A stretch of 64,000 nucleotides of DNA, from NCBI RefSeq assembly GCF_003254115.1, contig NZ_QKZV01000003.1, positions 362,501-426,500 on the forward strand, read 5' to 3'. The position numbers were made by a program, and so were the translations under genes. This DNA comes from Hydrotalea sandarakina (GTDB lineage Bacteria; Bacteroidota; Bacteroidia; Chitinophagales; Chitinophagaceae). Below the pieces are notes generated by a model. It saw only the letters and a list, made by a program, of their open reading frames with translations. It was not told where the DNA came from and did not search any database. Below are positions 1 to 64,000 of the stretch, piece after piece. Numbering within the stretch: position 1 is the stretch's first letter; the number at the start of each line of letters is the position of its first letter.

Positions 1-871
1 TATTTTGATTATCATTATTAGTTGCATTCAAATTACCGGAACTGTCAATTGTATTGGTAGCCACCGTTGTAACTACTTCTTTTGGCATTTGTGGCGTTGC
101 CGGAACTTCTGCTGGTTTTACTTCAGCTTTAGGAGCCTGTTTTAAAGGTATGAATACAGCAACTGTGTCGGGTTTACTAACACCCTGCACCACGTAAATT
201 TGATCCAGCCCTTCTGCACTCATTCTTTCAAAAGTTTTAGCCACATTGCCATTATTGGTTGCACGTGTTACCGGTTTAGGCATTACTTGTTTTTTGATAA
301 CAGCATCAGTATTAGTTGAAACAGTACCTGAATTATTTGAATTAACTGAATTGGGTTCAGCAGCGTTCGCCTTTAATGGTTTTACAGCTGCTGCTGTAGT
401 TGATGTTGCTGTAGTAGATGCCGGATTATTATTGGTGGAAGAAGCCGCAATATTATTATTTTGTATTTGTGTAGTTTGAGCAACTGTTGAACTTTCTGAA
501 CCGGAAGGCATGGTAGCTGCAATTACCAGTTCATTCGATAAACCGGTTAATTGCCAATTGCCATTCTCACCTTTTGATAAATTATAGCCCGCATCCTGAT
601 CGGAAACAGGTATTTCAAAATTTAGTACTAATGATGGATTTTGCTGCCATTGTAACTGAATTTGATGTTTCCCGGGCATTAATCGGGGAATAATCATATA
701 ACCACCTGCGGTTGAAGCATAGTTTTGTTCATTTAACTGCACCGTATAGGGTTGCCGGTTGGCCGATTGTAAATAAACAAAATGATAATTCTGCGCAAAC
801 CCATTTTCATTGATAAAAAAGCATGCAACAAAAAAGGGAAGAATGGCTAAAGCTATTTTCTTGAAAATCAT
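1..871 (-). CDS. Secreted DUF4476-like protein, C-terminus outside window
   Basis: The frame is open from an ATG at 871 to the window edge, so about 290 N-terminal residues are visible and the stop lies outside. The N-terminus is a signal peptide (MIFKKIALAILPFFVACFF, ending near FAQ). Residues about 27-125 form a beta-rich module with phrases such as SANRQPYTVQLN and GGYMIIPRLMPGKHQ, which I recall from Chitinophagaceae proteins carrying a C-terminal DUF4476 domain. It is followed by a long low-complexity Ser/Thr/Asn/Ala linker. The DUF4476 domain itself would lie beyond the edge, so the family call is an inference. Function is unknown; it is probably exported to the periplasm or surface. 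Confidence 0.6.
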   Translation of the reverse strand, partial: MIFKKIALAILPFFVACFFINENGFAQNYHFVYLQSANRQPYTVQLNEQNYASTAGGYMIIPRLMPGKHQIQLQWQQNPSLVLNFEIPVSDQDAGYNLSKGENGNWQLTGLSNELVIAATMPSGSESSTVAQTTQIQNNNIAASSTNNNPASTTATSTTAAAVKPLKANAAEPNSVNSNNSGTVSTNTDAVIKKQVMPKPVTRATNNGNVAKTFERMSAEGLDQIYVVQGVSKPDTVAVFIPLKQAPKAEVKPAEVPATPQMPKEVVTTVATNTIDSSGNLNATNNDNQN

Positions 872-1061
872 TACTCATTAAAATTTACACAAAGCTAACT
901 GAAAAATGCGAGCTATCAGATACCCTTACCAAAGCAATATTTTTTGTGTTTTTGGCTTTCTTTAACCAAAACTAAACCTTGCCTTATTATCTTTATTCCC
1001 TATTTATTTTCGCAAACAAACTTTTCACAATTTTATTCATTAATCATTAGCAAAAAAACAC

Positions 1062-3515
1062 ATGAAAAAATTATTATTTGCATTTTTTGTTTTTACCTAT
1101 GCTTCAGCATTTTCTCAAAAAGCAGATGATTGGCAGAAAATATATCGCGGTTTTGCAACAAAAATCAATGACCTGGTACATACCAAATTAGAAGCAAGTT
1201 TCGACTATGCTCATAGTTATTTAAATGGTAAGGAATGGATTACACTGAAACCTCATTTTTATCCAACAGACTCATTAACCTTAGATGCAAAGGGTATGCA
1301 AATTGATAAAATAGCAATGGATAAAAATGGAAAAATGTTGCCCCTTACCTATCAATACGATAGTTTGCAATTGAAAATTAAATTAGATAGAAGCTACACA
1401 CAAAACGAAAAATATACCATTTACATTCAATACACAGCAAGGCCCAATGATTTTAAAGGGGAAGGAAGTGCAGCTATTACTGATGCCAAGGGATTATATT
1501 TTATTAACCCATTAGGCAAAGACCCCAATAAACCTACACAAATATGGACACAAGGTGAAACAGAATCGAACTCTGTTTGGATTCCTACTATTGATAAACC
1601 CGACCAAAAATGTACAAATGAATTTATTTTAACGGTTCCTGATAAATATGTAACACTATCAAATGGTAAATTGATTAAACAGCAAAAAAACAACAACAAT
1701 ACACGAACCGATACTTGGTTAATGGATTTACCTCATAGTCCCTATTTATTTTTTATTGGGGTTGGCGACTATGCCATTGTGAAAGATAGTTATAAAGGGA
1801 AAGAAGTATCGTATTATGTAGAAAAGCCTTATGAAAGCGTTGCCAGAAAAATATTCGGACATACACCTGAAATGATTCAGTTTTATTCAAACATTTTAGG
1901 AATTGATTTTCCTTGGCAAAAATATGCTCAAATTGTAGGACGCGATTATGTGAGCGGCGCCATGGAAAACACAACTGCAGTATTACATCAGGAAAGTGCA
2001 CAACAAGATGCCCGCCAATTAACAGATGAAAATATTTGGGAAGAAACCATTGCGCATGAACTATTTCACCATTGGTTTGGCGATTATGTTACCTGCGAAA
2101 GCTGGAGCAATTTAACTGTAAATGAAAGTTTTGCGAATTACAGTGAAGTGCTTTGGGATACTTACAAATATGGAAAGGAAGCAGGTGATTATCAGAACTG
2201 GAAAGATATGAACGACTATTTCTTAAGTAATAGTGATAACAAAGATTTGGTTCGCTTTTATTATGAAAACCGTGAAGACATGTTTGATGCTGTTAGCTAT
2301 AATAAAGGCGGAAGAATTCTTCACATGCTGCGAAATTATGTAGGAGATAGTGCATTTTTTAAATCGTTGAATTTGTATTTGAATAGTAATAAATTTGGTA
2401 ATGGCAGTGCCGTAAAACTGCGCCTTGCATTTGAAGCTGTTACAGGTAAAGATTTGAATTGGTTTTTTAATCAATGGTATTTTGGAAGTGGCCATCCCAT
2501 TTTAGACATTAACTATGTGTACGATGATAAAGCCCATTTAGAAAAAGTAATTGTTCAACAAAAACAAGTAACAGGCAAAATTTTCAAATTACCTTTTGCT
2601 ATTGATATTTACACAGGCGAAAACAGGCAACGGTACCAGGTTTGTGCAGAAAATGCAATTGATACTTTTTACTTTAAAGTTGATGAAAAACCTAATTTAG
2701 TAAATGTTGATGCCGATAAAATTTTATTGGCACAAAAAACGGATCACAAAACTGTTTCAGAGTTCTTTTATCAATACAACCATGCGCAAAATTATTTAGA
2801 CAAAAGAGAAGCTGTTGTTTATGGGGGTAATCATTTAGATGATATTTTGGGTTACACTTTAGTTGAAAATGCATTATATGATCCTTTTTTCAGAGTGCGT
2901 CTTCAGGCATTAAATATTTTTAATAATACCAGCCAAACTTTGCACCAGCCTACTATTGATAAAATTGAGAAACTAGCTAAGTCTGACCCCAAAAAATTAG
3001 TGAAAGCCGGTGCCATAGATGTATTAGGTAAATTAAAAAATAAAGATTACAAAAGTTTCTTTATTAACTCGTTACAAGATTCCTCTTATTCTGTAGCCGG
3101 CGCAGCTTTAAATGCTTTGAGCAAAATTGATAGTGTGGAAGCCTTTAAACAAGCACTAACGCTTAGTAAAGCAACTGCCAAAGGACGTTTATTATCTTCT
3201 ATTGTAAATATGTTTATGCGTTATGGCGATGCTGATAATTTTGATTATGTAGCTTATAACTTTAATGCTTTACCTGTTGGGCAAGAAAAGTTTGAATTGT
3301 TACCCGACTTCACCGTTTATTTAGCTAAAATTAATGATAGCACTCAATTTAAGCGCGGCGTTGATTATATTATCCAGTTTAAGAATGATATTCCCCAAGC
3401 TTATCATGAACAAACTGATCCATTTATTAAATTGTTTTTGAATGAACTAAAATCTAAAAAACAAACAATGGGTCAAGTAAACTTAGCTAATTATATTACC
3501 GAAAAATTAAAATAA
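1062..3515 (+). CDS. M1 family metallopeptidase (aminopeptidase N-like)
   Basis: An 817-residue zinc aminopeptidase with a signal peptide (MKKLLFAFFVFTYASAFSQ), so probably periplasmic. The exopeptidase motif GAMEN is at residues 299-303. The zinc site HELFH is at 332-336, with the third ligand Glu355 in VNESFANYSE, giving the M1 spacing HEXXH-X18-E. The last third (about 600-817) is helical and repetitive and fits the HEAT-like C-terminal domain of the family. It likely removes N-terminal residues from peptides. The ATG at 1062 is chosen because it opens directly into the signal peptide. It stands alone: divergent from the gene on its left and convergent with the gene on its right, with a hairpin terminator between. 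Confidence 0.93.
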   Translation: MKKLLFAFFVFTYASAFSQKADDWQKIYRGFATKINDLVHTKLEASFDYAHSYLNGKEWITLKPHFYPTDSLTLDAKGMQIDKIAMDKNGKMLPLTYQYDSLQLKIKLDRSYTQNEKYTIYIQYTARPNDFKGEGSAAITDAKGLYFINPLGKDPNKPTQIWTQGETESNSVWIPTIDKPDQKCTNEFILTVPDKYVTLSNGKLIKQQKNNNNTRTDTWLMDLPHSPYLFFIGVGDYAIVKDSYKGKEVSYYVEKPYESVARKIFGHTPEMIQFYSNILGIDFPWQKYAQIVGRDYVSGAMENTTAVLHQESAQQDARQLTDENIWEETIAHELFHHWFGDYVTCESWSNLTVNESFANYSEVLWDTYKYGKEAGDYQNWKDMNDYFLSNSDNKDLVRFYYENREDMFDAVSYNKGGRILHMLRNYVGDSAFFKSLNLYLNSNKFGNGSAVKLRLAFEAVTGKDLNWFFNQWYFGSGHPILDINYVYDDKAHLEKVIVQQKQVTGKIFKLPFAIDIYTGENRQRYQVCAENAIDTFYFKVDEKPNLVNVDADKILLAQKTDHKTVSEFFYQYNHAQNYLDKREAVVYGGNHLDDILGYTLVENALYDPFFRVRLQALNIFNNTSQTLHQPTIDKIEKLAKSDPKKLVKAGAIDVLGKLKNKDYKSFFINSLQDSSYSVAGAALNALSKIDSVEAFKQALTLSKATAKGRLLSSIVNMFMRYGDADNFDYVAYNFNALPVGQEKFELLPDFTVYLAKINDSTQFKRGVDYIIQFKNDIPQAYHEQTDPFIKLFLNELKSKKQTMGQVNLANYITEKLK

Positions 3516-3530
3516 AAAAATCAATTCCAT

Positions 3531-3570
3531 AAAAAATGCCGTGACTATATTAGTTACGGCATTTTTTTTA
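3531..3570. terminator. Bidirectional hairpin terminator
   Basis: The sequence AAATGCCGTGAC pairs with GTTACGGCATTT across a short AT-rich loop, flanked by A-runs on the left and T-runs on the right. It sits between the convergent M1 peptidase and DUF6263-like genes and can serve both strands. Confidence 0.8.
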
Positions 3571-3587
3571 TCATACAAATATTAGTA

Positions 3588-4385
3588 TTAATCAGTTACT
3601 GTAGTTGTAATTGTACCTTTAGATGTAACAGGTGCAGATTGTCCCATCATTTCCATTGTTCCTCCTAAATCAACATTACTGGTTTCGTTCATTAATAAAC
3701 GACTGGCTTTATTATAGGTTCTTGTAGCCAGGGCAGTGCCTTTTAAATTTTGAACGATGTCCATACCGTTTCTGTTCATTGTTTCTTTTAAAACCATATT
3801 GGCTTTTACTTCCAGCACAATCGTATTGTCGGTAATTTGCTTAATGGTGTATTGTGAAACTGTTTTAGAATCGGCTTCGCTGGTGGTAGAATCAGTCCAT
3901 TGAAAACCTTCTTTTAAATTATTGGCAGGTAATAAAAACAAATATTTTGCCTGATCATCAGCACCGCCCATTTTAATAATGGCATCTACTTTTTGTGACT
4001 GCGAAAATAATTTACCATCTTTTACTTCAATTAAATTTGGAACATTTAATGCTTTGAATAAATCAGCCATTTCAGGATTATTACGCAAAGCAGAATCGTC
4101 TGAGTCAAAGTTCTGATCCTGCCCCATCACTTTTACGCCACCTTTAACTCTTGTAATGGTAGCTGAGTAGGTGTAACCATTGGCACTAACATTTTTAATG
4201 GTATCAATTGTAGTAGTTTGCCCGCTTGTAACAGTTTCAATATCCTGTCCGGCAAAATTTATATTGGTAGTAACTTTAATATCAGTAACTGTTTTAAAAG
4301 TTTTTCCGGGTTGTGGCAAGTTGGTTTGAGCATGCACAGCCAATAAACTACCATAAGTAAGCAGGGATAAAAATAAATGTTTCAT
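3588..4385 (-). CDS. Secreted protein of unknown function (DUF6263-like)
   Basis: A 265-residue protein with a signal peptide (MKHLFLSLLTYGSLLAVHAQ). The mature part is beta-rich and Thr/Val-rich, with a duplicated feel: an early KTVTDIKVTTNINFAG segment and a late segment ending in SKGTITTTVTD. The pattern resembles DUF6263 proteins of Bacteroidota, a family without known function; that assignment is from memory and uncertain. No catalytic motif is visible. It is monocistronic: the next gene upstream ends about 90 bp away in an AT-rich spacer. Confidence 0.65.
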   Translation of the reverse strand: MKHLFLSLLTYGSLLAVHAQTNLPQPGKTFKTVTDIKVTTNINFAGQDIETVTSGQTTTIDTIKNVSANGYTYSATITRVKGGVKVMGQDQNFDSDDSALRNNPEMADLFKALNVPNLIEVKDGKLFSQSQKVDAIIKMGGADDQAKYLFLLPANNLKEGFQWTDSTTSEADSKTVSQYTIKQITDNTIVLEVKANMVLKETMNRNGMDIVQNLKGTALATRTYNKASRLLMNETSNVDLGGTMEMMGQSAPVTSKGTITTTVTD

Positions 4386-4472
4386 ATTATGTTTTTAAAA
4401 TTTAATGTAAATCAAAAATATCATTTTAAACAAATGAAAAAAAATTTACTATTTTTTATAGTCCAATAGCAA

Positions 4473-5216
4473 TTACCAACTACCACCGGCTCCACCGCCC
4501 CCACTACTTCCACCGCCAAAACCACCAAAGCCGCCACCGCCGCCTCCGGATCCACCCCAACTGCCACTACCTCTATTATTTAACATGCCGGATAAAATGA
4601 TGGGCGCAATTAATCCACCGCCCCCACCTCCCCCACGGCCCATGTTACGTAAAATAAAAAAAACAATCAATAACAATATAATAAACACCAATGCACCACT
4701 TCCGGTAGGTACATCTTTTTTTCTTGCTACTTTATATTCACCAACAGCAGCCTTTGCTAAATCATCGGTAGCTTTATTCAGCCCCTCGTAATAATTTTGT
4801 TGCCTAAAAGCAGGCACAATATCATTTCTATAAATTTCTGAAGTAGTAATATCGGGAATAGCCCCCTCTAAACCGTAGCCAATTTCTATCCAAACTTTTC
4901 TATCATCAATAGCTGCTAAAATTAAAATGCCATTATTTGTTTTTTTGTTTCCTATGCCCCAAGCTCTGAACAAACGATTGGCATAATCTGCAATATCTTC
5001 TCCATTTAAAGTCTTAACCAATACAATGGCAATTTGGTTGGAAGTAGAGTCATCTAATGCAACTAATTTCTCTTCTAATGCTTCATTTTGTTGGCGAGTT
5101 AATACATTGGCATAATCATTTACCAACCTGGGAGGATTGGGCTTAGGCAAAACATCCTGTGCCAAGCATAAAAAACTTGGCAACAGAAGCAAAATAAAGA
5201 GAATTAATTTTTTCAT
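4473..5216 (-). CDS. TPM domain protein with Gly-rich tail (YgcG family)
   Basis: 247 residues: signal peptide (1-20, ending LCLAQ), a TPM domain (about 30-160; motifs LVNDYANVLT, QIAIVLVKTL, IEIGYGLEG), one transmembrane helix (ALVFIILLLIVFFILRNM) and a C-terminal tail of about 60 residues dominated by Gly and Ser. This is the classic architecture of YgcG/TPM proteins, which are usually membrane anchored; in chloroplast homologues (TLP18.3) the domain has been linked to photosystem II repair and weak phosphatase activity. It ends a three-gene group with a second TPM protein and LemA, a pairing common in bacteria. Its bacterial role remains unclear. Confidence 0.88.
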   Translation of the reverse strand: MKKLILFILLLLPSFLCLAQDVLPKPNPPRLVNDYANVLTRQQNEALEEKLVALDDSTSNQIAIVLVKTLNGEDIADYANRLFRAWGIGNKKTNNGILILAAIDDRKVWIEIGYGLEGAIPDITTSEIYRNDIVPAFRQQNYYEGLNKATDDLAKAAVGEYKVARKKDVPTGSGALVFIILLLIVFFILRNMGRGGGGGGGLIAPIILSGMLNNRGSGSWGGSGGGGGGFGGFGGGSSGGGGAGGSW

Positions 5217-5257
5217 TTTTAATATGCTTCAAACTTTAGCTGCAGAACAGTAAATGT

Positions 5258-5719
5258 TTAATCCCCAAAAACAATATCATCAGGTAGTTCATTGCCATCA
5301 GCTGCGGCTTGATTAGGAAAATGAGTAGCTAAGGCCATACCAATTTTATTAATAATTATTGTTATGCCTTCAGCAAAATGACTGGCATTGAAATGTTGCA
5401 ACATTTCCTGAACAGCTTTTTCCCAAAATTCCTGACCAACTTTTTCATGAATGCCTACATCGCCATAAATGGCCAATTTTCTGCTTTGTATAGCTATATA
5501 AACCAAAACCCCATTTCGTTGCTGTGTTAATTGCATGTTTAATTCAGCAAAAATTTGTGCAGCCCTTTCAACAGGATTTTGGTTATTACAAGTATTTTCA
5601 ACGTAAACACGTATTTCACCACTGGTAATTTTTTCAGCCTTTTGTATGGCTAATACAATTAATTTTTTTTCCTGCTCGGAAAAAAAATCCTTGGTTTTTT
5701 TTGGTGAAAAAATTCCCAT
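5258..5719 (-). CDS. TPM domain protein, soluble
   Basis: A 153-residue TPM-domain protein without signal peptide or membrane segment. The recognisable core is IQKAEKITSGEIRVYVENTC followed by NGVLVYIAIQSRKLAIYGDVGIHEKVG, the same GV(L)-Y-D-GI-E pattern as the neighbouring longer TPM protein. The gene lies 9 bp downstream of lemA and about 40 bp upstream of the Gly-rich TPM gene, so the three are very likely co-transcribed. It is probably cytoplasmic or peripheral and may work with LemA or with the anchored TPM protein; this is inferred from gene order only. Confidence 0.85.
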   Translation of the reverse strand: MGIFSPKKTKDFFSEQEKKLIVLAIQKAEKITSGEIRVYVENTCNNQNPVERAAQIFAELNMQLTQQRNGVLVYIAIQSRKLAIYGDVGIHEKVGQEFWEKAVQEMLQHFNASHFAEGITIIINKIGMALATHFPNQAAADGNELPDDIVFGD

Positions 5720-5728
5720 TAATAAAAA

Positions 5729-6322
5729 TTATTTAATGTTGAAATTAATATCGGGCGCTTTTTCAGTTCCGGGATCGGCTTGGTAATAAGGTTTTTCGCT
5801 AAAGTGAAAAATGGCGGCAAAAATATTATTGGGGAATGTACGTACTTTTAAATTATAACTATTAACTGCGGTATTATAATCGCGCCTGGCAACATTAATG
5901 CGATTTTCTGTTCCTTCAATTTGTGCCTGAAAGTCTTGAAATGCCTGCGTAGTTTTTAAATTAGGGTAAGCTTCAGCCACAGCCATTAATCTGCTAAATG
6001 CCCCTTGCAATTGGCCTTGTGCCTGTTGAAACTTTTGCAAGCTTTGCGGATCATTAATGTCTACATTTACGCTGGTTGCTTTAGAACGAGCATCAATTAC
6101 TTCTTTTAAGGTTGACTTTTCGAAGTTAGCAGAGCCTTCAATGGTTTTAATGACACTATTATATAAGTCGGTACGGCGTTGATAATTGGTTTCTACATTA
6201 CTCCAAGCTTGTTTAACAGCCTGTTCACCTTGTACCAAACCATTGTATTTGTTACATCCACAACCGCCTAATAGTAAAATAATAGCAGCAATAATAATGA
6301 GTGTAAGGGTTTTTGAATTCAT
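5729..6322 (-). CDS. lemA: LemA family protein
   Basis: 197 residues with an N-terminal membrane segment (LTLIIIAAIILLLGGCGCNKYNGL) that can be read as a transmembrane helix or, because of the LLGGC motif, as a lipoprotein signal. The body has the LemA signature: helical VKQAWSNVETNYQRRTDLYN, then LKTTQAFQDFQAQIEGTENRI and ARRDYNTAVNSYN, ending in FPNNIFA. LemA proteins are envelope-associated helical bundles of unknown biochemical role. It is the first gene of the lemA-TPM-TPM group. The ATG at 6322 is the only plausible start. Confidence 0.92.
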   Translation of the reverse strand: MNSKTLTLIIIAAIILLLGGCGCNKYNGLVQGEQAVKQAWSNVETNYQRRTDLYNSVIKTIEGSANFEKSTLKEVIDARSKATSVNVDINDPQSLQKFQQAQGQLQGAFSRLMAVAEAYPNLKTTQAFQDFQAQIEGTENRINVARRDYNTAVNSYNLKVRTFPNNIFAAIFHFSEKPYYQADPGTEKAPDINFNIK

Positions 6323-6468
6323 ACTTGCGGGGTTTTAAACATGTAAAAAAATAAAAAATATTTGAATATTTGTTGCTGTTTTTTTTGTAAGATAAATGTT
6401 TGCAATGAACTTATGGATTTATTTTTCAAAATATATGCCTAAAATTTTTTCAGCCGAAATGGCACAAA

Positions 6469-6492
6469 AAAACCATCCTTTCGGATGGTTGA
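6469..6492 (-). terminator. Terminator of pgk
   Basis: AACCATCC and GGATGGTT form a perfect 8-bp stem with a TTTC loop at 6471-6490. On the minus strand the stem is followed by a run of T (the A-run at 6464-6470). It lies about 20 bp after the pgk stop codon. Confidence 0.85.
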
Positions 6493-6511
6493 AAATTATT
6501 TAGTTGATTTA

Positions 6512-7708
6512 TCAACTATTAATGGCTGCTATTCCCGGCAAAACTTTGCCTTCAAAATATTCCAGCATAGCGCCACCACCCGTACTAACATAGCTTACTT
6601 TATTAGCAAAACCAAACTGATTTACTGCTGCAACACTATCGCCTCCACCTACTAAGCTAAAGGCACCTTTCTGTGTAGCTTCTGCAACAGCAACGGCTAT
6701 GGCTTTGGTTCCATGCTGAAATTTGGGCATTTCAAAAACACCCATTGGGCCATTCCAAAGAATGGTTTTGGCGGAATGTATAATATGTGCAAACTGTTCA
6801 CATGCCTCAGGGCCAATGTCTAAACCCATCCAACCATCGGGAATGTTGTTAGAAGGGCTTGTTGAAGTTTCTGCATCAGCAGCAAACTTATTGGCTATAA
6901 TACTATCACCGGGCAAATGAATGCATACGCCTTGCTTTTCAGCAGCTAACAACAATTCTTTTGCTGTGGAAATTCTATCGTCTTCGCATAATGAACTTCC
7001 AATAGAACCACCTTTAGCCTTCATAAACGTATATGCCATTCCACCGCCAATAATAATATCAGTAGCTTTTTTCAATAAATTTTCAATTATTAAAATTTTA
7101 TCGGAAACCTTGGCACCGCCAATAATAGCAACAAATGGTTTTTCAGCTTGATGCATGATTTTTTCTGCACTGGAAACTTCAGCTTCCATTAACAACCCAA
7201 ACATTTTTTTATCGGCAGGAAAAAATTGCGCAATAACAGCTGTAGAAGCATGTGCCCTATGTGCAGTACCAAAAGCATCATTTACATAAACAGTTCCTAA
7301 TTTGGCTAATTTTTCTGCAAAGGATTTATCGCCTAATTCTTCCTCTTTATAAAAGCGAAGATTTTCTAACAATAATACTTCACCAGATTGTAATGCTGCG
7401 GCTTTATTGTATGCTTCAGTACCAATACAATCATTAGCAAACTGCACAGGTGTGCCACCCAGCAATTCTGATAAATGTTGCACCAAATGTTTTAAAGAAT
7501 ATTTTTCCGATGGACCATCTTTGGGTCTACCTAAATGGCTCATTAAAATAACACTTCCACCATCTGTTAAAATTTTTTTGATGGTTGGAATGGTAGCCCG
7601 CATGCGATTATCGTCTGTGATTTGATAATTTGCATCCAAAGGCACATTAAAATCAACCCTTATTAAGGCCTTTTGGCCATTAAAATTGAAATTAGAAAAT
7701 TTGCTCAT
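6512..7708 (-). CDS. pgk: Phosphoglycerate kinase
   Basis: 398 residues, the normal bacterial length. It transfers phosphate from 1,3-bisphosphoglycerate to ADP in glycolysis. Visible motifs include the N-terminal substrate site [25 protein letters not shown], the hinge [12 protein letters not shown], and the nucleotide-site segments [10 protein letters not shown] and GGGDSVAAV near the C-terminus. It lies downstream of gap on the same strand, a natural glycolytic pair, although a hairpin stands between them. The start ATG at 7708 gives the family-typical [21 protein letters not shown]. Confidence 0.98.
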
Positions 7709-7766
7709 GTTTTTTCTATTTATTTAGAAAGCCCCCTCAAGATAACAATAAAATAATATCAAATAA

Positions 7767-7790
7767 AAAAAGCCGGTGATACCGGCTTTT
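7767..7790 (-). terminator. Hairpin between gap and pgk
   Basis: AAAAGCCGGT and ACCGGCTTTT form a perfect 10-bp stem with a GAT loop just after the gap stop. On the minus strand a T-run follows. It should separate or attenuate transcription between gap and pgk. Confidence 0.8.
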
Positions 7791-7792
7791 AG

Positions 7793-8806
7793 CTATTTTT
7801 TTATCAATCCGGCAAAATAACGAACAGTGCGTACCAATTGTGATACATAACTCATTTCATTATCATACCAGCTTACAACTTTCACTAATTGCTTATCGCC
7901 TACTGAAATTACTTTAGTTTGAGTAGCATCGAACAATGAGCCGTAGTGCATACCAATAATATCACTACTTACAATTTCATCTTCATTATAACCAAAACTT
8001 TCATTGCTGGCTGCTTTCATAACAGCATTGATTTCTTCAGCGGTTGTTTTTTTAGCCAATACAGCGGTTAATTCAGTAGATGAGCCGGTGATAACCGGTA
8101 CACGTTGAGCACCACCATCTAATTTACCTTTTAATTCGGGTAACACCAAACCAATGGCCTTAGCAGCACCGGTGCTGTTTGGTACTATATTAGCGGCAGC
8201 AGCACGTGCCCTTCTTAAATCGCCTTTTGCATGTGGTGCATCCAAAGTATTTTGGTCGTTGGTATAAGCATGTATGGTGGTCATACTTCCAACTTCAATG
8301 GTAAAGGCATCATTCAAAGCTTTTGCCATTGGGGCCAAACAGTTGGTAGTACAAGAAGCACATGAAATGATAGTTTCAGACCCATCTAATATTTGGTGGT
8401 TTACATTGAACACAATGGTTTTCAAATCACCCGTTGCAGGCGCAGAAATTACAACACGCTTAGCACCTGCTGTTAAGTGGGCTTCAGCTTTAGCCTTATC
8501 GGTAAAGAATCCGGTTGATTCAATTACAACATCTACCTGATGGTTGCCCCAGGGAATTTGTGCAGGATCGCGCTGCGCATATATTTTTACTTCATGACCA
8601 TTCACTACAATTGAATTTTCAGTAGCAGTAACAGTAGCATCAAATCTACCCTGTGCACTATCATATTTTAACAGATGAGCCAGCACTTTCGGACTGGTTA
8701 AATCGTTTATAGCTACTACATCAATGCCTTCCATATTAAAAATTTGGCGATATACTAACCGGCCAATTCGTCCAAAGCCATTAATGGCAACTTTAACTGT
8801 ACTCAT
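7793..8806 (-). CDS. gap: Glyceraldehyde-3-phosphate dehydrogenase, type I
   Basis: 337 residues, full length. The Rossmann motif [15 protein letters not shown] is at the N-terminus and the catalytic cysteine lies in [12 protein letters not shown]. Other family blocks are TVDAPH-like [33 protein letters not shown], and the C-terminal [17 protein letters not shown]. It oxidises glyceraldehyde-3-phosphate with NAD and phosphate. The residue after the NAD-adenosine site and the glycolytic neighbour pgk favour the catabolic, NAD-dependent enzyme. A -7 box candidate lies about 40 bp before the start. Confidence 0.98.
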
Positions 8807-8846
8807 TTTTACAAGTATTTAAATGATAAAAAAGATAAATCGTTGG

Positions 8847-8854
8847 CAAAATTA
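8847..8854 (-). promoter_or_regulatory. -7 box candidate for gap
   Basis: On the minus strand this reads TAATTTTG, a full match to the Bacteroidota -7 consensus TAnnTTTG, 40 nt before the gap ATG. No clear -33 TTG is seen at the expected distance, so the call is moderate. Confidence 0.4.
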
Positions 8855-8996
8855 CAGCTTTGTTGTTAACTATTTGTTTTGTATTTTGCTAAATAAGGCT
8901 ATTTCATATTTATTGATGCAAATCAAAAAAAATATGTATTTGATGATGAATGATGAATAATGACATAACTATCCAAAAAATAAATTTGCTGAAAAA

Positions 8997-9028
8997 TTTT
9001 GAGAGAATATAGCCTACCCCTATTTTTG
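8997..9028 (+). promoter_or_regulatory. Bacteroidota-type promoter for tRNA-Glu
   Basis: A -33 element TTTTG (8997-9001) is followed after 19 nt by TATTTTTG (9021-9028), both elements and the spacing matching the Bacteroidota primary sigma consensus (TTTG, 19-21 nt, TAnnTTTG). The mature tRNA begins 17 nt further on. Confidence 0.7.
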
Positions 9029-9045
9029 CACTCCCAAAAACAAAT

Positions 9046-9117
9046 GGAGCGTTGGTCAAGGGGTTAAGACGCATCCCTTTCACGGATGAATCACGGGTTC
9101 GATTCCCGTACGCTCTA
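9046..9117 (+). tRNA. tRNA-Glu (anticodon TTC)
   Basis: A 72-nt cloverleaf can be folded by hand. The acceptor stem is GGAGCGT with ACGCTCT (first pair G-U), the D stem GTC with GAC, the anticodon stem CATCC with GGATG around loop CTTTCAC (anticodon TTC at 9079-9081), and the T stem ACGGG with CCCGT around TTCGATT. The discriminator is A at 9117 and no CCA end is encoded, which is usual in this phylum. It is flanked by a good promoter and a terminator, so it is a single-gene transcript. Confidence 0.97.
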
Positions 9118-9120
9118 CAA

Positions 9121-9148
9121 AAAACCGCCAATCAAGCGGTTTTTTTTA
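9121..9148 (+). terminator. Terminator of tRNA-Glu
   Basis: AAAACCGC pairs with GCGGTTTT around a short loop and is followed by a T-run, immediately after the tRNA 3' end. Confidence 0.85.
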
Positions 9149-9583
9149 TTGCATTAATTTATTGAAATTTTCCCTTTCAAAAGTTAATGGAACATTACTA
9201 AAATAAATTTGTCAAACAGTTGTACCTTTACACCCTAACAGGGAAATGAGGCCTTCCTACTTAAACCACCTGGATATATTTCTATATTAAGGTTAATGGC
9301 ATCTACAAACGTTAACCGGCATTTGCCACAAATGTTATTTCGATGAAAAAGCCATTTTATTTCCCCAATTTATTAATGCCCATTCCTTCCTTTCACTTGC
9401 TTATTCCAATAATGCATTACCTAAAAAATATTTGTTGTCCTAATACCAATCAAGCAAGGTTAATGCCGCAAGTTGTTGTTATTCCGGTAAGAAATTACTA
9501 AACAATACTTTTAAACAGTAATCAACAAACCATTATTGCGTTTGATGGGATTTTTTTTGAAATACATATAACAATTATATAAA
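9149..9583. other. Intergenic region, no gene seen
   Basis: About 435 bp between the tRNA terminator and the cfa gene holds no convincing reading frame. The only structure noted is at 9291-9328, where GGTTAA/TTAACC and TGGCA/TGCCA inverted repeats interlock. The segment AAGGTTAATG occurs twice (near 9288 and 9455). The cfa promoter must lie here or close to its start, but no strong TAnnTTTG box stands out. Confidence 0.5.
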
Positions 9584-10699
9584 ATGAGTAAAGAACAGAA
9601 AGTAATAGAAAGCCTATTATCGGAAACAGACATACACATTAATGGTAAGCATAAATGGGACCCACAAATTAATGACCATAAATTTTACAAACAGGTAATT
9701 GATGAAGGTTCAATTGGATTAGGTGAAGCGTACATGAATGGTTTATGGGATTGCGATGCGCTGGATGAATTTTTCTACAAGGTGCTAACAGCCAAAATTG
9801 AAACTAAGATTAAAAAAAATTTGAAAGTATTATCATACATATTTGCCAGCAGATTTATTAATAAACAAACCAAAGAAAGATCTAAACAAGTTGCCTATGT
9901 GCATTATGATATTGGGAATGACCTTTATAAAAATATGCTAGACAAAAGATTAATTTATTCTTGCGCTTATTGGGAGAATGCACAAAATATTGATGAAGCA
10001 CAAGAAGCAAAATTAAATTTAATATGTAGAAAATTACAACTGGAACCCGGCATGCGATTGTTAGATATTGGCTGCGGATGGGGAGGATTGGCAAAATATG
10101 CGGCAGAGAATTTTGGTGTATCCGTTGTAGGTGTTACGCTATCAAAAGAACAAGTAATTATTGCTAAAGAAGTAAATGAGGGCTTGCCTGTTGAAATTAG
10201 ATTACAAGATTACAGAGATGTTCATGAGCAATTTGATAGAATTGTTTCTGTTGGTATGTTTGAACACGTTGGACATTTAAATTATCATCATTTCATTAAA
10301 CTAGCCCATGAAAATTTAACTGAGGATGGTATATTTTTATTACACACTATCGGCAGTAGTGAAAGTGTAAGTACTACTGACCCTTGGATTAATAAATACA
10401 TTTTTCCTAATGGTATGTTGCCTTCTATTCCTCAAATAGCAAAAGCCATTGATGGTTACTTTGTAATGGAAGACTGGCATAACTTTGGTTTATATTATGA
10501 TAAAACCTGTATGGCCTGGCTCAATAACTTTAAAAACAATTGGCCACAAATACAACAGCATTATTCTAATGAGTTTTACAGAATGTGGACCTACTACTTA
10601 TCCGTAAGTGCCGCTTCGTTCAGGGCAAGAAACAATCATTTGTGGCAAATAGTGCTAACTAAAAAAAACAGAAAAGGCATGTATCTTTCAGTTAGATAA
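9584..10699 (+). CDS. cfa: Cyclopropane-fatty-acyl-phospholipid synthase
   Basis: 371 residues, close in length to the E. coli enzyme. It methylenates cis double bonds of membrane phospholipid acyl chains using S-adenosylmethionine. The SAM motif LDIGCGWGGLAKYAAE is clear. Blocks known from E. coli Cfa are nearly unchanged: YSCAYW (Cys127, the family active-site cysteine), RIVSVGMFEHVG, DPWINKYIFPNG and FVMEDWHNFG. It is a single gene between a long non-coding region and a strong terminator. The close match to the proteobacterial form is notable but I cannot test for transfer here. Confidence 0.96.
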   Translation: MSKEQKVIESLLSETDIHINGKHKWDPQINDHKFYKQVIDEGSIGLGEAYMNGLWDCDALDEFFYKVLTAKIETKIKKNLKVLSYIFASRFINKQTKERSKQVAYVHYDIGNDLYKNMLDKRLIYSCAYWENAQNIDEAQEAKLNLICRKLQLEPGMRLLDIGCGWGGLAKYAAENFGVSVVGVTLSKEQVIIAKEVNEGLPVEIRLQDYRDVHEQFDRIVSVGMFEHVGHLNYHHFIKLAHENLTEDGIFLLHTIGSSESVSTTDPWINKYIFPNGMLPSIPQIAKAIDGYFVMEDWHNFGLYYDKTCMAWLNNFKNNWPQIQQHYSNEFYRMWTYYLSVSAASFRARNNHLWQIVLTKKNRKGMYLSVR

Positions 10700-10732
10700 A
10701 ATAATAACTACAATTTATTTGCCATATATAAG

Positions 10733-10768
10733 AAAACCCCTTGAAAAGTTATTGAATCAAGGGGTTTC
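10733..10768. terminator. Bidirectional terminator after cfa
   Basis: AAACCCCTTGA pairs perfectly with TCAAGGGGTTT (11 bp) around a 12-nt loop, between convergent genes. The T-run is short on the plus strand. Confidence 0.75.
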
Positions 10769-10795
10769 ATTTATACTCAATATTTTCAGTAAATC

Positions 10796-11551
10796 TTAAT
10801 TCATTATACCTTCTGATAATTGTTTTATTTGCTGATAGGCGAATTCATTTTCAGCAATTTTTTGACGATTATAGCGTTGTACCAAAGAATCTACTTGCTT
10901 TTTCATGGGCATTTCATCTGCCCCACTGAAACTGCCTTTTACATATATTTTTTCTTTTAAATTAATATTGGTTGGGGCATAAGCCATTATTTGTTTTGCT
11001 GTTGCAACAAGTTTTTGTTCATCCATGTGCTGATTGCGTAAATATTGCAAAGTATAATTAAGCAAACCATAACCTTCATATTGCGATTGTACCAACTGTT
11101 GTAACACAGCGAAAATTTCGTTTGTATTTTGAGTTGACAATAATTTTAACCTGCTTAAAATAAGCCATCCGCCGTATTGGCGATAAGTATTGATATAAGG
11201 ATGATTGGCATTGGCTTGTATAAATTTTTCGTAAATATTGTAAGCTTCAAGCGGTGTGTGTAACTCTGCCCATTCTTTTAATTCCTGCATACCGGGTAAG
11301 CCACCGGATACAATGAATGCTTTTTGTTCTTCAATTAATGTTTCATTGGTTTTAGAGGGAATTTGAAGAGAAGAAACAAACTGAACCGACGGTGTAAATT
11401 GTTGATAGGGCAATGAATTATCAGCAGCAAAAGAAGCGGCACTTTTAAATGCTGCAATTTTTTGTTCATCGCTGCTTTGCACCATTTTGGTTTGATGACA
11501 AGCTGCCATTATTAAAACAACAGCAAAGAATAATAATTTATTTTTTCTCAT
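10796..11551 (-). CDS. Putative lipoprotein of unknown function
   Basis: I do not recognise this protein. From the ATG at 11551 it is 251 residues with a lipoprotein signal (MRKNKLLFFAVVLIMAACHQ; lipobox MAAC). An upstream in-frame TTG at 11581 would add ten residues ahead of the signal peptide and is less likely. The mature part is mostly helical, with a stretch around YNIYEKFIQANANHPYINTY and later helices that could be solenoid (TPR-like) repeats, although no clear repeat register is visible. It is probably anchored in the outer membrane facing the periplasm. No operon partner is evident. Confidence 0.7.
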   Translation of the reverse strand: MRKNKLLFFAVVLIMAACHQTKMVQSSDEQKIAAFKSAASFAADNSLPYQQFTPSVQFVSSLQIPSKTNETLIEEQKAFIVSGGLPGMQELKEWAELHTPLEAYNIYEKFIQANANHPYINTYRQYGGWLILSRLKLLSTQNTNEIFAVLQQLVQSQYEGYGLLNYTLQYLRNQHMDEQKLVATAKQIMAYAPTNINLKEKIYVKGSFSGADEMPMKKQVDSLVQRYNRQKIAENEFAYQQIKQLSEGIMN

Positions 11552-11581
11552 ATAACCGATTTTATTTTTATTAATACTCAA

Positions 11582-11951
11582 CAGTGTTTCAGTAAGAGTT
11601 TCAAATATGTATACCCAGAATGAATTGTAAATAAAAATAGAAAATATATTATATAATACAAATAAAATTTGTAAAAATTAACAGATAAAATATAAACGTT
11701 CAAACATCAAAACAGTTATCAGCTGTTAACACTTCACGTAAACCAAGTTTGGCTAGTTATAAAATAAATCCATAAGAAAATGTGTATAGGCATCGACAGA
11801 AATTTCATTTTGTATTCTTGTTTTAAGCCTAAAGATATTTTAGGGAAAAGAAAATTCATTGATTTAAAAAATGATGATGCACACATATATATAGATACAA
11901 AAAAGGCCTAAGTAAAAACAAAGGCCCGGTTCCATTCTTAATAAACGACTA
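11582..11951. other. AT-rich intergenic region
   Basis: About 370 very AT-rich bp between two minus-strand genes. It must hold the promoter of the lipoprotein gene, but no full TAnnTTTG box with a -33 partner is clear. A weak GGCCT/AGGCC stem at 11906-11928 may help end mannanase transcription. No reading frame is supported. Confidence 0.45.
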
Positions 11952-13118
11952 CTACTTATGAGAAAATAATTGGTACACTTTTGAAAAAGTAAGTTGATTT
12001 TGAAATAAAAACATTCCGGATTTTGTCATTTGCAAAAAATCGGGTGCAGAAGCCTCACCTTTAAAAGGAACATAATACTCTTTACTTCCGTCATGTTTAA
12101 CACCGGCATTACGCCATGCCAAGGCATATGCAATACGAGCATCTTTTACTGCCGGTAAAAAGGTATTTGTCCACCAGTGTTCGTTAGGAATAGTATTATA
12201 TCCAAATTCAGTTAAAGCAGGGATTTTGTGATTTTCCAATGCAAAAGTATCTAAAGCTGCCAACATAGTACGACAGTTTTTAATAAATTCATCATCTTTA
12301 TTGTTTTGCTGGTAAATATCAAATCCAACAATATCAACAAAAGTATTTCCCGGATACCTTTCTGCATATTCCTCTAAGCCATGAAATTTATCCGTATTAT
12401 AAGCGTACAACAAATGATGTACGTTTGCAACATCCATTAAGTAATGCACGGTATATTGATATAGTTGCTTCATTTCATCCGGGGAACAATGCACCCTACC
12501 CCACCAAAACCAATTACCATTCAACTCATGAAAGGGACGAAAAATAATGGGAATATATTCTCCACTTTTACCTTTTAATGTATTAAAGAAGCGAGCAACT
12601 TTATCTAACCAACTATTATACAAACTATTATTTTTACCACCGGGCAAAACAGATGCTACTGTTCCGGGTGCAGCATCCCAGGCTGTTTTTCCGGTTAAAG
12701 GATTGTGCAAATGCCAGCTAATGGTAATAATTCCACCCCGCTCATAAGCCTGTTGTATCAATTTTTGCGTCTTCACAAAGGGCACTCCGTCAATATCATG
12801 CTCTGCATCCAATTCAATACCTGAAATTTCAAATCCGTAAACTGCCGGATAACTGCCAATTACTGATTTAATATCACTTTTGCCTTTCTTGTATTGCCAG
12901 TTATAACCGTAAGCTAAATCATCTTGATGCCCAAATAAAATTCCTTTTTGTAAAGACAGTTGTAAAAAGGCATACAAACTTTTTGTTTCAACAGTTGCAT
13001 GCTCATCAATAGGTTGCGCATATAATTGATGAAAAGAAAAAGCAAATAACAGCAATATTAATAGTATTGTTTTTTTCAATTTTTTGCTTTGGCAAATATT
13101 ATGGATGCAGTTCAGCAT
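11952..13118 (-). CDS. GH26 family endo-beta-mannanase
   Basis: 388 residues from the ATG at 13118; a TTG five codons upstream is possible but less likely. After an N-terminal segment with a hydrophobic export signal (KKTILLILLLFAFSF, ending LYAQ), the protein is a GH26 TIM barrel. The acid/base Glu198 lies in RPFHELNGNWFWWG and the nucleophile Glu304 in ALTEFGYN, the diagnostic family pair. LFGHQDDLAYG near residue 65 is also typical. GH26 enzymes of this type cleave beta-1,4-mannans. It is the last gene of the SusC/SusD locus and names its likely substrate: mannan, glucomannan or galactomannan. Confidence 0.92.
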   Translation of the reverse strand: MLNCIHNICQSKKLKKTILLILLLFAFSFHQLYAQPIDEHATVETKSLYAFLQLSLQKGILFGHQDDLAYGYNWQYKKGKSDIKSVIGSYPAVYGFEISGIELDAEHDIDGVPFVKTQKLIQQAYERGGIITISWHLHNPLTGKTAWDAAPGTVASVLPGGKNNSLYNSWLDKVARFFNTLKGKSGEYIPIIFRPFHELNGNWFWWGRVHCSPDEMKQLYQYTVHYLMDVANVHHLLYAYNTDKFHGLEEYAERYPGNTFVDIVGFDIYQQNNKDDEFIKNCRTMLAALDTFALENHKIPALTEFGYNTIPNEHWWTNTFLPAVKDARIAYALAWRNAGVKHDGSKEYYVPFKGEASAPDFLQMTKSGMFLFQNQLTFSKVYQLFSHK

Positions 13119-13204
13119 GCTATATCTATACAATAATTTTAAGTAAAGTTTTCAATTCAAATTTCGTTATTTCATCAACTAAACTATTTCAATTGAAATG
13201 AATA

Positions 13205-13235
13205 GCGAACCGATTTTTTTTATAAATCGGTTCGC
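13205..13235 (-). terminator. Hairpin between glycan-binding protein gene and GH26 gene
   Basis: GCGAACCGATTT pairs perfectly with AAATCGGTTCGC (12 bp) around an 8-nt AT loop. It lies in the only long gap of the locus. No T-run follows the stem on the minus strand, so it may be an RNA-stabilising or attenuating hairpin or a DNA operator rather than a simple terminator. Confidence 0.5.
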
Positions 13236-13266
13236 TTCAAGTTATTATTAGAAAAATTGAATACAG

Positions 13267-14502
13267 CTATTTCACCAACATTACATCATCAAAATAATAC
13301 GTTTCATCTACATCGCCATTTTGTCCTTTTAAGAAAAATCCTAACTGTTGTAAAGTTGTTCCCGGCTTCCAGAAGTCAATAGAGTTTAAAGGAATTTTAA
13401 AATAAGTCCAAACATTGGGTGGAACGGTAATTGGGTTGATGGAATTTTGCCCATAACCTGCTGAAGATGTATTGGTTTCAATATTTAAAGTATGGGTAAC
13501 GGTACCCCCTTTAACCCAAAATACTAAGTAGGTATATGATGGGTCATAGGGCAAGCTTGGCCACCAATTGGAGAAACCTTCTATTTTCCAACCTCCGGCA
13601 GGATAGGAAGCAATGAATGAAGCGTTACCGGTTTTAGCAGCATTTGTTGATTTACCGGAAGGAGAAGCCCAAGAACCGTCAGACCAGCCATTTTGAAAAT
13701 CATCTGTAAAAATTTGATAAGTATTATCTATATCAATTAGTTCCTGCTTATCCGTTAAAGTTTTAGAAGTTCCACCCGAGTTATAGGTAAAAGTTAAAAA
13801 ACCGCGAATAATTGAGGTGGAAGGAAACTGCAAAGTCATTATCGAATCATTCTGATTTACAATGGTAACGTTAGCGGTATTACCATTCACATCGCCAAAC
13901 GTTACACCGGTAACTGCAGCAAATCCTACACCACTTAGGGTAATTTGTGAGCCTGCATAAAAATCATAATTAGAGTACCCGGAGGGTGTTGGTGGGGGCG
14001 CTAAAATGGTAAATTTATAAGCAGCCTTGCCATACAATGTTGTTACAACTAAACTATCATTAGCTAATGGTGGTAAATATGGAGTTTTAGAAGGCACCTG
14101 TACTATAATAGATTGGTCAGTCATCAAAGCTCTATTGAAATAAGCGGTATAGCCGTTAAAGGTTACTGAAACAGCACTACCCAAATTGGTACCATAAATT
14201 ATGTAATAATTCCCCAAGTTACCTGCTGTGGTTACAGAATCAAATGGACCAACTTTGTTGGTACGTGCAACAGGTGTTTTAATAACATTACCTGATGCAT
14301 CATAACTTATTATCGTATCATAAGTAGTGGTGGTGTCCGTTTTACTCCAGGTATGTACTGAAGTTATGGTTGGTTTACCTGTTCCGGGAGTAAACCCCAA
14401 GCTATCATATTTTCTGCAGGAAACAATTAACGAAAACATTAATAACATTAAACCTGCAAAAGCAATATGAGATTTTTGAATATATATTTTTTTTGTTTTC
14501 AT
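13267..14502 (-). CDS. IPT/TIG-domain surface glycan-binding lipoprotein
   Basis: 411 residues with a lipoprotein-like signal (MLLMFSLIVSCRKYDSLGF; Cys about 29). At least two IPT/TIG beta-sandwich domains are visible: GNLGNYYIIYGTNLGSAVSVTFNG, then YDFYAGSQITLSGVGFAAVTGVTFGD. The C-terminal domain (about 255-411), with DDFQNGWSDGSW and YFDDVMLVK, resembles the carbohydrate-binding domain of SGBP-B proteins. It should sit on the outer surface next to SusCD and hold mannan chains. The gene is 18 bp downstream of susD. Confidence 0.85.
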   Translation of the reverse strand: MKTKKIYIQKSHIAFAGLMLLMFSLIVSCRKYDSLGFTPGTGKPTITSVHTWSKTDTTTTYDTIISYDASGNVIKTPVARTNKVGPFDSVTTAGNLGNYYIIYGTNLGSAVSVTFNGYTAYFNRALMTDQSIIVQVPSKTPYLPPLANDSLVVTTLYGKAAYKFTILAPPPTPSGYSNYDFYAGSQITLSGVGFAAVTGVTFGDVNGNTANVTIVNQNDSIMTLQFPSTSIIRGFLTFTYNSGGTSKTLTDKQELIDIDNTYQIFTDDFQNGWSDGSWASPSGKSTNAAKTGNASFIASYPAGGWKIEGFSNWWPSLPYDPSYTYLVFWVKGGTVTHTLNIETNTSSAGYGQNSINPITVPPNVWTYFKIPLNSIDFWKPGTTLQQLGFFLKGQNGDVDETYYFDDVMLVK

Positions 14503-14520
14503 ATGCTATTTTCTAAAAGT

Positions 14521-16179
14521 TTAAAATTTATAGGGCACCGGTGGCATTAATAAAGATGGATTAGCCGCCGTTTCTGTAGCAGGATAAGGCAATATAAAAT
14601 TGGCATCTGTTAGGGTAAAACTTCTACCGGGATTATAACTTGTAATTTGTCCGGTATTACCATCCACATTTACAGTACGTCTATCCTGTGCATTTATCAT
14701 GGCAATAGCCACAGGATGGTGCGGATTATTGAACCCATCAATTCTTTGTAAATCGTACCAATAATCGCCTTCTATGGCAAATTCTAATCTTCTTTCATTC
14801 AATAATTGTTTATAGGTAAAGCTGGTAAGTGCAGGTAAACCGGCTCTTTGACGTACTTTATTTAAATATCCTAAAGCTACTGCATCGGTTGATACAGCGT
14901 TGGTATCAATACCTTGTCCGGGTTGTACACCGGCAGATTTTCCTAAAATTGCTTCAGCACCAATTAATAATACATCGGCATAGCGCAACAAGTAAGTATT
15001 ATTTGAAGTAGCTTGAAAAGCACTTAATCCGCCATTATCATCAGGGGTACCTACTACGTACTTTTTCATACCGGCACCAGAACCCTGCGCATTTACAGCG
15101 CCCATACCCATATCTATTCTGTGCACATAATAACCACCGATTTTCTTTTGTATTTCGGGATAATAATCACCATCAATCATGATACATCCATGTCGTCGTA
15201 TTGAATCACCCGCATTTTTAAATGCATTTTGCAAATCGAGACTAGGTCCTAACTCACCCCATCCATCACCTGTTCCTGTAATATTGGTATTGGGTGCAAT
15301 TACTGATTGAATTTGATTTCCAAAACCATAACCGCCATTAGATGTCCATTGCAATGCAATCATTGATTCTTTATTATTATTGCCTGCCAATTCAAACATT
15401 TGTGTATAGCTGCCCGGCACATCTAATCCAACTAATCCAAATTCGCCACTATTAATTACTTTTTGTACTTCAATTAATGCACTATCATATTTCTGTTGAT
15501 ACAAATAAACTTTGGCCAACAAGCCTGAAGCCGATGCACTGGAAACATGTCCGGTAGAAGCAACTCCGGGTCTGCAATTTGCTTCAGCGAATTGCAAGTC
15601 CATTGTAATAAATTTATATACATCGGTAACCGGATTGGTCCGTACAGTTGAAAAACTTCCTACATAAGGCGATGGGTCGGTAATGATAGGCACATTACCA
15701 AATAAGCGAGTTAAATAAAAATAAGCGGCAGCCCTCATTAAGCGAGCCTCACCTAATGCATTGTTTACAACGGCTGAAGGAACAGAGGGTGGAACCGCAT
15801 TTGGCAAATTGTTTATCAATGCATTTGCTTGCGCAACAACAGTGTACAATGAATTCCAGGCACTCATTACTGTTTGTGTAGCATTACTGGCACCAAATGC
15901 ACCAAATGCATCAAATGCCCCATCGGTACCTGCATAGCAAATGGCATTACCGGCTTGTAAATCGCCAATAGCTAAAAACGCTTTACCATTAAAACCAAAC
16001 CAGGGTGCTGCATATAAAATGTTAGTACTTGATTGCACCTGATCGGTAGTTTGGTAGTAAGTTCCTACGGTTGATGCGTTTTCAGGTGGACGATTAAAAA
16101 AATCTTTTTTACAACTTGTTACGAATAGCCCTAGAACAAGTATTAAATGAAATAAATATTTATTTTTCATATTATTCAT
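14521..16179 (-). CDS. SusD/RagB family nutrient-binding lipoprotein
   Basis: 552 residues, typical SusD length. The lipoprotein signal is MKNKYLFHLILVLGLFVTSCKK (lipobox VTSC); two ATG codons (16179 and 16170) are possible starts. Family blocks include AYFYLTRLFGNVPIITDPSPY, ALIEVQKVINSGEFG, LLRYADVLLIGAEAI and the C-terminal LLNERRLEFAIEGDYWYDLQR. SusD proteins lid the SusC transporter and bind oligosaccharide at the surface. The gene is 18 bp downstream of susC, so they are co-transcribed. Binding specificity cannot be read from the sequence; the GH26 partner suggests mannan. Confidence 0.96.
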   Translation of the reverse strand: MNNMKNKYLFHLILVLGLFVTSCKKDFFNRPPENASTVGTYYQTTDQVQSSTNILYAAPWFGFNGKAFLAIGDLQAGNAICYAGTDGAFDAFGAFGASNATQTVMSAWNSLYTVVAQANALINNLPNAVPPSVPSAVVNNALGEARLMRAAAYFYLTRLFGNVPIITDPSPYVGSFSTVRTNPVTDVYKFITMDLQFAEANCRPGVASTGHVSSASASGLLAKVYLYQQKYDSALIEVQKVINSGEFGLVGLDVPGSYTQMFELAGNNNKESMIALQWTSNGGYGFGNQIQSVIAPNTNITGTGDGWGELGPSLDLQNAFKNAGDSIRRHGCIMIDGDYYPEIQKKIGGYYVHRIDMGMGAVNAQGSGAGMKKYVVGTPDDNGGLSAFQATSNNTYLLRYADVLLIGAEAILGKSAGVQPGQGIDTNAVSTDAVALGYLNKVRQRAGLPALTSFTYKQLLNERRLEFAIEGDYWYDLQRIDGFNNPHHPVAIAMINAQDRRTVNVDGNTGQITSYNPGRSFTLTDANFILPYPATETAANPSLLMPPVPYKF

Positions 16180-16197
16180 TGCTTAATTGTGATTGAA

Positions 16198-19100
16198 TTA
16201 GAACTCGGCATTAACACCAAACGTAATAGTACGAGGTGTTGGATACCGGCCATAATCTATATTTTGCAAAATGGGGTTTTGGTTTAATGAACCTATTTCA
16301 GGGTCTAATCCGCTATATTTAGTTATAACAAATAAATTTTGACCACTGATGTATGCTTTTAATCTTGCCATTTTTACTTTACTAGCCCATTGTTGAGGCA
16401 AGGTATATCCTATTCTTACGTTTTGGATACGTAAGTAAGAAGCATCTTCCAAAAAGCGATCGGACATTACCAAATTATTATTACCAAAACCTGAACGAGG
16501 AGCCGGTATGTTTGAATTTGGATTATTGGGTGTCCAGAAATTAGCTACATCAGCTCTTTGATTCATGTATAGGCTGTACATACCCATAGTTTGGAAGGAT
16601 ACTGCGTTCAATATTTTACCTCCTTGCGAACCCACTAAAAATATAGATAAATCAAAATCTTTATAAGTAAAATTGTTGGTAATACTATAAGTGAAATCAG
16701 GATTAGGACTACCTAAAGGATATTGCTTATTAGGGCCTCCTTTACCATCATTCCCATCATATAAAATGTCACCTAAATAAATAGTATTGGTTTGCGAACG
16801 GTCGCTACTAATTTGTTGAGGTTGGCCAATAACATTTTGCGGGTGTTGCGCCAAATAATTTAATTGATCTTGTGTTTTAATAATTCCCAATACTTTGTAT
16901 CCATAAAATTCACCTATAGGACCACCCACTTGTGTATAAGTTGCCGGAATTAGTGGACCGAATCCGGTTGAAACATTACCAATTAAGGCAGGAAATCCAT
17001 TTAAGGAAACCACTTTGTTATTGTAATGTGAGAAAATAACATTAGTAGTCCAAGTAAAATTTTTCTTAATAATATTTCTGCTGGTAATGCTGAATTCAAA
17101 ACCTGTGTTTTGAATTTCACCGGCATTAACCCATGGTGGTTGTACTACAGCTGCACTTGAGTATTCAGCTGTACCACCGCCTAAGAAGGCTGGCAAAGGT
17201 TGTTGGAACAAAAAGTTTTTAGAGGTTTTTTTGTACACATCAAACGTTGCATCTACTCTATTATGTAAAATGCTGAAATCAATACCCGCATTACTTTGTA
17301 TGGCTGTTTCCCAAGTTAAGTTAGGATTGCTGAAGTTGGCAAAACTAAATCCTGTTCCTAAGCCGGTTACTACAGGGGTAATAGCTGAGCCATAACGGTA
17401 TTGGCCATTGGTATTAGAATTACCGGTAGTACCATAACCCAAACGAATTTTTACGTTGGTAAACAAGTTACTGGCTTTACGCATAAAGGGTTCATCAGAT
17501 AAACGCCATGATGCAGCAACACCCGGGAAAAAGCCAATTTGATGCCCCGGTGCAAAGTTGGATGACTGGTCGCGACGATTGGTTGCGGTAATACTATACT
17601 TATTATTGAATGTATAAATTATCCTTAGTAACCATGACTCCATTGATGTACTTCCTTTTGGCTCATCTAAAGTATTAGATGATTGCGTACCCAGATTTAA
17701 AGTTTGTACCGCATTTCCTGCAGTAAACCCTTTGGTACTTGCAACAATTCCATCATAAGCTGATTCCCATACTTCGTGACCAAACAATGCCTGTACAAAA
17801 TGTTTGGTACCAAAAGTGTGCGTATAATTCAAATGTTCCAACCAACTCCAATAATGATCAAAATTGTTATTTTCTAATAATACGGCTTGTGTGTTTACAA
17901 ATGCAGGGGCACTTCCTGTTGCACCGTATGAATAAGTGGGACGAAATATTTTTGCCTGTCCCCAATTAAAACTTCCGTTAACCTCAGAGTGTAGTGTAAA
18001 GTCTTTATTAAATTTAATATCGCCATACACCCTACCTTGTATATTACTGCGAATTAAATAATTGGTTATGCTTAATGCTTGCTGTACCGGGTTTTGGCCA
18101 CCTTGTATTATACCATTCACTACTGCAGGACCGGAAAAGCTACCATCGGCGTTGTAAACTGAAACATCCGGTGCCTGAAGCAATGCATTATAAATAATTC
18201 CATATGAATTGCCTAAACCTATATTGGCTTTGTTTTGATTAGCAGTAATGCTGGTACCCATTTTTAACCAATCTTTTACTTGTGAATTGATGGTTGTATG
18301 AAATGCATATCTATTAAAATCAGAGCCAATAACGGTACCCTTTTGCTGAAAATAACCACCGGAAATATAGTAATCCGTTTTTCCATTTGAACCTGAAGTA
18401 GATAATGTATGGCTCATCAAAGGTGCTCTTCTGAAAATAGCATTTTGCCAATTCGTACCCGGCCCTAACTTGCTCGGATCTGCAAAATCCACTCGCCTGG
18501 TTAAACCGTATAAATCGGCCAACGTATTCTCGAACTTGGCATATTGCGGCAAATTCATCATTTTTAAAAATTTGCCTTGCTCTTGAAAACCATAGTAGGC
18601 ATCATAATTCAAATGCGCTTCGCCATATTTACCTTTTTTGGTTGTAATAATAACTACACCATTCGCACCTCTACTTCCATAAATAGCAGTGGCGGAAGCA
18701 TCTTTTAAAATATCAATGGATTCAATATCATTCGGATTAATACTTGCCAACACACTGGGCTTTTGTTCTTGCTCGCTGGGCGATAATCCGCCTAATGTTT
18801 TATCGTTTGAAGATGCCTGAGAAGGGGCATTTCCATCAATAGCCACACCATCTATAACATACAATGGTTCTGAGCCACTAAATGAAGTAATACCACGAAT
18901 GCGAACTGAAACAGCTGCACCTGGTTGACCAGAGTTTTGCGTTACAGTAACACCACTGGCACGACCTTGTAACATTTGATCGACAGATGGTTGTGGTATA
19001 TCTGCAATTTGTTTTGAACTAACTGTAGAAATAGCACCATTAACATCTTGTTTCCGTTGTGTACCATAACCAATTACCACAACATCATTTAAATCAGAAG

Positions 19101-19404
19101 AAGATGGTTTAAGGACAACATGAATATTATCTTTTCCATTAATATTCACTTCTTGCGTTTTTAAACCAACATAAGAAAATACCAATACGTGTTTATCGTT
19201 GGGAACATTAATAGAAAATACCCCATTGGCATTGGTTGTAGTTCTAACTTTTGAGTCTTTTACCATTACCGTAACGCCATCTAACATGGCACCTTTATCA
19301 TCGGCAACAGTTCCGGAAATTTTCCGTGTTTGCGCATGTACCACATTACCCAACAGTAGGCACATTACTACGCAAAAAAATGAAAGCAGCTTCGTTTTTT
19401 TCAT
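16198..19404 (-). CDS. SusC/RagA family TonB-dependent outer-membrane transporter
   Basis: 1068 residues from the ATG at 19404, which opens into the signal peptide (MKKTKLLSFFCVVMCLLLG, ending VHAQ); an upstream frame extension to 19446 is rejected because it precedes the signal. Order of domains: carboxypeptidase-regulatory-like (ISGTVADDKGAMLDGVTV), the SusC signature VVIGYGTQRKQDVNGAIS, plug with GAAVSVRIRGITS and DASATAIYGSRGANGVVIITTKKG, then a beta barrel ending in RTITFGVNAEF. It imports oligosaccharides energised by TonB. A -7 box and a LacI-type dyad lie just upstream. Confidence 0.97.
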   Translation of the reverse strand: MKKTKLLSFFCVVMCLLLGNVVHAQTRKISGTVADDKGAMLDGVTVMVKDSKVRTTTNANGVFSINVPNDKHVLVFSYVGLKTQEVNINGKDNIHVVLKPSSSDLNDVVVIGYGTQRKQDVNGAISTVSSKQIADIPQPSVDQMLQGRASGVTVTQNSGQPGAAVSVRIRGITSFSGSEPLYVIDGVAIDGNAPSQASSNDKTLGGLSPSEQEQKPSVLASINPNDIESIDILKDASATAIYGSRGANGVVIITTKKGKYGEAHLNYDAYYGFQEQGKFLKMMNLPQYAKFENTLADLYGLTRRVDFADPSKLGPGTNWQNAIFRRAPLMSHTLSTSGSNGKTDYYISGGYFQQKGTVIGSDFNRYAFHTTINSQVKDWLKMGTSITANQNKANIGLGNSYGIIYNALLQAPDVSVYNADGSFSGPAVVNGIIQGGQNPVQQALSITNYLIRSNIQGRVYGDIKFNKDFTLHSEVNGSFNWGQAKIFRPTYSYGATGSAPAFVNTQAVLLENNNFDHYWSWLEHLNYTHTFGTKHFVQALFGHEVWESAYDGIVASTKGFTAGNAVQTLNLGTQSSNTLDEPKGSTSMESWLLRIIYTFNNKYSITATNRRDQSSNFAPGHQIGFFPGVAASWRLSDEPFMRKASNLFTNVKIRLGYGTTGNSNTNGQYRYGSAITPVVTGLGTGFSFANFSNPNLTWETAIQSNAGIDFSILHNRVDATFDVYKKTSKNFLFQQPLPAFLGGGTAEYSSAAVVQPPWVNAGEIQNTGFEFSITSRNIIKKNFTWTTNVIFSHYNNKVVSLNGFPALIGNVSTGFGPLIPATYTQVGGPIGEFYGYKVLGIIKTQDQLNYLAQHPQNVIGQPQQISSDRSQTNTIYLGDILYDGNDGKGGPNKQYPLGSPNPDFTYSITNNFTYKDFDLSIFLVGSQGGKILNAVSFQTMGMYSLYMNQRADVANFWTPNNPNSNIPAPRSGFGNNNLVMSDRFLEDASYLRIQNVRIGYTLPQQWASKVKMARLKAYISGQNLFVITKYSGLDPEIGSLNQNPILQNIDYGRYPTPRTITFGVNAEF

Positions 19405-19421
19405 ATAGCAATTCGTTTTGC

Positions 19422-19429
19422 CAAAATTA
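19422..19429 (-). promoter_or_regulatory. -7 box candidate of the sus-type operon
   Basis: The minus strand reads TAATTTTG, a full TAnnTTTG match, 17 nt before the susC ATG. The -33 element is not clear, which would fit a promoter needing an activator. Confidence 0.5.
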
Positions 19430-19430
19430 A

Positions 19431-19446
19431 ATGCAACCGATTGCAT
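19431..19446. promoter_or_regulatory. LacI-type operator candidate
   Basis: ATGCAACCGATTGCAT is a dyad: the six-base arms ATGCAA and TTGCAT are perfect, around a centre with CG. This is the general form of LacI/GalR operators. It abuts the susC -7 box, in the promoter spacer, where a bound protein would block transcription. A related segment, AATCGGTTACAT, lies at 19637-19648 across the start of the divergent regulator gene. Confidence 0.5.
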
Positions 19447-19524
19447 GTTTTAATACTTTTTTATCCATTTATGAAAAATATTTAACAATTTTTAGCGGGT
19501 TGATTTTGAAAGTACTGTAATAAC

Positions 19525-19545
19525 CTTGATTTGACATATATCAAG
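19525..19545. promoter_or_regulatory. Inverted repeat in the susC/AraC divergent region
   Basis: CTTGAT and ATCAAG form a perfect 6-bp dyad with a 9-nt spacer, midway between the two divergent start codons. It is a possible regulator site. Short dyads also occur by chance in AT-rich DNA. Confidence 0.35.
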
Positions 19546-19646
19546 AATATTTTAAAACAATACTTTTTTAGCCTAAAATGAATAATTTTATGCCGGATGC
19601 AGCGTTTTAAAAGTCAAGTTGTCTAAGGAAAATTTAAATCGGTTAC

Positions 19647-20540
19647 ATGCATAATCCGACTAAAATTCTAAAAGAAATTATTCCATTAACCCAGAATGAT
19701 TGCTTCACCATTTTTGCAAGGGAAAAGCAATCCGTTGATTATCCTTTACACTACCACGAAGAAATTGAGTTAAATTTTATCATGAATGCACCTAAAGCAA
19801 GAAGAGTAATAGGTGATCATATGGGTGAAACGGATAATCTTGAGCTAGTACTAATTGGTTCTAATTTGCAACACGGCTGGTTCAATCATCAATGTACCAG
19901 TAAAGAAATTACTGAAATAACAATTCAATTTCATCCCGATTTATTTGATGACAATTTGCTAAAACGTAATCAACTCAGCTATATTAAAAACCTTTTACAA
20001 CTTTCATCACGTGGCATATTATTTTCCAAACAAACTGCTTCAGCAGTAAAACCTTTGTTATTAAAACTGCCACAAAAACAAGGTTTTGAATCAGTTTTAG
20101 AATTGTTTACCATTTTGCACCAACTATCAACTTCCAAAAATTATCGACTTCTAGCGTCTAATAACAACCTTCATAAAATAAAAACAAATAATTATGGTAA
20201 TTCACGCTTGGAAGCAGTGATGGAGTATTTGAATAATCATTTTCACCAACCAATCAATCTTGCTGACATTGCCAATATAGCCGCAATGACAGAAGTTTCA
20301 TTCAGCCGATTTTTTAAAAACAGAACAGGCCAAACTTTTATTGATACTTTAAACGAAATTAGAATTGGCCATGCTGCAAGATTATTAATTGAAACCAATT
20401 TAAGCATAAATGAAATAGCAGATAAATGTGGCTATAACAACATGAGTAATTTTAATCGCGCCTTTAAAAAAAGAAAACAATGTACACCTAAGGAGTTTAG
20501 GGAAACTTATACAGACTTTGGTACAAAAATGTTTATTTAA
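19647..20540 (+). CDS. AraC family transcriptional regulator
   Basis: 297 residues. The N-terminal half is a cupin-like sensor domain (HYHEEIELNFIMNAPKARRVIGDH, with GSNLQHGWF), and the C-terminal 100 residues carry the two AraC helix-turn-helix motifs: INLADIANIAAMTEVSFSRFFKNRTG and LSINEIADKCGYNNMSNFNRAFKKRKQCTPKEFRE. It is transcribed away from the SusC operon and probably activates it on sensing a sugar or oligosaccharide. It is a one-component cytoplasmic regulator, unlike the hybrid two-component sensors common in Bacteroides PULs. Confidence 0.92.
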   Translation: MHNPTKILKEIIPLTQNDCFTIFAREKQSVDYPLHYHEEIELNFIMNAPKARRVIGDHMGETDNLELVLIGSNLQHGWFNHQCTSKEITEITIQFHPDLFDDNLLKRNQLSYIKNLLQLSSRGILFSKQTASAVKPLLLKLPQKQGFESVLELFTILHQLSTSKNYRLLASNNNLHKIKTNNYGNSRLEAVMEYLNNHFHQPINLADIANIAAMTEVSFSRFFKNRTGQTFIDTLNEIRIGHAARLLIETNLSINEIADKCGYNNMSNFNRAFKKRKQCTPKEFRETYTDFGTKMFI

Positions 20541-20553
20541 AAAATGTATTGCG

Positions 20554-21093
20554 TCATTTAACCGCCATTACATTTAATTGTACTAATACCGTATTAGCCA
20601 AAACCCAACTTGAAGAACCAACACCAAAATCTAAACGATTAATGGTAAACTGACCTTGCAAACGATATCCTATTGACGTAGCCTCAACTTTAAATGGGAA
20701 ATTAATTGTTTTAGAAACACCTTTTATAGTTAATTTTCCGGTAACCCAACACATTCCATCTGTCAAGTTTTTATATACATTAGTAGATATGAAATGCAGT
20801 TCTGGGAACTTTTCCACATCAAAATAATCACTTGCACGCAAATGCTGATCTCGTGCATTGATCCCTGTATTTACAGTGGCCGCTTCAACCGTTACATTAA
20901 AATAGTCTTTGGTACAGTCTTGTTCGTTAATAATCATTTCACCTTGTAATCCCTTTAGCGTTCCCGAAGTATTAATGCCAAAGTTTTTAATGGTAAAACG
21001 AATGTGGGAAGCTGCATCATCGGGATGAAAAATTTGAGCATTTACCTGCATAAAAAGCATGAAACAACTTACCAACAAACTAATTCTTATCAT
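20554..21093 (-). CDS. YceI family polyisoprenoid-binding lipocalin
   Basis: 179 residues with a signal peptide (MIRISLLVSCFMLFMQVNAQ). The mature part fits the YceI fold: DDAASHIRFTIKNFGINTSGTLKG, ARDQHLRASDYFDVEKFPELHF, and VTGKLTIKGVSKTINFPFKVE. Structures of YceI proteins show a lipocalin-like barrel holding an isoprenoid lipid; the Thermus homologue TT1927b was solved with a polyprenyl chain inside. The gene is 39 bp downstream of the oxidoreductase and on the same strand, so it is probably the last gene of the UbiA/polyketide synthase operon. A periplasmic carrier for the operon's lipid product is an attractive but unproven role. Confidence 0.88.
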   Translation of the reverse strand: MIRISLLVSCFMLFMQVNAQIFHPDDAASHIRFTIKNFGINTSGTLKGLQGEMIINEQDCTKDYFNVTVEAATVNTGINARDQHLRASDYFDVEKFPELHFISTNVYKNLTDGMCWVTGKLTIKGVSKTINFPFKVEATSIGYRLQGQFTINRLDFGVGSSSWVLANTVLVQLNVMAVK

Positions 21094-21132
21094 ATATGCA
21101 TTTTAGCCTTATATCTATTCAACAAAGCAAAA

Positions 21133-22272
21133 CTAAAATGGTTGGCCATGTGTAGCAGCGATGATATGCCTGGCTAAGAAAGGTAAGCGGCGCATTACTC
21201 CTAAAGAAAGAGAAGTGAGCCAATCTGCACCCATTAATGATTGTACTTTTCTTCCATACCATAATCGAGTTTTGAAATGGTGTTCCCAATCAATCCTGTA
21301 TTGTCGTTCCATTTCAAGCCTATTAATCATACCTTTCAAAAACTTGTCAACCACAGTAAAAGCTAATTTGCCGGAATGCATTGCCATACTCATTCCATTA
21401 CCACATAAAGGGGTAATTAAACCCGCAGCATCACCAACCATTAAAACATGATTTTGTATTTGCGTTTTGGGTGCAAAAGATACCTGTGCAATAGCCTCGG
21501 GTTTTGCGTATAAAAATTCTGCCTCACTAAAAATTTTTTTTAAAGCGGGATTTTGATACAAAACCCTTTCTTGCATTGCCTCAATACTGTTTTCATTTTC
21601 CTTCAAGTTACGCATTGTAGTAAGATAACACAAGCAACATTTTTCATCTTCAATCATGGAAATACCGCAATAGCCATTTTTGAAATTATGCAGTGCTATC
21701 AAATTATTGGGAAAGTGATATTTAATGTGATATTTAATGCCAATAAAATTATTACAGGATGAAAATTTTCTTTCTTCGTTAATTCTTTTCAACTGAACAT
21801 CTATATTGCTTCGTTTACCAAAACTGCCTATAACAACTCTTGATGAAAAATTTCCCTTGGTGGTAACTACCGCAAAAAAATCTTGCAAAAAGTTGATGTT
21901 CATCACTTTTGTTCCTGCAAATACTTGTACATTTTTTTCAATGGCAAGTTTATATAATTCATCATCTAACTTAAACCTGCTTATACCAAAGCCCCCTAAA
22001 TCTAATTGAAACGGATAGGCATTGCCTTTGATATCTGTTACCAGCAATTGTTGAATTTCAGGTAATTGCCATGAGTTTAATGGCAATCCTAATTCAATTA
22101 AAAAAGATTTGCTTTCATTACTCACATATTCACCGCAAACTTTATGAAATGGATATTCCTCTTTTTCAAAAACAGCAACATTGTAACCGGCATTTGCACA
22201 TTGAATGGCAAAAGTTAAACCACCCAAGCCACCACCTGCAACAATTATATCAAAATTAATTTCTCTTTGCAT
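21133..22272 (-). CDS. FAD-dependent oxidoreductase, geranylgeranyl-reductase-like
   Basis: 379 residues of the group A FAD monooxygenase/geranylgeranyl reductase family. The dinucleotide motif VAGGGLGGLTFAIQCANAGY is at residues about 11-30, followed by VAVFEKEEYPFHKVCGEYVS. The second FAD motif HVLMVGDAAGLITPLCGNGMSMAM is near residue 280. Members either hydroxylate aromatic rings or reduce isoprenoid double bonds; both fit a pathway with a polyketide synthase and a prenyltransferase. Its start overlaps the end of the methyltransferase gene by 17 bp, so translation is coupled. Confidence 0.85.
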   Translation of the reverse strand: MQREINFDIIVAGGGLGGLTFAIQCANAGYNVAVFEKEEYPFHKVCGEYVSNESKSFLIELGLPLNSWQLPEIQQLLVTDIKGNAYPFQLDLGGFGISRFKLDDELYKLAIEKNVQVFAGTKVMNINFLQDFFAVVTTKGNFSSRVVIGSFGKRSNIDVQLKRINEERKFSSCNNFIGIKYHIKYHFPNNLIALHNFKNGYCGISMIEDEKCCLCYLTTMRNLKENENSIEAMQERVLYQNPALKKIFSEAEFLYAKPEAIAQVSFAPKTQIQNHVLMVGDAAGLITPLCGNGMSMAMHSGKLAFTVVDKFLKGMINRLEMERQYRIDWEHHFKTRLWYGRKVQSLMGADWLTSLSLGVMRRLPFLARHIIAATHGQPF

Positions 22273-22960
22273 GTTGTACCAAGATTAAATATCGAAATGC
22301 CCATTTCCAAGAAATAGTATAATGTTGAATATCAGCAAATTCCAATAAAGAAATCCACTCCGTTTTTCGCCATCCTTTTGCTACGCTTAAAGCTGCATCG
22401 TGCTTTACTAAATATGATTTTGAAAAGATTTTAGTGAGGAATAAAATTGAATAGTATGCGAAACCATTTCTATGCAAATCATTTATAAAAAAACCTAACT
22501 CGCAATTTTCTTTCATCCATTTTAATTGAAAACAAATTTCTTTTTCGGTGAAATGATGGCAGAACAAACTTGAAAATATAATATCGGGTTTTTGTTTAAA
22601 ATGAACAGTTGCAAAATCTGCTACTATCCAATTCGTATTCATCCTGCTGTCAAATAATGCTTTAGCAACTTCAATACAATTTTCGTTTTTATCAATACCT
22701 ACTATGCTGATTGTAATATTATGTTGAATACAAAAAGTAGCAATAGCTTTTAAATTATCACCTCCACCACAACCTATTTCACAAACAGTAACTGATTTCC
22801 TATTACCTACTAATTTTTTAAATCCATTCAATGTAATTTTATGGCCGCCTAACCAAGTATTAATCACATTCAATTCCTGCATGTTTATTTTGATTTCCTC
22901 AAAAGGGATATTCTCCCCATCTAATAATTCAGGTTGATATGATCGATTTTGCAAATTCAT
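22256..22960 (-). CDS. Class I SAM-dependent methyltransferase
   Basis: 234 residues. SAM motif I is VCEIGCGGGDNLKAIA and the acidic motif II end is SIVGIDKNENCIEVA; IIFSSLFCHHFTEKEI corresponds to the post-III region of UbiE/COQ5-like enzymes. The substrate cannot be read from the sequence. The gene overlaps the polyketide synthase stop (ATGA, 22957-22960) and the next gene (22256-22272), so it is firmly inside the operon. It probably O- or C-methylates the aromatic product of the type III synthase. Confidence 0.85.
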   Translation of the reverse strand: MNLQNRSYQPELLDGENIPFEEIKINMQELNVINTWLGGHKITLNGFKKLVGNRKSVTVCEIGCGGGDNLKAIATFCIQHNITISIVGIDKNENCIEVAKALFDSRMNTNWIVADFATVHFKQKPDIIFSSLFCHHFTEKEICFQLKWMKENCELGFFINDLHRNGFAYYSILFLTKIFSKSYLVKHDAALSVAKGWRKTEWISLLEFADIQHYTISWKWAFRYLILVQHAKRN

Positions 22961-24048
22961 ATTAAAGTAGCAGTAAAGGTTTCCATTGTTAAACCGGGGC
23001 CAAATGCTATTCCAAAAACGGATTCCTCATGCAATGGCTTTTGCTTCATAATTTCATTTAACACAAATAATATACTTGGCGAAGACATATTGCCATAGTT
23101 TTCTAAAACATATCGGGAAGGGATTGTTTTACACGGCGGCAATTGTAATTTTTGTTCAATTACGTCAATAATTTTTCTTCCGCCGGGATGAATACACCAG
23201 TGTACAATATCTGGCGTTGAAAGTTTATTTTTTTCTAACGCAGTGGCAACTAATACATCAATATCACTTTCTATAATTGTTGGAATAAAACTGCTCAAAG
23301 TCATCTCAAAACCATTGTTACCAATTTGCCAGGCCATATCATTTTTGCCTTTATTTTCAATTGAAGAATAAAAATTATTCAATTGTATTACTGCTTTGGA
23401 ATTATTTTGGAGAATTTGATTAGAAACCAATACAGCAGCGGCACCATCAGCAAACAACATGCTACTTGTTGCATTATCGTCCGAAAATTTGGGTTGAAAA
23501 TGTATTGTACATAATTCAACAGCAACTATTGCAACCAAAGCATTGGGTTCGGCATTACAAATATAATTAGCCATTTTTAGTGCATGAATGGCTGCATAAC
23601 ATCCCATAAAATTAACAGAGGTTCTAAAAATGCTTTTAGACATTTGAAGCATTTCAACCAATTGCAAATCAATACCGGGTGCACACATACCTGTACAACT
23701 TACCGTAATAAGATGCGTAATTTCAGAAGATACTGCTACCCCTTCTAAACAATGTTGAACAGCAGAAAAAGCCAATTGTGGCGCCAAGGACTGATAAACT
23801 TCCATACGTTTAGCTACGGTAGGATTCTCATTCCCTTCAAAAAACAATTGTCTATTATTTAGTTCATGATCCGAAAAGTCTGATAAAACGGAGTAGCGTT
23901 GACGAATGCCACTTTGACGGTATAAATAGGCTAAGATTCGTTTTTGTGATTGGTTTAAAGCATACATATCCTGCATAAAATGCAGAATATTGATTTGCTG
24001 ATGACAATATTTTGGCACCGCTGTTCCTATGGATATAATATTAGCCAA
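22957..24048 (-). CDS. Type III polyketide synthase (chalcone/stilbene synthase family)
   Basis: 363 residues, the usual homodimer subunit size. The catalytic triad is visible: Cys150 in NFMGCYAA, His287 in CIHPGGRKI and Asn320 in NYGNMSSPS. The C-terminal loop AFGPGLTMET matches the family GFGPG block. Such enzymes extend a starter acyl-CoA with malonyl-CoA and cyclise the chain to resorcinols, pyrones or phloroglucinols. The start is a TTG at 24048 overlapping the UbiA stop region by 8 bp; it yields the standard N-terminus ANIISIGTAVPKY and no ATG is better placed. The starter specificity is unknown. Confidence 0.93.
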   Translation of the reverse strand: MANIISIGTAVPKYCHQQINILHFMQDMYALNQSQKRILAYLYRQSGIRQRYSVLSDFSDHELNNRQLFFEGNENPTVAKRMEVYQSLAPQLAFSAVQHCLEGVAVSSEITHLITVSCTGMCAPGIDLQLVEMLQMSKSIFRTSVNFMGCYAAIHALKMANYICNAEPNALVAIVAVELCTIHFQPKFSDDNATSSMLFADGAAAVLVSNQILQNNSKAVIQLNNFYSSIENKGKNDMAWQIGNNGFEMTLSSFIPTIIESDIDVLVATALEKNKLSTPDIVHWCIHPGGRKIIDVIEQKLQLPPCKTIPSRYVLENYGNMSSPSILFVLNEIMKQKPLHEESVFGIAFGPGLTMETFTATLI

Positions 24049-24904
24049 ATTGTTGCAGTATAAGTATAAAAATAAAAGCTACATTAGTAAATATAGCAGC
24101 AATCCAATTCATTCGCATTGTTTGTTTAAAGTTTGCCTGTGCTGAATCTTTCCATACGCAATACAACCAGTAAAAAAAGTTAACCAATACCGGTAAAAAG
24201 AATAATTGAATAACAATAAATACATAGGCAGCACCAATACTTATAAAATAGTATGCCATGCATAAAAATGCCAGCATGTACATGAACATACAAAACAAAA
24301 ATGTTCCTCTCACCCCCAATAACATGGATATGGTAGTTACCCCATCTGCCTTGTCGGCTTCATGTTGATACACTTGTGTAATTGGATAAAAACCACCAAT
24401 TAATAAAATAGAAATAACAGCACCCATTATAGGGAATGTAACAATTGATTCACCGGTTGCGGCAACATAAACAGTAAAAAAAATTAACCCACCTTGATTA
24501 AATACCACTGTGAGAAAGCCAATAATTGGAAATTTTTTTAGTCGAATTCCTCTGTAACTATATAGCCGAGAAAAACATACGTATATGCAAATACCTATGC
24601 CAACAGTTGTACTTAACCAAAATGCCCATAAAACCGCTAACACATCCATTATGAAGGAAACATAAAATAGTTGCTTAGTGGGCAACATTGGTTTAGCTAC
24701 CCCGCCAATACTTTCTGTATCCTTATCCATGTAACTATTATAGGCATTACTGGCAGGATATAATAATACATGAATAATAATAAAAAGCTGCAATACATTT
24801 TCCCAATGTATTGTTTTTACAAACAATAAAGCAAACCAAAATACCGGCATTAAAAAAAAAGAAAAAGGGAAGCGTAACAATTGTATAGTGGATTGCTTTA
24901 GCAT
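24041..24904 (-). CDS. UbiA family prenyltransferase
   Basis: 287 residues with about eight or nine membrane segments. The first Asp-rich region is NAYNSYMDKDTES (53-65), corresponding to the family NxxxDxxxD prenyl-diphosphate site; the second is YQHEADKADGVTTISMLLG. UbiA proteins attach isoprenoid chains to aromatic acceptors in the membrane. It is the first gene of the operon with the type III synthase, methyltransferase, oxidoreductase and YceI, so the acceptor is probably the polyketide made by the next gene. The standard menaquinone enzyme MenA is an alternative, but no men gene lies nearby. Confidence 0.88.
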   Translation of the reverse strand: MLKQSTIQLLRFPFSFFLMPVFWFALLFVKTIHWENVLQLFIIIHVLLYPASNAYNSYMDKDTESIGGVAKPMLPTKQLFYVSFIMDVLAVLWAFWLSTTVGIGICIYVCFSRLYSYRGIRLKKFPIIGFLTVVFNQGGLIFFTVYVAATGESIVTFPIMGAVISILLIGGFYPITQVYQHEADKADGVTTISMLLGVRGTFLFCMFMYMLAFLCMAYYFISIGAAYVFIVIQLFFLPVLVNFFYWLYCVWKDSAQANFKQTMRMNWIAAIFTNVAFIFILILQQFG

Positions 24905-24977
24905 AGTTGATTATTATCGTCGAACTTTTTTGTTCGTGGAATGGATAATTTATGAAAACGCTTCCCTTTCAATACCA

Positions 24978-26381
24978 CTAATCCAATAAATGCTCTGAAT
25001 GAAGTTCAGGAATTACTACTTCTTTAAATCCTTTTCGCAATAATCTACTGCGAAAATCTTGTTGAACATCATATTCCCCATGTACTAAAAATAATATACG
25101 CACCAAATCTTTTTGTTGGCAAGCTACAAACTGCAATAAATCGTCATAATCACCATGTGCACTCATACTATGCATTTCACCGATTTCTGCTACAACTTTA
25201 TAATAATCCGCAAATATTTTTACCTCTTTTGCACCTGCCAATAAACGTCCGCCAAGGGTATGCGGCTCGCAATAGCCTACCATTAAAATGGTATTTTTAC
25301 TATCGCCTATATTATTCAATATATGATGTTTTACCCTGCCTGCATCTGCCATTCCACTTGCAGAAATAATAACACAAGGTTCTGTTTTAAAATTCAATGC
25401 TTTACTTTCATCGACAGTTTTAATAAAAGTGAGACCGGGAAAATCAAATGGATCACTATCTTGTTCCATAACCTTTCTAATTCTGCTATTAAAGTATTGC
25501 GGATATGACTTAACCACTTGTGTAGCTTCTCTGCTTAAGGGACTATCCACATAAACAGCCACTTTAGGCAATCTTCTTTCTAAAGAAAGTTGATTTAAAG
25601 CATACAATAATTCCTGTGTACGACCTACACTAAATGCAGGTATAATTAATTTTCCTTTTTTTTCTACACAAGTATGTTCAATCCATTTTAATAAAGTATC
25701 CGGAACACTATGTACATCATCATGTAGCTTATTACCATAGGTACTCTCTAAAATAATGTAATCAGATTGCGGAAATGTTTGTGGGGATCGTAAAATAACA
25801 TCATTATATCTACCCACATCACCACTGAAAGTTATTTGCTTTGTTTGGCCATTTTCAGTAATACGTAAATGTATGGCTGCACTACCAATAATATGCCCAG
25901 TATCGGTGAACATAAATTCAATGCCCGGCTCAATAGTTGTCCATACACCATATTCGGCCAAATTAAAATAATCAAAAGCTTTTTCTGCATCCGATAAATC
26001 GTATAAAGGTTCATAAGGAGGAAGCCCTTGCTTGGCTCTTTTTTTATTAATGAATTTCGTATCATCGCGTTGAATTTCTGCAGAATCTTGTAATAAAACA
26101 TCACTCAATTCGCGAGTTGCAGGTGTTGAAAATATTTTACCCTGAAAACCTTCTTTCACCAACTTTGGTATTAAACCACAGTGATCAATATGTGCATGCG
26201 ATAAAATTAAATAATCAATTTCAGAGGGTACAAAACCAAATTGCATATTTAATTGTTCAGTTTCTTTACCCAACCCTTGAAACATACCACAATCTAACAA
26301 TATTTTTCTTCCATTATCTAAGGTTACTAAATGTTTTGTGCCGGTAACCATTCTGGCAGCACCGTGAAATGTAATTTTCAT
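24978..26381 (-). CDS. MBL-fold beta-CASP ribonuclease
   Basis: 467 residues from the ATG at 26381 (an in-frame TTG two codons earlier is not needed). The metallo-beta-lactamase zinc motif is LSHAHIDHCG, preceded by LLDCGMFQG and followed by TGHIIGSAAIHL and FSGDVGR. The beta-CASP part includes IIPAFSVGRTQELLYAL, VIISASGMADAGRVKHHI, and the C-terminal RMMBL region with EIGEMHSMSAHGDYDDLL. These are the marks of RNA-specific exo/endonucleases related to CPSF73 and archaeal FttA, and it lacks KH domains. It likely acts in RNA processing or decay in the cytoplasm. Confidence 0.93.
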   Translation of the reverse strand: MKITFHGAARMVTGTKHLVTLDNGRKILLDCGMFQGLGKETEQLNMQFGFVPSEIDYLILSHAHIDHCGLIPKLVKEGFQGKIFSTPATRELSDVLLQDSAEIQRDDTKFINKKRAKQGLPPYEPLYDLSDAEKAFDYFNLAEYGVWTTIEPGIEFMFTDTGHIIGSAAIHLRITENGQTKQITFSGDVGRYNDVILRSPQTFPQSDYIILESTYGNKLHDDVHSVPDTLLKWIEHTCVEKKGKLIIPAFSVGRTQELLYALNQLSLERRLPKVAVYVDSPLSREATQVVKSYPQYFNSRIRKVMEQDSDPFDFPGLTFIKTVDESKALNFKTEPCVIISASGMADAGRVKHHILNNIGDSKNTILMVGYCEPHTLGGRLLAGAKEVKIFADYYKVVAEIGEMHSMSAHGDYDDLLQFVACQQKDLVRILFLVHGEYDVQQDFRSRLLRKGFKEVVIPELHSEHLLD

Positions 26382-26458
26382 ATTCAAATTAAAAATAAAT
26401 TATTAAATGTTTGTTTTTAAAGTTAATACAAATTCATATTCAACTTTCAAATACCGGT

Positions 26459-26944
26459 TTATTTTCTTTTAAAACTCCAGTTAAATTCAAAATTGGCAAC
26501 AATTTCATGATGTTCATTTACACCAACTGATCGGCAGATAATGCTAACACCTTCACCTGTATTAATGGTTTGTTGAATAGCTGCAGCAATGTCATCACCG
26601 TTAGTACATTTAAAATGAATAGCACCGGTAGCTTTTTTCAGAAATTGGGCATTTAACCCCACCACCAACATGCTTACGTTAGCTTGTTTATCGGCAATGT
26701 GTGCAAAAGCTAAAATACCGGTGCTTAACTCTGCTGCCATACTCAGCACAGCAAAATATATGGAACGAAATGGATTTTTATTTAAATAACGATACTTTAC
26801 ACCAATAACTGCCTCGTTGGTTGTTAATTGCTTTACACGTAAACCTGCCCAAAATGCCATGGGCAGATTTTTTAATAAAAAAAATTGATATAGGAATGGG
26901 TTACTAACAACCTTTTGAAAGGATTGGAATGATTGTACTTTCAT
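26459..26944 (-). CDS. DUF4442 hotdog-fold protein
   Basis: 161 residues. The sequence fits DUF4442, a hotdog (PaaI-like thioesterase) family: NLPMAFWAGLRVKQLTTNEAVIGVKYRYLNKNPFRSIYFAVLSMAAELSTG spans the central helix and first strands. A Glu in MAAELSTG takes the position of the active acidic residue in related thioesterases. The substrate is unknown, perhaps an acyl-CoA. It is about 60 bp downstream of the MlaE-like permease gene on the same strand and may share its transcript. Confidence 0.8.
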   Translation of the reverse strand: MKVQSFQSFQKVVSNPFLYQFFLLKNLPMAFWAGLRVKQLTTNEAVIGVKYRYLNKNPFRSIYFAVLSMAAELSTGILAFAHIADKQANVSMLVVGLNAQFLKKATGAIHFKCTNGDDIAAAIQQTINTGEGVSIICRSVGVNEHHEIVANFEFNWSFKRK

Positions 26945-27006
26945 ATGTGCAAACTGAATAAACTACAATTTAACAAATTGTAGCCGGTAACCCAAACAAA
27001 ATAACA

Positions 27007-27744
27007 TTAAAGCAATAAAGCAGCTAATGCATAATCGGCAAACAAAATCAAAATACAACTGGTAACTACGGCACGGGTACTAGCCTTTCCAATTTCTAAT
27101 GCACCACCCTTTACAAAGTAACCAAAATAAGCAGGAACACTGCTAATAATAAAAGCAAAGGTGTATGATTTGTATAAAGCAAATTGTATGTTGTAAAGAT
27201 TTAAATTTTGCCGTAAACCAACATCATAAATATCATATGATATAATGCCGGTTAAACTGCCGGCTTCCCTTCCACCCCATATTCCTAACACAGCAGAAAT
27301 AACTATTAATGCTGGAACAACTATTAATGCTGCTAAAATTTTAGGGAACAATAAATAACTTTTTGTATTGATACCCATAATTTCTATGGCATCAATTTGT
27401 TCGCTAATGCGCATATTACCCAATTCACTTGCAATTTTACTACCAACTACTCCCGCCAAAACAATACAAACAACGGTGGGTGAAAGTTCCAAAATCATAC
27501 TATCACGAACAATTTGTGCAATGGTTGCCTGTGGCACTAATGGGCTAACCAATTGATAGGCTGTTTGTACAGTGGTTACCGCACCTAAGAACAAAGAAAT
27601 TATCACAACAATTGGCAAGGCGCCAACACCAATATCAACACATTGGTTCATTAGTTCCTTCCAATACATTTTCCAGTTTTCGGGCTTGGTAAACATGCCC
27701 TTCAACAACAATAAAAAAGCGCCTAGATGCGAGAAAAATGACAT
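27007..27744 (-). CDS. MlaE family ABC transporter permease
   Basis: 245 residues with five or so membrane segments. Family blocks are VDIGVGALPIVVIISLFLGAVTTVQTAYQL, the conserved LVLAGRVGA-like IVLAGVVGSKIASELGNMRISEQIDAIEIMGI, and YLLFPKILAALIVVPALIV. MlaE forms the inner-membrane core of lipid transport complexes that move phospholipid between membranes. An Mla-type ATPase is encoded at 43386 in this window, 15.6 kb away and on the other strand; an MCE-domain partner is not present. Confidence 0.93.
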   Translation of the reverse strand: MSFFSHLGAFLLLLKGMFTKPENWKMYWKELMNQCVDIGVGALPIVVIISLFLGAVTTVQTAYQLVSPLVPQATIAQIVRDSMILELSPTVVCIVLAGVVGSKIASELGNMRISEQIDAIEIMGINTKSYLLFPKILAALIVVPALIVISAVLGIWGGREAGSLTGIISYDIYDVGLRQNLNLYNIQFALYKSYTFAFIISSVPAYFGYFVKGGALEIGKASTRAVVTSCILILFADYALAALLL

Positions 27745-27793
27745 TCGTTTTCGTTTGTGTATAGTTAGTTTGTAAAAAAACTTATTAAAAATA

Positions 27794-30133
27794 TTAATTC
27801 TTTTTCAAACGGCGTTTTTTCCACCATTTGGTTTTTTGAATTTCAGCTTCAGTATCCAATTTACATTTCATTTGTGCATCAACAACGGCAATTAATGCCA
27901 TATTTACAATACTACGTACACTGCTTCCCAATTGTAACACATGCACCGGTTTCTTTAGCCCTAACAAAATGGGCCCAATGGCATCCGCACCACCTAACTC
28001 TTTCAATAAATTATAAGCAATATTACCGGAAGTGAGATTAGGGAAGATAAGTACATTTACATCCTGATCAACCAAATCACTGAATGGATAATTATCTTTT
28101 AAAATTTCGTTATTAAAAGCCAAGCTGGCTTGCATTTCTCCATCAATAATTAATGAAGGGTTTCGTTGTTTTACAATTTGTACGGCTTCGGCAACCAACT
28201 TTGCCTCATATGAATTACTGCTACCAAAGTTACTATAGCTAAGCATTGCAATGCGAGGGGTTAAGTTAAATGTGCGCACCTCACGGGCTACCATTAATGT
28301 AATATCAGCTAATTCTTCGGCAGAAGGATTAAAATTAATTGTAGTATCTGCCAAAAATAAAGGACCACGTTTGGTAAGCAGTAAATACATGCCTGCAATA
28401 TTTTTTACACCTTCATCGGTACCAATAATTTGTAAAGCAGGTTTAATTGCATCGGCATAGTTGCGGGTTAGCCCCGAAATCATAGCATCAGCATCTCCCG
28501 TTTCAACCATCATACAACCAAAATGGTTCCTGTCTTTCATGCGTTTAAAACTCTCATAACGGTTAAAGCCTTTACGTTGTCGTTTCTGGAAAAATATTTG
28601 TCCATAAAATTCACGCTTATCGGCATAAGCATCGCTTCGTGGATCAATAATGGGCAAATCAGAAATATCAATACTGTTTTCCTCAGCTATTCGTTTAATG
28701 TCTTCTTCAACACCTAATAATATAGGATATCCTATTCCTTCATCATAAACAATACTGGCAGCTTTAATAATTTTTAAATTATCTGCTTCTGCAAACACAA
28801 TGCGCTTTGGTGCACGGCGGGCTTTACTGCTAATAATGCGCATTAATTGATTATCTAAGCCTAACCGTTTATTCAATTCCAAAACATATTCATCCCAGTT
28901 ATCAATAGTACGTTGCGCCACACCTGTTTCAATAGCGGCTTTGGCTACGGCAGGTGCAACAGTTGATAATAATCGAGGATCAACGGGTTTGGGAATAATA
29001 TAATCAGGACCGTAAGTTAAGTTTTTAAGGTTGTAAGCTAAGTTTACAACATCAGGCACCGGTTTACGGGCCAATTCGGCCAATGCCTTCACTGCGGCCA
29101 ATTTCATGGCTTCATTAATTTGAGTAGCACGTACATCTAATGCGCCCCTAAAAATGTACGGAAATCCCAATACGTTATTTACCATATTCGGATAATCGCT
29201 TCTGCCGGTAGCCATAATAATATCTTTCCTAACGGCAATTGCATCTTCATAACTTATTTCCGGGTCGGGATTAGCCATGGCAAATACTATAGGATTCTTA
29301 GCCATGCTTTTAATCATTTCTTTAGATACAACATTACCTACACTTAAGCCTAAAAACACATCAGCATCTTTCATTGCTTTTGCCAAATCCCAGTCGGGTT
29401 TATCAACTGCAAATTTCTTTTTTAAATCATCTAAGTCGGTACGGCCTTTGTGTAACACTCCATCTTTATCAAACATAATAAAGTTTTCATACTTCGCCCC
29501 TAACTCAATGTACAATCGTACACAAGCCATGGCTGCGGCACCTGCACCATTTACAACAAATTTTGCTTTTTCAATTTTCTTTTTTTGAATATCTAATGCA
29601 TTCAGCAAAGCTGCGCTGCTAATAATTGCAGTGCCATGCTGGTCATCATGCATAATCGGAATTCTAAGTTGTTTACGCAGTTGTTCTTCAATGTAAAAAC
29701 ATTCCGGTGCTTTAATATCTTCCAAATTAATACCGCCAAATGTTGGCTCTAAACTTTTTACAATAGCCACAAATTTTTCCGGATCCTTTTCATTAATTTC
29801 AATATCAAACACATCAATATCCGCAAAAATTTTAAACAAAACCCCTTTCCCTTCCATTACAGGCTTGCTGGCTTCGGGGCCAATATCGCCCAAACCTAAC
29901 ACTGCCGTTCCGTTTGAAATAACGGCAACCAAATTGCCTTTTGTTGTGTATTTGTAAATATTTTCAGGATTTTCTTTAATAGCCTTGCAAGGCTCTGCAA
30001 CACCGGGGCTATAGGCTAACGATAAGTCGCGCTGTGTTTTTGCTTCTTTGGTAGGTATTACTTCAATTTTTCCCGGACGTCCTTTGGCATGGTATTCCAA
30101 TGCCTCTTCTCGCTTTAACTTTTTAATATCCAT
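27794..30133 (-). CDS. maeB: NADP-dependent malic enzyme with phosphotransacetylase-like domain
   Basis: 779 residues from the ATG at 30133 ([18 protein letters not shown]). An open frame continues upstream to 30220, but those codons fall in a dispersed repeat and are not part of the protein. The malic enzyme part (1-430) has [26 protein letters not shown] and the Rossmann [16 protein letters not shown]; the C-terminal part (about 440-779) is a phosphotransacetylase-like domain as in E. coli MaeB, which is thought to be regulatory. The enzyme decarboxylates malate to pyruvate and yields NADPH. Confidence 0.95.
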
Positions 30134-30140
30134 GGCTGCA

Positions 30141-30230
30141 TTTTTTTGTTGCCGGCTAATACAACTTTGGGCATCGCCTGTTGTGTCACTCACTTCAGGG
30201 TTCGGGGCAGTAGGCAACAATGCCGTTACC
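30141..30230. repeat. Dispersed repeat, copy A
   Basis: Positions 30164-30197 (34 bp, containing GGGCATCGCCTGTTGTGTCA) are identical to 52658-52691. The match extends left to 30141 with TTTTTTTGTT and CCGGCT conserved: 50 of 57 positions identical by hand alignment. In this copy TTGTTGCC (30147-30154) and GGCAACAA (30213-30220) form an inverted repeat around the core. It lies just before the maeB start codon, in its probable 5' untranslated region. Confidence 0.85.
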
Positions 30231-30300
30231 CTAAAAACATTGTTTTAGCCGCATGCAAAGTACAACTAAAATACAGAAATAACCATGATTGTAATAAGCG

Positions 30301-30987
30301 CTAAAAATTTTGCGTGTAATCGGCCATATGTGTTAAGCCATGCTGATGGGCAAATAAAGTTAAATGCTGACGGCTGGTAAGTTTTAATTTATTGGACACT
30401 GCTTCAAAATAGCCATGTACCGATTTTTCGCTCAGGTTCATTAAATCGGCTACTTGTTTATACTTTAACGAAGTGGCAGCTAAAATTATGAATGCCATTT
30501 CTTTGGGGTTAAGTGTGGGTAATGCATTCCGAAAAGCAATAATTTTTTCTTTCCGTTTTTTAACGGTTGCCAGAATGTGCTCAATGTCAAAGTCAAGCCT
30601 ATAGTCAATAAAAATATCTCCTTTTAGCACTTTCTCAATGGCTTCGGCCAAAATATTTTCCAACAAGGCTTTTGCAACAAAACCATCCATACCGGCTGTA
30701 ATAGCATGTATGGCCATTCCTTCAGTACTATGCGAGGTTAATCCTATAATTCGAATTTGGGGAAATTGATCTTTTATAAAACTGGTAGCTTCAATACCAT
30801 CTATCAATGGCATTTCAATATCCATTAATATTACATCAGGTAACTCTTTGTGGGTAATTATTTCCTTCAGTAAATCCATACCGTTACGAGCAAAATACAA
30901 CAACTGCATTCCTGGTTCCCGTAATACCCAACCGGTAGTTTTATCTAAAAAATTTACATTGTCTTCAGCAATCACAATTAAGGCCAT
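30301..30987 (-). CDS. Response regulator, NarL/FixJ type
   Basis: 228 residues from the ATG at 30987 (a TTG four codons upstream is less likely). The receiver domain starts MALIVIAEDN and carries the phosphoacceptor Asp56 in VILMDIEMP, with the later GLTSHSTEG (Thr/Ser) and FVAKALLENIL (Lys) positions. The C-terminal LuxR-type helix-turn-helix is visible in LNPKEMAFIILAATSLKYKQVADLMNLSEKSVHGYFEAVSNKL. It should bind DNA when phosphorylated. No histidine kinase is encoded nearby, so it is an orphan in this window and its signal is unknown. Confidence 0.92.
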   Translation of the reverse strand: MALIVIAEDNVNFLDKTTGWVLREPGMQLLYFARNGMDLLKEIITHKELPDVILMDIEMPLIDGIEATSFIKDQFPQIRIIGLTSHSTEGMAIHAITAGMDGFVAKALLENILAEAIEKVLKGDIFIDYRLDFDIEHILATVKKRKEKIIAFRNALPTLNPKEMAFIILAATSLKYKQVADLMNLSEKSVHGYFEAVSNKLKLTSRQHLTLFAHQHGLTHMADYTQNF

Positions 30988-31150
30988 ACTCAGCAGCAAA
31001 TTAGAATATTACATCAATTTATACTGCAAGGTATGGGTTTACACTTTACAAAAATTCCGTGAAATCACCTGATTTTTTTGTTGAAAAGTATAGTAGATTT
31101 GCAAATTTGCGTTGTTTTTTAATTAAAAATTTTCACCATCAATATTGGAA

Positions 31151-32332
31151 TTATAAGGAAGCACTTGCTCCCAGCCAAGCCATCATACCCATTCCCGTTT
31201 CTATGGCTGCTTCATCAATATTAAAAGTGGGCGTGTGAACCCCTGAAGTAATTCCTTTTTCCGTATTCATTACACCCAACCTAAAAAAACATCCGGGTAT
31301 CACCTGTGTGTAATATCCAAAGTCTTCAGCGCCCATTCTTACTTCTGTTTCTTCAATATTATTTTCACCCATATATTGATTAGCTAATTGCCATGCATTC
31401 TCCGTCAATTCAGCATCGTTATCAACAGTTGGGTAACCAATATCAATATGCAATTGCACTTCTGCCCCCATACTTTTAGCCATACCATTAACCATTTGTT
31501 CAATTAATGTATGGGCTTTAAATCGCCATTGCTCATCCATTGCTCTAAATGTTCCCATTAATTTAACCTCGCTGGGAATTACATTAGTGGTATGCCCGCC
31601 CTGTATAGAACAAATTGACAACACCGATGGCGACAAAGGGTTATTGTTGCGAGAAATAATTTGTTGCAAAGCAGTAATAATATGAGCTGCTACCAAAATA
31701 GTATCAACAGTTAAATGTGGTGCAGCAGCATGTCCACCTTTACTTTTTATGGTAATATAAATTTCATCGGCACTTGCCATAACGCGTCCTTTTCTAAAAC
31801 TTAGTTTTCCTATTGGCAAACCCGGATGTACATGTAAGCCAATAATACCTTGTGGTTTAGGATTTTCTAATGCGCCTTCTTTAATTAATAAACTAGCTCC
31901 ACCGGGATTTCTTTCTTCACCGGGTTGAAAAATAAATTTCACGGTACCTTTCCACGCATGCTTCAACTCATTTAATATTTTAACTGCCCCCAACAAGCAA
32001 GTGGTATGCACATCGTGCCCACAGGCATGCATTACACCATCATTAGTTGAGCGATAGCTAACGGTATTTTCCTCTTGAATGGGCAAAGCATCCATATCGG
32101 CACGCAAAGCCATTATACGAGATGCAGGTTCAATTCCTTCAATTGTACCAACAATGCCTGTACCTGCTTTTACTTGAAATGATATACCCCACTCCGTTAG
32201 TTTTGATTGAATGAATTTAGAAGTTTCAAATTCCTGATAACTTAATTCAGGGTGTGCATGTAACCAGTGGCGCACTTCAATAAATTCGTTGGCATATAAC
32301 TTAGCCTTTTGTTGAATGGCTGACAAAAGCAT
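31151..32332 (-). CDS. M20 family amidohydrolase
   Basis: 393 residues of the M20D (hippuricase / N-acyl-amino-acid hydrolase) type. Metal-site motifs are MHACGHDVHTTCLLGA and the catalytic Glu pair in FIFQPGEERNPGG; RMGAEDFGYYTQVIPG near the C-terminus holds further ligands. The lid domain lies between about 190 and 305. It cleaves N-acyl or similar amide bonds of amino acids, most likely in the cytoplasm as no signal peptide is seen. It is the last gene of the run deoC, ALDH, half ALDH, SPOR, M20, with 19 bp to the gene before it. Confidence 0.93.
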   Translation of the reverse strand: MLLSAIQQKAKLYANEFIEVRHWLHAHPELSYQEFETSKFIQSKLTEWGISFQVKAGTGIVGTIEGIEPASRIMALRADMDALPIQEENTVSYRSTNDGVMHACGHDVHTTCLLGAVKILNELKHAWKGTVKFIFQPGEERNPGGASLLIKEGALENPKPQGIIGLHVHPGLPIGKLSFRKGRVMASADEIYITIKSKGGHAAAPHLTVDTILVAAHIITALQQIISRNNNPLSPSVLSICSIQGGHTTNVIPSEVKLMGTFRAMDEQWRFKAHTLIEQMVNGMAKSMGAEVQLHIDIGYPTVDNDAELTENAWQLANQYMGENNIEETEVRMGAEDFGYYTQVIPGCFFRLGVMNTEKGITSGVHTPTFNIDEAAIETGMGMMAWLGASASL

Positions 32333-32351
32333 AATGACAGTTTAATATCTT

Positions 32352-32777
32352 TTAATTAATAGCACCCGTAGCTGTGTATTCCACCATATCATCTACTACA
32401 TAAACGCTGAATGGGAATGTATTATTTAATTGCGTTCGTAATACTTCCGCATCTTCCCGTTTTAAAAAATTGCCGATACGCACTTTAAAATAAGGGCTTT
32501 GAAAAAGAACGTATGATTTTTGTTGAGGGAATTTAGACAATAGTTCAGATTTTATTTTAAAAGCTTCATCGCGACTACTGGTGCTTAATACTTGAATGCG
32601 ATAACCTTTCACCAATCCACCAGTTGCTTTCAACATTAAGCGTTTATTCATTGCTGCCTGCTTAGCCACCAAGGTGTCCATCCGAGCATCTTTATACACA
32701 ATAATCGTATCCGCAGAATTAGCATATACTTGCGTGGCGGCAATAATAAAAATAGCTATTAACAATACTCTAATCAT
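32352..32777 (-). CDS. SPOR domain protein, exported
   Basis: 141 residues from the ATG at 32777; a GTG two codons earlier is the alternative. There is a signal peptide (MIRVLLIAIFIIAATQVYA). The C-terminal 75 residues form a SPOR domain: VKGYRIQVLSTSSRDEAFKIKSELLSKFP, YFKVRIGNFLKREDAEVLRTQL. SPOR domains bind denuded peptidoglycan glycan strands, usually at the septum. It starts 9 bp after the half-size ALDH gene, an odd place for a cell-wall protein, and ends 19 bp before the M20 gene. Confidence 0.88.
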   Translation of the reverse strand: MIRVLLIAIFIIAATQVYANSADTIIVYKDARMDTLVAKQAAMNKRLMLKATGGLVKGYRIQVLSTSSRDEAFKIKSELLSKFPQQKSYVLFQSPYFKVRIGNFLKREDAEVLRTQLNNTFPFSVYVVDDMVEYTATGAIN

Positions 32778-32786
32778 ATACACGTA

Positions 32787-33674
32787 TTAATATCCCGATT
32801 TGCCGGCAGCCACCGTTTCAATAGGATGCCAAGTTGTTTTTATTTCCTGTACATCGGTTATAAAATAAGGCGATTGTGCAGTGTCGTCTAACCAACTTAT
32901 TGCATTGTATTCAACAACACGTTTTACATTTAAAGCCGATTTTTCTTTCACTAGCTGCATTTCCTGATTTGTTAATTGATAGGTTACAACTGCATTCACA
33001 TCCATGTGATCGGCAAAATATTTTAGCAGCTCGCTAACTTTTCCGGTTAAAATATTCACTACACCTGCAGGCACATCAGATGAATGAATAATTTCTGCGA
33101 AACTAATGGCAGATAAAGGCAACTGTTCTGCCGCCAATACCACACAGGTATTGCCGCCTGCAATTACGGGCGCTATGGCTGAAACTAAACCAATTAAAGC
33201 CGATTGCTGTGAAGCAACTATAGCCACCACTCCGGTTGGTTCCGGCACAGAAAAATTAAAGTGAGGCGATGCTACCGGATTAACTGAACTAAAAACCTGC
33301 TGATATTTATCGCACCAGCCCGCATAATATACCATACGGTCAATGGCTGCACTAACTTCATTGTTGGCATCAACAGATTTATATCCTAATAAAAGTAATT
33401 CATCAATTAACTGGGTTCTTCTACTCTCCATCATCTCAGCTATACGGTATAGTATTTGCGAACGATTAAAAGCTGATTTCCCTGACCAGCCGCTAAAGGC
33501 ACTTCGTGCAGCAACAACAGCATCGCGAAAATCTTTCCGAGAGGCCAAACACATGTTAGCAATCAATTTTCCATTGGCGTTTTTTACGGCATAATACCGT
33601 CCGGACTCTGTTCTTGGAAATTGTCCGCCAATGTAAAGTTTATAAGTTTTTAGTACATCAATTCTTTCAGTCAT
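32787..33674 (-). CDS. Half-size aldehyde dehydrogenase, ALDH16 C-terminal-domain-like
   Basis: 295 residues that align with the N-terminal (NAD-binding) region of aldehyde dehydrogenases: YKLYIGGQFPRTESGRYYAV, VVAARSAFSGWSGKSAFNRSQILYRIA, YYAGWCDKYQQVF, and VPAGVVNILTG. The whole catalytic domain with the active Cys is absent, and ALDH residues such as the PWNFP and K-PAE motifs are replaced (VASQQSAL, LAAEQLPL). It ends in a distinct tail, ITDVQEIKTTWHPIETV. This looks like the stand-alone equivalent of the extra C-terminal domain of ALDH16, placed 54 bp after a full ALDH gene. It is probably a structural partner, not an enzyme. Confidence 0.82.
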   Translation of the reverse strand: MTERIDVLKTYKLYIGGQFPRTESGRYYAVKNANGKLIANMCLASRKDFRDAVVAARSAFSGWSGKSAFNRSQILYRIAEMMESRRTQLIDELLLLGYKSVDANNEVSAAIDRMVYYAGWCDKYQQVFSSVNPVASPHFNFSVPEPTGVVAIVASQQSALIGLVSAIAPVIAGGNTCVVLAAEQLPLSAISFAEIIHSSDVPAGVVNILTGKVSELLKYFADHMDVNAVVTYQLTNQEMQLVKEKSALNVKRVVEYNAISWLDDTAQSPYFITDVQEIKTTWHPIETVAAGKSGY

Positions 33675-33728
33675 ATTTTCAAATTGAAGATTCAGATAAT
33701 TTTACTTTGATACACAAGCGCCATTACG

Positions 33729-35198
33729 TTACTTAACATAAGCATTTAATCCATGTAAACCACCTTCACGTCCAAAGCCGCTTTCCTTGTATCCGCCAAA
33801 TGGTGAAACCGGATCGAACTTGTTGTACGTATTTGCCCATACCACACCAGCACGTAACCGCGTTGTAATATTAAATATTCGTGAGCCCTTGTTGGTCCAT
33901 ACTCCTGCACTTAAACCATATGGTGTATTATTGGCTTTTTCAATTACTTCATCATCCGTTCTAAATGTTTGAATGGCTAATACCGGGCCAAAAATTTCTT
34001 CCTGTGCAATACGACTGCTTTGTGCAACATTGGTAAATAAAGTAGGCCTGCAGAAAAAACCTTTATTAGGTAAAGCACAACTGCTTTCAAACATTTCGGC
34101 ACCTTCCTTCTTCCCAATGGCAATGTATTTTTGAATGGTTTGTAATTGTTGCTTGGAATTAATGGCACCAACATCAGTATTCTTATCTAATGGATTTCCA
34201 ACTATTAAAGTAGCAATTCTGTCTTTCAGTTTCTGAAGTACCTCTTTGTAAACAGATTCCTGAACAAACAAACGGGAACCGGCACAACATACGTGGCCCT
34301 GATTAAAATAAATACCGTTTATAATTCCTTCTACAGCCTGATCAATGGGTGCATCTTCAAAAATAATATTAGCTGCTTTACCGCCAAGTTCAAGCGTTAA
34401 TTTTTTATGAGTGTTAGCAGTAGCACGTTGAATAATTTTACCCACTTCTGTACTGCCGGTGAAAGCAATTTTATCAATGTCGGGATGATTAACAAGTGCT
34501 GCGCCTGTTTCACCGGCACCCGTAATAATGTTTACAACACCTGGCGGCAAATCGCAATCTTGAATTAATTCTGCCAATTTTAAAGCAGTTAATGGTGTAG
34601 TTTCTGCCGGTTTTAACACAACCGTATTACCACAAGCCAATGCCGGTGCAATTTTCCATGCAGCCATTAATAAAGGAAAATTCCAAGGAATAATTTGGCC
34701 TGCAACGCCTAACGGTGACACATTTCTGTTAGGGAAGGCATAATTCAGTTTATCAGCCCAACCGGCATAATAAAAGAAATGATTGGCTGCAAGAGGAATA
34801 TCAATATCACGTGATTCGCGAATAGGCTTTCCGCCATCTAAACTTTCAATAATTGCAAATTCACGAGCACGCTCTTGAATCATTCTGGCAATTCGGAAAA
34901 TATATTTAGCCCTTTCTTTGGCAGGCATTTTGCCCCAATGTCCATTATAGGCAGCCCGTGCAGCCTTAACAGCTTTATCAACATCGGCAGTACCTGCTTC
35001 AGCTACTGAAGCAATTTTTTGTTCCGTAGCAGGATTGATAGTATCGAAATATTTTTTGCTTAATGGTTTTTCAAATTTGCCATTAATGAACAAATTATAT
35101 TGCTCGTTAATAGAGGCAGCACTTACACTTTCCGGCGCAGGTGCATATTTTATATTGAATTTTAGTGCGGGTTGAATATTTTTTGATGATTTAGCCAT
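33729..35198 (-). CDS. Aldehyde dehydrogenase, full length
   Basis: 489 residues with all catalytic features: GQIIPWNFPLLMAAWK, KPAETTPLTA, FTGSTEVGK, general base Glu270 in LELGGKAANIIF and nucleophile Cys304 in GHVCCAGSR. The C-terminal SPFGGYKESGFGREGG block is complete. It oxidises an aldehyde with NAD(P). It lies 36 bp after deoC, whose product includes acetaldehyde, so acetaldehyde is the probable substrate. With the half ALDH gene that follows it totals about 784 residues, close to the size of single-chain ALDH16 proteins. Confidence 0.95.
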   Translation of the reverse strand: MAKSSKNIQPALKFNIKYAPAPESVSAASINEQYNLFINGKFEKPLSKKYFDTINPATEQKIASVAEAGTADVDKAVKAARAAYNGHWGKMPAKERAKYIFRIARMIQERAREFAIIESLDGGKPIRESRDIDIPLAANHFFYYAGWADKLNYAFPNRNVSPLGVAGQIIPWNFPLLMAAWKIAPALACGNTVVLKPAETTPLTALKLAELIQDCDLPPGVVNIITGAGETGAALVNHPDIDKIAFTGSTEVGKIIQRATANTHKKLTLELGGKAANIIFEDAPIDQAVEGIINGIYFNQGHVCCAGSRLFVQESVYKEVLQKLKDRIATLIVGNPLDKNTDVGAINSKQQLQTIQKYIAIGKKEGAEMFESSCALPNKGFFCRPTLFTNVAQSSRIAQEEIFGPVLAIQTFRTDDEVIEKANNTPYGLSAGVWTNKGSRIFNITTRLRAGVVWANTYNKFDPVSPFGGYKESGFGREGGLHGLNAYVK

Positions 35199-35234
35199 AA
35201 GCTTTTATTAATAATTTTTTAAATTCAAATACAC

Positions 35235-36149
35235 TTAATCTATAGAGAAATAATTTGCTGCCTGGTATACACCGGTGCGTTCTTTTTCCAGTTGCATTAA
35301 TACATCATTGGCAAGACTGCTGGCACCAAAGCGAAACCATTCATTACTTAACCAATCGGTTCCCAAAGTTTCCTGCACCATTACCAAGTAATGCAATGCA
35401 GCCTTAGCTTTTGAAATACCACCGGCAGGTTTCATGGCAATTTTTTTCCCGGTTCGATAATAAAAGTCGCGTATTGCTTCTAACATTACTAATGTTACAG
35501 GCATTGTTGCAGCAGGCTGAATTTTGCCGGTTGAGGTTTTAATGAAATCGGCACCGGCATACATGGCAATTTCACTGGCACGGCGCACATTATCGTAAGT
35601 TACTAACTCACCTGTTTCTAAAATTACTTTTAAACGAGCATTACCACAAGCTTCTTTAATGGCAGCTATTTCATCAAATACAAAATTGTATTCTCCTTGT
35701 AAAAATTTGCCGCGACTTATTACCATATCTATTTCATCGGCACCTTGATCAATGGCAAATTTGGTATCGCGCAATTTTACGTCGCGAGATGCCTGACCAC
35801 TGGGAAAGGCAGTAGCAACAGCAGCAACCTTTACATTTGAACCTTGTAGGGCTTTTTTAGCTACCGCTACCATTGAGGGATATACACATATAGCCGCTAC
35901 CGTTGGTAAGCCCGGGTAGGCATCATGTAAATGCATGGCTTTATAACATAACTGCTTTACTTTTCCATCGGTATCTTTTCCTTCCAACGTGGTTAAATCA
36001 ATCATGTTTAAAGCCAACTTTAAGCCTTCAACTTTACTTTCAGTTTTTATACTACGCTTGGTAAAACGTGCAGCACGTTCTTCCACACCAACATGATCAA
36101 TTTGAGGCGTATTTCTAAAATCGGGTAAAAATGCTGTTACAGCAGGCAT
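35235..36149 (-). CDS. deoC: Deoxyribose-phosphate aldolase
   Basis: 304 residues, the long form of DERA. It splits 2-deoxyribose-5-phosphate into glyceraldehyde-3-phosphate and acetaldehyde. The Schiff-base lysine lies in ADFIKTSTGKIQPAATM, the second conserved lysine region in KIAMKPAGGISKAKAAL, and VCVYPSMV, DEIDMVIS and VILETGEL are further family blocks. It opens the deoC-ALDH-half ALDH operon, which is a coherent route from deoxynucleoside sugar to acetate. A -7 box candidate lies 20 bp upstream, just after the secA terminator. Confidence 0.96.
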   Translation of the reverse strand: MPAVTAFLPDFRNTPQIDHVGVEERAARFTKRSIKTESKVEGLKLALNMIDLTTLEGKDTDGKVKQLCYKAMHLHDAYPGLPTVAAICVYPSMVAVAKKALQGSNVKVAAVATAFPSGQASRDVKLRDTKFAIDQGADEIDMVISRGKFLQGEYNFVFDEIAAIKEACGNARLKVILETGELVTYDNVRRASEIAMYAGADFIKTSTGKIQPAATMPVTLVMLEAIRDFYYRTGKKIAMKPAGGISKAKAALHYLVMVQETLGTDWLSNEWFRFGASSLANDVLMQLEKERTGVYQAANYFSID

Positions 36150-36169
36150 ATAGCAAGTTTAATTTTTTT

Positions 36170-36177
36170 CAAATGTA
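36170..36177 (-). promoter_or_regulatory. -7 box candidate of the deoC operon
   Basis: The minus strand reads TACATTTG, a full TAnnTTTG match, 20 nt before the deoC ATG and just downstream of the secA terminator. The -33 element is unclear. Confidence 0.45.
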
Positions 36178-36180
36178 AAT

Positions 36181-36216
36181 AAAAAAGGGGTTAAAAGCCT
36201 GTAAGCTTATAACCCC
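36181..36216 (-). terminator. Terminator of secA
   Basis: On the minus strand GGGGTTA and TAACCCC enclose a 16-nt loop and are followed by six T. It lies about 20 bp after the secA stop codon. Confidence 0.82.
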
Positions 36217-36235
36217 ACTAAAATGACAAATATGA

Positions 36236-39200
36236 TTATGCTTCTTTACCGTGGCAGTTTTTATATTTTTTTCCGCTACCACAAGGACAAGGATCATTGC
36301 GACCTATTTTAGGACCTACTTTTACGGGTTCTTGCTTTACAGGCGTAGGATCGTAATAATCATCTTCAGTAGTTGTACCATCAACAGATTCTTTGCGAGT
36401 ACGCATATTACTTAAATCTGTTTTTTGCTGACGACCTTCACGAACTGCTTCTCCTTCCTGTGTTGGTATAGTAGCTAAACAAAGAAACTGAACAATATCT
36501 TTATTTACCTCACTGTCCATTTGTTTAAACAGGTTAAAAGCTTCAACTTTATAAATTACCAGTGGGTCTTTTTGTTCATATGCTGCTGTTTGTACACTTT
36601 GCTTCAGGTCGTCCATGGCTCTTAAATGTTCTTTCCAAGCTTCATCAATAAAGGCTAAAGTTATCCAGCGCTCTAATGCATTCACCAATTCAACACCGTT
36701 GGTATCAAGTGTTTTTTGCATGTTTACCAACACTTGTAATTGTTTGCGGCCATCGCTAAAAGGAACAATTACATTTTCAATATGTGCGCCTTGTTGTTGA
36801 CGAATGTTTTTAAAAACCGGTAAAGTTTCAGCAGCTAATTCGGCTTTTTTGTTTTGATAATTACTAATGGCTTGATTGTAAAGTTTTTCCGTTAACTGTT
36901 CGGCCGACATTTTGTTCAGTTCTTCCGGTGTAATATTGGTATCGGTACCAAAATGAACAATACAAGCCAAACGCAAACCTTCAAAATCATCATCAGCTTT
37001 AAACCCATTAATAATTTCGCCGGCAACACTGTAAAATGCATTATCTAAATCCAATGCTAAACGTTCACCGAACAAAGCATGGTTACGTTTGGTGTAAATA
37101 ACCGTGCGTTGCTTGTTCATTACATCATCATACTCCAATAAACGCTTACGAATACCAAAGTTGTTTTCTTCTACTTTTTTCTGTGCACGTTCAATAGATT
37201 TGGTAATCATACTGTGCTGAATTACTTCACCTTCTTTATAACCGGCAAATTCCATTACTTTGGCAATACGGTCGCTGCCAAACATGCGCATTAAATCGTC
37301 TTCTAAAGAAACAAAGAAAACAGAAGAACCCGGATCACCTTGGCGACCTGCCCGTCCACGCAATTGCAAATCAACCCTACGCGATTCATGACGTTCCGTA
37401 CCGATAATTGCTAGTCCACCCACTTCTGCAACACCCGGCCCTAATTTAATGTCCGTTCCTCTACCCGCCATATTTGTTGCAATGGTAATGGCACCTGCCA
37501 TACCGGCTTCAGCAATTACCTGTGCTTCTCTAGCATGTTGTTTAGCGTTCAATACATTATGTGGAATTTGTTTTTGGCGTAACATCCTACTTAACAATTC
37601 ACTTACTTCAACTGAAGTGGTACCAACTAAAACCGGACGACCCAGTTTGTTCATTTTCACAATTTCATCAATAACAGCTCCAAACTTTTCACGCTTGGTT
37701 TTATATACCAAATCATTATTGTCTTTACGAATAAGTGGCTTATTGGTGGGTATAGTTACTACATCCAACTTGTAAATGTCCCATAATTCTGCTGCTTCGG
37801 TTTGAGCAGTACCGGTCATACCGGCCAGTTTATGGTACATTCTAAAGTAGTTCTGTAAAGTAACGGTGGCATAGGTTTGTGTAGTAGCTTCAATTTTCAC
37901 ATTTTCCTTGGCTTCAATGGCTTGATGCAATCCATCTGAATAACGCCTTCCATCTAAAATACGACCGGTTTGTTCATCAACAATTTTCACCTGTCCATCC
38001 ATCACTACATATTCAACATCTTTATCGAATAATGTATAGGCCTTTAACAGTTGGTGTACGGTATGTATGCGGTCGGCTTTTTGTGTATATTCATTAATTA
38101 ATGCTTCTTTTTTGTGTAATTTCTCTTCAGCAGAAATTTCTTTGTTGTTTTCAATTTCGCCAAGCCCAACGCTTATATCAGGCAACACAAAGAAATGAGG
38201 ATCTTCGCCCGACCTTGTAATAAGGTTAATGCCTTTGTCGGTTAATTCAACCGAATTATTTTTTTCATCTATATAGAAATATAATTCGGCATCAACAATG
38301 TGCATTTCTCTAGACTGATCGGCTAAATAATAATTTTCGGCCTTCTGCAATTTCATTCGAATGCCGGGTTCACTCAGGTATTTAATGAGTGCATTATTTT
38401 TGGGAAGACCACGAAAAGCACGATATAATAATAAGCCCCCGTCTTTAGGGTCATCATTGCCTTCGGCAATTTTTTTCTTTGCTTCATTCAAAAATTGATT
38501 AACTGCCTTTTTTTGTGCTTCAACCAATTTTTCAATTCTAGGCTTAAGTTCAAAAAATTGTTCTATGTTATCCTGCTTTCCAATTGGACCGGAAATAATT
38601 AAAGGTGTACGAGCATCATCAATTAAAACACTATCAACCTCATCTATAATAGCGTAATGGTATTTTCGTTGCACCATTTCATTGGGAGAGTGCACCATGT
38701 TATCGCGCAAATAATCGAAACCAAATTCGTTATTGGTACCGAAGGTAATATCGGCCAAATAGGCGTTTCTTCTATTCTCCGAATTGGGGTCGTGTTTATC
38801 AATACAATCAACTTTCAATCCTAAAAATTCAAAAATAGGGCCATTCCATTCTGAGTCACGACGTGCCAAATAATCATTTACCGTAACTATATGTACACCT
38901 TCACCCGGTAAAGCATTTAAGTAGGCAGGTAAAGAAGAAACCAATGTTTTACCTTCACCGGTTGCCATTTCGGCAATTTTGCCTTGGTGTAAAACAATAC
39001 CCCCTATTAACTGCACATCATAATGCAACATGCTCCAAACTACTTGTCCGCCTGCGGCAGTCCATGTATTTTTAAATACTACCTGGTTATTCTGTATAGA
39101 AATGTAATCTTTTTTTACACTTAACTCGCGGTCTAAATCGGTGGCAGTAGCTACTAAAGTGCTATTATCTTTAAATCGACGAGCTGTTTCCTTAACAACA

Positions 39201-39541
39201 GCAAAAGCCTCGGGCAATATTTCATTTAAAACAATTTCAATATGTTTATCCCTGTCTTTTTTCAGCTTATCAATTTTATGATATAACTTATCTTTCTCAT
39301 GTATTTCTTGAGGCGGTAAAGAATCGGCCGTTTGTTGCAGCTCAGCAATTTCGGTGTCAATTTCCGAAAGATGAGCCTTTATTTTTGCTTTAAATTCAAC
39401 TGTTTTATTCCGCAGTTCATCATTACTAAGGGCATGAAACTGCTCGTAATAATGATTGATTTTGTTTACGATAGGAAGAATTTTCTGAACATCTTTCTCG
39501 CTCTTGTTTCCCCCTAAAATTTTCGACATTAATTTCAACAT
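36236..39541 (-). CDS. secA: Preprotein translocase ATPase SecA
   Basis: 1101 residues, about 200 longer than E. coli SecA, which is normal for Bacteroidota. It drives protein export through SecYEG. Walker A is [17 protein letters not shown], Walker B region [18 protein letters not shown], and the helicase motif [44 protein letters not shown] is intact (quoted here only by its ends: GTDIK and GRAGRQGD). The C-terminal zinc-binding SecB-interaction motif [17 protein letters not shown] is present. The first 150 residues have an extra charged coiled region. ATGs at 39541 and 39529 are both possible starts. Confidence 0.98.
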
Positions 39542-39755
39542 AACTTAAAATAACTGATGATGCATAAAAATTTTATTCAAATTGGATGCTACAAAATGCA
39601 TTTAGCCAAATTGTCATAAAAATAAGTATCAAAGGTAACTAATTTGCCACTTTGAATACTTTATTAACCGCAATAATACTGCTTTATCAAATACTTAACG
39701 AATTGAGTTTTTATTTTGAACTTTTTTAATCTTGGTTTATTAACGGATAAATTAT

Positions 39756-40373
39756 ATGAATAGCGCATTGAATTTTTGTTACAAAGTATTATTGGTTGCC
39801 ATTGTTATTTTTTTCTGCCAAAAAAGTTACGCTCAAATAAACAGCAACACTAATCAGGAATTATCAGATAGTGTTTATAGAAACAGACAGAATATTATTA
39901 AAAGAAATATGACCGTGTTAGGGGCATGGGCAGGTGTAAACATTATACAAAGCAGCATTAGCGCAGCCAGTACAACCGGAAGCACACAAGCGTTTTTTAA
40001 AATGAATGTTTACTGGAATGTTGCCAATGCCGCCATTGCCGGCATAGGAATTTTAAGTGCAAAAAAGGCCTTAAAACATACTGTATCGGCCCAAAAAAAC
40101 TGGCAACAACAACAAAATATTGAAAAACTACTATTACTGAATACAGGGTTAGATGCCGCATACATTACTACAGGCTTGTATCTTAAAGAACATGGCTTAC
40201 GCGTTAATAACCCCCAAACCCAGGGCTATGGCACCAGCATAATGGTTCAGGGTGGATTTTTGCTGATTTTTGACCTAATTCAATACTTTGACCACCACCA
40301 AAATGGCAAAAAATTAAACCAACTGAATTTTGAACCTACCAATAGCGGTGTAGGCTTGGTTTGGCACCTGTAA
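39756..40373 (+). CDS. Membrane protein of unknown function (DUF6992-like)
   Basis: 205 residues: an N-terminal signal or anchor (CYKVLLVAIVIFFCQKSYAQ), then four hydrophobic segments (TVLGAWAGVNIIQSSISAAS, NVANAAIAGIGILSA, GLDAAYITTGLYL, IMVQGGFLLIFDLIQYF). The pattern is like DUF6992 proteins from Bacteroidota, which have no known function; this match is from memory. No catalytic motif is visible. It sits alone before the ATP synthase gamma gene with about 80 bp between them and a promoter candidate in that gap. Confidence 0.6.
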   Translation: MNSALNFCYKVLLVAIVIFFCQKSYAQINSNTNQELSDSVYRNRQNIIKRNMTVLGAWAGVNIIQSSISAASTTGSTQAFFKMNVYWNVANAAIAGIGILSAKKALKHTVSAQKNWQQQQNIEKLLLLNTGLDAAYITTGLYLKEHGLRVNNPQTQGYGTSIMVQGGFLLIFDLIQYFDHHQNGKKLNQLNFEPTNSGVGLVWHL

Positions 40374-40426
40374 TTAAAATTTTAAGTAGTTTTTTAGGGA
40401 AGGATGGGAATTTAACTCCAATCTGC

Positions 40427-40434
40427 TACTTTTG
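40427..40434 (+). promoter_or_regulatory. -7 box candidate of atpG
   Basis: TACTTTTG fully matches TAnnTTTG and lies 21 nt before the atpG ATG. A T-rich stretch occupies the -33 region without a clear TTG. Confidence 0.45.
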
Positions 40435-40455
40435 CAGCCAATTTAAAGTTGAACT

Positions 40456-41334
40456 ATGCCCGGTCAGTTAAAAGAAGTACGAAACCGAATTAAAAGTGTA
40501 CAAAGTACGCAGCAAATTACAAAAGCCATGAAAATGGTGAGTGCTGCTAAATTGCGCAGAGCCCAGGATGCCATTATTCAAATGCGTCCTTACGCCAATA
40601 AATTGCAGGAAATGCTCAGCAATATTGTGAGTAATATGGAAGGCGGCACCTCTTTAGCCTTAGCCGAAGAACGCCCTGTTGAAAAAGTATTATTGATAGT
40701 AATTACCAGCGACAGAGGTTTATGCGGTGCTTATAATTCAAACGTAGTTAAACTTACCAAGCAAATTATTGCTGATAAATATGCAGCCCAATTCAAAAAA
40801 GGAAACGTTAGCATTTGGAATATCGGGAAAAAAGGGTACGAAAGTTTAACTAAACAAGGATACCATACAAATGATACCTATAAAGATATTTTTCTGCACC
40901 TTAGTTTTGAACAAGTTCAAGAAGCCGCTCAAGCTGCCATGAAAGCATTTGTAAACAAAACTTTTGATGCAGTTGAAATTGTATACAGCGAATTCAAAAA
41001 TGCAGCTTCACAGCGTTTTGTTGCTGAACAATTTTTACCCATTCCCAAAATTGAACAATCGGGTAAACAAAAGGCCGACTTTATTTTTGAACCTGAAAAA
41101 GAGGTATTATTAACTGAATTAATGCCTAAAATTTTAAATACCCAATTGTATAAAGCTGTTTTAGACGCACATGCAAGTGAACATGGCGCCAGAATGACTG
41201 CTATGGACAAGGCCAGTGATAATGCTAACGAACTATTAAAAACATTGCGCATTTCATACAACCGTGCACGTCAGGCAGCCATTACTACCGAATTAACCGA
41301 AATTGTAAGTGGTGCAGCTGCGCTGCAGGGTTAA
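40456..41334 (+). CDS. atpG: F0F1 ATP synthase gamma subunit
   Basis: 292 residues. Both terminal helices of the rotor shaft are recognisable: LKEVRNRIKSVQSTQQITKAMKMVSAAKLRRAQ at the N-terminus and SEHGARMTAMDKASDNANELLKTLRISYNRARQAAITTELTEIVSGA at the C-terminus (the diagnostic end ITTELTEI-VSGA). The middle ITSDRGLCGAYN is the family core. It couples proton flow to ATP synthesis. It is separated from the rest of the ATP synthase genes, none of which lie nearby. Confidence 0.97.
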   Translation: MPGQLKEVRNRIKSVQSTQQITKAMKMVSAAKLRRAQDAIIQMRPYANKLQEMLSNIVSNMEGGTSLALAEERPVEKVLLIVITSDRGLCGAYNSNVVKLTKQIIADKYAAQFKKGNVSIWNIGKKGYESLTKQGYHTNDTYKDIFLHLSFEQVQEAAQAAMKAFVNKTFDAVEIVYSEFKNAASQRFVAEQFLPIPKIEQSGKQKADFIFEPEKEVLLTELMPKILNTQLYKAVLDAHASEHGARMTAMDKASDNANELLKTLRISYNRARQAAITTELTEIVSGAAALQG

Positions 41335-41376
41335 GAAAAAAATGTTATTTTAGCAGCCCTTAACAACTAAGCATTT

Positions 41377-42114
41377 GTGGAACTAAGTGAAATTATACCC
41401 CATTTAGAGGCTTTAATTTTTGCCAGCGAAAAACCCCTGACTGCTGCCGAAATGGTAGAGTTAGTGAACAATGCTTTGGGGTTTATGGAGGAACGCATAA
41501 TGCCCGATCAGGTAGAACAAGCTTTAGAAGCTATTAAAGAAAAATACCAGTCGGAATTTTATGCTTTTGAGGTTGTTGAAAGCGGCGGTGGATGGCAGTT
41601 TTTAACAAAAAAAGCCTATCACAAAACTGTTGTACAATTAAATGGTGATAAGTTTTTAAAACGCTTATCCAATGCAGCCTTAGAAACCTTAGCCATTATT
41701 GCATACAAACAACCTATTACTAAAGGTGAAATTGAAACCATACGTGGCGTAAACAGCGATTATAGTGTTCAAAAACTTTTAGAAAAAGAACTTATCCTAA
41801 TAAGTGGCCGAAATGAAGCGCTTCCGGGCAAGCCGTTACTATATACAACTTCCAAAAATTTCATGGATTATTTTGGGATAAATTCACCCAACGATTTACC
41901 CAAAATTAAAGAGGTATTAGCCGATGAAGCCATGAATGCTACCATCATTAAACCTGAAGATTTTGCCAGCAATACCGCTTCGGCAGAAGATAGTGAAAAT
42001 AGCACCATTGTTGTAAATGAGCAGGGTGAATTGCTGATGAATGATGAAGGCAACAGCAACAATGAAAATTCCGAAAACAACGAAGAAGATTCGGCTAAAA
42101 ATTCTGAGGAATAA
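41377..42114 (+). CDS. scpB: Segregation and condensation protein B
   Basis: 245 residues. The winged-helix pair is visible in IIPHLEALIFASEKPLTAAEM and ALETLAIIAYKQPITKGEIETIRGVNSDYSVQKLLEKELI, with the family block LYTTSKNFMDYFGINSPNDLP. It works with ScpA and SMC in chromosome condensation. The start is a GTG at 41377 giving MELSEIIPHLEALIF; no ATG fits better. After about residue 195 there is a 50-residue acidic, Asn/Ser/Glu-rich tail of low complexity that is not part of the core family. scpA is not in the window. Confidence 0.94.
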   Translation: MELSEIIPHLEALIFASEKPLTAAEMVELVNNALGFMEERIMPDQVEQALEAIKEKYQSEFYAFEVVESGGGWQFLTKKAYHKTVVQLNGDKFLKRLSNAALETLAIIAYKQPITKGEIETIRGVNSDYSVQKLLEKELILISGRNEALPGKPLLYTTSKNFMDYFGINSPNDLPKIKEVLADEAMNATIIKPEDFASNTASAEDSENSTIVVNEQGELLMNDEGNSNNENSENNEEDSAKNSEE

Positions 42115-42149
42115 AACAATCCTTACTAATTCTCATTACATTCAAGCTG

Positions 42150-42157
42150 TATCTTCG
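42150..42157 (+). promoter_or_regulatory. -7 box candidate of lysA, 4 nt from the start codon
   Basis: TATCTTCG differs from TAnnTTTG at one position and ends 4 nt before the lysA ATG. If used, transcription would start at or next to the A of ATG. The -33 element is not obvious. Confidence 0.4.
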
Positions 42158-42161
42158 CAAA

Positions 42162-43373
42162 ATGCAGCAACTGAATAACCTAACCTTAATATCTATTGCA
42201 ACGCAATATGGTACACCGGTTTATGTGTATCATGCGGAAAAAATTAAAGCGCAATACCAACAATTAACACAAGCATTTGAAGGCATCAATACCCGTTTCT
42301 TTTATGCATGCAAAGCATTAACCAATGTTAACATATTAAAATATATTGGCAGTTTAGGGTGTAATATTGATTGTAGCTCTATTAATGAAGTAAAGCTGGC
42401 ACTGTATGCCGGAATTCCTGCAGGCAACATTTTATATACTTCAAACGGTATTGCCTTCAGCGAGATTGAAGAAGCCGCAGAAGCGGGTGTACACATTAAT
42501 ATTGATAGCATTGCCAACCTGGAAAAATTTGGGAAGAAGTACGGCAATACCTACCCCGTTGGTATTCGGTTACGACCCAATATTATGGCAGGCGGTAATT
42601 TAAAAATTTCAACAGGGCATAATAAAAGCAAATTCGGCATTCCTATTGATCAAATAGATGAAGTTTTAAAAGTAATTAATCAAACTAACCTTATTATCAA
42701 AGGGCTGCACATACATACCGGAAGTGAAATAAAGGATGTGGCAGTTTTTGTAGAAGGCATTGAAGTGTTGTTTGATTTAATACCCAAATTTCAACACCTT
42801 TCTTACATTGATTTAGGTGGAGGTTTTAAAGTGCCTTATAAAGAACAAGAAGAAGGCACTAATATTCAACTGTTGGCCGAAGAAGTTAAAAAAGCGTTTG
42901 CGGTTCACCCTAACCCCAATGGCCAACCTTTAACTGTTTGGTTTGAACCCGGCAAATATTTGGTTAGCGAAGCAGGGTATTTCATTACACAGGTTAATGT
43001 AATGAAACCAACATCTGCAACCACTTTTGTTAGTGTAAACAGCGGGTTCAATCATTTAATACGCCCTATGTTTTACGATGCTTATCATCGTATTCAAAAC
43101 ATTAGTAATCCCAATGGACCCATACATCACTATTCTGTTGTAGGCTATATTTGCGAAACTGATACATTTGCATGGAACAGACCCTTAAATGAAGTTAGAG
43201 AAAACGATTTATTGGTTTTTTACAATGCCGGGGCTTATGGTTTTGAAATGAGTAGCAACTATAATAGCCGCTTTAAACCTGCAGAAGTATTGGTATTGAA
43301 CAATGAAGCACATTTAATAAGAAAAAGCGATAGCTTCGAAGATCTGTTGAAAAATCAGTTAATTATTCTATAA
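42162..43373 (+). CDS. lysA: Diaminopimelate decarboxylase
   Basis: 403 residues. It makes lysine from meso-diaminopimelate using PLP. The PLP lysine lies in FFYACKALTNVNILKYI, and further blocks are SGTEI-like HIHTGSEIKDV, DLGGGFKVPY, WFEPGKYLVSEAGYF and the active-site segment VGYICETDTFAWNRPL. The C-terminal GAYGFEMSSNYNSRFKPAEVLV completes the fold. It follows scpB after a short gap, is followed 12 bp later by the Mla-type ATPase gene, and has its own -7 box right against the start codon. Confidence 0.97.
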   Translation: MQQLNNLTLISIATQYGTPVYVYHAEKIKAQYQQLTQAFEGINTRFFYACKALTNVNILKYIGSLGCNIDCSSINEVKLALYAGIPAGNILYTSNGIAFSEIEEAAEAGVHINIDSIANLEKFGKKYGNTYPVGIRLRPNIMAGGNLKISTGHNKSKFGIPIDQIDEVLKVINQTNLIIKGLHIHTGSEIKDVAVFVEGIEVLFDLIPKFQHLSYIDLGGGFKVPYKEQEEGTNIQLLAEEVKKAFAVHPNPNGQPLTVWFEPGKYLVSEAGYFITQVNVMKPTSATTFVSVNSGFNHLIRPMFYDAYHRIQNISNPNGPIHHYSVVGYICETDTFAWNRPLNEVRENDLLVFYNAGAYGFEMSSNYNSRFKPAEVLVLNNEAHLIRKSDSFEDLLKNQLIIL

Positions 43374-43385
43374 GCATTTTGCCTT

Positions 43386-44168
43386 ATGATTGAAATAAGC
43401 CACATACGCAAAGCCTTTGGCGATAAAACCATTTTGGAAGACATTAGTGCCCAAATGGAAGCAGGTAAATGCAACCTGATTATTGGAACCAGCGGTAGTG
43501 GTAAAACTGTTTTAACAAAATGTATTGTTGGCTTATTTACGCCCGATTCAGGCGATGTTTTATACAGTGGTGAAAGCATGCTCACCATGAATAAACACGA
43601 AAAAAAATTATTAAGGCAACAAATAGGAATGCTTTTTCAGGGTTCTGCCCTATTCGATTCTAAAACTGTTGAAGAAAATGTTCGTTTTCCACTTGATATG
43701 TTTTCTAAACAAACCATGGGGGAAAAACAAAAAAGAGTGGATGAGGTATTGGCAAGAGTAAACTTATCAGGTTCCAATAAAAAATATCCCGCCGAATTAA
43801 GTGGGGGAATGAAAAAGCGTGTGGGTATTGCACGAGCCATTGTACTCAATCCCAAATATTTATTTTGCGATGAACCTAACTCAGGGCTTGACCCGCAAAC
43901 CTCACTACTCATTGACAAACTAATTAAAGATATTACACATGAATTTAAAACCACAACTATTGTGGTTACACACGATATGAATAGTGTAATGGAAATTGGC
44001 GATCATATCATTTATCTGCACAATGGCAGAAAACAATGGGAAGGAAGTAATAAGGATATTATATTTAGTAAAGACACATTATTAAACAACTTTATTTTTG
44101 CATCTGAGTTTTTACAAGATGCAAAAGAAATGCGCATGATTGAAGCATCAAAAAACAACCAGCTTTAA
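43386..44168 (+). CDS. ABC transporter ATP-binding protein, MlaF-like
   Basis: 260 residues with all ATPase motifs: Walker A GTSGSGKTVL, Q-loop MLFQGSALFDSKTVEENV, signature LSGGMKKRVGIARAI, Walker B YLFCDEPNSGLDP and the H-loop VVTHDMNSV. The phrase FQGSALFDSKTVEENVRFPL is typical of the MlaF/Mkl group that powers lipid transport with MlaE permeases. It is 12 bp downstream of lysA. The matching permease candidate is at 27007-27744, far away and on the other strand. Confidence 0.92.
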   Translation: MIEISHIRKAFGDKTILEDISAQMEAGKCNLIIGTSGSGKTVLTKCIVGLFTPDSGDVLYSGESMLTMNKHEKKLLRQQIGMLFQGSALFDSKTVEENVRFPLDMFSKQTMGEKQKRVDEVLARVNLSGSNKKYPAELSGGMKKRVGIARAIVLNPKYLFCDEPNSGLDPQTSLLIDKLIKDITHEFKTTTIVVTHDMNSVMEIGDHIIYLHNGRKQWEGSNKDIIFSKDTLLNNFIFASEFLQDAKEMRMIEASKNNQL

Positions 44169-44320
44169 CTACCCTCTTTTTCGTAAGTAACTTTTTGAAA
44201 GTAAATAATCTTTACTCGCGTGCTTGTAACAATTCTTTTTAAAAAAATTATTTGTTACAAAATAAACTTCTGTGTTTGCTGCAAGTCTGTAAATAAAAAC
44301 ACTTTTTAAAAAAACAAAAA

Positions 44321-44677
44321 ATGAAACTCATGAAAAAAACAGTTTTTTTACTCGCTTCCGGCTTATTTTTTACCGTAGCAGCAATGGCACAAACAGGCGC
44401 AACCACTAGTACAACAACTACTCAAAACCCTGCTGTAAAATCAGGAATGAAAGATATGCGCCACGATATCAGAGATGAAAGGAAAGACAAAAGAGAACGT
44501 GCAAAAGCCATTGAAAATGGCAATACTGCTAAAGCTAAAAAATTAACCAAGGATATACACGCTGATCAAAAAGACATTAATCAAGACAAAAAACAGTTAC
44601 AAAGCGAGGGAGTTAAGCATCCCATTAAACGTGCCGACCGCCAAATACACAAACAAAATATGGCACATAAGGGATAA
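44321..44677 (+). CDS. Small secreted, highly charged helical protein
   Basis: 118 residues (115 if the ATG at 44330 is used). The signal peptide MKKTVFLLASGLFFTVAAMAQ is followed by a Thr-rich linker and a strongly charged helical body made of short Asp/Lys/Arg/His segments: MRHDIRDERKDKRERAKA, KLTKDIHADQKDINQDKKQL. Small repeat-like D-H-K-R proteins of this kind are common in Chitinophagaceae but have no known function that I can name. A periplasmic or surface role in binding anionic polymers is possible. It is a single gene with a terminator behind it. Confidence 0.8.
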   Translation: MKLMKKTVFLLASGLFFTVAAMAQTGATTSTTTTQNPAVKSGMKDMRHDIRDERKDKRERAKAIENGNTAKAKKLTKDIHADQKDINQDKKQLQSEGVKHPIKRADRQIHKQNMAHKG

Positions 44678-44702
44678 ATGTTGTTGAGGTATTTAGTTGT
44701 TC

Positions 44703-44745
44703 AAACCTGCGAAAATTCAATAAATGATTTTTGCAGGTTTTTTTA
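44703..44745 (+). terminator. Terminator after the charged secreted protein
   Basis: AAACCTGCGAAAA pairs with TTTTTGCAGGTTT, with one mismatch, and a run of seven T follows. Confidence 0.75.
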
Positions 44746-44895
44746 TGCCCAAAAACAAAGCTTATTTTAACAATACAGGCAACATTTCTCAATTAATTTT
44801 GCCGTGCCCATAAGTGGCAATGCAGCTATTCGTATCTTTACATTTTAATAAACTTGAATAGTGCGTTTATTTAAAACCTCTTAAAAATAGTTTAC

Positions 44896-45402
44896 ATGAA
44901 GCAGCTTCTCATTGCTTTCACCATGATTTGCCTTTATCCAATTATGGCAAATGCACAGCAAAACAACGACAGTTTACCACCTTACTTAAAAAATCCAACC
45001 ATTCCTTCTTTTCAAATTTTAACTACTGACAGTACCTGGTTTACTAACCGTTCTATTCCCAAAAATATTCCTGTAGCTATTGTTTATTTTAGCCCGGAAT
45101 GCGGCCACTGCCAGTACGAAGCCAAAGAGTTGAATAAAAAAATGGATAGTTTATCCAATATATTTTTCGTTTGGGTAAGCTATCACCCTTTTCCGGATAT
45201 TAAAAAGTTTTATTACGAATATGGATTAAGCAAATACAAGAATATTGTTGCAGGAAGAGATCCACAATATTTTATTCCGGCATTTTATAAAGTAGAGTTT
45301 ACACCTTATATAGCTTTGTACAATAAGCAAGGCAAGTTTGTAAAAGAATTTAGGCAAGGAGCTTCCCCTCAGGAAATTATGGAAGCTCTGCATTTGAATT
45401 AA
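44896..45402 (+). CDS. Thioredoxin-like periplasmic protein
   Basis: 168 residues with a signal peptide (MKQLLIAFTMICLYPIMANAQ). The fold is TlpA/thioredoxin-like: VAIVYFSPECGHCQYEAKELNKKM contains the CGHC redox motif at the expected place, and FTPYIALYNKQGKFVKEFRQG gives the cis-proline strand and the last hairpin. It probably reduces or exchanges disulfides in the periplasm. It precedes mdh by 37 bp on the same strand; a functional link is not evident. Confidence 0.88.
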   Translation: MKQLLIAFTMICLYPIMANAQQNNDSLPPYLKNPTIPSFQILTTDSTWFTNRSIPKNIPVAIVYFSPECGHCQYEAKELNKKMDSLSNIFFVWVSYHPFPDIKKFYYEYGLSKYKNIVAGRDPQYFIPAFYKVEFTPYIALYNKQGKFVKEFRQGASPQEIMEALHLN

Positions 45403-45439
45403 AAATAAATTTTATTCACTAATTTTTAAATATACATTT

Positions 45440-46369
45440 ATGAAAATTACCGTTGTAGGTGCCGGCGCCGTTGGTGCTACTTGCGCCGATAATATTGCCA
45501 GGAAAGAACTTTGCCAGGAATTGGTATTATTAGACATTAAAGAGGGTATTGCAGAAGGAAAAGCACAAGATATGATGCAAACCGCTGCATTATTGGGCTT
45601 TGATACCCGTATTACCGGAAGTACAAACGATTATACGAAAACTGCCAACTCAGATGTAGTTGTAATTACTTCAGGTTTACCACGTAAACCCGGAATGACA
45701 AGAGAAGAACTGATTGGCGTAAATGCCGGTATTGTAAAAGGTGTAGCTGAAAACATTTTGAAATATTCGCCCAATGCAATTTTCATCATTATATCCAACC
45801 CAATGGATACTATGACCTACTTAACGCTACAAGCAACCGGATTACCCAAGCATCGCGTTATTGGTATGGGTGGCGCATTAGACAGTTCACGTTTCCGCTA
45901 TCAATTAAGTCAACACTTGGGTTGTAGCCCAGCCGATTTAAATGCGGTAGTAGTGGGTGGCCATGGTGATACTACCATGATTCCATTAATTCGCATGGCT
46001 ACATGGAATAGTGTTCCTGTAACCAAATTTTTATCGGCAGAACAACAACAACAAATTATTAATGATACAATGGTAGGCGGTGCTACTTTAACCAAATTAA
46101 TTGGCACTTCTGCCTGGTATGCACCCGGTGCTGCCTGTGCTTCAATGGTTGAAAGCATTGTACGTGATGAAAAGAAATTAATAAGCTGTTGCGTTTACTT
46201 GGAAGGTGAATATGGCCAAAAAGATATTTGCCTGGGTGTACCTGTTATTATTGGCAAAAATGGCTGGGAAAAAATTATAGATTTCGATTTAAATGAAGAG
46301 GAAAAAGCTGCTTTTGCAAAAAGTGCTGCAGCAGTTAGAAGCATGAATGATGTATTAAAAACATTATAA
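45440..46369 (+). CDS. mdh: Malate dehydrogenase
   Basis: 309 residues, of the LDH-like (MDH3) class. Rossmann motif VVGAGAVGATCADNIA, then DIKEGIAEGKAQDM with the Asp that selects NAD, RKPGMTREELI, IIISNPMDTMTYL, the active-site His in VVVGGHGDTTMIPL, and the substrate Arg in SRFRYQL. It interconverts malate and oxaloacetate in the TCA cycle. A hairpin terminator follows the stop. Confidence 0.97.
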   Translation: MKITVVGAGAVGATCADNIARKELCQELVLLDIKEGIAEGKAQDMMQTAALLGFDTRITGSTNDYTKTANSDVVVITSGLPRKPGMTREELIGVNAGIVKGVAENILKYSPNAIFIIISNPMDTMTYLTLQATGLPKHRVIGMGGALDSSRFRYQLSQHLGCSPADLNAVVVGGHGDTTMIPLIRMATWNSVPVTKFLSAEQQQQIINDTMVGGATLTKLIGTSAWYAPGAACASMVESIVRDEKKLISCCVYLEGEYGQKDICLGVPVIIGKNGWEKIIDFDLNEEEKAAFAKSAAAVRSMNDVLKTL

Positions 46370-46390
46370 TAATTGCCTTATTAAATATTG

Positions 46391-46421
46391 AGCCTCGTAA
46401 ACTTTTACGAGGCTTATTTTT
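46391..46421. terminator. Bidirectional terminator after mdh
   Basis: AGCCTCGTAAA and TTTACGAGGCT form a perfect 11-bp stem with a 2-nt loop, followed by TATTTTTTT. It overlaps the 3' end of the convergent glycosyltransferase gene. Confidence 0.85.
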
Positions 46422-47421
46422 TTGTTACCCTTTCTAAAGCATCAGTGGCAATTTTTGTAACATCTTGCCATTCCATACAATGAAAATGTTTTTTTGGACA
46501 AGTACGTGTACCAAAATTAGAACAAGGTTGGCACGATAAATTAGGTACTACATAATTATGGGCTAATTTTTCTATCTGCCCATGGTTAGCTGTTCCATAA
46601 AAAGGGGCTACATCTAATGCAGGTGAAGTACCTCCCCAAACTGCTAAAACCTTTTTTTGAAAAGCACAGGCAATGTATAACAATCCGGTGTCGTGCGAAA
46701 TAACGAGATGGGCTTGCCGAACAATATCAGCCGATTCATGAAGAGAAAATTTGCCACAGGCATTATAAATTTTTATTTCGTCAACACCGGCCACTAAAGC
46801 CCCAATGGCGGCATCTTCTTTTCCACCCACCAATACTATTGGATAGTTTAGCAATGAACATAACTGTTGCAGCTTTTCAACAGGTAATTTTTTGGTATAG
46901 TAAGATGCCCCAATAACAATGGCAATATATCCGGCACTGTGCGAAACCGGTAAATCGCCTGCTTTTAAAACTGCATGTGGCGGAATAAAATAATCCAACC
47001 CTTTCCCATCATCATATACACCCAATGGTGCAAGTGCATCCAAACACCGCAAACTAATGTGGCGGCCGGGCATAAAGTTGATGTGAAAACGGGTTAATAA
47101 CCACTTTTGCCAACTTAACTTTTTAAACGATAAAACTTTTGTACGTAATGCCTGACGTATTTTGTATGAACGAAAGTTTTTATGCAAATCAATGATGTAA
47201 TCAAAGCTCTCAGCTTTTAGCCGCTTGATTAATAGCGACAAATTACCCTCATAGTAATGAAAATAATCAATATATGGATTGGCCTCAGTAACAGCTTTAA
47301 ATTGAATTTTACTCACAAAATGAATTTCAGCATCGGGCAATTGTTGTTTCAAACACCTAAACACAGGTGTAGTTAAAACAATGTCGCCGATTGATGAAAA
47401 ACGAATGACCAATATTTTCAT
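46414..47421 (-). CDS. Glycosyltransferase family 9 (heptosyltransferase-like)
   Basis: 335 residues. The GT9 N-terminus MKILVIRFSSIGDIVLTTPVFRCLKQQLPDAEIHFV is diagnostic, followed by YDYIIDLHKNFRSYKIR and, in the C-terminal domain, IVLVGGKEDAAIGA and HLVISHDTGLLYIACAF. A Cys-rich end (CQPCSNFGTRTCPKKHFHCM) is also common in this group. It probably adds a heptose or related sugar to lipopolysaccharide core at the inner membrane. The gene end overlaps the terminator shared with mdh. Confidence 0.93.
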   Translation of the reverse strand: MKILVIRFSSIGDIVLTTPVFRCLKQQLPDAEIHFVSKIQFKAVTEANPYIDYFHYYEGNLSLLIKRLKAESFDYIIDLHKNFRSYKIRQALRTKVLSFKKLSWQKWLLTRFHINFMPGRHISLRCLDALAPLGVYDDGKGLDYFIPPHAVLKAGDLPVSHSAGYIAIVIGASYYTKKLPVEKLQQLCSLLNYPIVLVGGKEDAAIGALVAGVDEIKIYNACGKFSLHESADIVRQAHLVISHDTGLLYIACAFQKKVLAVWGGTSPALDVAPFYGTANHGQIEKLAHNYVVPNLSCQPCSNFGTRTCPKKHFHCMEWQDVTKIATDALERVTKK

Positions 47422-47529
47422 AGCATAAATTTATCCAACAACACATTCATTTCATACACATTGGTATAAGTTCTAAATAACAAATGTGTTGCTATTAATG
47501 AATTAAATTGATAATGAAGACATTACTGC

Positions 47530-48747
47530 CTATTCAACATAATTCAAATCTTTATGAAAGGTTTCTTCTGTAAATAATAATGCAAGCAGGGCAATTATCA
47601 TTACTACAATTCCGGTTATCCATGCACTGGTTACATAACCGGCATATGTTTGCAATGCAGTAAACAATAAGGAAACCAATACTAATGAACCACGTACCAT
47701 ATTGGGTACCGTTGTGGCCACCGTTGCTCGAATATTGGTGCCAAATTGCTCTGCTGCCATTGTTACAAAAATGGCCCAAAATCCGGTACCAAAGCCAAGA
47801 ATTGCAGAAACTAAATAAAGCATATTTACATTGCTATCATACAAGTTAAAATACCATATCATGGAAAGTGCGGTAATTCCGTAAAATATTAAAACAGCTT
47901 GCTTTCTGCTTTTCAACAACTGACTTAAAAAGCCAACCAATATATCACCAATAGAAATAGCTACATAAGCATACATCACTGCCTTTCCTGGATCAATATT
48001 TCCCTGAATGCGCATGTGTGCTCCAAACTCTTTTGAAAAACTAATTAAAATACCAATCACATACCAGGTTGGTAAACCAATTAAAATAGCTTTGATGTAC
48101 TTGAAAAAATATTTTCGACTAGAGAACAACATAAAAAAATCGCCCTTACGTACATTTTTATTTTGTAAGGATTGAAACATACCCGATTCTAATACACCAA
48201 CGCGTAATAATAATAATAACAAACCCAATCCGCCTCCAATAAAATAACAAGTTCGCCATTCAAATTCTTCTTTAATAAAAAATGCGAAAACAGCCCCGGT
48301 AAGGCCAATACCTGCCACTAACGAGGTTCCAATTCCTCTTTTTTCTTTTGGTAACAATTCACTTACCAAAGTAATACCGGCACCCAATTCGCCTGCAAGG
48401 CCAATACCGGAAATAAAACGCACCAATGCATATTGATTAACGGTTTGTACAAAGCCATTGGCAATATTGCCCAGTGAGTATAAAATAATTGATGCAAACA
48501 ATACTTTCAATCTACCTTTTTTATCGCCCAATACACCCCATAATATGCCACCCAATAAAAGCCCAATCATTTGTATATTCAAAATAAATAATCCATCTTC
48601 GGCAATGGCAGCATCGGTTAAACCAAACGATTTTAAAGAGGGAACGCGGATAATACTGAACAATAATAAATCATATATATCTACAAAATAGCCTAATGCA
48701 CCAACAATTACAGGCAACGATAAAATACCATATTGCTTTTGATTCAT
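47530..48747 (-). CDS. MFS transporter, sugar/metabolite type
   Basis: 405 residues with about twelve membrane segments. The MFS loop signature is GGILWGVLGDKKGRLKVLFAS, followed by IANGFVQTVNQYALVRFISGIGLAGELGAG and LLPKEKRGIGTSLVAG, which place it in the metabolite:proton symporter (shikimate/sialate-like) group. The second half contains ILVGFLSQLLKSRKQAV, the matching inter-domain loop. The substrate is unknown. It lies between GT9 and dedA genes on the same strand, with about 90-110 bp gaps that suggest separate transcription. Confidence 0.9.
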   Translation of the reverse strand: MNQKQYGILSLPVIVGALGYFVDIYDLLLFSIIRVPSLKSFGLTDAAIAEDGLFILNIQMIGLLLGGILWGVLGDKKGRLKVLFASIILYSLGNIANGFVQTVNQYALVRFISGIGLAGELGAGITLVSELLPKEKRGIGTSLVAGIGLTGAVFAFFIKEEFEWRTCYFIGGGLGLLLLLLRVGVLESGMFQSLQNKNVRKGDFFMLFSSRKYFFKYIKAILIGLPTWYVIGILISFSKEFGAHMRIQGNIDPGKAVMYAYVAISIGDILVGFLSQLLKSRKQAVLIFYGITALSMIWYFNLYDSNVNMLYLVSAILGFGTGFWAIFVTMAAEQFGTNIRATVATTVPNMVRGSLVLVSLLFTALQTYAGYVTSAWITGIVVMIIALLALLFTEETFHKDLNYVE

Positions 48748-48839
48748 AGATATGCTTCTCGTTTTAAAAGCATGAATATAAATAAAATGCAGGTAGCAAT
48801 AAAATTGATGTTGGAATTTACTTTATGTAAACAACACAT

Positions 48840-49517
48840 TTATTGTTGCTTATTCTTTTTGCCAAAGAACAACTTTATTAACACAGGAGCAGTGGTTACC
48901 AAAACAATTACTAACACAATAATTTCCAAGTGCTTCTTAATATCGAACTGATAGGTTTCAATAAAAAATTTATCTAAGTAATGCCCACCGGCAACCATGG
49001 TAATTACCCAGGCCACACAACCTATTATATTAAAGAAAGTGAATTTTTTTTGATGCATATTCACAATGCCCGCAACAATGGGGGCAAAGGTGCGAACAAT
49101 GGGTACAAAACGAGCAAAAATAATGGCGCCGCCTCCATGCTTTTCATAAAAATCGTGCGCCTGTTGCAAATAATGTTGTTTAAATATAAAGTTATCTTTC
49201 CAATTATACATTGCAGGCCCCACCTTTCGGCCAAACCAGTACCCAGTAGCATTCCCTAATATTCCCGCTAAGGATATAAGTATAATCAATAATACCAAAT
49301 TAATAAAGCTATTTTGCGTATCAATGAATGAATGCATTAACATATTACTATATATACCGGCAACAAATAATAAGCTATCGCCCGGTAAAAAAAATCCTAC
49401 GAACAAACCTGTTTCTGCAAACACAATAAATAGTAATACCCAAAGCCCGCCATGTTCAATATAAAATTGGGGTTGTAATAACTGGTGCCACTCAAATGAG
49501 GATAATAATATATTCAT
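48840..49517 (-). CDS. DedA family membrane protein
   Basis: 225 residues. The DedA/VTT pattern is visible: VFAETGLFVGFFLPGDSLLFVAG, GNATGYWFGRKVGP, FYEKHGGGAIIFARFVPIVRTFAPIVAGIVNM and a C-terminal transmembrane region. The acidic and Arg residues in FxPGDS and FARFVPxVRT are the ones needed for function in E. coli DedA proteins. The family is now linked to flipping or recycling of lipid carriers such as undecaprenyl phosphate and to membrane homeostasis. It is 14 bp downstream of the dicarboxylate symporter gene, so the two are co-transcribed. Confidence 0.94.
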   Translation of the reverse strand: MNILLSSFEWHQLLQPQFYIEHGGLWVLLFIVFAETGLFVGFFLPGDSLLFVAGIYSNMLMHSFIDTQNSFINLVLLIILISLAGILGNATGYWFGRKVGPAMYNWKDNFIFKQHYLQQAHDFYEKHGGGAIIFARFVPIVRTFAPIVAGIVNMHQKKFTFFNIIGCVAWVITMVAGGHYLDKFFIETYQFDIKKHLEIIVLVIVLVTTAPVLIKLFFGKKNKQQ

Positions 49518-49531
49518 AATAAAAAAAAGTT

Positions 49532-50776
49532 TTAAGCCGCTTGTTCATATTCCAATGCTCCTTCCCACTTACTAACTACCGAAGTAGCCAATGCATTACC
49601 CAACACATTGGTTGCCGTTCTAAACATATCGCAAAAATGGTCAATTGGTAATATGAGTGCAATGCCTTCGGGTGGAATATTAAACATGGCACAAGTGGCC
49701 GTTACCACTACTAACGATGCACGTGGCACACCTGCAATACCTTTGCTGGTTAGCATTAATACAATTAACATGGTTAGCTGTGTGCCTAAGTCTAAGTGTA
49801 TTCCATAAGCCTGAGCAATAGCTAAACTGGCAAAAGTCATATACATCATACTTCCATCCAGGTTAAACGAATAACCCAATGGCAAAATAAAGGCTACAAT
49901 TTTATTGTTACAGCCATATTTTTCCAACTCTTCCGTTAATTTTGGAAATACGGCTTCACTGCTGGTGGTGCTAAATGCAATAATTAAAGGCTGTATAATT
50001 CTTTTTAACAGAGCCGGTAATTTGTTTTTCAAAATTAAAAGCCCAACCAACAATAATAAGGCCCACAATAAAAAAATACCTAAAATAAAGTACAGTAAAT
50101 AAAAACTGTAAAACTTAAAAACTTCTAAACCGTTACTGGCAATTACCGCCGCAATGGCACCAAAAACGCCTAATGGCGCAAAGGCCATAACGTAAGCCAC
50201 CATTTTTAAAATAACATGAGCCACTGCATCTAACCCTTTTATCACTACTTTTCCTGCATCACCCAGGGCGGCTGTAGCAATACCAAAGAACACTGAGAAG
50301 ATAACAATTTGCAAAATTTCATTCGAAGCCATTGCTTCAAAAATACTTTTAGGAAATACATGCGTTACAAAAGTTTCTAAAGAAAAACTTTGTGTTTTAC
50401 CAATTACATCTTTGGCATTGCCGGCATCATGTACCGTTAAATGTATGCCATGGCCGGGTTTAAAAATATTTACCAATAATAAGCCCAGTAATAAGCTGGC
50501 AAACGATGCACTGATAAACCACAACAATGCTTTACCTCCCACACGTCCTACGGTTTTTAAATCGCCTAATTTAGCAATACCCACTACGAGTGTACTAAAT
50601 ACTAATGGGGCTATAATCATTTGCACTAACCTTAAAAATATGGTAGTTAATAAATTTACTTTAGGTGCAAATGCAGCAATGAAACTTGGTGTAGCTGTTT
50701 TATTAACCATGTAGCCTACGCCAATGCCCAAAAACATGGCAATTAAAATGTAAAGTGTTAATCTGTTTTTTTTCAT
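49532..50776 (-). CDS. Dicarboxylate/amino acid:cation symporter (DAACS family)
   Basis: 414 residues from the ATG at 50776; the frame is open further upstream to 50824, but only the inner ATG gives the family N-terminus MKKNRLTLYILIAMFLGIGVGY. The hallmark region is AFSTTSSEAVFPKLTEELEKYG, the serine-rich hairpin, followed by LPLGYSFNLDGSMMYMTFASLAIAQ with the NLDG cation site. It takes up glutamate, aspartate or C4-dicarboxylates with Na+ or H+. It is transcribed with dedA, 14 bp apart. Confidence 0.94.
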   Translation of the reverse strand: MKKNRLTLYILIAMFLGIGVGYMVNKTATPSFIAAFAPKVNLLTTIFLRLVQMIIAPLVFSTLVVGIAKLGDLKTVGRVGGKALLWFISASFASLLLGLLLVNIFKPGHGIHLTVHDAGNAKDVIGKTQSFSLETFVTHVFPKSIFEAMASNEILQIVIFSVFFGIATAALGDAGKVVIKGLDAVAHVILKMVAYVMAFAPLGVFGAIAAVIASNGLEVFKFYSFYLLYFILGIFLLWALLLLVGLLILKNKLPALLKRIIQPLIIAFSTTSSEAVFPKLTEELEKYGCNNKIVAFILPLGYSFNLDGSMMYMTFASLAIAQAYGIHLDLGTQLTMLIVLMLTSKGIAGVPRASLVVVTATCAMFNIPPEGIALILPIDHFCDMFRTATNVLGNALATSVVSKWEGALEYEQAA

Positions 50777-51071
50777 ACGGTTTTTATCATTCAAGCAAAG
50801 TATGCAGGCTACTGAACCATTCATTCATAGTTTATTCAGCCCTTTTCAAGGTGGCAATATAGGTATAAACTACTTATAATTGTGTTTACCGAAACCTGAA
50901 TATCACAAATAAAACCAAAATTGATATACCCCAACACATTCTTCTTCTTTGCAATAAAAATGTTGTACAAAAATGTAATACTTCTCTGTAATTCATAAAG
51001 TTTTACTGCATCCAATCAATTAAATGCCTATTTTGCCAATCCGAAAATTGTAAAACCTAATCAACTGTACC

Positions 51072-52565
51072 ATGAGTTTATTTAGAAAAAAATCGATTGA
51101 AGGTTTACTTGCACAAACTTCCGATAGTGAATCAGGCTTAAAACGGACACTGGGAGCAAGTAACCTAATTGCCTTAGGTATTGGTGCCATTATTGGCGCA
51201 GGATTATTTGTTAGAACTGCTGCCGCTGCCGCCGAAGCTGCAGGACCGGCCGTTACTATATCATTCATTATTGCAGCCGTAGGTTGCGCCTTCGCAGGGT
51301 TATGCTATGCCGAATTTGCCTCAATGATTCCCATTGCCGGCAGTGCTTACGCTTACTCGTATTTAACCATGGGTGAATTAATTGCCTGGATTATTGGCTG
51401 GGCTCTTATTATGGAATATGCATTAGGTGCCGCTACCGTATCTATTGCATGGAGTGAATACCTTAATAATTTGCTGGGAGGACGAATTCCCTACGAATGG
51501 TGCCATTCACCATTTGAAAGCACAAAAACTGGCGAACATGGCATTATTAATTTACCGGCATTATTTATTTTATTGGTATTAACATTATTATTAATTCGTG
51601 GTATGCAAGAGTCTGCCACTGTTAATATGATTATTGTGTTCATTAAAGTAGCCATTGTTTTAGCATTTATTGCCATTGGTTGGCAATTTATTAACCCTGC
51701 CAATCATACGCCTTATTTAATACCTGCCGATACCCCGGGACATGAAGGATACTTTAAACATGGTTGGGGGGGAGTTTTAGGCGGTGCTGCAATTGTATTT
51801 TTTGCCTTTATTGGTTTTGATGCCGTTAGTACCGCTGCTCAAGAGGCCAAAAACCCCAAACGCGATATGCCCATTGGTATTTTAGGCTCATTAGTAATAT
51901 GTACCATTTTATACATTTTATTTGGCCATGTTTTAACCGGCGTTGCCAACTGGAAAGAATTTAAAGATGCAGGTAAAGAAGCCTCTGTTGCTTTTGCCAT
52001 TGAACATTACATGAAAGGCTATAGCTGGTTAGCTACCGCTGTAACAATAGCCATTTTAGCAGGTTTTTCCTCTGTTATATTAGTAATGTTAATGGGCCAA
52101 AGCCGTATTTTTTATACCATGAGTAATGATGGCTTAATTCCCAAAGCTTTTGGCGACTTACATCCCAAATTCAAAACACCATACAAAGCCAACTTAATTT
52201 TATTTGTATTTGTAGGCATTTTTGCAGCCTTTGTTCCTGGAAACGTAGCCGGCGACTTAACCTCATTTGGTACTTTGTTTGCCTTTTTATTAGTTAGTTT
52301 GGGTGTATGGATTTTACGCGTTAAATCGCCACAAATACACAGACCTTTTAAAACACCATTAGTACCCTTAGTGCCAATTTTAGGCTTTGTAGTTTGTTTA
52401 GGTATGATCATTGCTCTTGACCCCGAAACGCTCAAAGCTGCATTTACCTGGATGATTTTGGGTATTATTGTTTACTTTAGTTACAGTCGTAAACACAGTA
52501 AATTAAATGTTCCCGCCGATACCTTACCAACGGCCGACGATTTTAATAAACAAAACCCGGCATAA
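51072..52565 (+). CDS. APC family amino acid permease
   Basis: 497 residues with about twelve membrane segments. The substrate-site helix 1 motif is LIALGIGAIIGAGLFVRTA and helix 3 region SAYAYSYLTMGELIAWIIGW; helix 6 is AIVFFAFIGFDAVSTAAQEAKNPKRDMPIGI. These are typical of cationic amino acid transporter-like members. It imports amino acids, probably by proton symport. A terminator follows the stop codon. The nearest dispersed repeat copy lies between this gene and yebC. Confidence 0.93.
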   Translation: MSLFRKKSIEGLLAQTSDSESGLKRTLGASNLIALGIGAIIGAGLFVRTAAAAAEAAGPAVTISFIIAAVGCAFAGLCYAEFASMIPIAGSAYAYSYLTMGELIAWIIGWALIMEYALGAATVSIAWSEYLNNLLGGRIPYEWCHSPFESTKTGEHGIINLPALFILLVLTLLLIRGMQESATVNMIIVFIKVAIVLAFIAIGWQFINPANHTPYLIPADTPGHEGYFKHGWGGVLGGAAIVFFAFIGFDAVSTAAQEAKNPKRDMPIGILGSLVICTILYILFGHVLTGVANWKEFKDAGKEASVAFAIEHYMKGYSWLATAVTIAILAGFSSVILVMLMGQSRIFYTMSNDGLIPKAFGDLHPKFKTPYKANLILFVFVGIFAAFVPGNVAGDLTSFGTLFAFLLVSLGVWILRVKSPQIHRPFKTPLVPLVPILGFVVCLGMIIALDPETLKAAFTWMILGIIVYFSYSRKHSKLNVPADTLPTADDFNKQNPA

Positions 52566-52572
52566 CATTCCA

Positions 52573-52600
52573 AAAAGCCCCAAGTTATTGGGGTTTTTTG
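52573..52600 (+). terminator. Terminator of the APC permease gene
   Basis: AAAGCCCCAA and TTGGGGTTTT form an almost perfect stem with a GTTA loop, followed by further T. It lies about 10 bp after the stop. Confidence 0.85.
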
Positions 52601-52634
52601 TTGTACCATCCTTAACCGCTAAATTTGCCAACAA

Positions 52635-52730
52635 TTTTTTTGTTACCGGCTGTCGGTACTTTGGGCATCGCCTGTTGTGTCACTCACTTCAACGTTCCTG
52701 CAAAAAGGAGCCGGCTTTGCATCTGTTACC
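52635..52730. repeat. Dispersed repeat, copy B
   Basis: Positions 52658-52691 are identical to 30164-30197 in copy A, and the left flank (52635-52651) also matches apart from one base. In this copy CCGGCT (52646-52651) and AGCCGG (near 52709) are inverted around the core, and GTTACC recurs at the right end. It lies between the APC permease terminator and yebC, about 40 bp before the yebC start, on the same strand orientation as copy A but opposite relative to the gene behind it. Confidence 0.85.
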
Positions 52731-52770
52731 AACAGCTTAATTAATTTAATAAACGCTTATTGATTTTATT

Positions 52771-53493
52771 ATGGGAAGGATTTTTGAAGTAAGAAAAGCC
52801 ACCATGTTTGCCCGCTGGGACCGTATGGCCAAACAATTTACCCGTATAGGTAAAGAAATAGTAATTGCCGTAAAAGCCGGTGGCCCCGACCCCGCTACCA
52901 ACCCCGCCCTTCGTCGCTGCATTCAAAACGCTAAAAGCGTTAATATGCCCAAAGACCGTGTAGAAGCAGCCATTAAACGTGCCATGGGTAAAGAAGCCTC
53001 TAACTACGATGAAATATTATATGAAGGTTACGGACCACACGGAGTTGCCATTTTAGTAGAAACTGCTACCGATAACCATGTGCGTACCGTGGCCAACGTA
53101 AAAAGCCATTTTAATAAAGGAGGCGGCACCATGGGTACCAGTGGCAGCGTAAGTTTTCAATTCAAAAAAATGGGGGTATTCAAATTAAAGCCCGATAATT
53201 TAGACATTGAATCGCTTGAACTGGAATTAATTGATTACGGTTTAGAAGAAATGGGTGAAAGCACCGATGATGAAGGCAACAATATTGTAGTATTGCGTTG
53301 CGCCTTCGTTGATTTTGGTAAACTGCAAAAAGCCTTAGAAGATAAAGGCATTACACCCATAAGCGCAGAACTGGAATGGATACCCACCACCACTGTTCCC
53401 GTTACCGATGCGCAAGCTGAAGAAGTAAGTAAGCTAATTGAACGATTGGAACAAGACGAAGATGTTACCAAAGTATTCCACAACATGGGGTAA
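52771..53493 (+). CDS. yebC: YebC/PmpR family protein
   Basis: 240 residues, full length. The family pattern is intact: [26 protein letters not shown] at the N-terminus (a variant of the usual GHSKWANI start), [64 protein letters not shown]. YebC proteins bind DNA or, as shown recently, help ribosomes through difficult motifs; which applies here is unknown. A terminator follows at 53506. Confidence 0.95.
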
Positions 53494-53505
53494 TAACCCT
53501 CTTTA

Positions 53506-53541
53506 AAAACAGAGATAGCTAAACCCTATCTCTGTTTTTTT
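53506..53541 (+). terminator. Terminator of yebC
   Basis: AAAACAGAGATAG and CTATCTCTGTTTT form a perfect 13-bp stem, followed by T. The open frame of the next gene begins inside this T-run, so its true start must be further on. Confidence 0.88.
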
Positions 53542-53554
53542 GTTCACTAATATT

Positions 53555-53983
53555 ATGATGGCAACCACCAATAATACACCTTCATCCTACAATTCAATTA
53601 TTTTATTTGATGGTGTTTGCAATTTCTGCAGTGCAGTTGTACAGTTTGTGTTAAAACACGACAAACATCAACGCTTTCTTTTCTCACCTTTGCAAAGCCA
53701 ATATGCACAAAAAATATTGGCAAAATACCAACTCAGCAATAAAGATTTGAATAGTTTTATTCTCATTCAAAACAATCAAATCTATACACAATCAACGGCA
53801 GCCATTAAAGTTGTAAGAGCTTTAGCCTTTCCAACCAATTTATTGGCCATAGCCATTATTATACCACCGTTTATTCGCAATTATATTTACCATATCATTG
53901 CAACAAACCGATACCGTTGGTTTGGTAAAAAAAATAGTTGCTATATCCCTGCCTCCAATTGGGAAAACCGTTTTATTGAATAA
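53555..53983 (+). CDS. DCC family thiol-disulfide oxidoreductase-like protein
   Basis: 142 residues from the ATG at 53555; the ATG at 53558 is equally possible, while the TTG at 53540 is inside the preceding terminator and is rejected. The DCC signature is IILFDGVCNFCSAVVQFVLKHD with the CNFC motif. Later segments LSNKDLNSFILIQNNQIYTQSTAAIKVVRAL and RYRWFGKKNSCYIP are typical of the family. It is a small thioredoxin-like protein of unknown substrate. Confidence 0.9.
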   Translation: MMATTNNTPSSYNSIILFDGVCNFCSAVVQFVLKHDKHQRFLFSPLQSQYAQKILAKYQLSNKDLNSFILIQNNQIYTQSTAAIKVVRALAFPTNLLAIAIIIPPFIRNYIYHIIATNRYRWFGKKNSCYIPASNWENRFIE

Positions 53984-53991
53984 TCTGCCCT

Positions 53992-56379
53992 TTATTCCTG
54001 CATCATAGTTAAAACCATTCGCACCACATCTTCAGCATTGGGCTTACTGAAATAATCACCATCACTGCCATATGCCGGGCGATGAGCCTGAGCCGTTAAA
54101 GTACGTGGTGCAACATCTACCCAACGGTAACCACCTTGCTCTTCCATTACTTTATTAAACATATATGCAGCGGCACCACCGGGTACATCTTCATCAATAA
54201 ATAAAATACGATTGGTTTTTTTAAGCGATTTTAAAATATCATGGTTTATGTCAAAGGGCAATAAAGTTTGCACATCCAACACTTCGCAACTTACATTCAA
54301 TTTAGCCAAACGCTCTGCAGCTTCTTCTACAATTCGTAATGTTGAACCATATGAAACAAGGGTAATATCATCACCCGGTCTAATAATTTCAGGCACGCCT
54401 AATGGAACCGTAAACTCCAACAAATTAGCCGGTAATTTTTCTTTTAACCTATATCCATTCAAACACTCAATAACAATACCGGGATCGTTACCTTTCAACA
54501 AAGTGTTATACATACCTACCGCTTGCACCATGTTGCGGGGTACACATACATGAAAGCCTCTTAAGGCATGTATTACCAAACCCATTGGGCTTCCGCTATG
54601 CCAAATACCTTCTAAACGATGACCCCGGGTGCGTACAATAACGGGACAGCTTTGACGGCCGAATGTACGATAATGTGTTGTAGCGGCATCATCACTTAAG
54701 GTTTGTAAACCATACAATAAGTAATCAATATATTGTATTTCCGCAATGGGGCGTAATCCACGCAATGCCAAGCCAATGGCCTGTCCCATAATGGTTAATT
54801 CACGAATTCCGGTATCGAAAATACGTGTGTTGCCATGTTTGGCTTGCAAACCGGCAAAACCTTGGTTTACATCACCAATATTCCCAACATCTTCACCAAA
54901 TGCCAGTACTTTCGGATTATTGGCAAATAATATATCGAAATACCTGTTTAATATTTCATAACCGTTTAATACCGGCGCATCAAAAGGTATTAATGGTTTT
55001 ACTGTTTCAACTTTTAAAGCGCTGGCAGTGCCCTCATTGTACAAATGCGAATTATACAACTGATTATTTTCATGCAACAATGAATTATAATATTGTTGAA
55101 TGTCATTGTACGATGGTGAATGGGGTGCCATTTCCATTGCCACATGTAAAGTATGCAATACATCGCGCCGCAAGGGTTCAATATTTTTTTGCAGTTCACT
55201 TACTTTTTGTTGAATGGTGCGATACACATCCATGTCATTCACCACCATTTCATTCAACAATTCAGCGGTTTTTTGTACCTGAACTTTTATGGGTTGAATA
55301 AATTTTTCCCATGCATTATTGCGGGCTTCTTTTACTAATATTTTGGCTTCTTGTGCAATGGCATTCAATTCATCATCGGTAGCCAACCCACTCAATACAA
55401 TCCATTCTCTGAATTTTTTAATGCAATCCCATTCCCTTTCCCAAGCTAAGCGTTCAGCACTTTTATAGCGCTCATGGCTGCCGCTGGTAGAATGTCCTTG
55501 TGGTTGAGTTACTTCTTCCACATGAAATAATGCGGGTGTATGTGTTTCGCGAACTTTTTGCAATGCTGCTTCAAACACTTCACACATGCCTGCATAGTCC
55601 CAGGCCTTCACTTTATAAATGTTGATGCCATTGGTATGTTCATCTTTTTGCATACCCTGCAAAGCCTCTGAAATAGAGCCTTTGGTGGTTTGGTATTCGC
55701 GGGGTACGGAAATACCGTAGCCATCATCCCAAACAAATACCGCTAAAGGCACTTGCAATACACCGGCGGCATTAATGGTTTCCCAAAATGGGCCTTCAGA
55801 GGTTGAAGCATCGCCTATTGTGCAAAAGCATATTTCATTTCCGTTATTACTTAAGTGTTTAAACTGTTGCAATACCGGTGTATTCCTAAAACATTTAGAG
55901 GCAAAAGCCAAACCCAATGAGCGAGGCATTTGTCCGGCCGTAGGTGCAATATCAGATGAAATATTTTTTCGGTTGGCCAAATCAAGCCAATTTCCATTTT
56001 CATCAACATTGGGTGTGGCAAAATGCGAAACCATTTGCCTTCCGGCACTAAATGGATCGTTTTCTATATTAGGATCGGCATATAGTTGCGAGAAAAACTG
56101 GTCAACAGTAGCCAACCCTGTTGCAAACATAAAAGTTTGGTCGCGGTAGTAGCCACTTCTAAAATCACCCGGCTGAAAATATCGGGCCATAGCTACCTGC
56201 GCCAATTCTTTACCATCACCAAAAATGCCGAACTTAGCTTTCCCGGTTAAAACCTCTTTTCTTCCCAATAAACTGGCTTCTCTGCTAATTACAGTAATTT
56301 TAAAATCATTCAGCACTTGTTGCCTAAAGCCTTCATATGATAACACGTTGGTATCAATAGCAGTATTTGTTTGTTCCAT
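53992..56379 (-). CDS. 2-oxoacid dehydrogenase E1, alpha and beta subunits fused
   Basis: 795 residues. Residues about 1-400 are the alpha part with the thiamine diphosphate motif GDASTSEGPFWETINAAGVLQVPLAVFVWDDGYG, and about 455-795 are the beta part with EDVGNIGDVNQGFAGLQ, RIFDTGIRELTIMGQAIG and VLDVQTLLPFDINHDIL. It resembles branched-chain 2-oxoacid dehydrogenase E1 fusions of Bacteroidota; pyruvate is also possible. E2 and E3 genes are not in the window. It stands alone. A -7 box lies 4 nt before its start codon. Confidence 0.94.
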   Translation of the reverse strand: MEQTNTAIDTNVLSYEGFRQQVLNDFKITVISREASLLGRKEVLTGKAKFGIFGDGKELAQVAMARYFQPGDFRSGYYRDQTFMFATGLATVDQFFSQLYADPNIENDPFSAGRQMVSHFATPNVDENGNWLDLANRKNISSDIAPTAGQMPRSLGLAFASKCFRNTPVLQQFKHLSNNGNEICFCTIGDASTSEGPFWETINAAGVLQVPLAVFVWDDGYGISVPREYQTTKGSISEALQGMQKDEHTNGINIYKVKAWDYAGMCEVFEAALQKVRETHTPALFHVEEVTQPQGHSTSGSHERYKSAERLAWEREWDCIKKFREWIVLSGLATDDELNAIAQEAKILVKEARNNAWEKFIQPIKVQVQKTAELLNEMVVNDMDVYRTIQQKVSELQKNIEPLRRDVLHTLHVAMEMAPHSPSYNDIQQYYNSLLHENNQLYNSHLYNEGTASALKVETVKPLIPFDAPVLNGYEILNRYFDILFANNPKVLAFGEDVGNIGDVNQGFAGLQAKHGNTRIFDTGIRELTIMGQAIGLALRGLRPIAEIQYIDYLLYGLQTLSDDAATTHYRTFGRQSCPVIVRTRGHRLEGIWHSGSPMGLVIHALRGFHVCVPRNMVQAVGMYNTLLKGNDPGIVIECLNGYRLKEKLPANLLEFTVPLGVPEIIRPGDDITLVSYGSTLRIVEEAAERLAKLNVSCEVLDVQTLLPFDINHDILKSLKKTNRILFIDEDVPGGAAAYMFNKVMEEQGGYRWVDVAPRTLTAQAHRPAYGSDGDYFSKPNAEDVVRMVLTMMQE

Positions 56380-56383
56380 AACA

Positions 56384-56391
56384 CAAAAATA
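56384..56391 (-). promoter_or_regulatory. -7 box candidate of the fused E1 gene, 4 nt from the start codon
   Basis: The minus strand reads TATTTTTG, a full TAnnTTTG match, ending 4 nt before the ATG at 56379. TTG occurs 15 nt upstream, closer than the usual 19 nt. Confidence 0.45.
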
Positions 56392-56862
56392 ATTTTAAAA
56401 AACTATCAACTGTAAGTTTTTTGTTCTTTGGTAAACTGTCAATTATGCAGCATTGCACCACAACACTATATGGCTAAGTAAATTTCATTTGGCTAATAGG
56501 GCTGTGCATTTTTCATTGGATTACGCAACTTCATGTTAAGGTAAATAAAATTATGCACTACAGGGACAATTGTGCCAAATTGTCAAAAAATAGTGAATAA
56601 GTAGAACAACATTTGTCCATAACACAACCATAATTTTTGTTGCCTTCCTAACTTTTAGCATTTCTTAATTTTTTTTGACTTAGCATTACTTAATTTTATT
56701 TTAAGAAGTCGTTGAAATTGTAACTATTCAATACAAAAAAATGAACCTATGCAAAACCGCATCAATGTGTTAATATTATTAAATCAGGCACCCTTTTTTA
56801 CAGCTTAGCATTGTATTTGTAAAATGATAAATTACGCATTACTTCACTCTAAAACAGGACAA
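56392..56862. other. Divergent intergenic region with one dyad
   Basis: About 470 bp between the E1 gene and the first DUF1573 gene, very AT-rich. The clearest structure is GACAATT and AATTGTC at 56565-56584, a perfect 7-bp dyad with a 6-nt spacer, a possible operator. An open frame from 56824 runs into the DUF1573 gene but its first 13 codons precede a signal peptide and are not counted as coding. Nothing else is supported. Confidence 0.5.
56565..56584. promoter_or_regulatory. Operator-like inverted repeat
   Basis: GACAATTgtgccaAATTGTC is perfectly symmetrical in its arms. It lies roughly 185 bp before the E1 start and 280 bp before the DUF1573 start. No regulator gene is adjacent. Confidence 0.35.
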
Positions 56863-57309
56863 ATGAAAAAACTTTATGCATGTTTAATTATTTTATTGGG
56901 TTTATCCGGTACATTGAAAGCGCAGATTACTAATGCCGATATTACGCATCAGTTTAATTTCACCAACGATAATTTTGATTTTGGAAAAATACCCTATGGT
57001 AAGCCCGCACAATACACCCTTACTATTACCAATATTGGAAAAGATACTGCTACATTAGATGATGTACGCCCCAGTTGCGGTTGTACGACTCCTCAATTTG
57101 AGCGTGGTAAAAAATTTGCACCCGGCGAATCGGTAAAGGTAGTTTTAGGTTTCAATGGCAACACATTAGGCCCCTTTTATAAAACAGCGGGAATATTTTT
57201 AAACAATTACAAATTGAGCAAACAAGTAAGTTTTAAGGGCGAAACCTTTCAACAACCTGCATCCGACTCAGGAAAAATGAAACAAACCGGCACTGTAATT
57301 CATCAATAA
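56863..57309 (+). CDS. DUF1573 domain secreted protein
   Basis: 148 residues from the ATG at 56863, which begins the signal peptide MKKLYACLIILLGLSGTLKAQ; an upstream ATG at 56824 would put 13 residues before it. The DUF1573 domain is FDFGKIPYGKPAQYTLTITNIGKDTATLDDVRPSCGCTTPQF, an Ig-like fold with the hallmark SCGCT. The role of the family is unknown. It is followed 69 bp later by a second DUF1573 gene, probably by duplication. Confidence 0.9.
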   Translation: MKKLYACLIILLGLSGTLKAQITNADITHQFNFTNDNFDFGKIPYGKPAQYTLTITNIGKDTATLDDVRPSCGCTTPQFERGKKFAPGESVKVVLGFNGNTLGPFYKTAGIFLNNYKLSKQVSFKGETFQQPASDSGKMKQTGTVIHQ

Positions 57310-57378
57310 ATTACATCTTTATTTATTACAATTTTTGCTTTACCAAAACCATTATTTTTACAACAAAATTTCTATACT

Positions 57379-57753
57379 ATGAAACAATTGCTTTTAGCTG
57401 TTTTTTTATTGGCAGGTACTGTTTGCTTTGCACAAAGCCCTGTTGAATTTACAACCGTAAAACACGACTTTGGCAAAATAAAAAAAGGCGTTCCGGCCAC
57501 TTATGTTTTTCATTTTAAAAATATTGGCACCAAGCCGGTAGTAATAGAAGTTGCTACTGCCGAATGCGGCTGCACTACCCCCGAGTACCCTAAATCACCA
57601 ATTGCCAAAGGCAAAACAGGAGAAATTAAAGTAACCTATAATGCGGCCATGTCCGGCGCTTTTACTAAAAGAGTAAATGTTAAGTTAGCCGGCGTAAATG
57701 AACCCATTGTATTAACGATTGAAGGGGTAGTTGAAGACAGCAGTCACAAATAA
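57379..57753 (+). CDS. DUF1573 domain secreted protein
   Basis: 124 residues with signal peptide MKQLLLAVFLLAGTVCFAQ. The domain follows at once: VKHDFGKIKKGVPATYVFHFKNIGTKPVVIEVATAECGCTTPEYPKSPIAKGKTGEIKVTYN, again with the ECGCT motif. It is shorter than the preceding DUF1573 protein and shares the KIxxGxPAxYxxxxxNIG pattern with it. The pair is probably co-transcribed, with a terminator after this gene. Confidence 0.92.
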   Translation: MKQLLLAVFLLAGTVCFAQSPVEFTTVKHDFGKIKKGVPATYVFHFKNIGTKPVVIEVATAECGCTTPEYPKSPIAKGKTGEIKVTYNAAMSGAFTKRVNVKLAGVNEPIVLTIEGVVEDSSHK

Positions 57754-57777
57754 CTACTTTCAAAACATTTAATAAAT

Positions 57778-57810
57778 AAGCCACTTTTAAAATAAAGGTG
57801 GCTTTTTTTT
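57778..57810 (+). terminator. Terminator of the DUF1573 pair
   Basis: AAGCCACTTTT and AAAGGTGGCTT form a stem with one wobble around a short AT loop, followed by eight T. Confidence 0.82.
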
Positions 57811-57823
57811 ACCTAACGCTTGT

Positions 57824-57831
57824 TATCTTTG
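57824..57831 (+). promoter_or_regulatory. -7 box candidate of the aminotransferase gene, 4 nt from the start codon
   Basis: TATCTTTG fully matches TAnnTTTG and ends 4 nt before the ATG at 57836. The T-run of the preceding terminator occupies the -33 region. Confidence 0.5.
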
Positions 57832-57835
57832 CGCC

Positions 57836-59032
57836 ATGTTAAGTATTAGTAAGCGTGGCATAGCAATGCCCCCAAGCCCCATAAGGAAATTAGTTCCTTA
57901 TGCCGAAGCAGCGAAAAAAAAAGGCATTCAGGTTTATCATTTAAATATTGGCCAACCCGATATTGAAACACCTCAACCGGTTTTAGATGCAGTTAGGCAC
58001 AGTAATTTTAAAGTATTGGCTTACAGCCATAGTGCCGGTAATGAAAGTTACAGAAAAAAACTAACGGAATATTATCAACGCAAAGGTATTACCGTTACTA
58101 AAGATGAAATTATTGTTACAACCGGAGGCAGTGAAGCTATTTTATTTGCTTTTATGGCCTGTTTAGATGCAGGTGATGAAGTAATTATACCTGAACCATT
58201 TTACGCTAACTACAATGGTTTTGCAGTAGAAGCCGGTGTTACAGTTGTACCCGTTACCGCTTCCATTGAAAATGGCTTTGCCCTTCCTTCAATTGCTGCT
58301 TTTGAAGCAAAAATTACTCCTAAAACAAAAGCCATTTTAATTTGTAATCCCAATAATCCTACCGGCTATTTATATACTGCAGCGGAAATGGAGGCCTTAA
58401 AAAATTTAGTATTAAAATATCAATTGTATTTATTTTCCGATGAGGCCTATCGCGAATTTTGTTATGAAGGCACCCATATTAGAGCCATGCACTTAAAAGG
58501 AATTGATGAGCATGTTGTTTTAATGGATACCATTAGTAAACGTTACAGTGCTTGTGGTGGAAGAATTGGCGCATTAGTAACCAAAAACAAAACTGTTTTA
58601 GATGCCGTAATGAAATTTGCGCAGGCAAGGCTTAGTCCTCCTTCATTTGCACAAATAGCCGGCGAAGCTGCAGTTGATTTGCCCGATAATTATTTTGATG
58701 CCATAAAAGAAGAATACCAACGGCGCAGAGATATCATAGTGCAACGATTAAACGCCATGCCCGGAGTACATTGTCCTAACCCAGGTGGTGCATTTTATGC
58801 CATGGCTGCTTTGCCGGTAAAAGATGCAGAAAACTTTTGCCAGTGGTTGTTAGAATCATTTGAATACAAGGGGCATACCGTTATGTTGGCACCTGCCGGC
58901 GGGTTTTATCAAACACCCGGTTTAGGAAAAAATGAAGTAAGATTAGCCTATGTATTAAATCAAAACGATTTACATGCTGCCATGGATTGCCTGGAAGCAG
59001 CTTTAAAACAATACCCCGATAAAACCATATAA
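57836..59032 (+). CDS. PLP-dependent aminotransferase, class I/II
   Basis: 398 residues. Fold type I features: NIGQPDIETPQPVLDAV, ILICNPNNPTGYLYTAAEME, LFSDEAYREFCYEG, and the PLP lysine in SISKRYSACGGRIGALV (here DTISKRYSACGGRIG). The C-terminal Arg of the carboxylate site lies in NEVRLAYVLNQNDL. It resembles aspartate and aromatic aminotransferases of subgroup I gamma; the exact substrate is unknown. The gene is monocistronic and appears to have almost no 5' untranslated region. Confidence 0.94.
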   Translation: MLSISKRGIAMPPSPIRKLVPYAEAAKKKGIQVYHLNIGQPDIETPQPVLDAVRHSNFKVLAYSHSAGNESYRKKLTEYYQRKGITVTKDEIIVTTGGSEAILFAFMACLDAGDEVIIPEPFYANYNGFAVEAGVTVVPVTASIENGFALPSIAAFEAKITPKTKAILICNPNNPTGYLYTAAEMEALKNLVLKYQLYLFSDEAYREFCYEGTHIRAMHLKGIDEHVVLMDTISKRYSACGGRIGALVTKNKTVLDAVMKFAQARLSPPSFAQIAGEAAVDLPDNYFDAIKEEYQRRRDIIVQRLNAMPGVHCPNPGGAFYAMAALPVKDAENFCQWLLESFEYKGHTVMLAPAGGFYQTPGLGKNEVRLAYVLNQNDLHAAMDCLEAALKQYPDKTI

Positions 59033-59035
59033 AGG

Positions 59036-59869
59036 CTATTCCGCTGAAGCAGCTAAACTATTAGTAAAGGCAGGAAAACCAACAACCCTGCCTTTATTCG
59101 TTTTAAACATGGGCCAATTGCATTTATCACAAACCTCATCCCACAAATCTTCATAAAACTGTATTGACTTGGCTTCTTTCAGTTGGTGAAAAATAGATTG
59201 CTTACTAAAGCTGATGTTTTCAATGTCTGAGTAAAAGGGAATATAGTTGTTTAATTTTGTAATACTATCGGCTTGTGCCTCCAAATATCGGCGATGCAAA
59301 TTTTTCCTAATCTGCACCATATTATAAAATGACAGTATATTCTTACCCTGTTGTTGAAACAATTTTAAGTCAGCCTGCAAAACTTTAAAACAATATAAAG
59401 ATAATGGAGCCGGTATATTGGGTATCAGTAATAAATGTGCAGCAGTAAAAACATTATTATGCAGTGAAAATTTGCCCGGCGGGCAATCAATAATGCATAC
59501 ATCATAATCATCCTCTACTTTTTCTAATGCAGCCTGTATGGTAGCATTATTGGCAAAATTTAATCGAGACAACAATGAACCTTTGCTTAATACATCATCA
59601 CCAAAAAATGCGTCATTGCTTATAATGTCAATATGATGCGTATCGCAGGTTTGTATTACTTCGTAGATGGAAATATCATTTTCAAACAACCGCTTATACC
59701 GCTGATTATTGGCACCTTCGCAATTAAAAAAATAGCTGGTACCACCTTGGGGATCTAAATCCCATATTAGTACGCTAAAGCCCATTTTAGCCATTAAACA
59801 GGCAATGTTTATTGAGGTGGTGGTTTTACCAACCCCACCTTTAATGTTGTAAACAGCAATCGTTTTCAC
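59036..59869 (-). CDS. ParA family ATPase, orphan
   Basis: 277 residues starting at a GTG (59869). The deviant Walker A KGGVGKTTTSINIACLMAKMG, Walker A' LIWDLDPQGG and Walker B DVCIIDCPPGKF place it in the ParA/Soj family. The C-terminal half (LLIPNIPAPLSLYCFKVLQADLKLF) is normal in length. No parB gene or parS-like site is seen next to it, so it is not a standard chromosome partition pair. It may position another complex or act in an unrelated process. It ends 4 bp after the convergent aminotransferase stop, and its promoter lies in the gap to the right. Confidence 0.93.
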   Translation of the reverse strand: MKTIAVYNIKGGVGKTTTSINIACLMAKMGFSVLIWDLDPQGGTSYFFNCEGANNQRYKRLFENDISIYEVIQTCDTHHIDIISNDAFFGDDVLSKGSLLSRLNFANNATIQAALEKVEDDYDVCIIDCPPGKFSLHNNVFTAAHLLLIPNIPAPLSLYCFKVLQADLKLFQQQGKNILSFYNMVQIRKNLHRRYLEAQADSITKLNNYIPFYSDIENISFSKQSIFHQLKEAKSIQFYEDLWDEVCDKCNWPMFKTNKGRVVGFPAFTNSLAASAE

Positions 59870-60114
59870 TTTGCGTTTTTTAAAAGGGTGAATAGGGAAT
59901 ACAATTTAAACAAAGTTTTCCACATATATGTGGATAAATTCATTTTTCTTTTAAAAAAACATTACAAACTATTTGGAATATGCACACTGTTCAGTTTAAA
60001 GATTATAAAGCGAACATAACATTCAACAATTCATAACCAAATGGGGCAAAAAAGCCAATAGGAAAAAATGATTTACTTTTAAGAGCATCCTCAACCATCA
60101 TTCATTAAACAACT

Positions 60115-60876
60115 ATGCCGGAAAATCCTAAAAACCGCAGGCAATTTGTAAAAAATGTTACTGCAGGAATCAGCTTTTTAAGCTTGCCTAATTTACTGCA
60201 AGCACAGGCACAACCTACTGCAAATAGAAAGAAAATTGTATGCGTTGGGGCACATCCCGATGACCCGGAAAGCGGGTGTGGCGGAACCTTAGCCATGCTA
60301 TCCAATTTAGGACACTCTGTTACGATTATTTACTTAACCACCGGTGAAGCAGGTATACCCGGCAAAAGTCATGAAGAAGCCGCGGCTATAAGAAAACAAG
60401 AGGCGATTAACGCCTGCAAAATATTAGGTGCAAAACCCGTATTTGCCGGACAAATTGATGGGGCAACCATTGCAGATAATGCAACTTTACAACAATTAAA
60501 CAAATTAATTACAAGTGAACAACCCGATATTGTTTTTACACACTGGCCTATTGACACCCATAAGGACCACCAAGTGGCAAGTTTATTAACCCTGCAATGT
60601 TGGGTAGCCAATGCCGCAAAATTTGAATTGTATTTTTTTGAAGTTTGTAATGGTGAACAAACCATGGGGTTTTACCCAACTGACCGGGTAAATATTACAG
60701 ATACACAAGCCATAAAAAGAAATGCCGTATTTTGCCATACCAGCCAAGATCCTACGGGTATTTACAATTGTGGTCATGCCATAATGGAAGCATTCAGGGG
60801 AAGAGAAATAGGTGTAAATGCTGCTGAAGGTTTTGTTAGAATGTCGGGTAAAGGAAATGGGCTGCTAAAAATATAG
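60115..60876 (+). CDS. PIG-L family deacetylase, probably exported
   Basis: 253 residues. The N-terminus NRRQFVKNVTAGISFLSLP has a twin-arginine-like motif (RRxFxK) and a short hydrophobic stretch, so export by Tat is likely. The PIG-L zinc site is GAHPDDPESGCGG (AHPDD) with the third ligand in THKDHQVA. Family members remove acetyl from N-acetylglucosamine-type sugars, as in BshB and MshB or GPI synthesis; an exported form would act on cell-envelope or external sugars. The substrate cannot be inferred. A small hairpin (GCTGCTA/TAGCAGC) overlaps the stop codon. Confidence 0.9.
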   Translation: MPENPKNRRQFVKNVTAGISFLSLPNLLQAQAQPTANRKKIVCVGAHPDDPESGCGGTLAMLSNLGHSVTIIYLTTGEAGIPGKSHEEAAAIRKQEAINACKILGAKPVFAGQIDGATIADNATLQQLNKLITSEQPDIVFTHWPIDTHKDHQVASLLTLQCWVANAAKFELYFFEVCNGEQTMGFYPTDRVNITDTQAIKRNAVFCHTSQDPTGIYNCGHAIMEAFRGREIGVNAAEGFVRMSGKGNGLLKI

Positions 60877-60943
60877 CAGCACTTTATAATGTAACTTGAA
60901 TGAAGTTTTGGTTTGAAATATGCCGGTTGTTTATCACCGATTT

Positions 60944-61387
60944 TTACAGTAACAACTTTTGCCATTGTTTTAATTGGCTTTTTTCTTCATTAGTCAGCAA
61001 CTGCTTTAAATTACATTTGGTTTGTAACAATAGTGCGCCTTTATGTTGCGGATATTTCTGTAAAATAGATGCAATGACAGGCAAAAATTCTTCATAAGGA
61101 TTCGCCGCATCAACAGCTGAAGGCACAGAAGTTTCTTTAGCAATTTTGTGTCGTTCGGGCATTTTTAAAATAATAGCCTGCAAGGTGCTTAACCAGTGCT
61201 GAGGCATGTCCGGAATTTTGGAAGCTTTTTGATGCAGTCCCTGCAATTGTTTTTTGCTTAAACTTCCCCTTTCTTCATACTGATGCATTAAACTTAAAAT
61301 GAATAAAGCGTTGGGATTATACCGGTAACAAGCATCTAATATTTTTTCAATTACATCAACTGCCTTTTTATTAGGGTGTTTTGACAT
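60944..61387 (-). CDS. Hypothetical protein, all-helical
   Basis: I do not recognise this protein. It has 147 residues, no signal peptide or membrane segment, and appears all-helical: AVDVIEKILDACYRYNPNALFILSLMHQYEERGSLSKKQLQGL, then PQHWLSTLQAIILKMPERHKIA. The Lys-rich C-terminus KSQLKQWQKLLL may be a coiled coil. The ATG at 61387 is well placed. It lies just downstream of the EnvC-like gene, 30 bp away on the same strand, and may be translated from the same message. Confidence 0.7.
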   Translation of the reverse strand: MSKHPNKKAVDVIEKILDACYRYNPNALFILSLMHQYEERGSLSKKQLQGLHQKASKIPDMPQHWLSTLQAIILKMPERHKIAKETSVPSAVDAANPYEEFLPVIASILQKYPQHKGALLLQTKCNLKQLLTNEEKSQLKQWQKLLL

Positions 61388-61417
61388 GTTGGTGTATTTA
61401 TGCTTGGTGGAAACAAT

Positions 61418-62794
61418 TTATCGAGATTTCAGCCATTGTTCGGGATTCACAAATTTATTGCTGCCATTCATTACCCTAAACTCTATTTTACCTTCCCCGT
61501 CAAAATCAGCTGCAGCATGTCCAATTAAAGTACCGGCTTTTACTTGTTGGCCCCTGTTTACACTTACATCAGACAATTTATTGTAAACGGTAAAATATTT
61601 ACCATGTTGCACCAATACGCCTTGAAAATCGCCTAAATCCATTACAGAAATCACTTCCCCATCGGCTACACATCGTACAGGAGCTCCAATTTTAGTAGAA
61701 ATAAAAATACCATCATTGGTTTCTTTCAGTTTTGTACCGGGTACAATATTGGTTCCAAATTGCCCAACCACAGCACCTCCGGAAACCGGCCAAGGTAACC
61801 GGCCTTTATTGTTTTCAAAGTTAATAGACATTTCTCTTCCTTCAGGTGTTGTTTCAAATACACTATACGTACGTGCTTCATTTCTGTCGGCTGAAACTAC
61901 CCCTGTAATAGGTTCATCAGAAGCTTTGGGTGTGTTATTAGCCGGTGTACTATTTGTTTTGGGGGCAGGCGTATTATTCGCTGTTACAGCAGGCTTTTTA
62001 GCAGCTTCTGCTTTGGCCTTAGCCAAACGTTCTCTTTCCCTGCGTTCAGCCTCAGCTATTTCGCGGCGAATGGCGGCTTTAATGGCTTCATTTAATATTT
62101 GCCTTTGCCTTTCGGTTTTACGCAACTGTGCTAAATAATCTTTTTCTTTATTTTTCAGTTGATTCACAATTTGGTCTTTCTCTTTTTTATCTTGTTCCAA
62201 AACCTTCAACTGATTACTTTGTGTTTCCAATACCTTGGTTTGTTGTTCTTTGGCATTGTTCATTTCAACAATTGCCTGCTGTCTTAATTCGCTGGTTTTT
62301 AAAATGGTCTGCGCTTCTGCTTCGCGATATTGACGATAACTTCTCAAAAAAGCCATTCTTTTCAATGCATCATTAAAATCGCGAGCCGAGAATAAGAAGT
62401 TTAAGTATTCGTAGCTGCTTCGGTTTTTATAAGCAAAAACAATGCTTTTGGCATAATTCTGCTTAAGGGTATCTAATTGCCTTTTCAGGCGATTAATTTC
62501 TAATTGCTTATTGTATATATCATCATTCAACCGTTGTATTTCCTGATTAATTTTATGAATTAAGCGCTCACGTACTGCCAGTTTTCGTTGAATAATGGCT
62601 ACTTCTGTTAGTGATTGCTTCTTGTTTTTGCGAATGGCATTTAAGGTTGCATTTAAGTTGTCAATTTCTTCTTGCAATTGTTTTTGTTGTTGCTGCAAAG
62701 CTTCACGGGTAGGTGGTTGTTGTGTACTACCTTGTGTTTGTGCCCATACCGGCAAAATGGGAAACAATAAAAAACAAAACAATATTAAACGCAT
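61418..62794 (-). CDS. EnvC-like coiled-coil protein with degenerate LytM domain
   Basis: 458 residues from the ATG at 62794. This start is decided by a GGAGG sequence about 8 nt upstream, one of few clear Shine-Dalgarno sites here; the open frame to a GTG at 62809 includes that site. Order: signal peptide (LILFCFLLFPILPVWA), a long coiled coil (about 25-270), a Pro/Ala/Thr linker, and a LytM (M23) domain (about 325-458). The zinc ligands are missing: the HxGxD motif reads NDGIFI, YAHL reads YNKL and LHFE reads KIEFRV. It should activate amidases rather than cut peptidoglycan itself, as E. coli EnvC does. Confidence 0.9.
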   Translation of the reverse strand: MRLILFCFLLFPILPVWAQTQGSTQQPPTREALQQQQKQLQEEIDNLNATLNAIRKNKKQSLTEVAIIQRKLAVRERLIHKINQEIQRLNDDIYNKQLEINRLKRQLDTLKQNYAKSIVFAYKNRSSYEYLNFLFSARDFNDALKRMAFLRSYRQYREAEAQTILKTSELRQQAIVEMNNAKEQQTKVLETQSNQLKVLEQDKKEKDQIVNQLKNKEKDYLAQLRKTERQRQILNEAIKAAIRREIAEAERRERERLAKAKAEAAKKPAVTANNTPAPKTNSTPANNTPKASDEPITGVVSADRNEARTYSVFETTPEGREMSINFENNKGRLPWPVSGGAVVGQFGTNIVPGTKLKETNDGIFISTKIGAPVRCVADGEVISVMDLGDFQGVLVQHGKYFTVYNKLSDVSVNRGQQVKAGTLIGHAAADFDGEGKIEFRVMNGSNKFVNPEQWLKSR

Positions 62795-62865
62795 GCTTAA
62801 AACCTCCACATTAAAAAAAAAGACTTATGAATTAATTTTTCATTAACGCTACAGCCCCAACAATA

Positions 62866-63693
62866 TTATTTCACTTTGTATTTTTTAGGAACTGAAAAGG
62901 TATATTTTAACGGCTCATTAAATGAAAACTCTTTAAAATCAAGAAATATATCTAATCGCGATTTTTCAGCTACCGATATTTGTCGGAAGGTAGCAAACAG
63001 AAAATTATCAATAGGCTGATAATTACTGAATGTTATATCGCAAGTGCGGTTCCGTTGCATATCAACATCATCTAACTTACTATGTAATATTCGGTAATCT
63101 ACATTATCTAATGTTACCAAATGCTTAAACATATCGCCCACCATCAATACCAACAATTGTTTATTGCCCGATTTATAGGAAACCACATTACTGTCTAAAA
63201 ACACCGGATTACCCACAATTAAGTTTTGTAATGTAGTAAAATCAAAAGGTATTTGTGTAACGTCTTGCAAATAAGCAATACTTCTGTATTGAATAGATTT
63301 ACCGCCTTTAAGTTTAATTAATATAACACTATCGGGCGTTACCAAAACATTGGCCACAACCCCATAAGGCGGCAGTGCAATTTTTACATAAATAACACTG
63401 TCTTTTATCATACTTAAGTAGGCCGTAACATGTTCACTTTCTTCGGCCCCTTCATAATCAACTTTAATTTTAGCATTAAAGGTTTTAAAGTCAATAGAGC
63501 GTTTCATTACCTTTTCCATAATATCCTTCACAATGGCAGCCGAATCAACTTTGGGGGCTTCGGTAACAATTACAGTTTGAGCCGTATCTTTTTTTGAAAT
63601 TGCCTTTTCAATATTTTGTACCTTTTTTACAGGATGGCAGGCAAAAACAGCAAAAACAAAAAGTATAAAAACAAAAAGTCGTTGCATCATCAT
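62866..63693 (-). CDS. DUF4292 lipoprotein
   Basis: 275 residues with a lipoprotein signal (MQRLFVFILFVFAVFACHP; lipobox VFAC). Sequence blocks such as KTFNAKIKVDYEGAEESEHVTAYLSMIKDSVIYVKIAL and FLFATFRQISVAEKSRLDIFLDFKEFSFNEPLKYTFSVPKKYK fit DUF4292, a Bacteroidota family with a LolA/LolB-like beta fold. It may carry or insert lipids or lipoproteins in the outer membrane. It lies 3 bp from dut and about 70 bp before the EnvC-like gene, the order often seen in the phylum. Confidence 0.88.
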   Translation of the reverse strand: MMMQRLFVFILFVFAVFACHPVKKVQNIEKAISKKDTAQTVIVTEAPKVDSAAIVKDIMEKVMKRSIDFKTFNAKIKVDYEGAEESEHVTAYLSMIKDSVIYVKIALPPYGVVANVLVTPDSVILIKLKGGKSIQYRSIAYLQDVTQIPFDFTTLQNLIVGNPVFLDSNVVSYKSGNKQLLVLMVGDMFKHLVTLDNVDYRILHSKLDDVDMQRNRTCDITFSNYQPIDNFLFATFRQISVAEKSRLDIFLDFKEFSFNEPLKYTFSVPKKYKVK

Positions 63694-63696
63694 ATT

Positions 63697-64000
63697 TTAT
63701 TGTTTTCCGGTATGTCCAAATCCGCCTTCACCGCGGGCAGTTTCCGTTAAAGTTTGCACAGGCATCCAATTAATTTGTTCAATTTTTTGAATAACCATTT
63801 GTGCAATTCTATCACCATCATGAAGTGTTACCGGTTCATTGGAAAGATTGATTAAAATTACTTTTATTTCTCCTCTGTAATCGGCATCTATTGTACCCGG
63901 TGTATTTAAGCAAGTAATGCCTTGTTTTATAGCCAAACCGCTTCGAGGTCGTATTTGTGCTTCGAAGCCTTCGGGTAATGCTATATGCAGTCCGGTGGGA
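63697..64000 (-). CDS. dut: dUTP diphosphatase, N-terminus outside window
   Basis: The C-terminal 100 residues are visible and the start lies outside. Motifs in order: [23 protein letters not shown] (PRSG phosphate loop), then [26 protein letters not shown] with the catalytic Asp in TIDADYRGE, then GDRIAQMVI and the C-terminal [11 protein letters not shown]-like motif V. The enzyme hydrolyses dUTP to keep uracil out of DNA. The reading frame continues to the edge without an ATG, so the start shown by the longest internal open frame (63936, a TTG) is not the real one. Confidence 0.95.

Follow-up and report, generated by a model that had tools for sequence, protein, structure and literature searches.

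The closest described precedent for the gene set analyzed here is the agqABCD operon of Actinoplanes missouriensis, which, according to the cited descriptions, combines a type III polyketide synthase (PKS) with prenylation, hydroxylation and methoxylation and yields alkyl-O-dihydrogeranyl-methoxyhydroquinones (Awakawa 2011; PMC10896814, PMC7692728, PMC4044012). Like the operon described below, the agq set comprises in these accounts one type III PKS together with methylation, hydroxylation and a membrane-bound, UbiA-like O-prenyltransferase, and an alkylresorcinol is the first product, as is proposed here. It differs in its actinomycete host, and a YceI gene is not mentioned in those descriptions.

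A shorter set is described for the hierridin cluster hidABC and for planctomycete operons, where, as here, a PKS, a methyltransferase (MT) and an oxidoreductase share one operon, but the common form, as reported, lacks a UbiA gene (PMC8086630, PMC10896814); one cyanobacterial cluster is described as containing a prenyltransferase (PMC8086630). In ‘Saltatorellus ferox’, genes for a lipoprotein and a lipid/isoprenoid-binding protein are reported to precede an MT-MT-PKS run (PMC10896814). The Srs operon of Streptomyces and the pks10 operon of mycobacteria share with the proposed pathway an alkylresorcinol, its methylation and its oxidation to a quinone, and the mycobacterial polyketide quinones are ascribed a role as electron carriers; in contrast to the pathway proposed here, prenylation is not mentioned in the cited description (PMC5916927). 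As for lipid binding, most YceI structures are reported to hold an isoprenoid, e.g., an octaprenyl lipid or ubiquinone-8. The YceI lipocalins BcnA and LcoA, of the same barrel family as the protein considered here, bind isoprenoid quinones, but the same source names a cytochrome b561 as their genetic partner and no biosynthetic operon (PMC9113575).

Architecture of the Locus

The locus lies in a 64,000-nt stretch of the genome of Hydrotalea sandarakina (Bacteroidota, family Chitinophagaceae), hereafter called the window (Table 1). A first-pass annotation had listed five minus-strand open reading frames in the order UbiA-PKS-MT-FAD-YceI, with overlaps of 8, 4 and 17 bp among the first four and a gap of 39 bp before the YceI gene; order, positions and spacings all hold, and the window proteins score above the Pfam cut-offs of all five families. 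The type III PKS, the MT, the flavoprotein, whose role as a hydroxylase we infer, and the UbiA-like enzyme make up a gene set of the agq type, a likeness drawn from the descriptions of AgqA-D and HidA-C, and the PKS, MT and FAD genes within one operon correspond to the hierridin/Srs core. The earlier statement that no product has been described for such a set is to be revised: agqABCD is a described precedent, and PKS, MT and FAD alone lead to hierridins and alkylquinones.

Table 1. Features of the operon and its upstream gap (positions within the window).
Feature	Position	Strand	Description
UbiA gene	24041..24904	-	UbiA-superfamily membrane prenyltransferase, 287 aa
Type III PKS gene	22957..24048	-	363 aa, TTG start
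MT gene	22256..22960	-	SAM-dependent methyltransferase, 234 aa
FAD oxidoreductase gene	21133..22272	-	geranylgeranyl-reductase/halogenase/UbiH superfamily, 379 aa
YceI gene	20554..21093	-	YceI-family lipocalin, 179 aa, subfamily ‘Y1’
73-bp gap, MBL-fold RNase-like gene to UbiA	24905..24977	-	

We consider it fairly probable (roughly 0.6) that these genes encode an agq/hierridin-like pathway for a membrane lipid, with a YceI protein of subfamily Y1, where present, handling the lipid. The PKS would load a long-chain fatty acyl starter and add malonyl units to give an alkylresorcinol, the MT would methylate the phenol, the flavoprotein would turn it, by ring hydroxylation, into a (methoxy)hydroquinone, from which oxidation could give the quinone, and the UbiA enzyme would attach a prenyl chain to the ring or to an oxygen. 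The end product might be a meroterpenoid phenolic lipid that resides in the envelope and is redox-active. The Y1 YceI protein, putatively exported to the periplasm, would bind, and move or shield, either the pathway product or a different polyisoprenoid lipid that is required together with that product.

The gap upstream of the UbiA gene is not conserved in the congener, and between positions 20400 and 25200 promoter-like sites occur at chance level (26 vs. 24.3 expected), with terminator-like sites at 5 vs. 3.0. An AraC gene (19647-20540), convergent with the YceI gene, is left out of the operon. A longer cluster that includes the CoA-binding, RNase H-like, GTPase and PDH E2 genes, which are common flanks in relatives, was rejected, as these look like housekeeping genes by Pfam. 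Further recurrent neighbors in relatives are a MarR regulator, an epimerase, and proteins of 485 and 123 aa without a Pfam match. A genome-contig scan returned a single weak, partial match, and a plasmid collection searched with UbiA gave none. AlphaFold models computed from single sequences reached pLDDT values of 33 and 47.

Conservation of the Operon

From 108 PKS-positive genomes, the window genome and 80 others were examined and 27 were left out, among them G120, whose PKS fragment (42% identity, probably of the window type) enters no count. The family sample comprises 133 genomes, 47 with and 86 without a window-type PKS, a total which assumes that the unlisted even-numbered genome handles above G199 belong to other families; among 78 handles probed, 77 belong to the family. 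The conserved unit is four genes, UbiA-PKS-MT-FAD, not five: these are contiguous and in the same order in 45 of the 47 family genomes with a window-type PKS, whereas a YceI gene in fifth place is confined to the window genome and the single congener sampled. The five-gene order that the first-pass annotation had proposed to follow across relatives is reduced to four genes outside the window genus.

Throughout the order Chitinophagales, UbiA adjoins the PKS in 64 of 71 loci, 53 times upstream on the same strand, nine times divergently and twice downstream; the divergent and downstream placements occur elsewhere in the order and keep the adjacency. A scripted recount of these arrangements agreed with the reading by eye. 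A UbiA orthologue is present but unlinked in eight of the ten PKS-positive genomes without UbiA beside the PKS, and none was found in the 36 family genomes without a window-type PKS that were tested (0/36). The kept order, the linkage of UbiA despite rearrangement and its absence from those 36 genomes support the earlier proposal of a prenylated, methylated polyketide lipid. A separation of the UbiA and YceI homologues from the PKS in the majority of relatives had been named as evidence against that proposal; this is the case for YceI, but not for UbiA. Outside the class, the PKS-MT-FAD trio is accompanied by a weak UbiA match (26-30%) in three of 11 genomes and by no UbiA match in eight. The trio is also annotated in Deinococcus, in Psychrobacter, with the PKS convergent to FAD and MT, and in Microvirga, with the third gene annotated as an NAD-binding protein.

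Polyketide Synthase and Tailoring Enzymes

The PKS is of type III by its N- and C-terminal domains, both over cut-off (Chal_sti_synt_N, 94 bits; Chal_sti_synt_C, 86 bits), and by its Cys-His-Asn triad: C150, H287 and N320, previously called intact, are indeed present, and none of the three varies among the 102 aligned rows. T119, A123 and C180 align with T144, A148 and C205 of PKS18, which we take to be the lining of its long acyl tunnel. They are invariant in all 90 PKS rows of at least 36% identity, whereas I/M at 123 and P/S at 180 are found in all 11 rows below 34% (row L101, with 35% identity, is in neither group). These small residues may indicate a long acyl tunnel in the window PKS as well, and PKS18 is among its four best solved matches. 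A DpgA reading was rejected (150 bits vs. a cut-off of 425; only 25-26% identity to two DpgA-annotated plasmid enzymes).

The putative tunnel bears on the possibility that the PKS makes a small orsellinic/phloroglucinol-type ring without a fatty chain, to which UbiA adds a polyprenyl tail, resulting in a ubiquinone-like lipid whose ring is polyketide-derived where that of ubiquinone is chorismate-derived. The gene set can be mapped onto ring synthesis, UbiA, a UbiG-like methylase (with a TIGR01983 match of 24 bits, far under the cut-off of 103) and a flavoprotein of the UbiH superfamily; the operon is without fatty-acid genes, unlike that of the other PKS type, and YceI proteins are reported to hold ubiquinone-8 (PMC9113575). 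Since the residues of the putative tunnel, the match to PKS18 and the alkylresorcinols made by the known relatives all speak against it, we regard a short-ring product as unlikely and favor the long-chain alkylresorcinol. The MT itself matches Methyltransf_25 (41 bits) and, under the cut-off of 243, PRK06202 (104 bits), and has one weak relative among solved structures.

The UbiA protein scores 57 bits with PF01040 (cut-off 34.2). Its motifs are NSYMDxD and QxYQHxxD, so that the first site, earlier described as NxxxDxxxD-like, reads NxxxDxD: all 69 rows share N56xxxD60 and D62, whereas at position 64, the place of the third Asp, most rows have Gly, Ser, Thr or Glu and only six of the 69 an Asp. 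The second motif replaces DxxxD in 66-67 of the 69 rows, two of which are gapped. Because the canonical motifs NxxxDxxxD and DxxxD are absent, the protein is a member of the superfamily, not a canonical UbiA or MenA, and with two canonical Asp positions missing, its binding of the prenyl donor may differ from that of canonical enzymes.

The FAD oxidoreductase matches FAD_binding_2 (30 bits) and features C46-G-E, R99 and GYCG. CGE, R99, Y201 and G203 are invariant in 80 of 80 rows; as they are also common to clusters without UbiA, the substrate is probably the ring and the enzyme probably a ring hydroxylase. If the enzyme instead belonged to the geranylgeranyl reductases and reduced the prenyl chain, this would account for the best NCBIfam match (TIGR02032 GG-red-SF) and for the dihydrogeranyl group that is described for the agq products. 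Geranylgeranyl reductases carry a (Y/F)xWxFP motif, in the place of which GYCG stands here; the match, with 100 bits, is under the family cut-off of 158.8, and the enzyme also occurs alongside PKS and MT where no UbiA adjoins them, all of which makes a reductase improbable compared to a ring hydroxylase. Halogenases carry a WxWxIP motif, whose place is likewise taken by GYCG; solved halogenases match weakly, and this was discarded as the main reading.

The YceI Lipocalin

The YceI protein (PF04264, 117 bits; solved YceI homologues also match) starts with what looks, judged by eye only, like a signal peptide (MIRISLLVSCFMLFMQVNA). Its subfamily Y1 forms a clade with a support of 0.97-0.98 in a tree from which two control rows were dropped, their longest ORF not being the YceI frame; with the full set of 20 control rows, an initial tree gave 0.12. 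Membership was read from a cut-off of E 1e-26, which was chosen post hoc. The PKS-positive G289 falls just under this cut-off yet lies inside the clade, such rechecks covering PKS-positive genomes only, and a copy in G388, a genome of another family and not among the 133, is over the cut-off but outside the clade.

Y1 is present in 34 of the 47 family genomes with a window-type PKS vs. five of the 86 without (Fisher p 7e-16, for genomes that are not phylogenetically independent), and still in 26/39 vs. 5/86 when the eight genomes with YceI beside the operon are set aside. Within genera, Y1 and PKS overlap 13 times vs. 6.3 expected, a value reached in 0 of 100,000 permutations; the genera g6, g10 and g41 offer no within-genus contrast. 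Genome size does not account for the link, and a carotenoid control gene has none with the PKS (20/47 vs. 39/86).

These figures have to be weighed against the possibility that YceI is a chance neighbor or a general envelope lipocalin, with a pathway of four genes and a Y1 link that reflects shared lineages or life style. Indeed, YceI adjoins the operon in only eight of 47 genomes, 12 to 13 of the PKS genomes are without Y1, and Y1 is found in other conserved runs (YHS, DoxX, TANGO2, LysE, carotenoid genes), in three genomes as the last gene of a carotenoid run. Given its presence in carotenoid runs and in genomes without a window-type PKS, Y1 is not dedicated to the PKS pathway. A coincidence is nevertheless doubtful, though still a serious candidate, in light of the within-genus contrast, the unlinked control gene, and an adjacency that spans five genera and three arrangements and recurs in G235 next to a PKS of another type. 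We prefer a Y1 protein that would handle the pathway lipid: the earlier assignment of YceI to the pathway draws support from co-occurrence, although adjacency is rare. The putative carrier gene as such, put forward as the new element, has a described counterpart in the lipid/isoprenoid-binding gene of ‘Saltatorellus ferox’; a YceI protein in this place is new.

Implications

Operons of this kind are known from actinomycetes, and in Bacteroidota the unit proves highly stable. Novel features are its occurrence in this phylum, the altered aspartate motifs of its UbiA subclass and the association with YceI. If the proposed pathway is true, a phenolic, prenylated lipid that has not been described before would be made by about a third of the sampled family genomes (47/133), there would be a candidate ligand for one subfamily of the YceI lipocalins, which are widespread but little understood, and alkylresorcinol/quinone pathways would be tied to envelope lipid transport.

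Bacteroidota are thought to depend on menaquinone. A bolder reading, which we hold to be speculative and rather unlikely, is that many of them have, in addition, an isoprenoid hydroquinone/quinone of polyketide origin in the envelope, with the Y1 YceI protein as its own periplasmic carrier and a function as redox shuttle or antioxidant across the periplasm, possibly analogous to ubiquinone-BcnA or tocopherol. If this were true, Bacteroidota would gain a non-menaquinone redox lipid.

Operon layout and enzyme families

The first-pass annotation's layout of five minus-strand genes at 20554-24904 was confirmed: the first four genes overlap by 8, 4 and 17 bp, 39 bp separate the fourth from YceI, and all five named families are matched above the Pfam cut-offs. 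The triad of the type III polyketide synthase (PKS), C150, H287 and N320, is intact as claimed and invariant across 102 aligned rows. The NxxxDxxxD-like site ascribed to UbiA, in turn, has to be replaced: where the canonical motifs would stand, the alignment reads N56xxxD60xD62 and QxYQHxxD, and these named residues are kept in 66-69 of 69 aligned rows. Because conserved residues thus replace the canonical ones, the UbiA protein is, judging by its sequence, a distinct subclass of the UbiA superfamily.

Upstream of UbiA lies an MBL-fold/beta-CASP gene that scores 395 bits against NCBIfam NF045584 (type VII CRISPR Cas14), short of the cut-off of 800; its product is more likely a general beta-CASP nuclease. 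This protein is 90% identical in the sampled congener, versus 69% for UbiA.

Coordinates of the operon genes and of two further genes mentioned in the text
Feature	Location	Strand
UbiA	24904-24041	-
Type III PKS	24048-22957	-
SAM-dependent methyltransferase (MT)	22960-22256	-
FAD oxidoreductase (FAD)	22272-21133	-
YceI	21093-20554	-
MBL-fold/beta-CASP gene	24978-26387	-
Flavoprotein relative, Hymenobacter plasmid	L213:4953-6137	

Conservation of the four-gene unit

A search of the order Chitinophagales returned PKS homologues in 108 of 396 genomes; with one fragment (G120) set aside, 71 genomes including the window's carry the window type (at least 37% identity over most of the length) and 36 a distant type (at most 34%). 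Besides the window, 80 loci were examined, of which 70 carry the window type and 10 the distant type. Within the family Chitinophagaceae, the order UbiA>PKS>MT>FAD on one strand is found in 45 of 47 window-type loci, the exceptions being L057 (without MT and FAD) and L096 (without UbiA). At L057 (genome G263), UbiA-PKS is kept and ORFs of 573 and 166 aa replace MT and FAD.

Across the order, UbiA adjoins the PKS cluster in 64 of 71 window-type loci (upstream and co-oriented in 53, divergently oriented in 9, behind FAD in 2), and three of the seven remaining loci lie on contigs shorter than 8 kb. Ten genomes, seven from the order and three from the class, have the PKS without an adjoining UbiA; an orthologue (38-44% identity) is encoded elsewhere in eight of them and was not found in G152 or in the incomplete G136. 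At E 1e-8, this UbiA orthologue was found in none of the 36 family genomes without a window-type PKS, seven of which have the distant type. Among 11 genomes of other classes, a weak UbiA match (26-30%) occurs in three and none in eight, and the PKS-MT-FAD trio is common there. By these linkage and orthologue counts, the PKS is almost always accompanied by UbiA in the sampled genomes of the class, and the more widespread core is PKS-MT-FAD.

A second type III PKS cluster occurs in the same order (L103-L109, L111, L197), in which FAD-MT-PKS, with no UbiA adjoining, is followed by genes for an SDR reductase, a FabA-like dehydratase, a ketosynthase, an ACP-sized small ORF and a phosphopantetheinyl transferase; such a PKS would seem to have a dedicated supply of fatty acids. 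In genus g10, two genomes (L198, L201) are without the PKS operon and still have YceI between a CoA-binding protein and a Mg-chelatase-like gene, which flank YceI plus the operon in their congener (L081); the site has stayed the same while the operon was lost or gained.

Proposed pathway

All 90 PKS rows that reach 36% identity have T119, A123 and C180. These align with T144, A148 and C205 of PKS18, a solved type III PKS, residues that we take to line its long acyl tunnel. With these residues aligned, the first product would likely be a long-chain alkylresorcinol. Planctomycete and cyanobacterial type III PKS enzymes are reported to yield such compounds (PMC10896814, PMC8086630). Since the flavoprotein also accompanies PKS and MT in clusters without UbiA, where CGE, R99, Y201 and G203 are retained, it would most likely act on the ring. 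UbiA would then add a prenyl group. A relative of the flavoprotein (38% identity) on a Hymenobacter plasmid has genes for an isonitrile synthase and a TauD/TfdA dioxygenase as neighbours. Most YceI proteins with solved structures are described as holding an isoprenoid, e.g., octaprenyl lipids or ubiquinone-8 (PMC9113575), and by analogy Y1, the YceI subfamily that holds the window's copy (E 1e-26 cut-off), may bind the pathway product or a companion polyisoprenoid. The operon product, its quinone nature and a carrier role of YceI are proposals that we infer.

YceI as a statistically linked partner

YceI genes are common in the examined genomes (up to 11 per genome). Y1 forms a clade apart from the other copies with support of 0.97-0.98 (40 rows and the G289 copy versus 17 others); in an earlier tree that included two wrong rows, support was 0.12. 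The reading of YceI as an operon gene stands in part: Y1 adjoins the operon in 8 of 47 family genomes, but follows FAD only in the window and its congener, being divergent from UbiA in five genomes (three genera) and co-oriented upstream in one. Genome G235 has its Y1 next to a cluster of the other PKS type. Away from the operon, Y1 belongs to different gene runs, many of which include YHS, DoxX, TANGO2 and LysE family genes. In three genomes of three genera (L181, L182, L188), it ends a carotenoid run whose members, typed in part, are phytoene synthase, an amine-oxidase/CrtI-like protein, PF04240 and lycopene cyclase; a sugar kinase intervenes in one.

Among the 133 family genomes sampled, Y1 is encoded in 34 of the 47 that have the PKS versus 5 of the 86 that do not (Fisher p 7e-16, genera not being independent), and in 26 of 39 versus 5 of 86 once the eight linked genomes are removed. 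Within-genus permutation gave an overlap as high as the observed 13 (expected 6.3) in 0 of 100,000 cases. Genome size does not explain the link, because between 3.9 and 6.7 Mb Y1 is found in 29 of 39 genomes with the PKS versus 1 of 29 without. A control count of the carotenoid family PF04240 gave 20 of 47 versus 39 of 86. Against the link stand 13 PKS genomes without Y1 by the cut-off (12 if G289 is counted as Y1), three genera without contrast (g6, g10, g41) and a weak contrast in g5 (2/3 versus 2/10). YceI is a statistically linked partner of the operon.

Precedents and significance

The first-pass annotation knew of no described product for this gene set, but agqABCD of Actinoplanes is a precedent for the four enzymes, reported to make prenylated, hydroxylated, methoxylated alkylresorcinol derivatives (PMC10896814, PMC7692728, PMC4044012). 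The operon is real, strongly conserved and of the agq kind; it shares the four-enzyme set with the Actinoplanes cluster, but comes from Bacteroidota and has a changed UbiA and a linked YceI. Elsewhere, polyketide quinones are described as electron carriers in mycobacteria (PMC5916927), and 'Saltatorellus ferox' is reported to have a type III PKS operon with a lipid/isoprenoid-binding protein (PMC10896814). The available text of a quinone-pathway survey puts one ubiquinone prediction for Bacteroidota down to faulty annotation, and no mention of a polyketide-derived quinone was found in it (PMC13386864). Among the papers listed on type III PKS with UbiA or YceI, or in Bacteroidetes or Chitinophagaceae, from a collection that holds few subscription journals, none describes this operon in its title or opening abstract. 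New elements are the phylum, in which we came across no earlier account of an agq-kind operon, the altered UbiA and the statistical tie to YceI.
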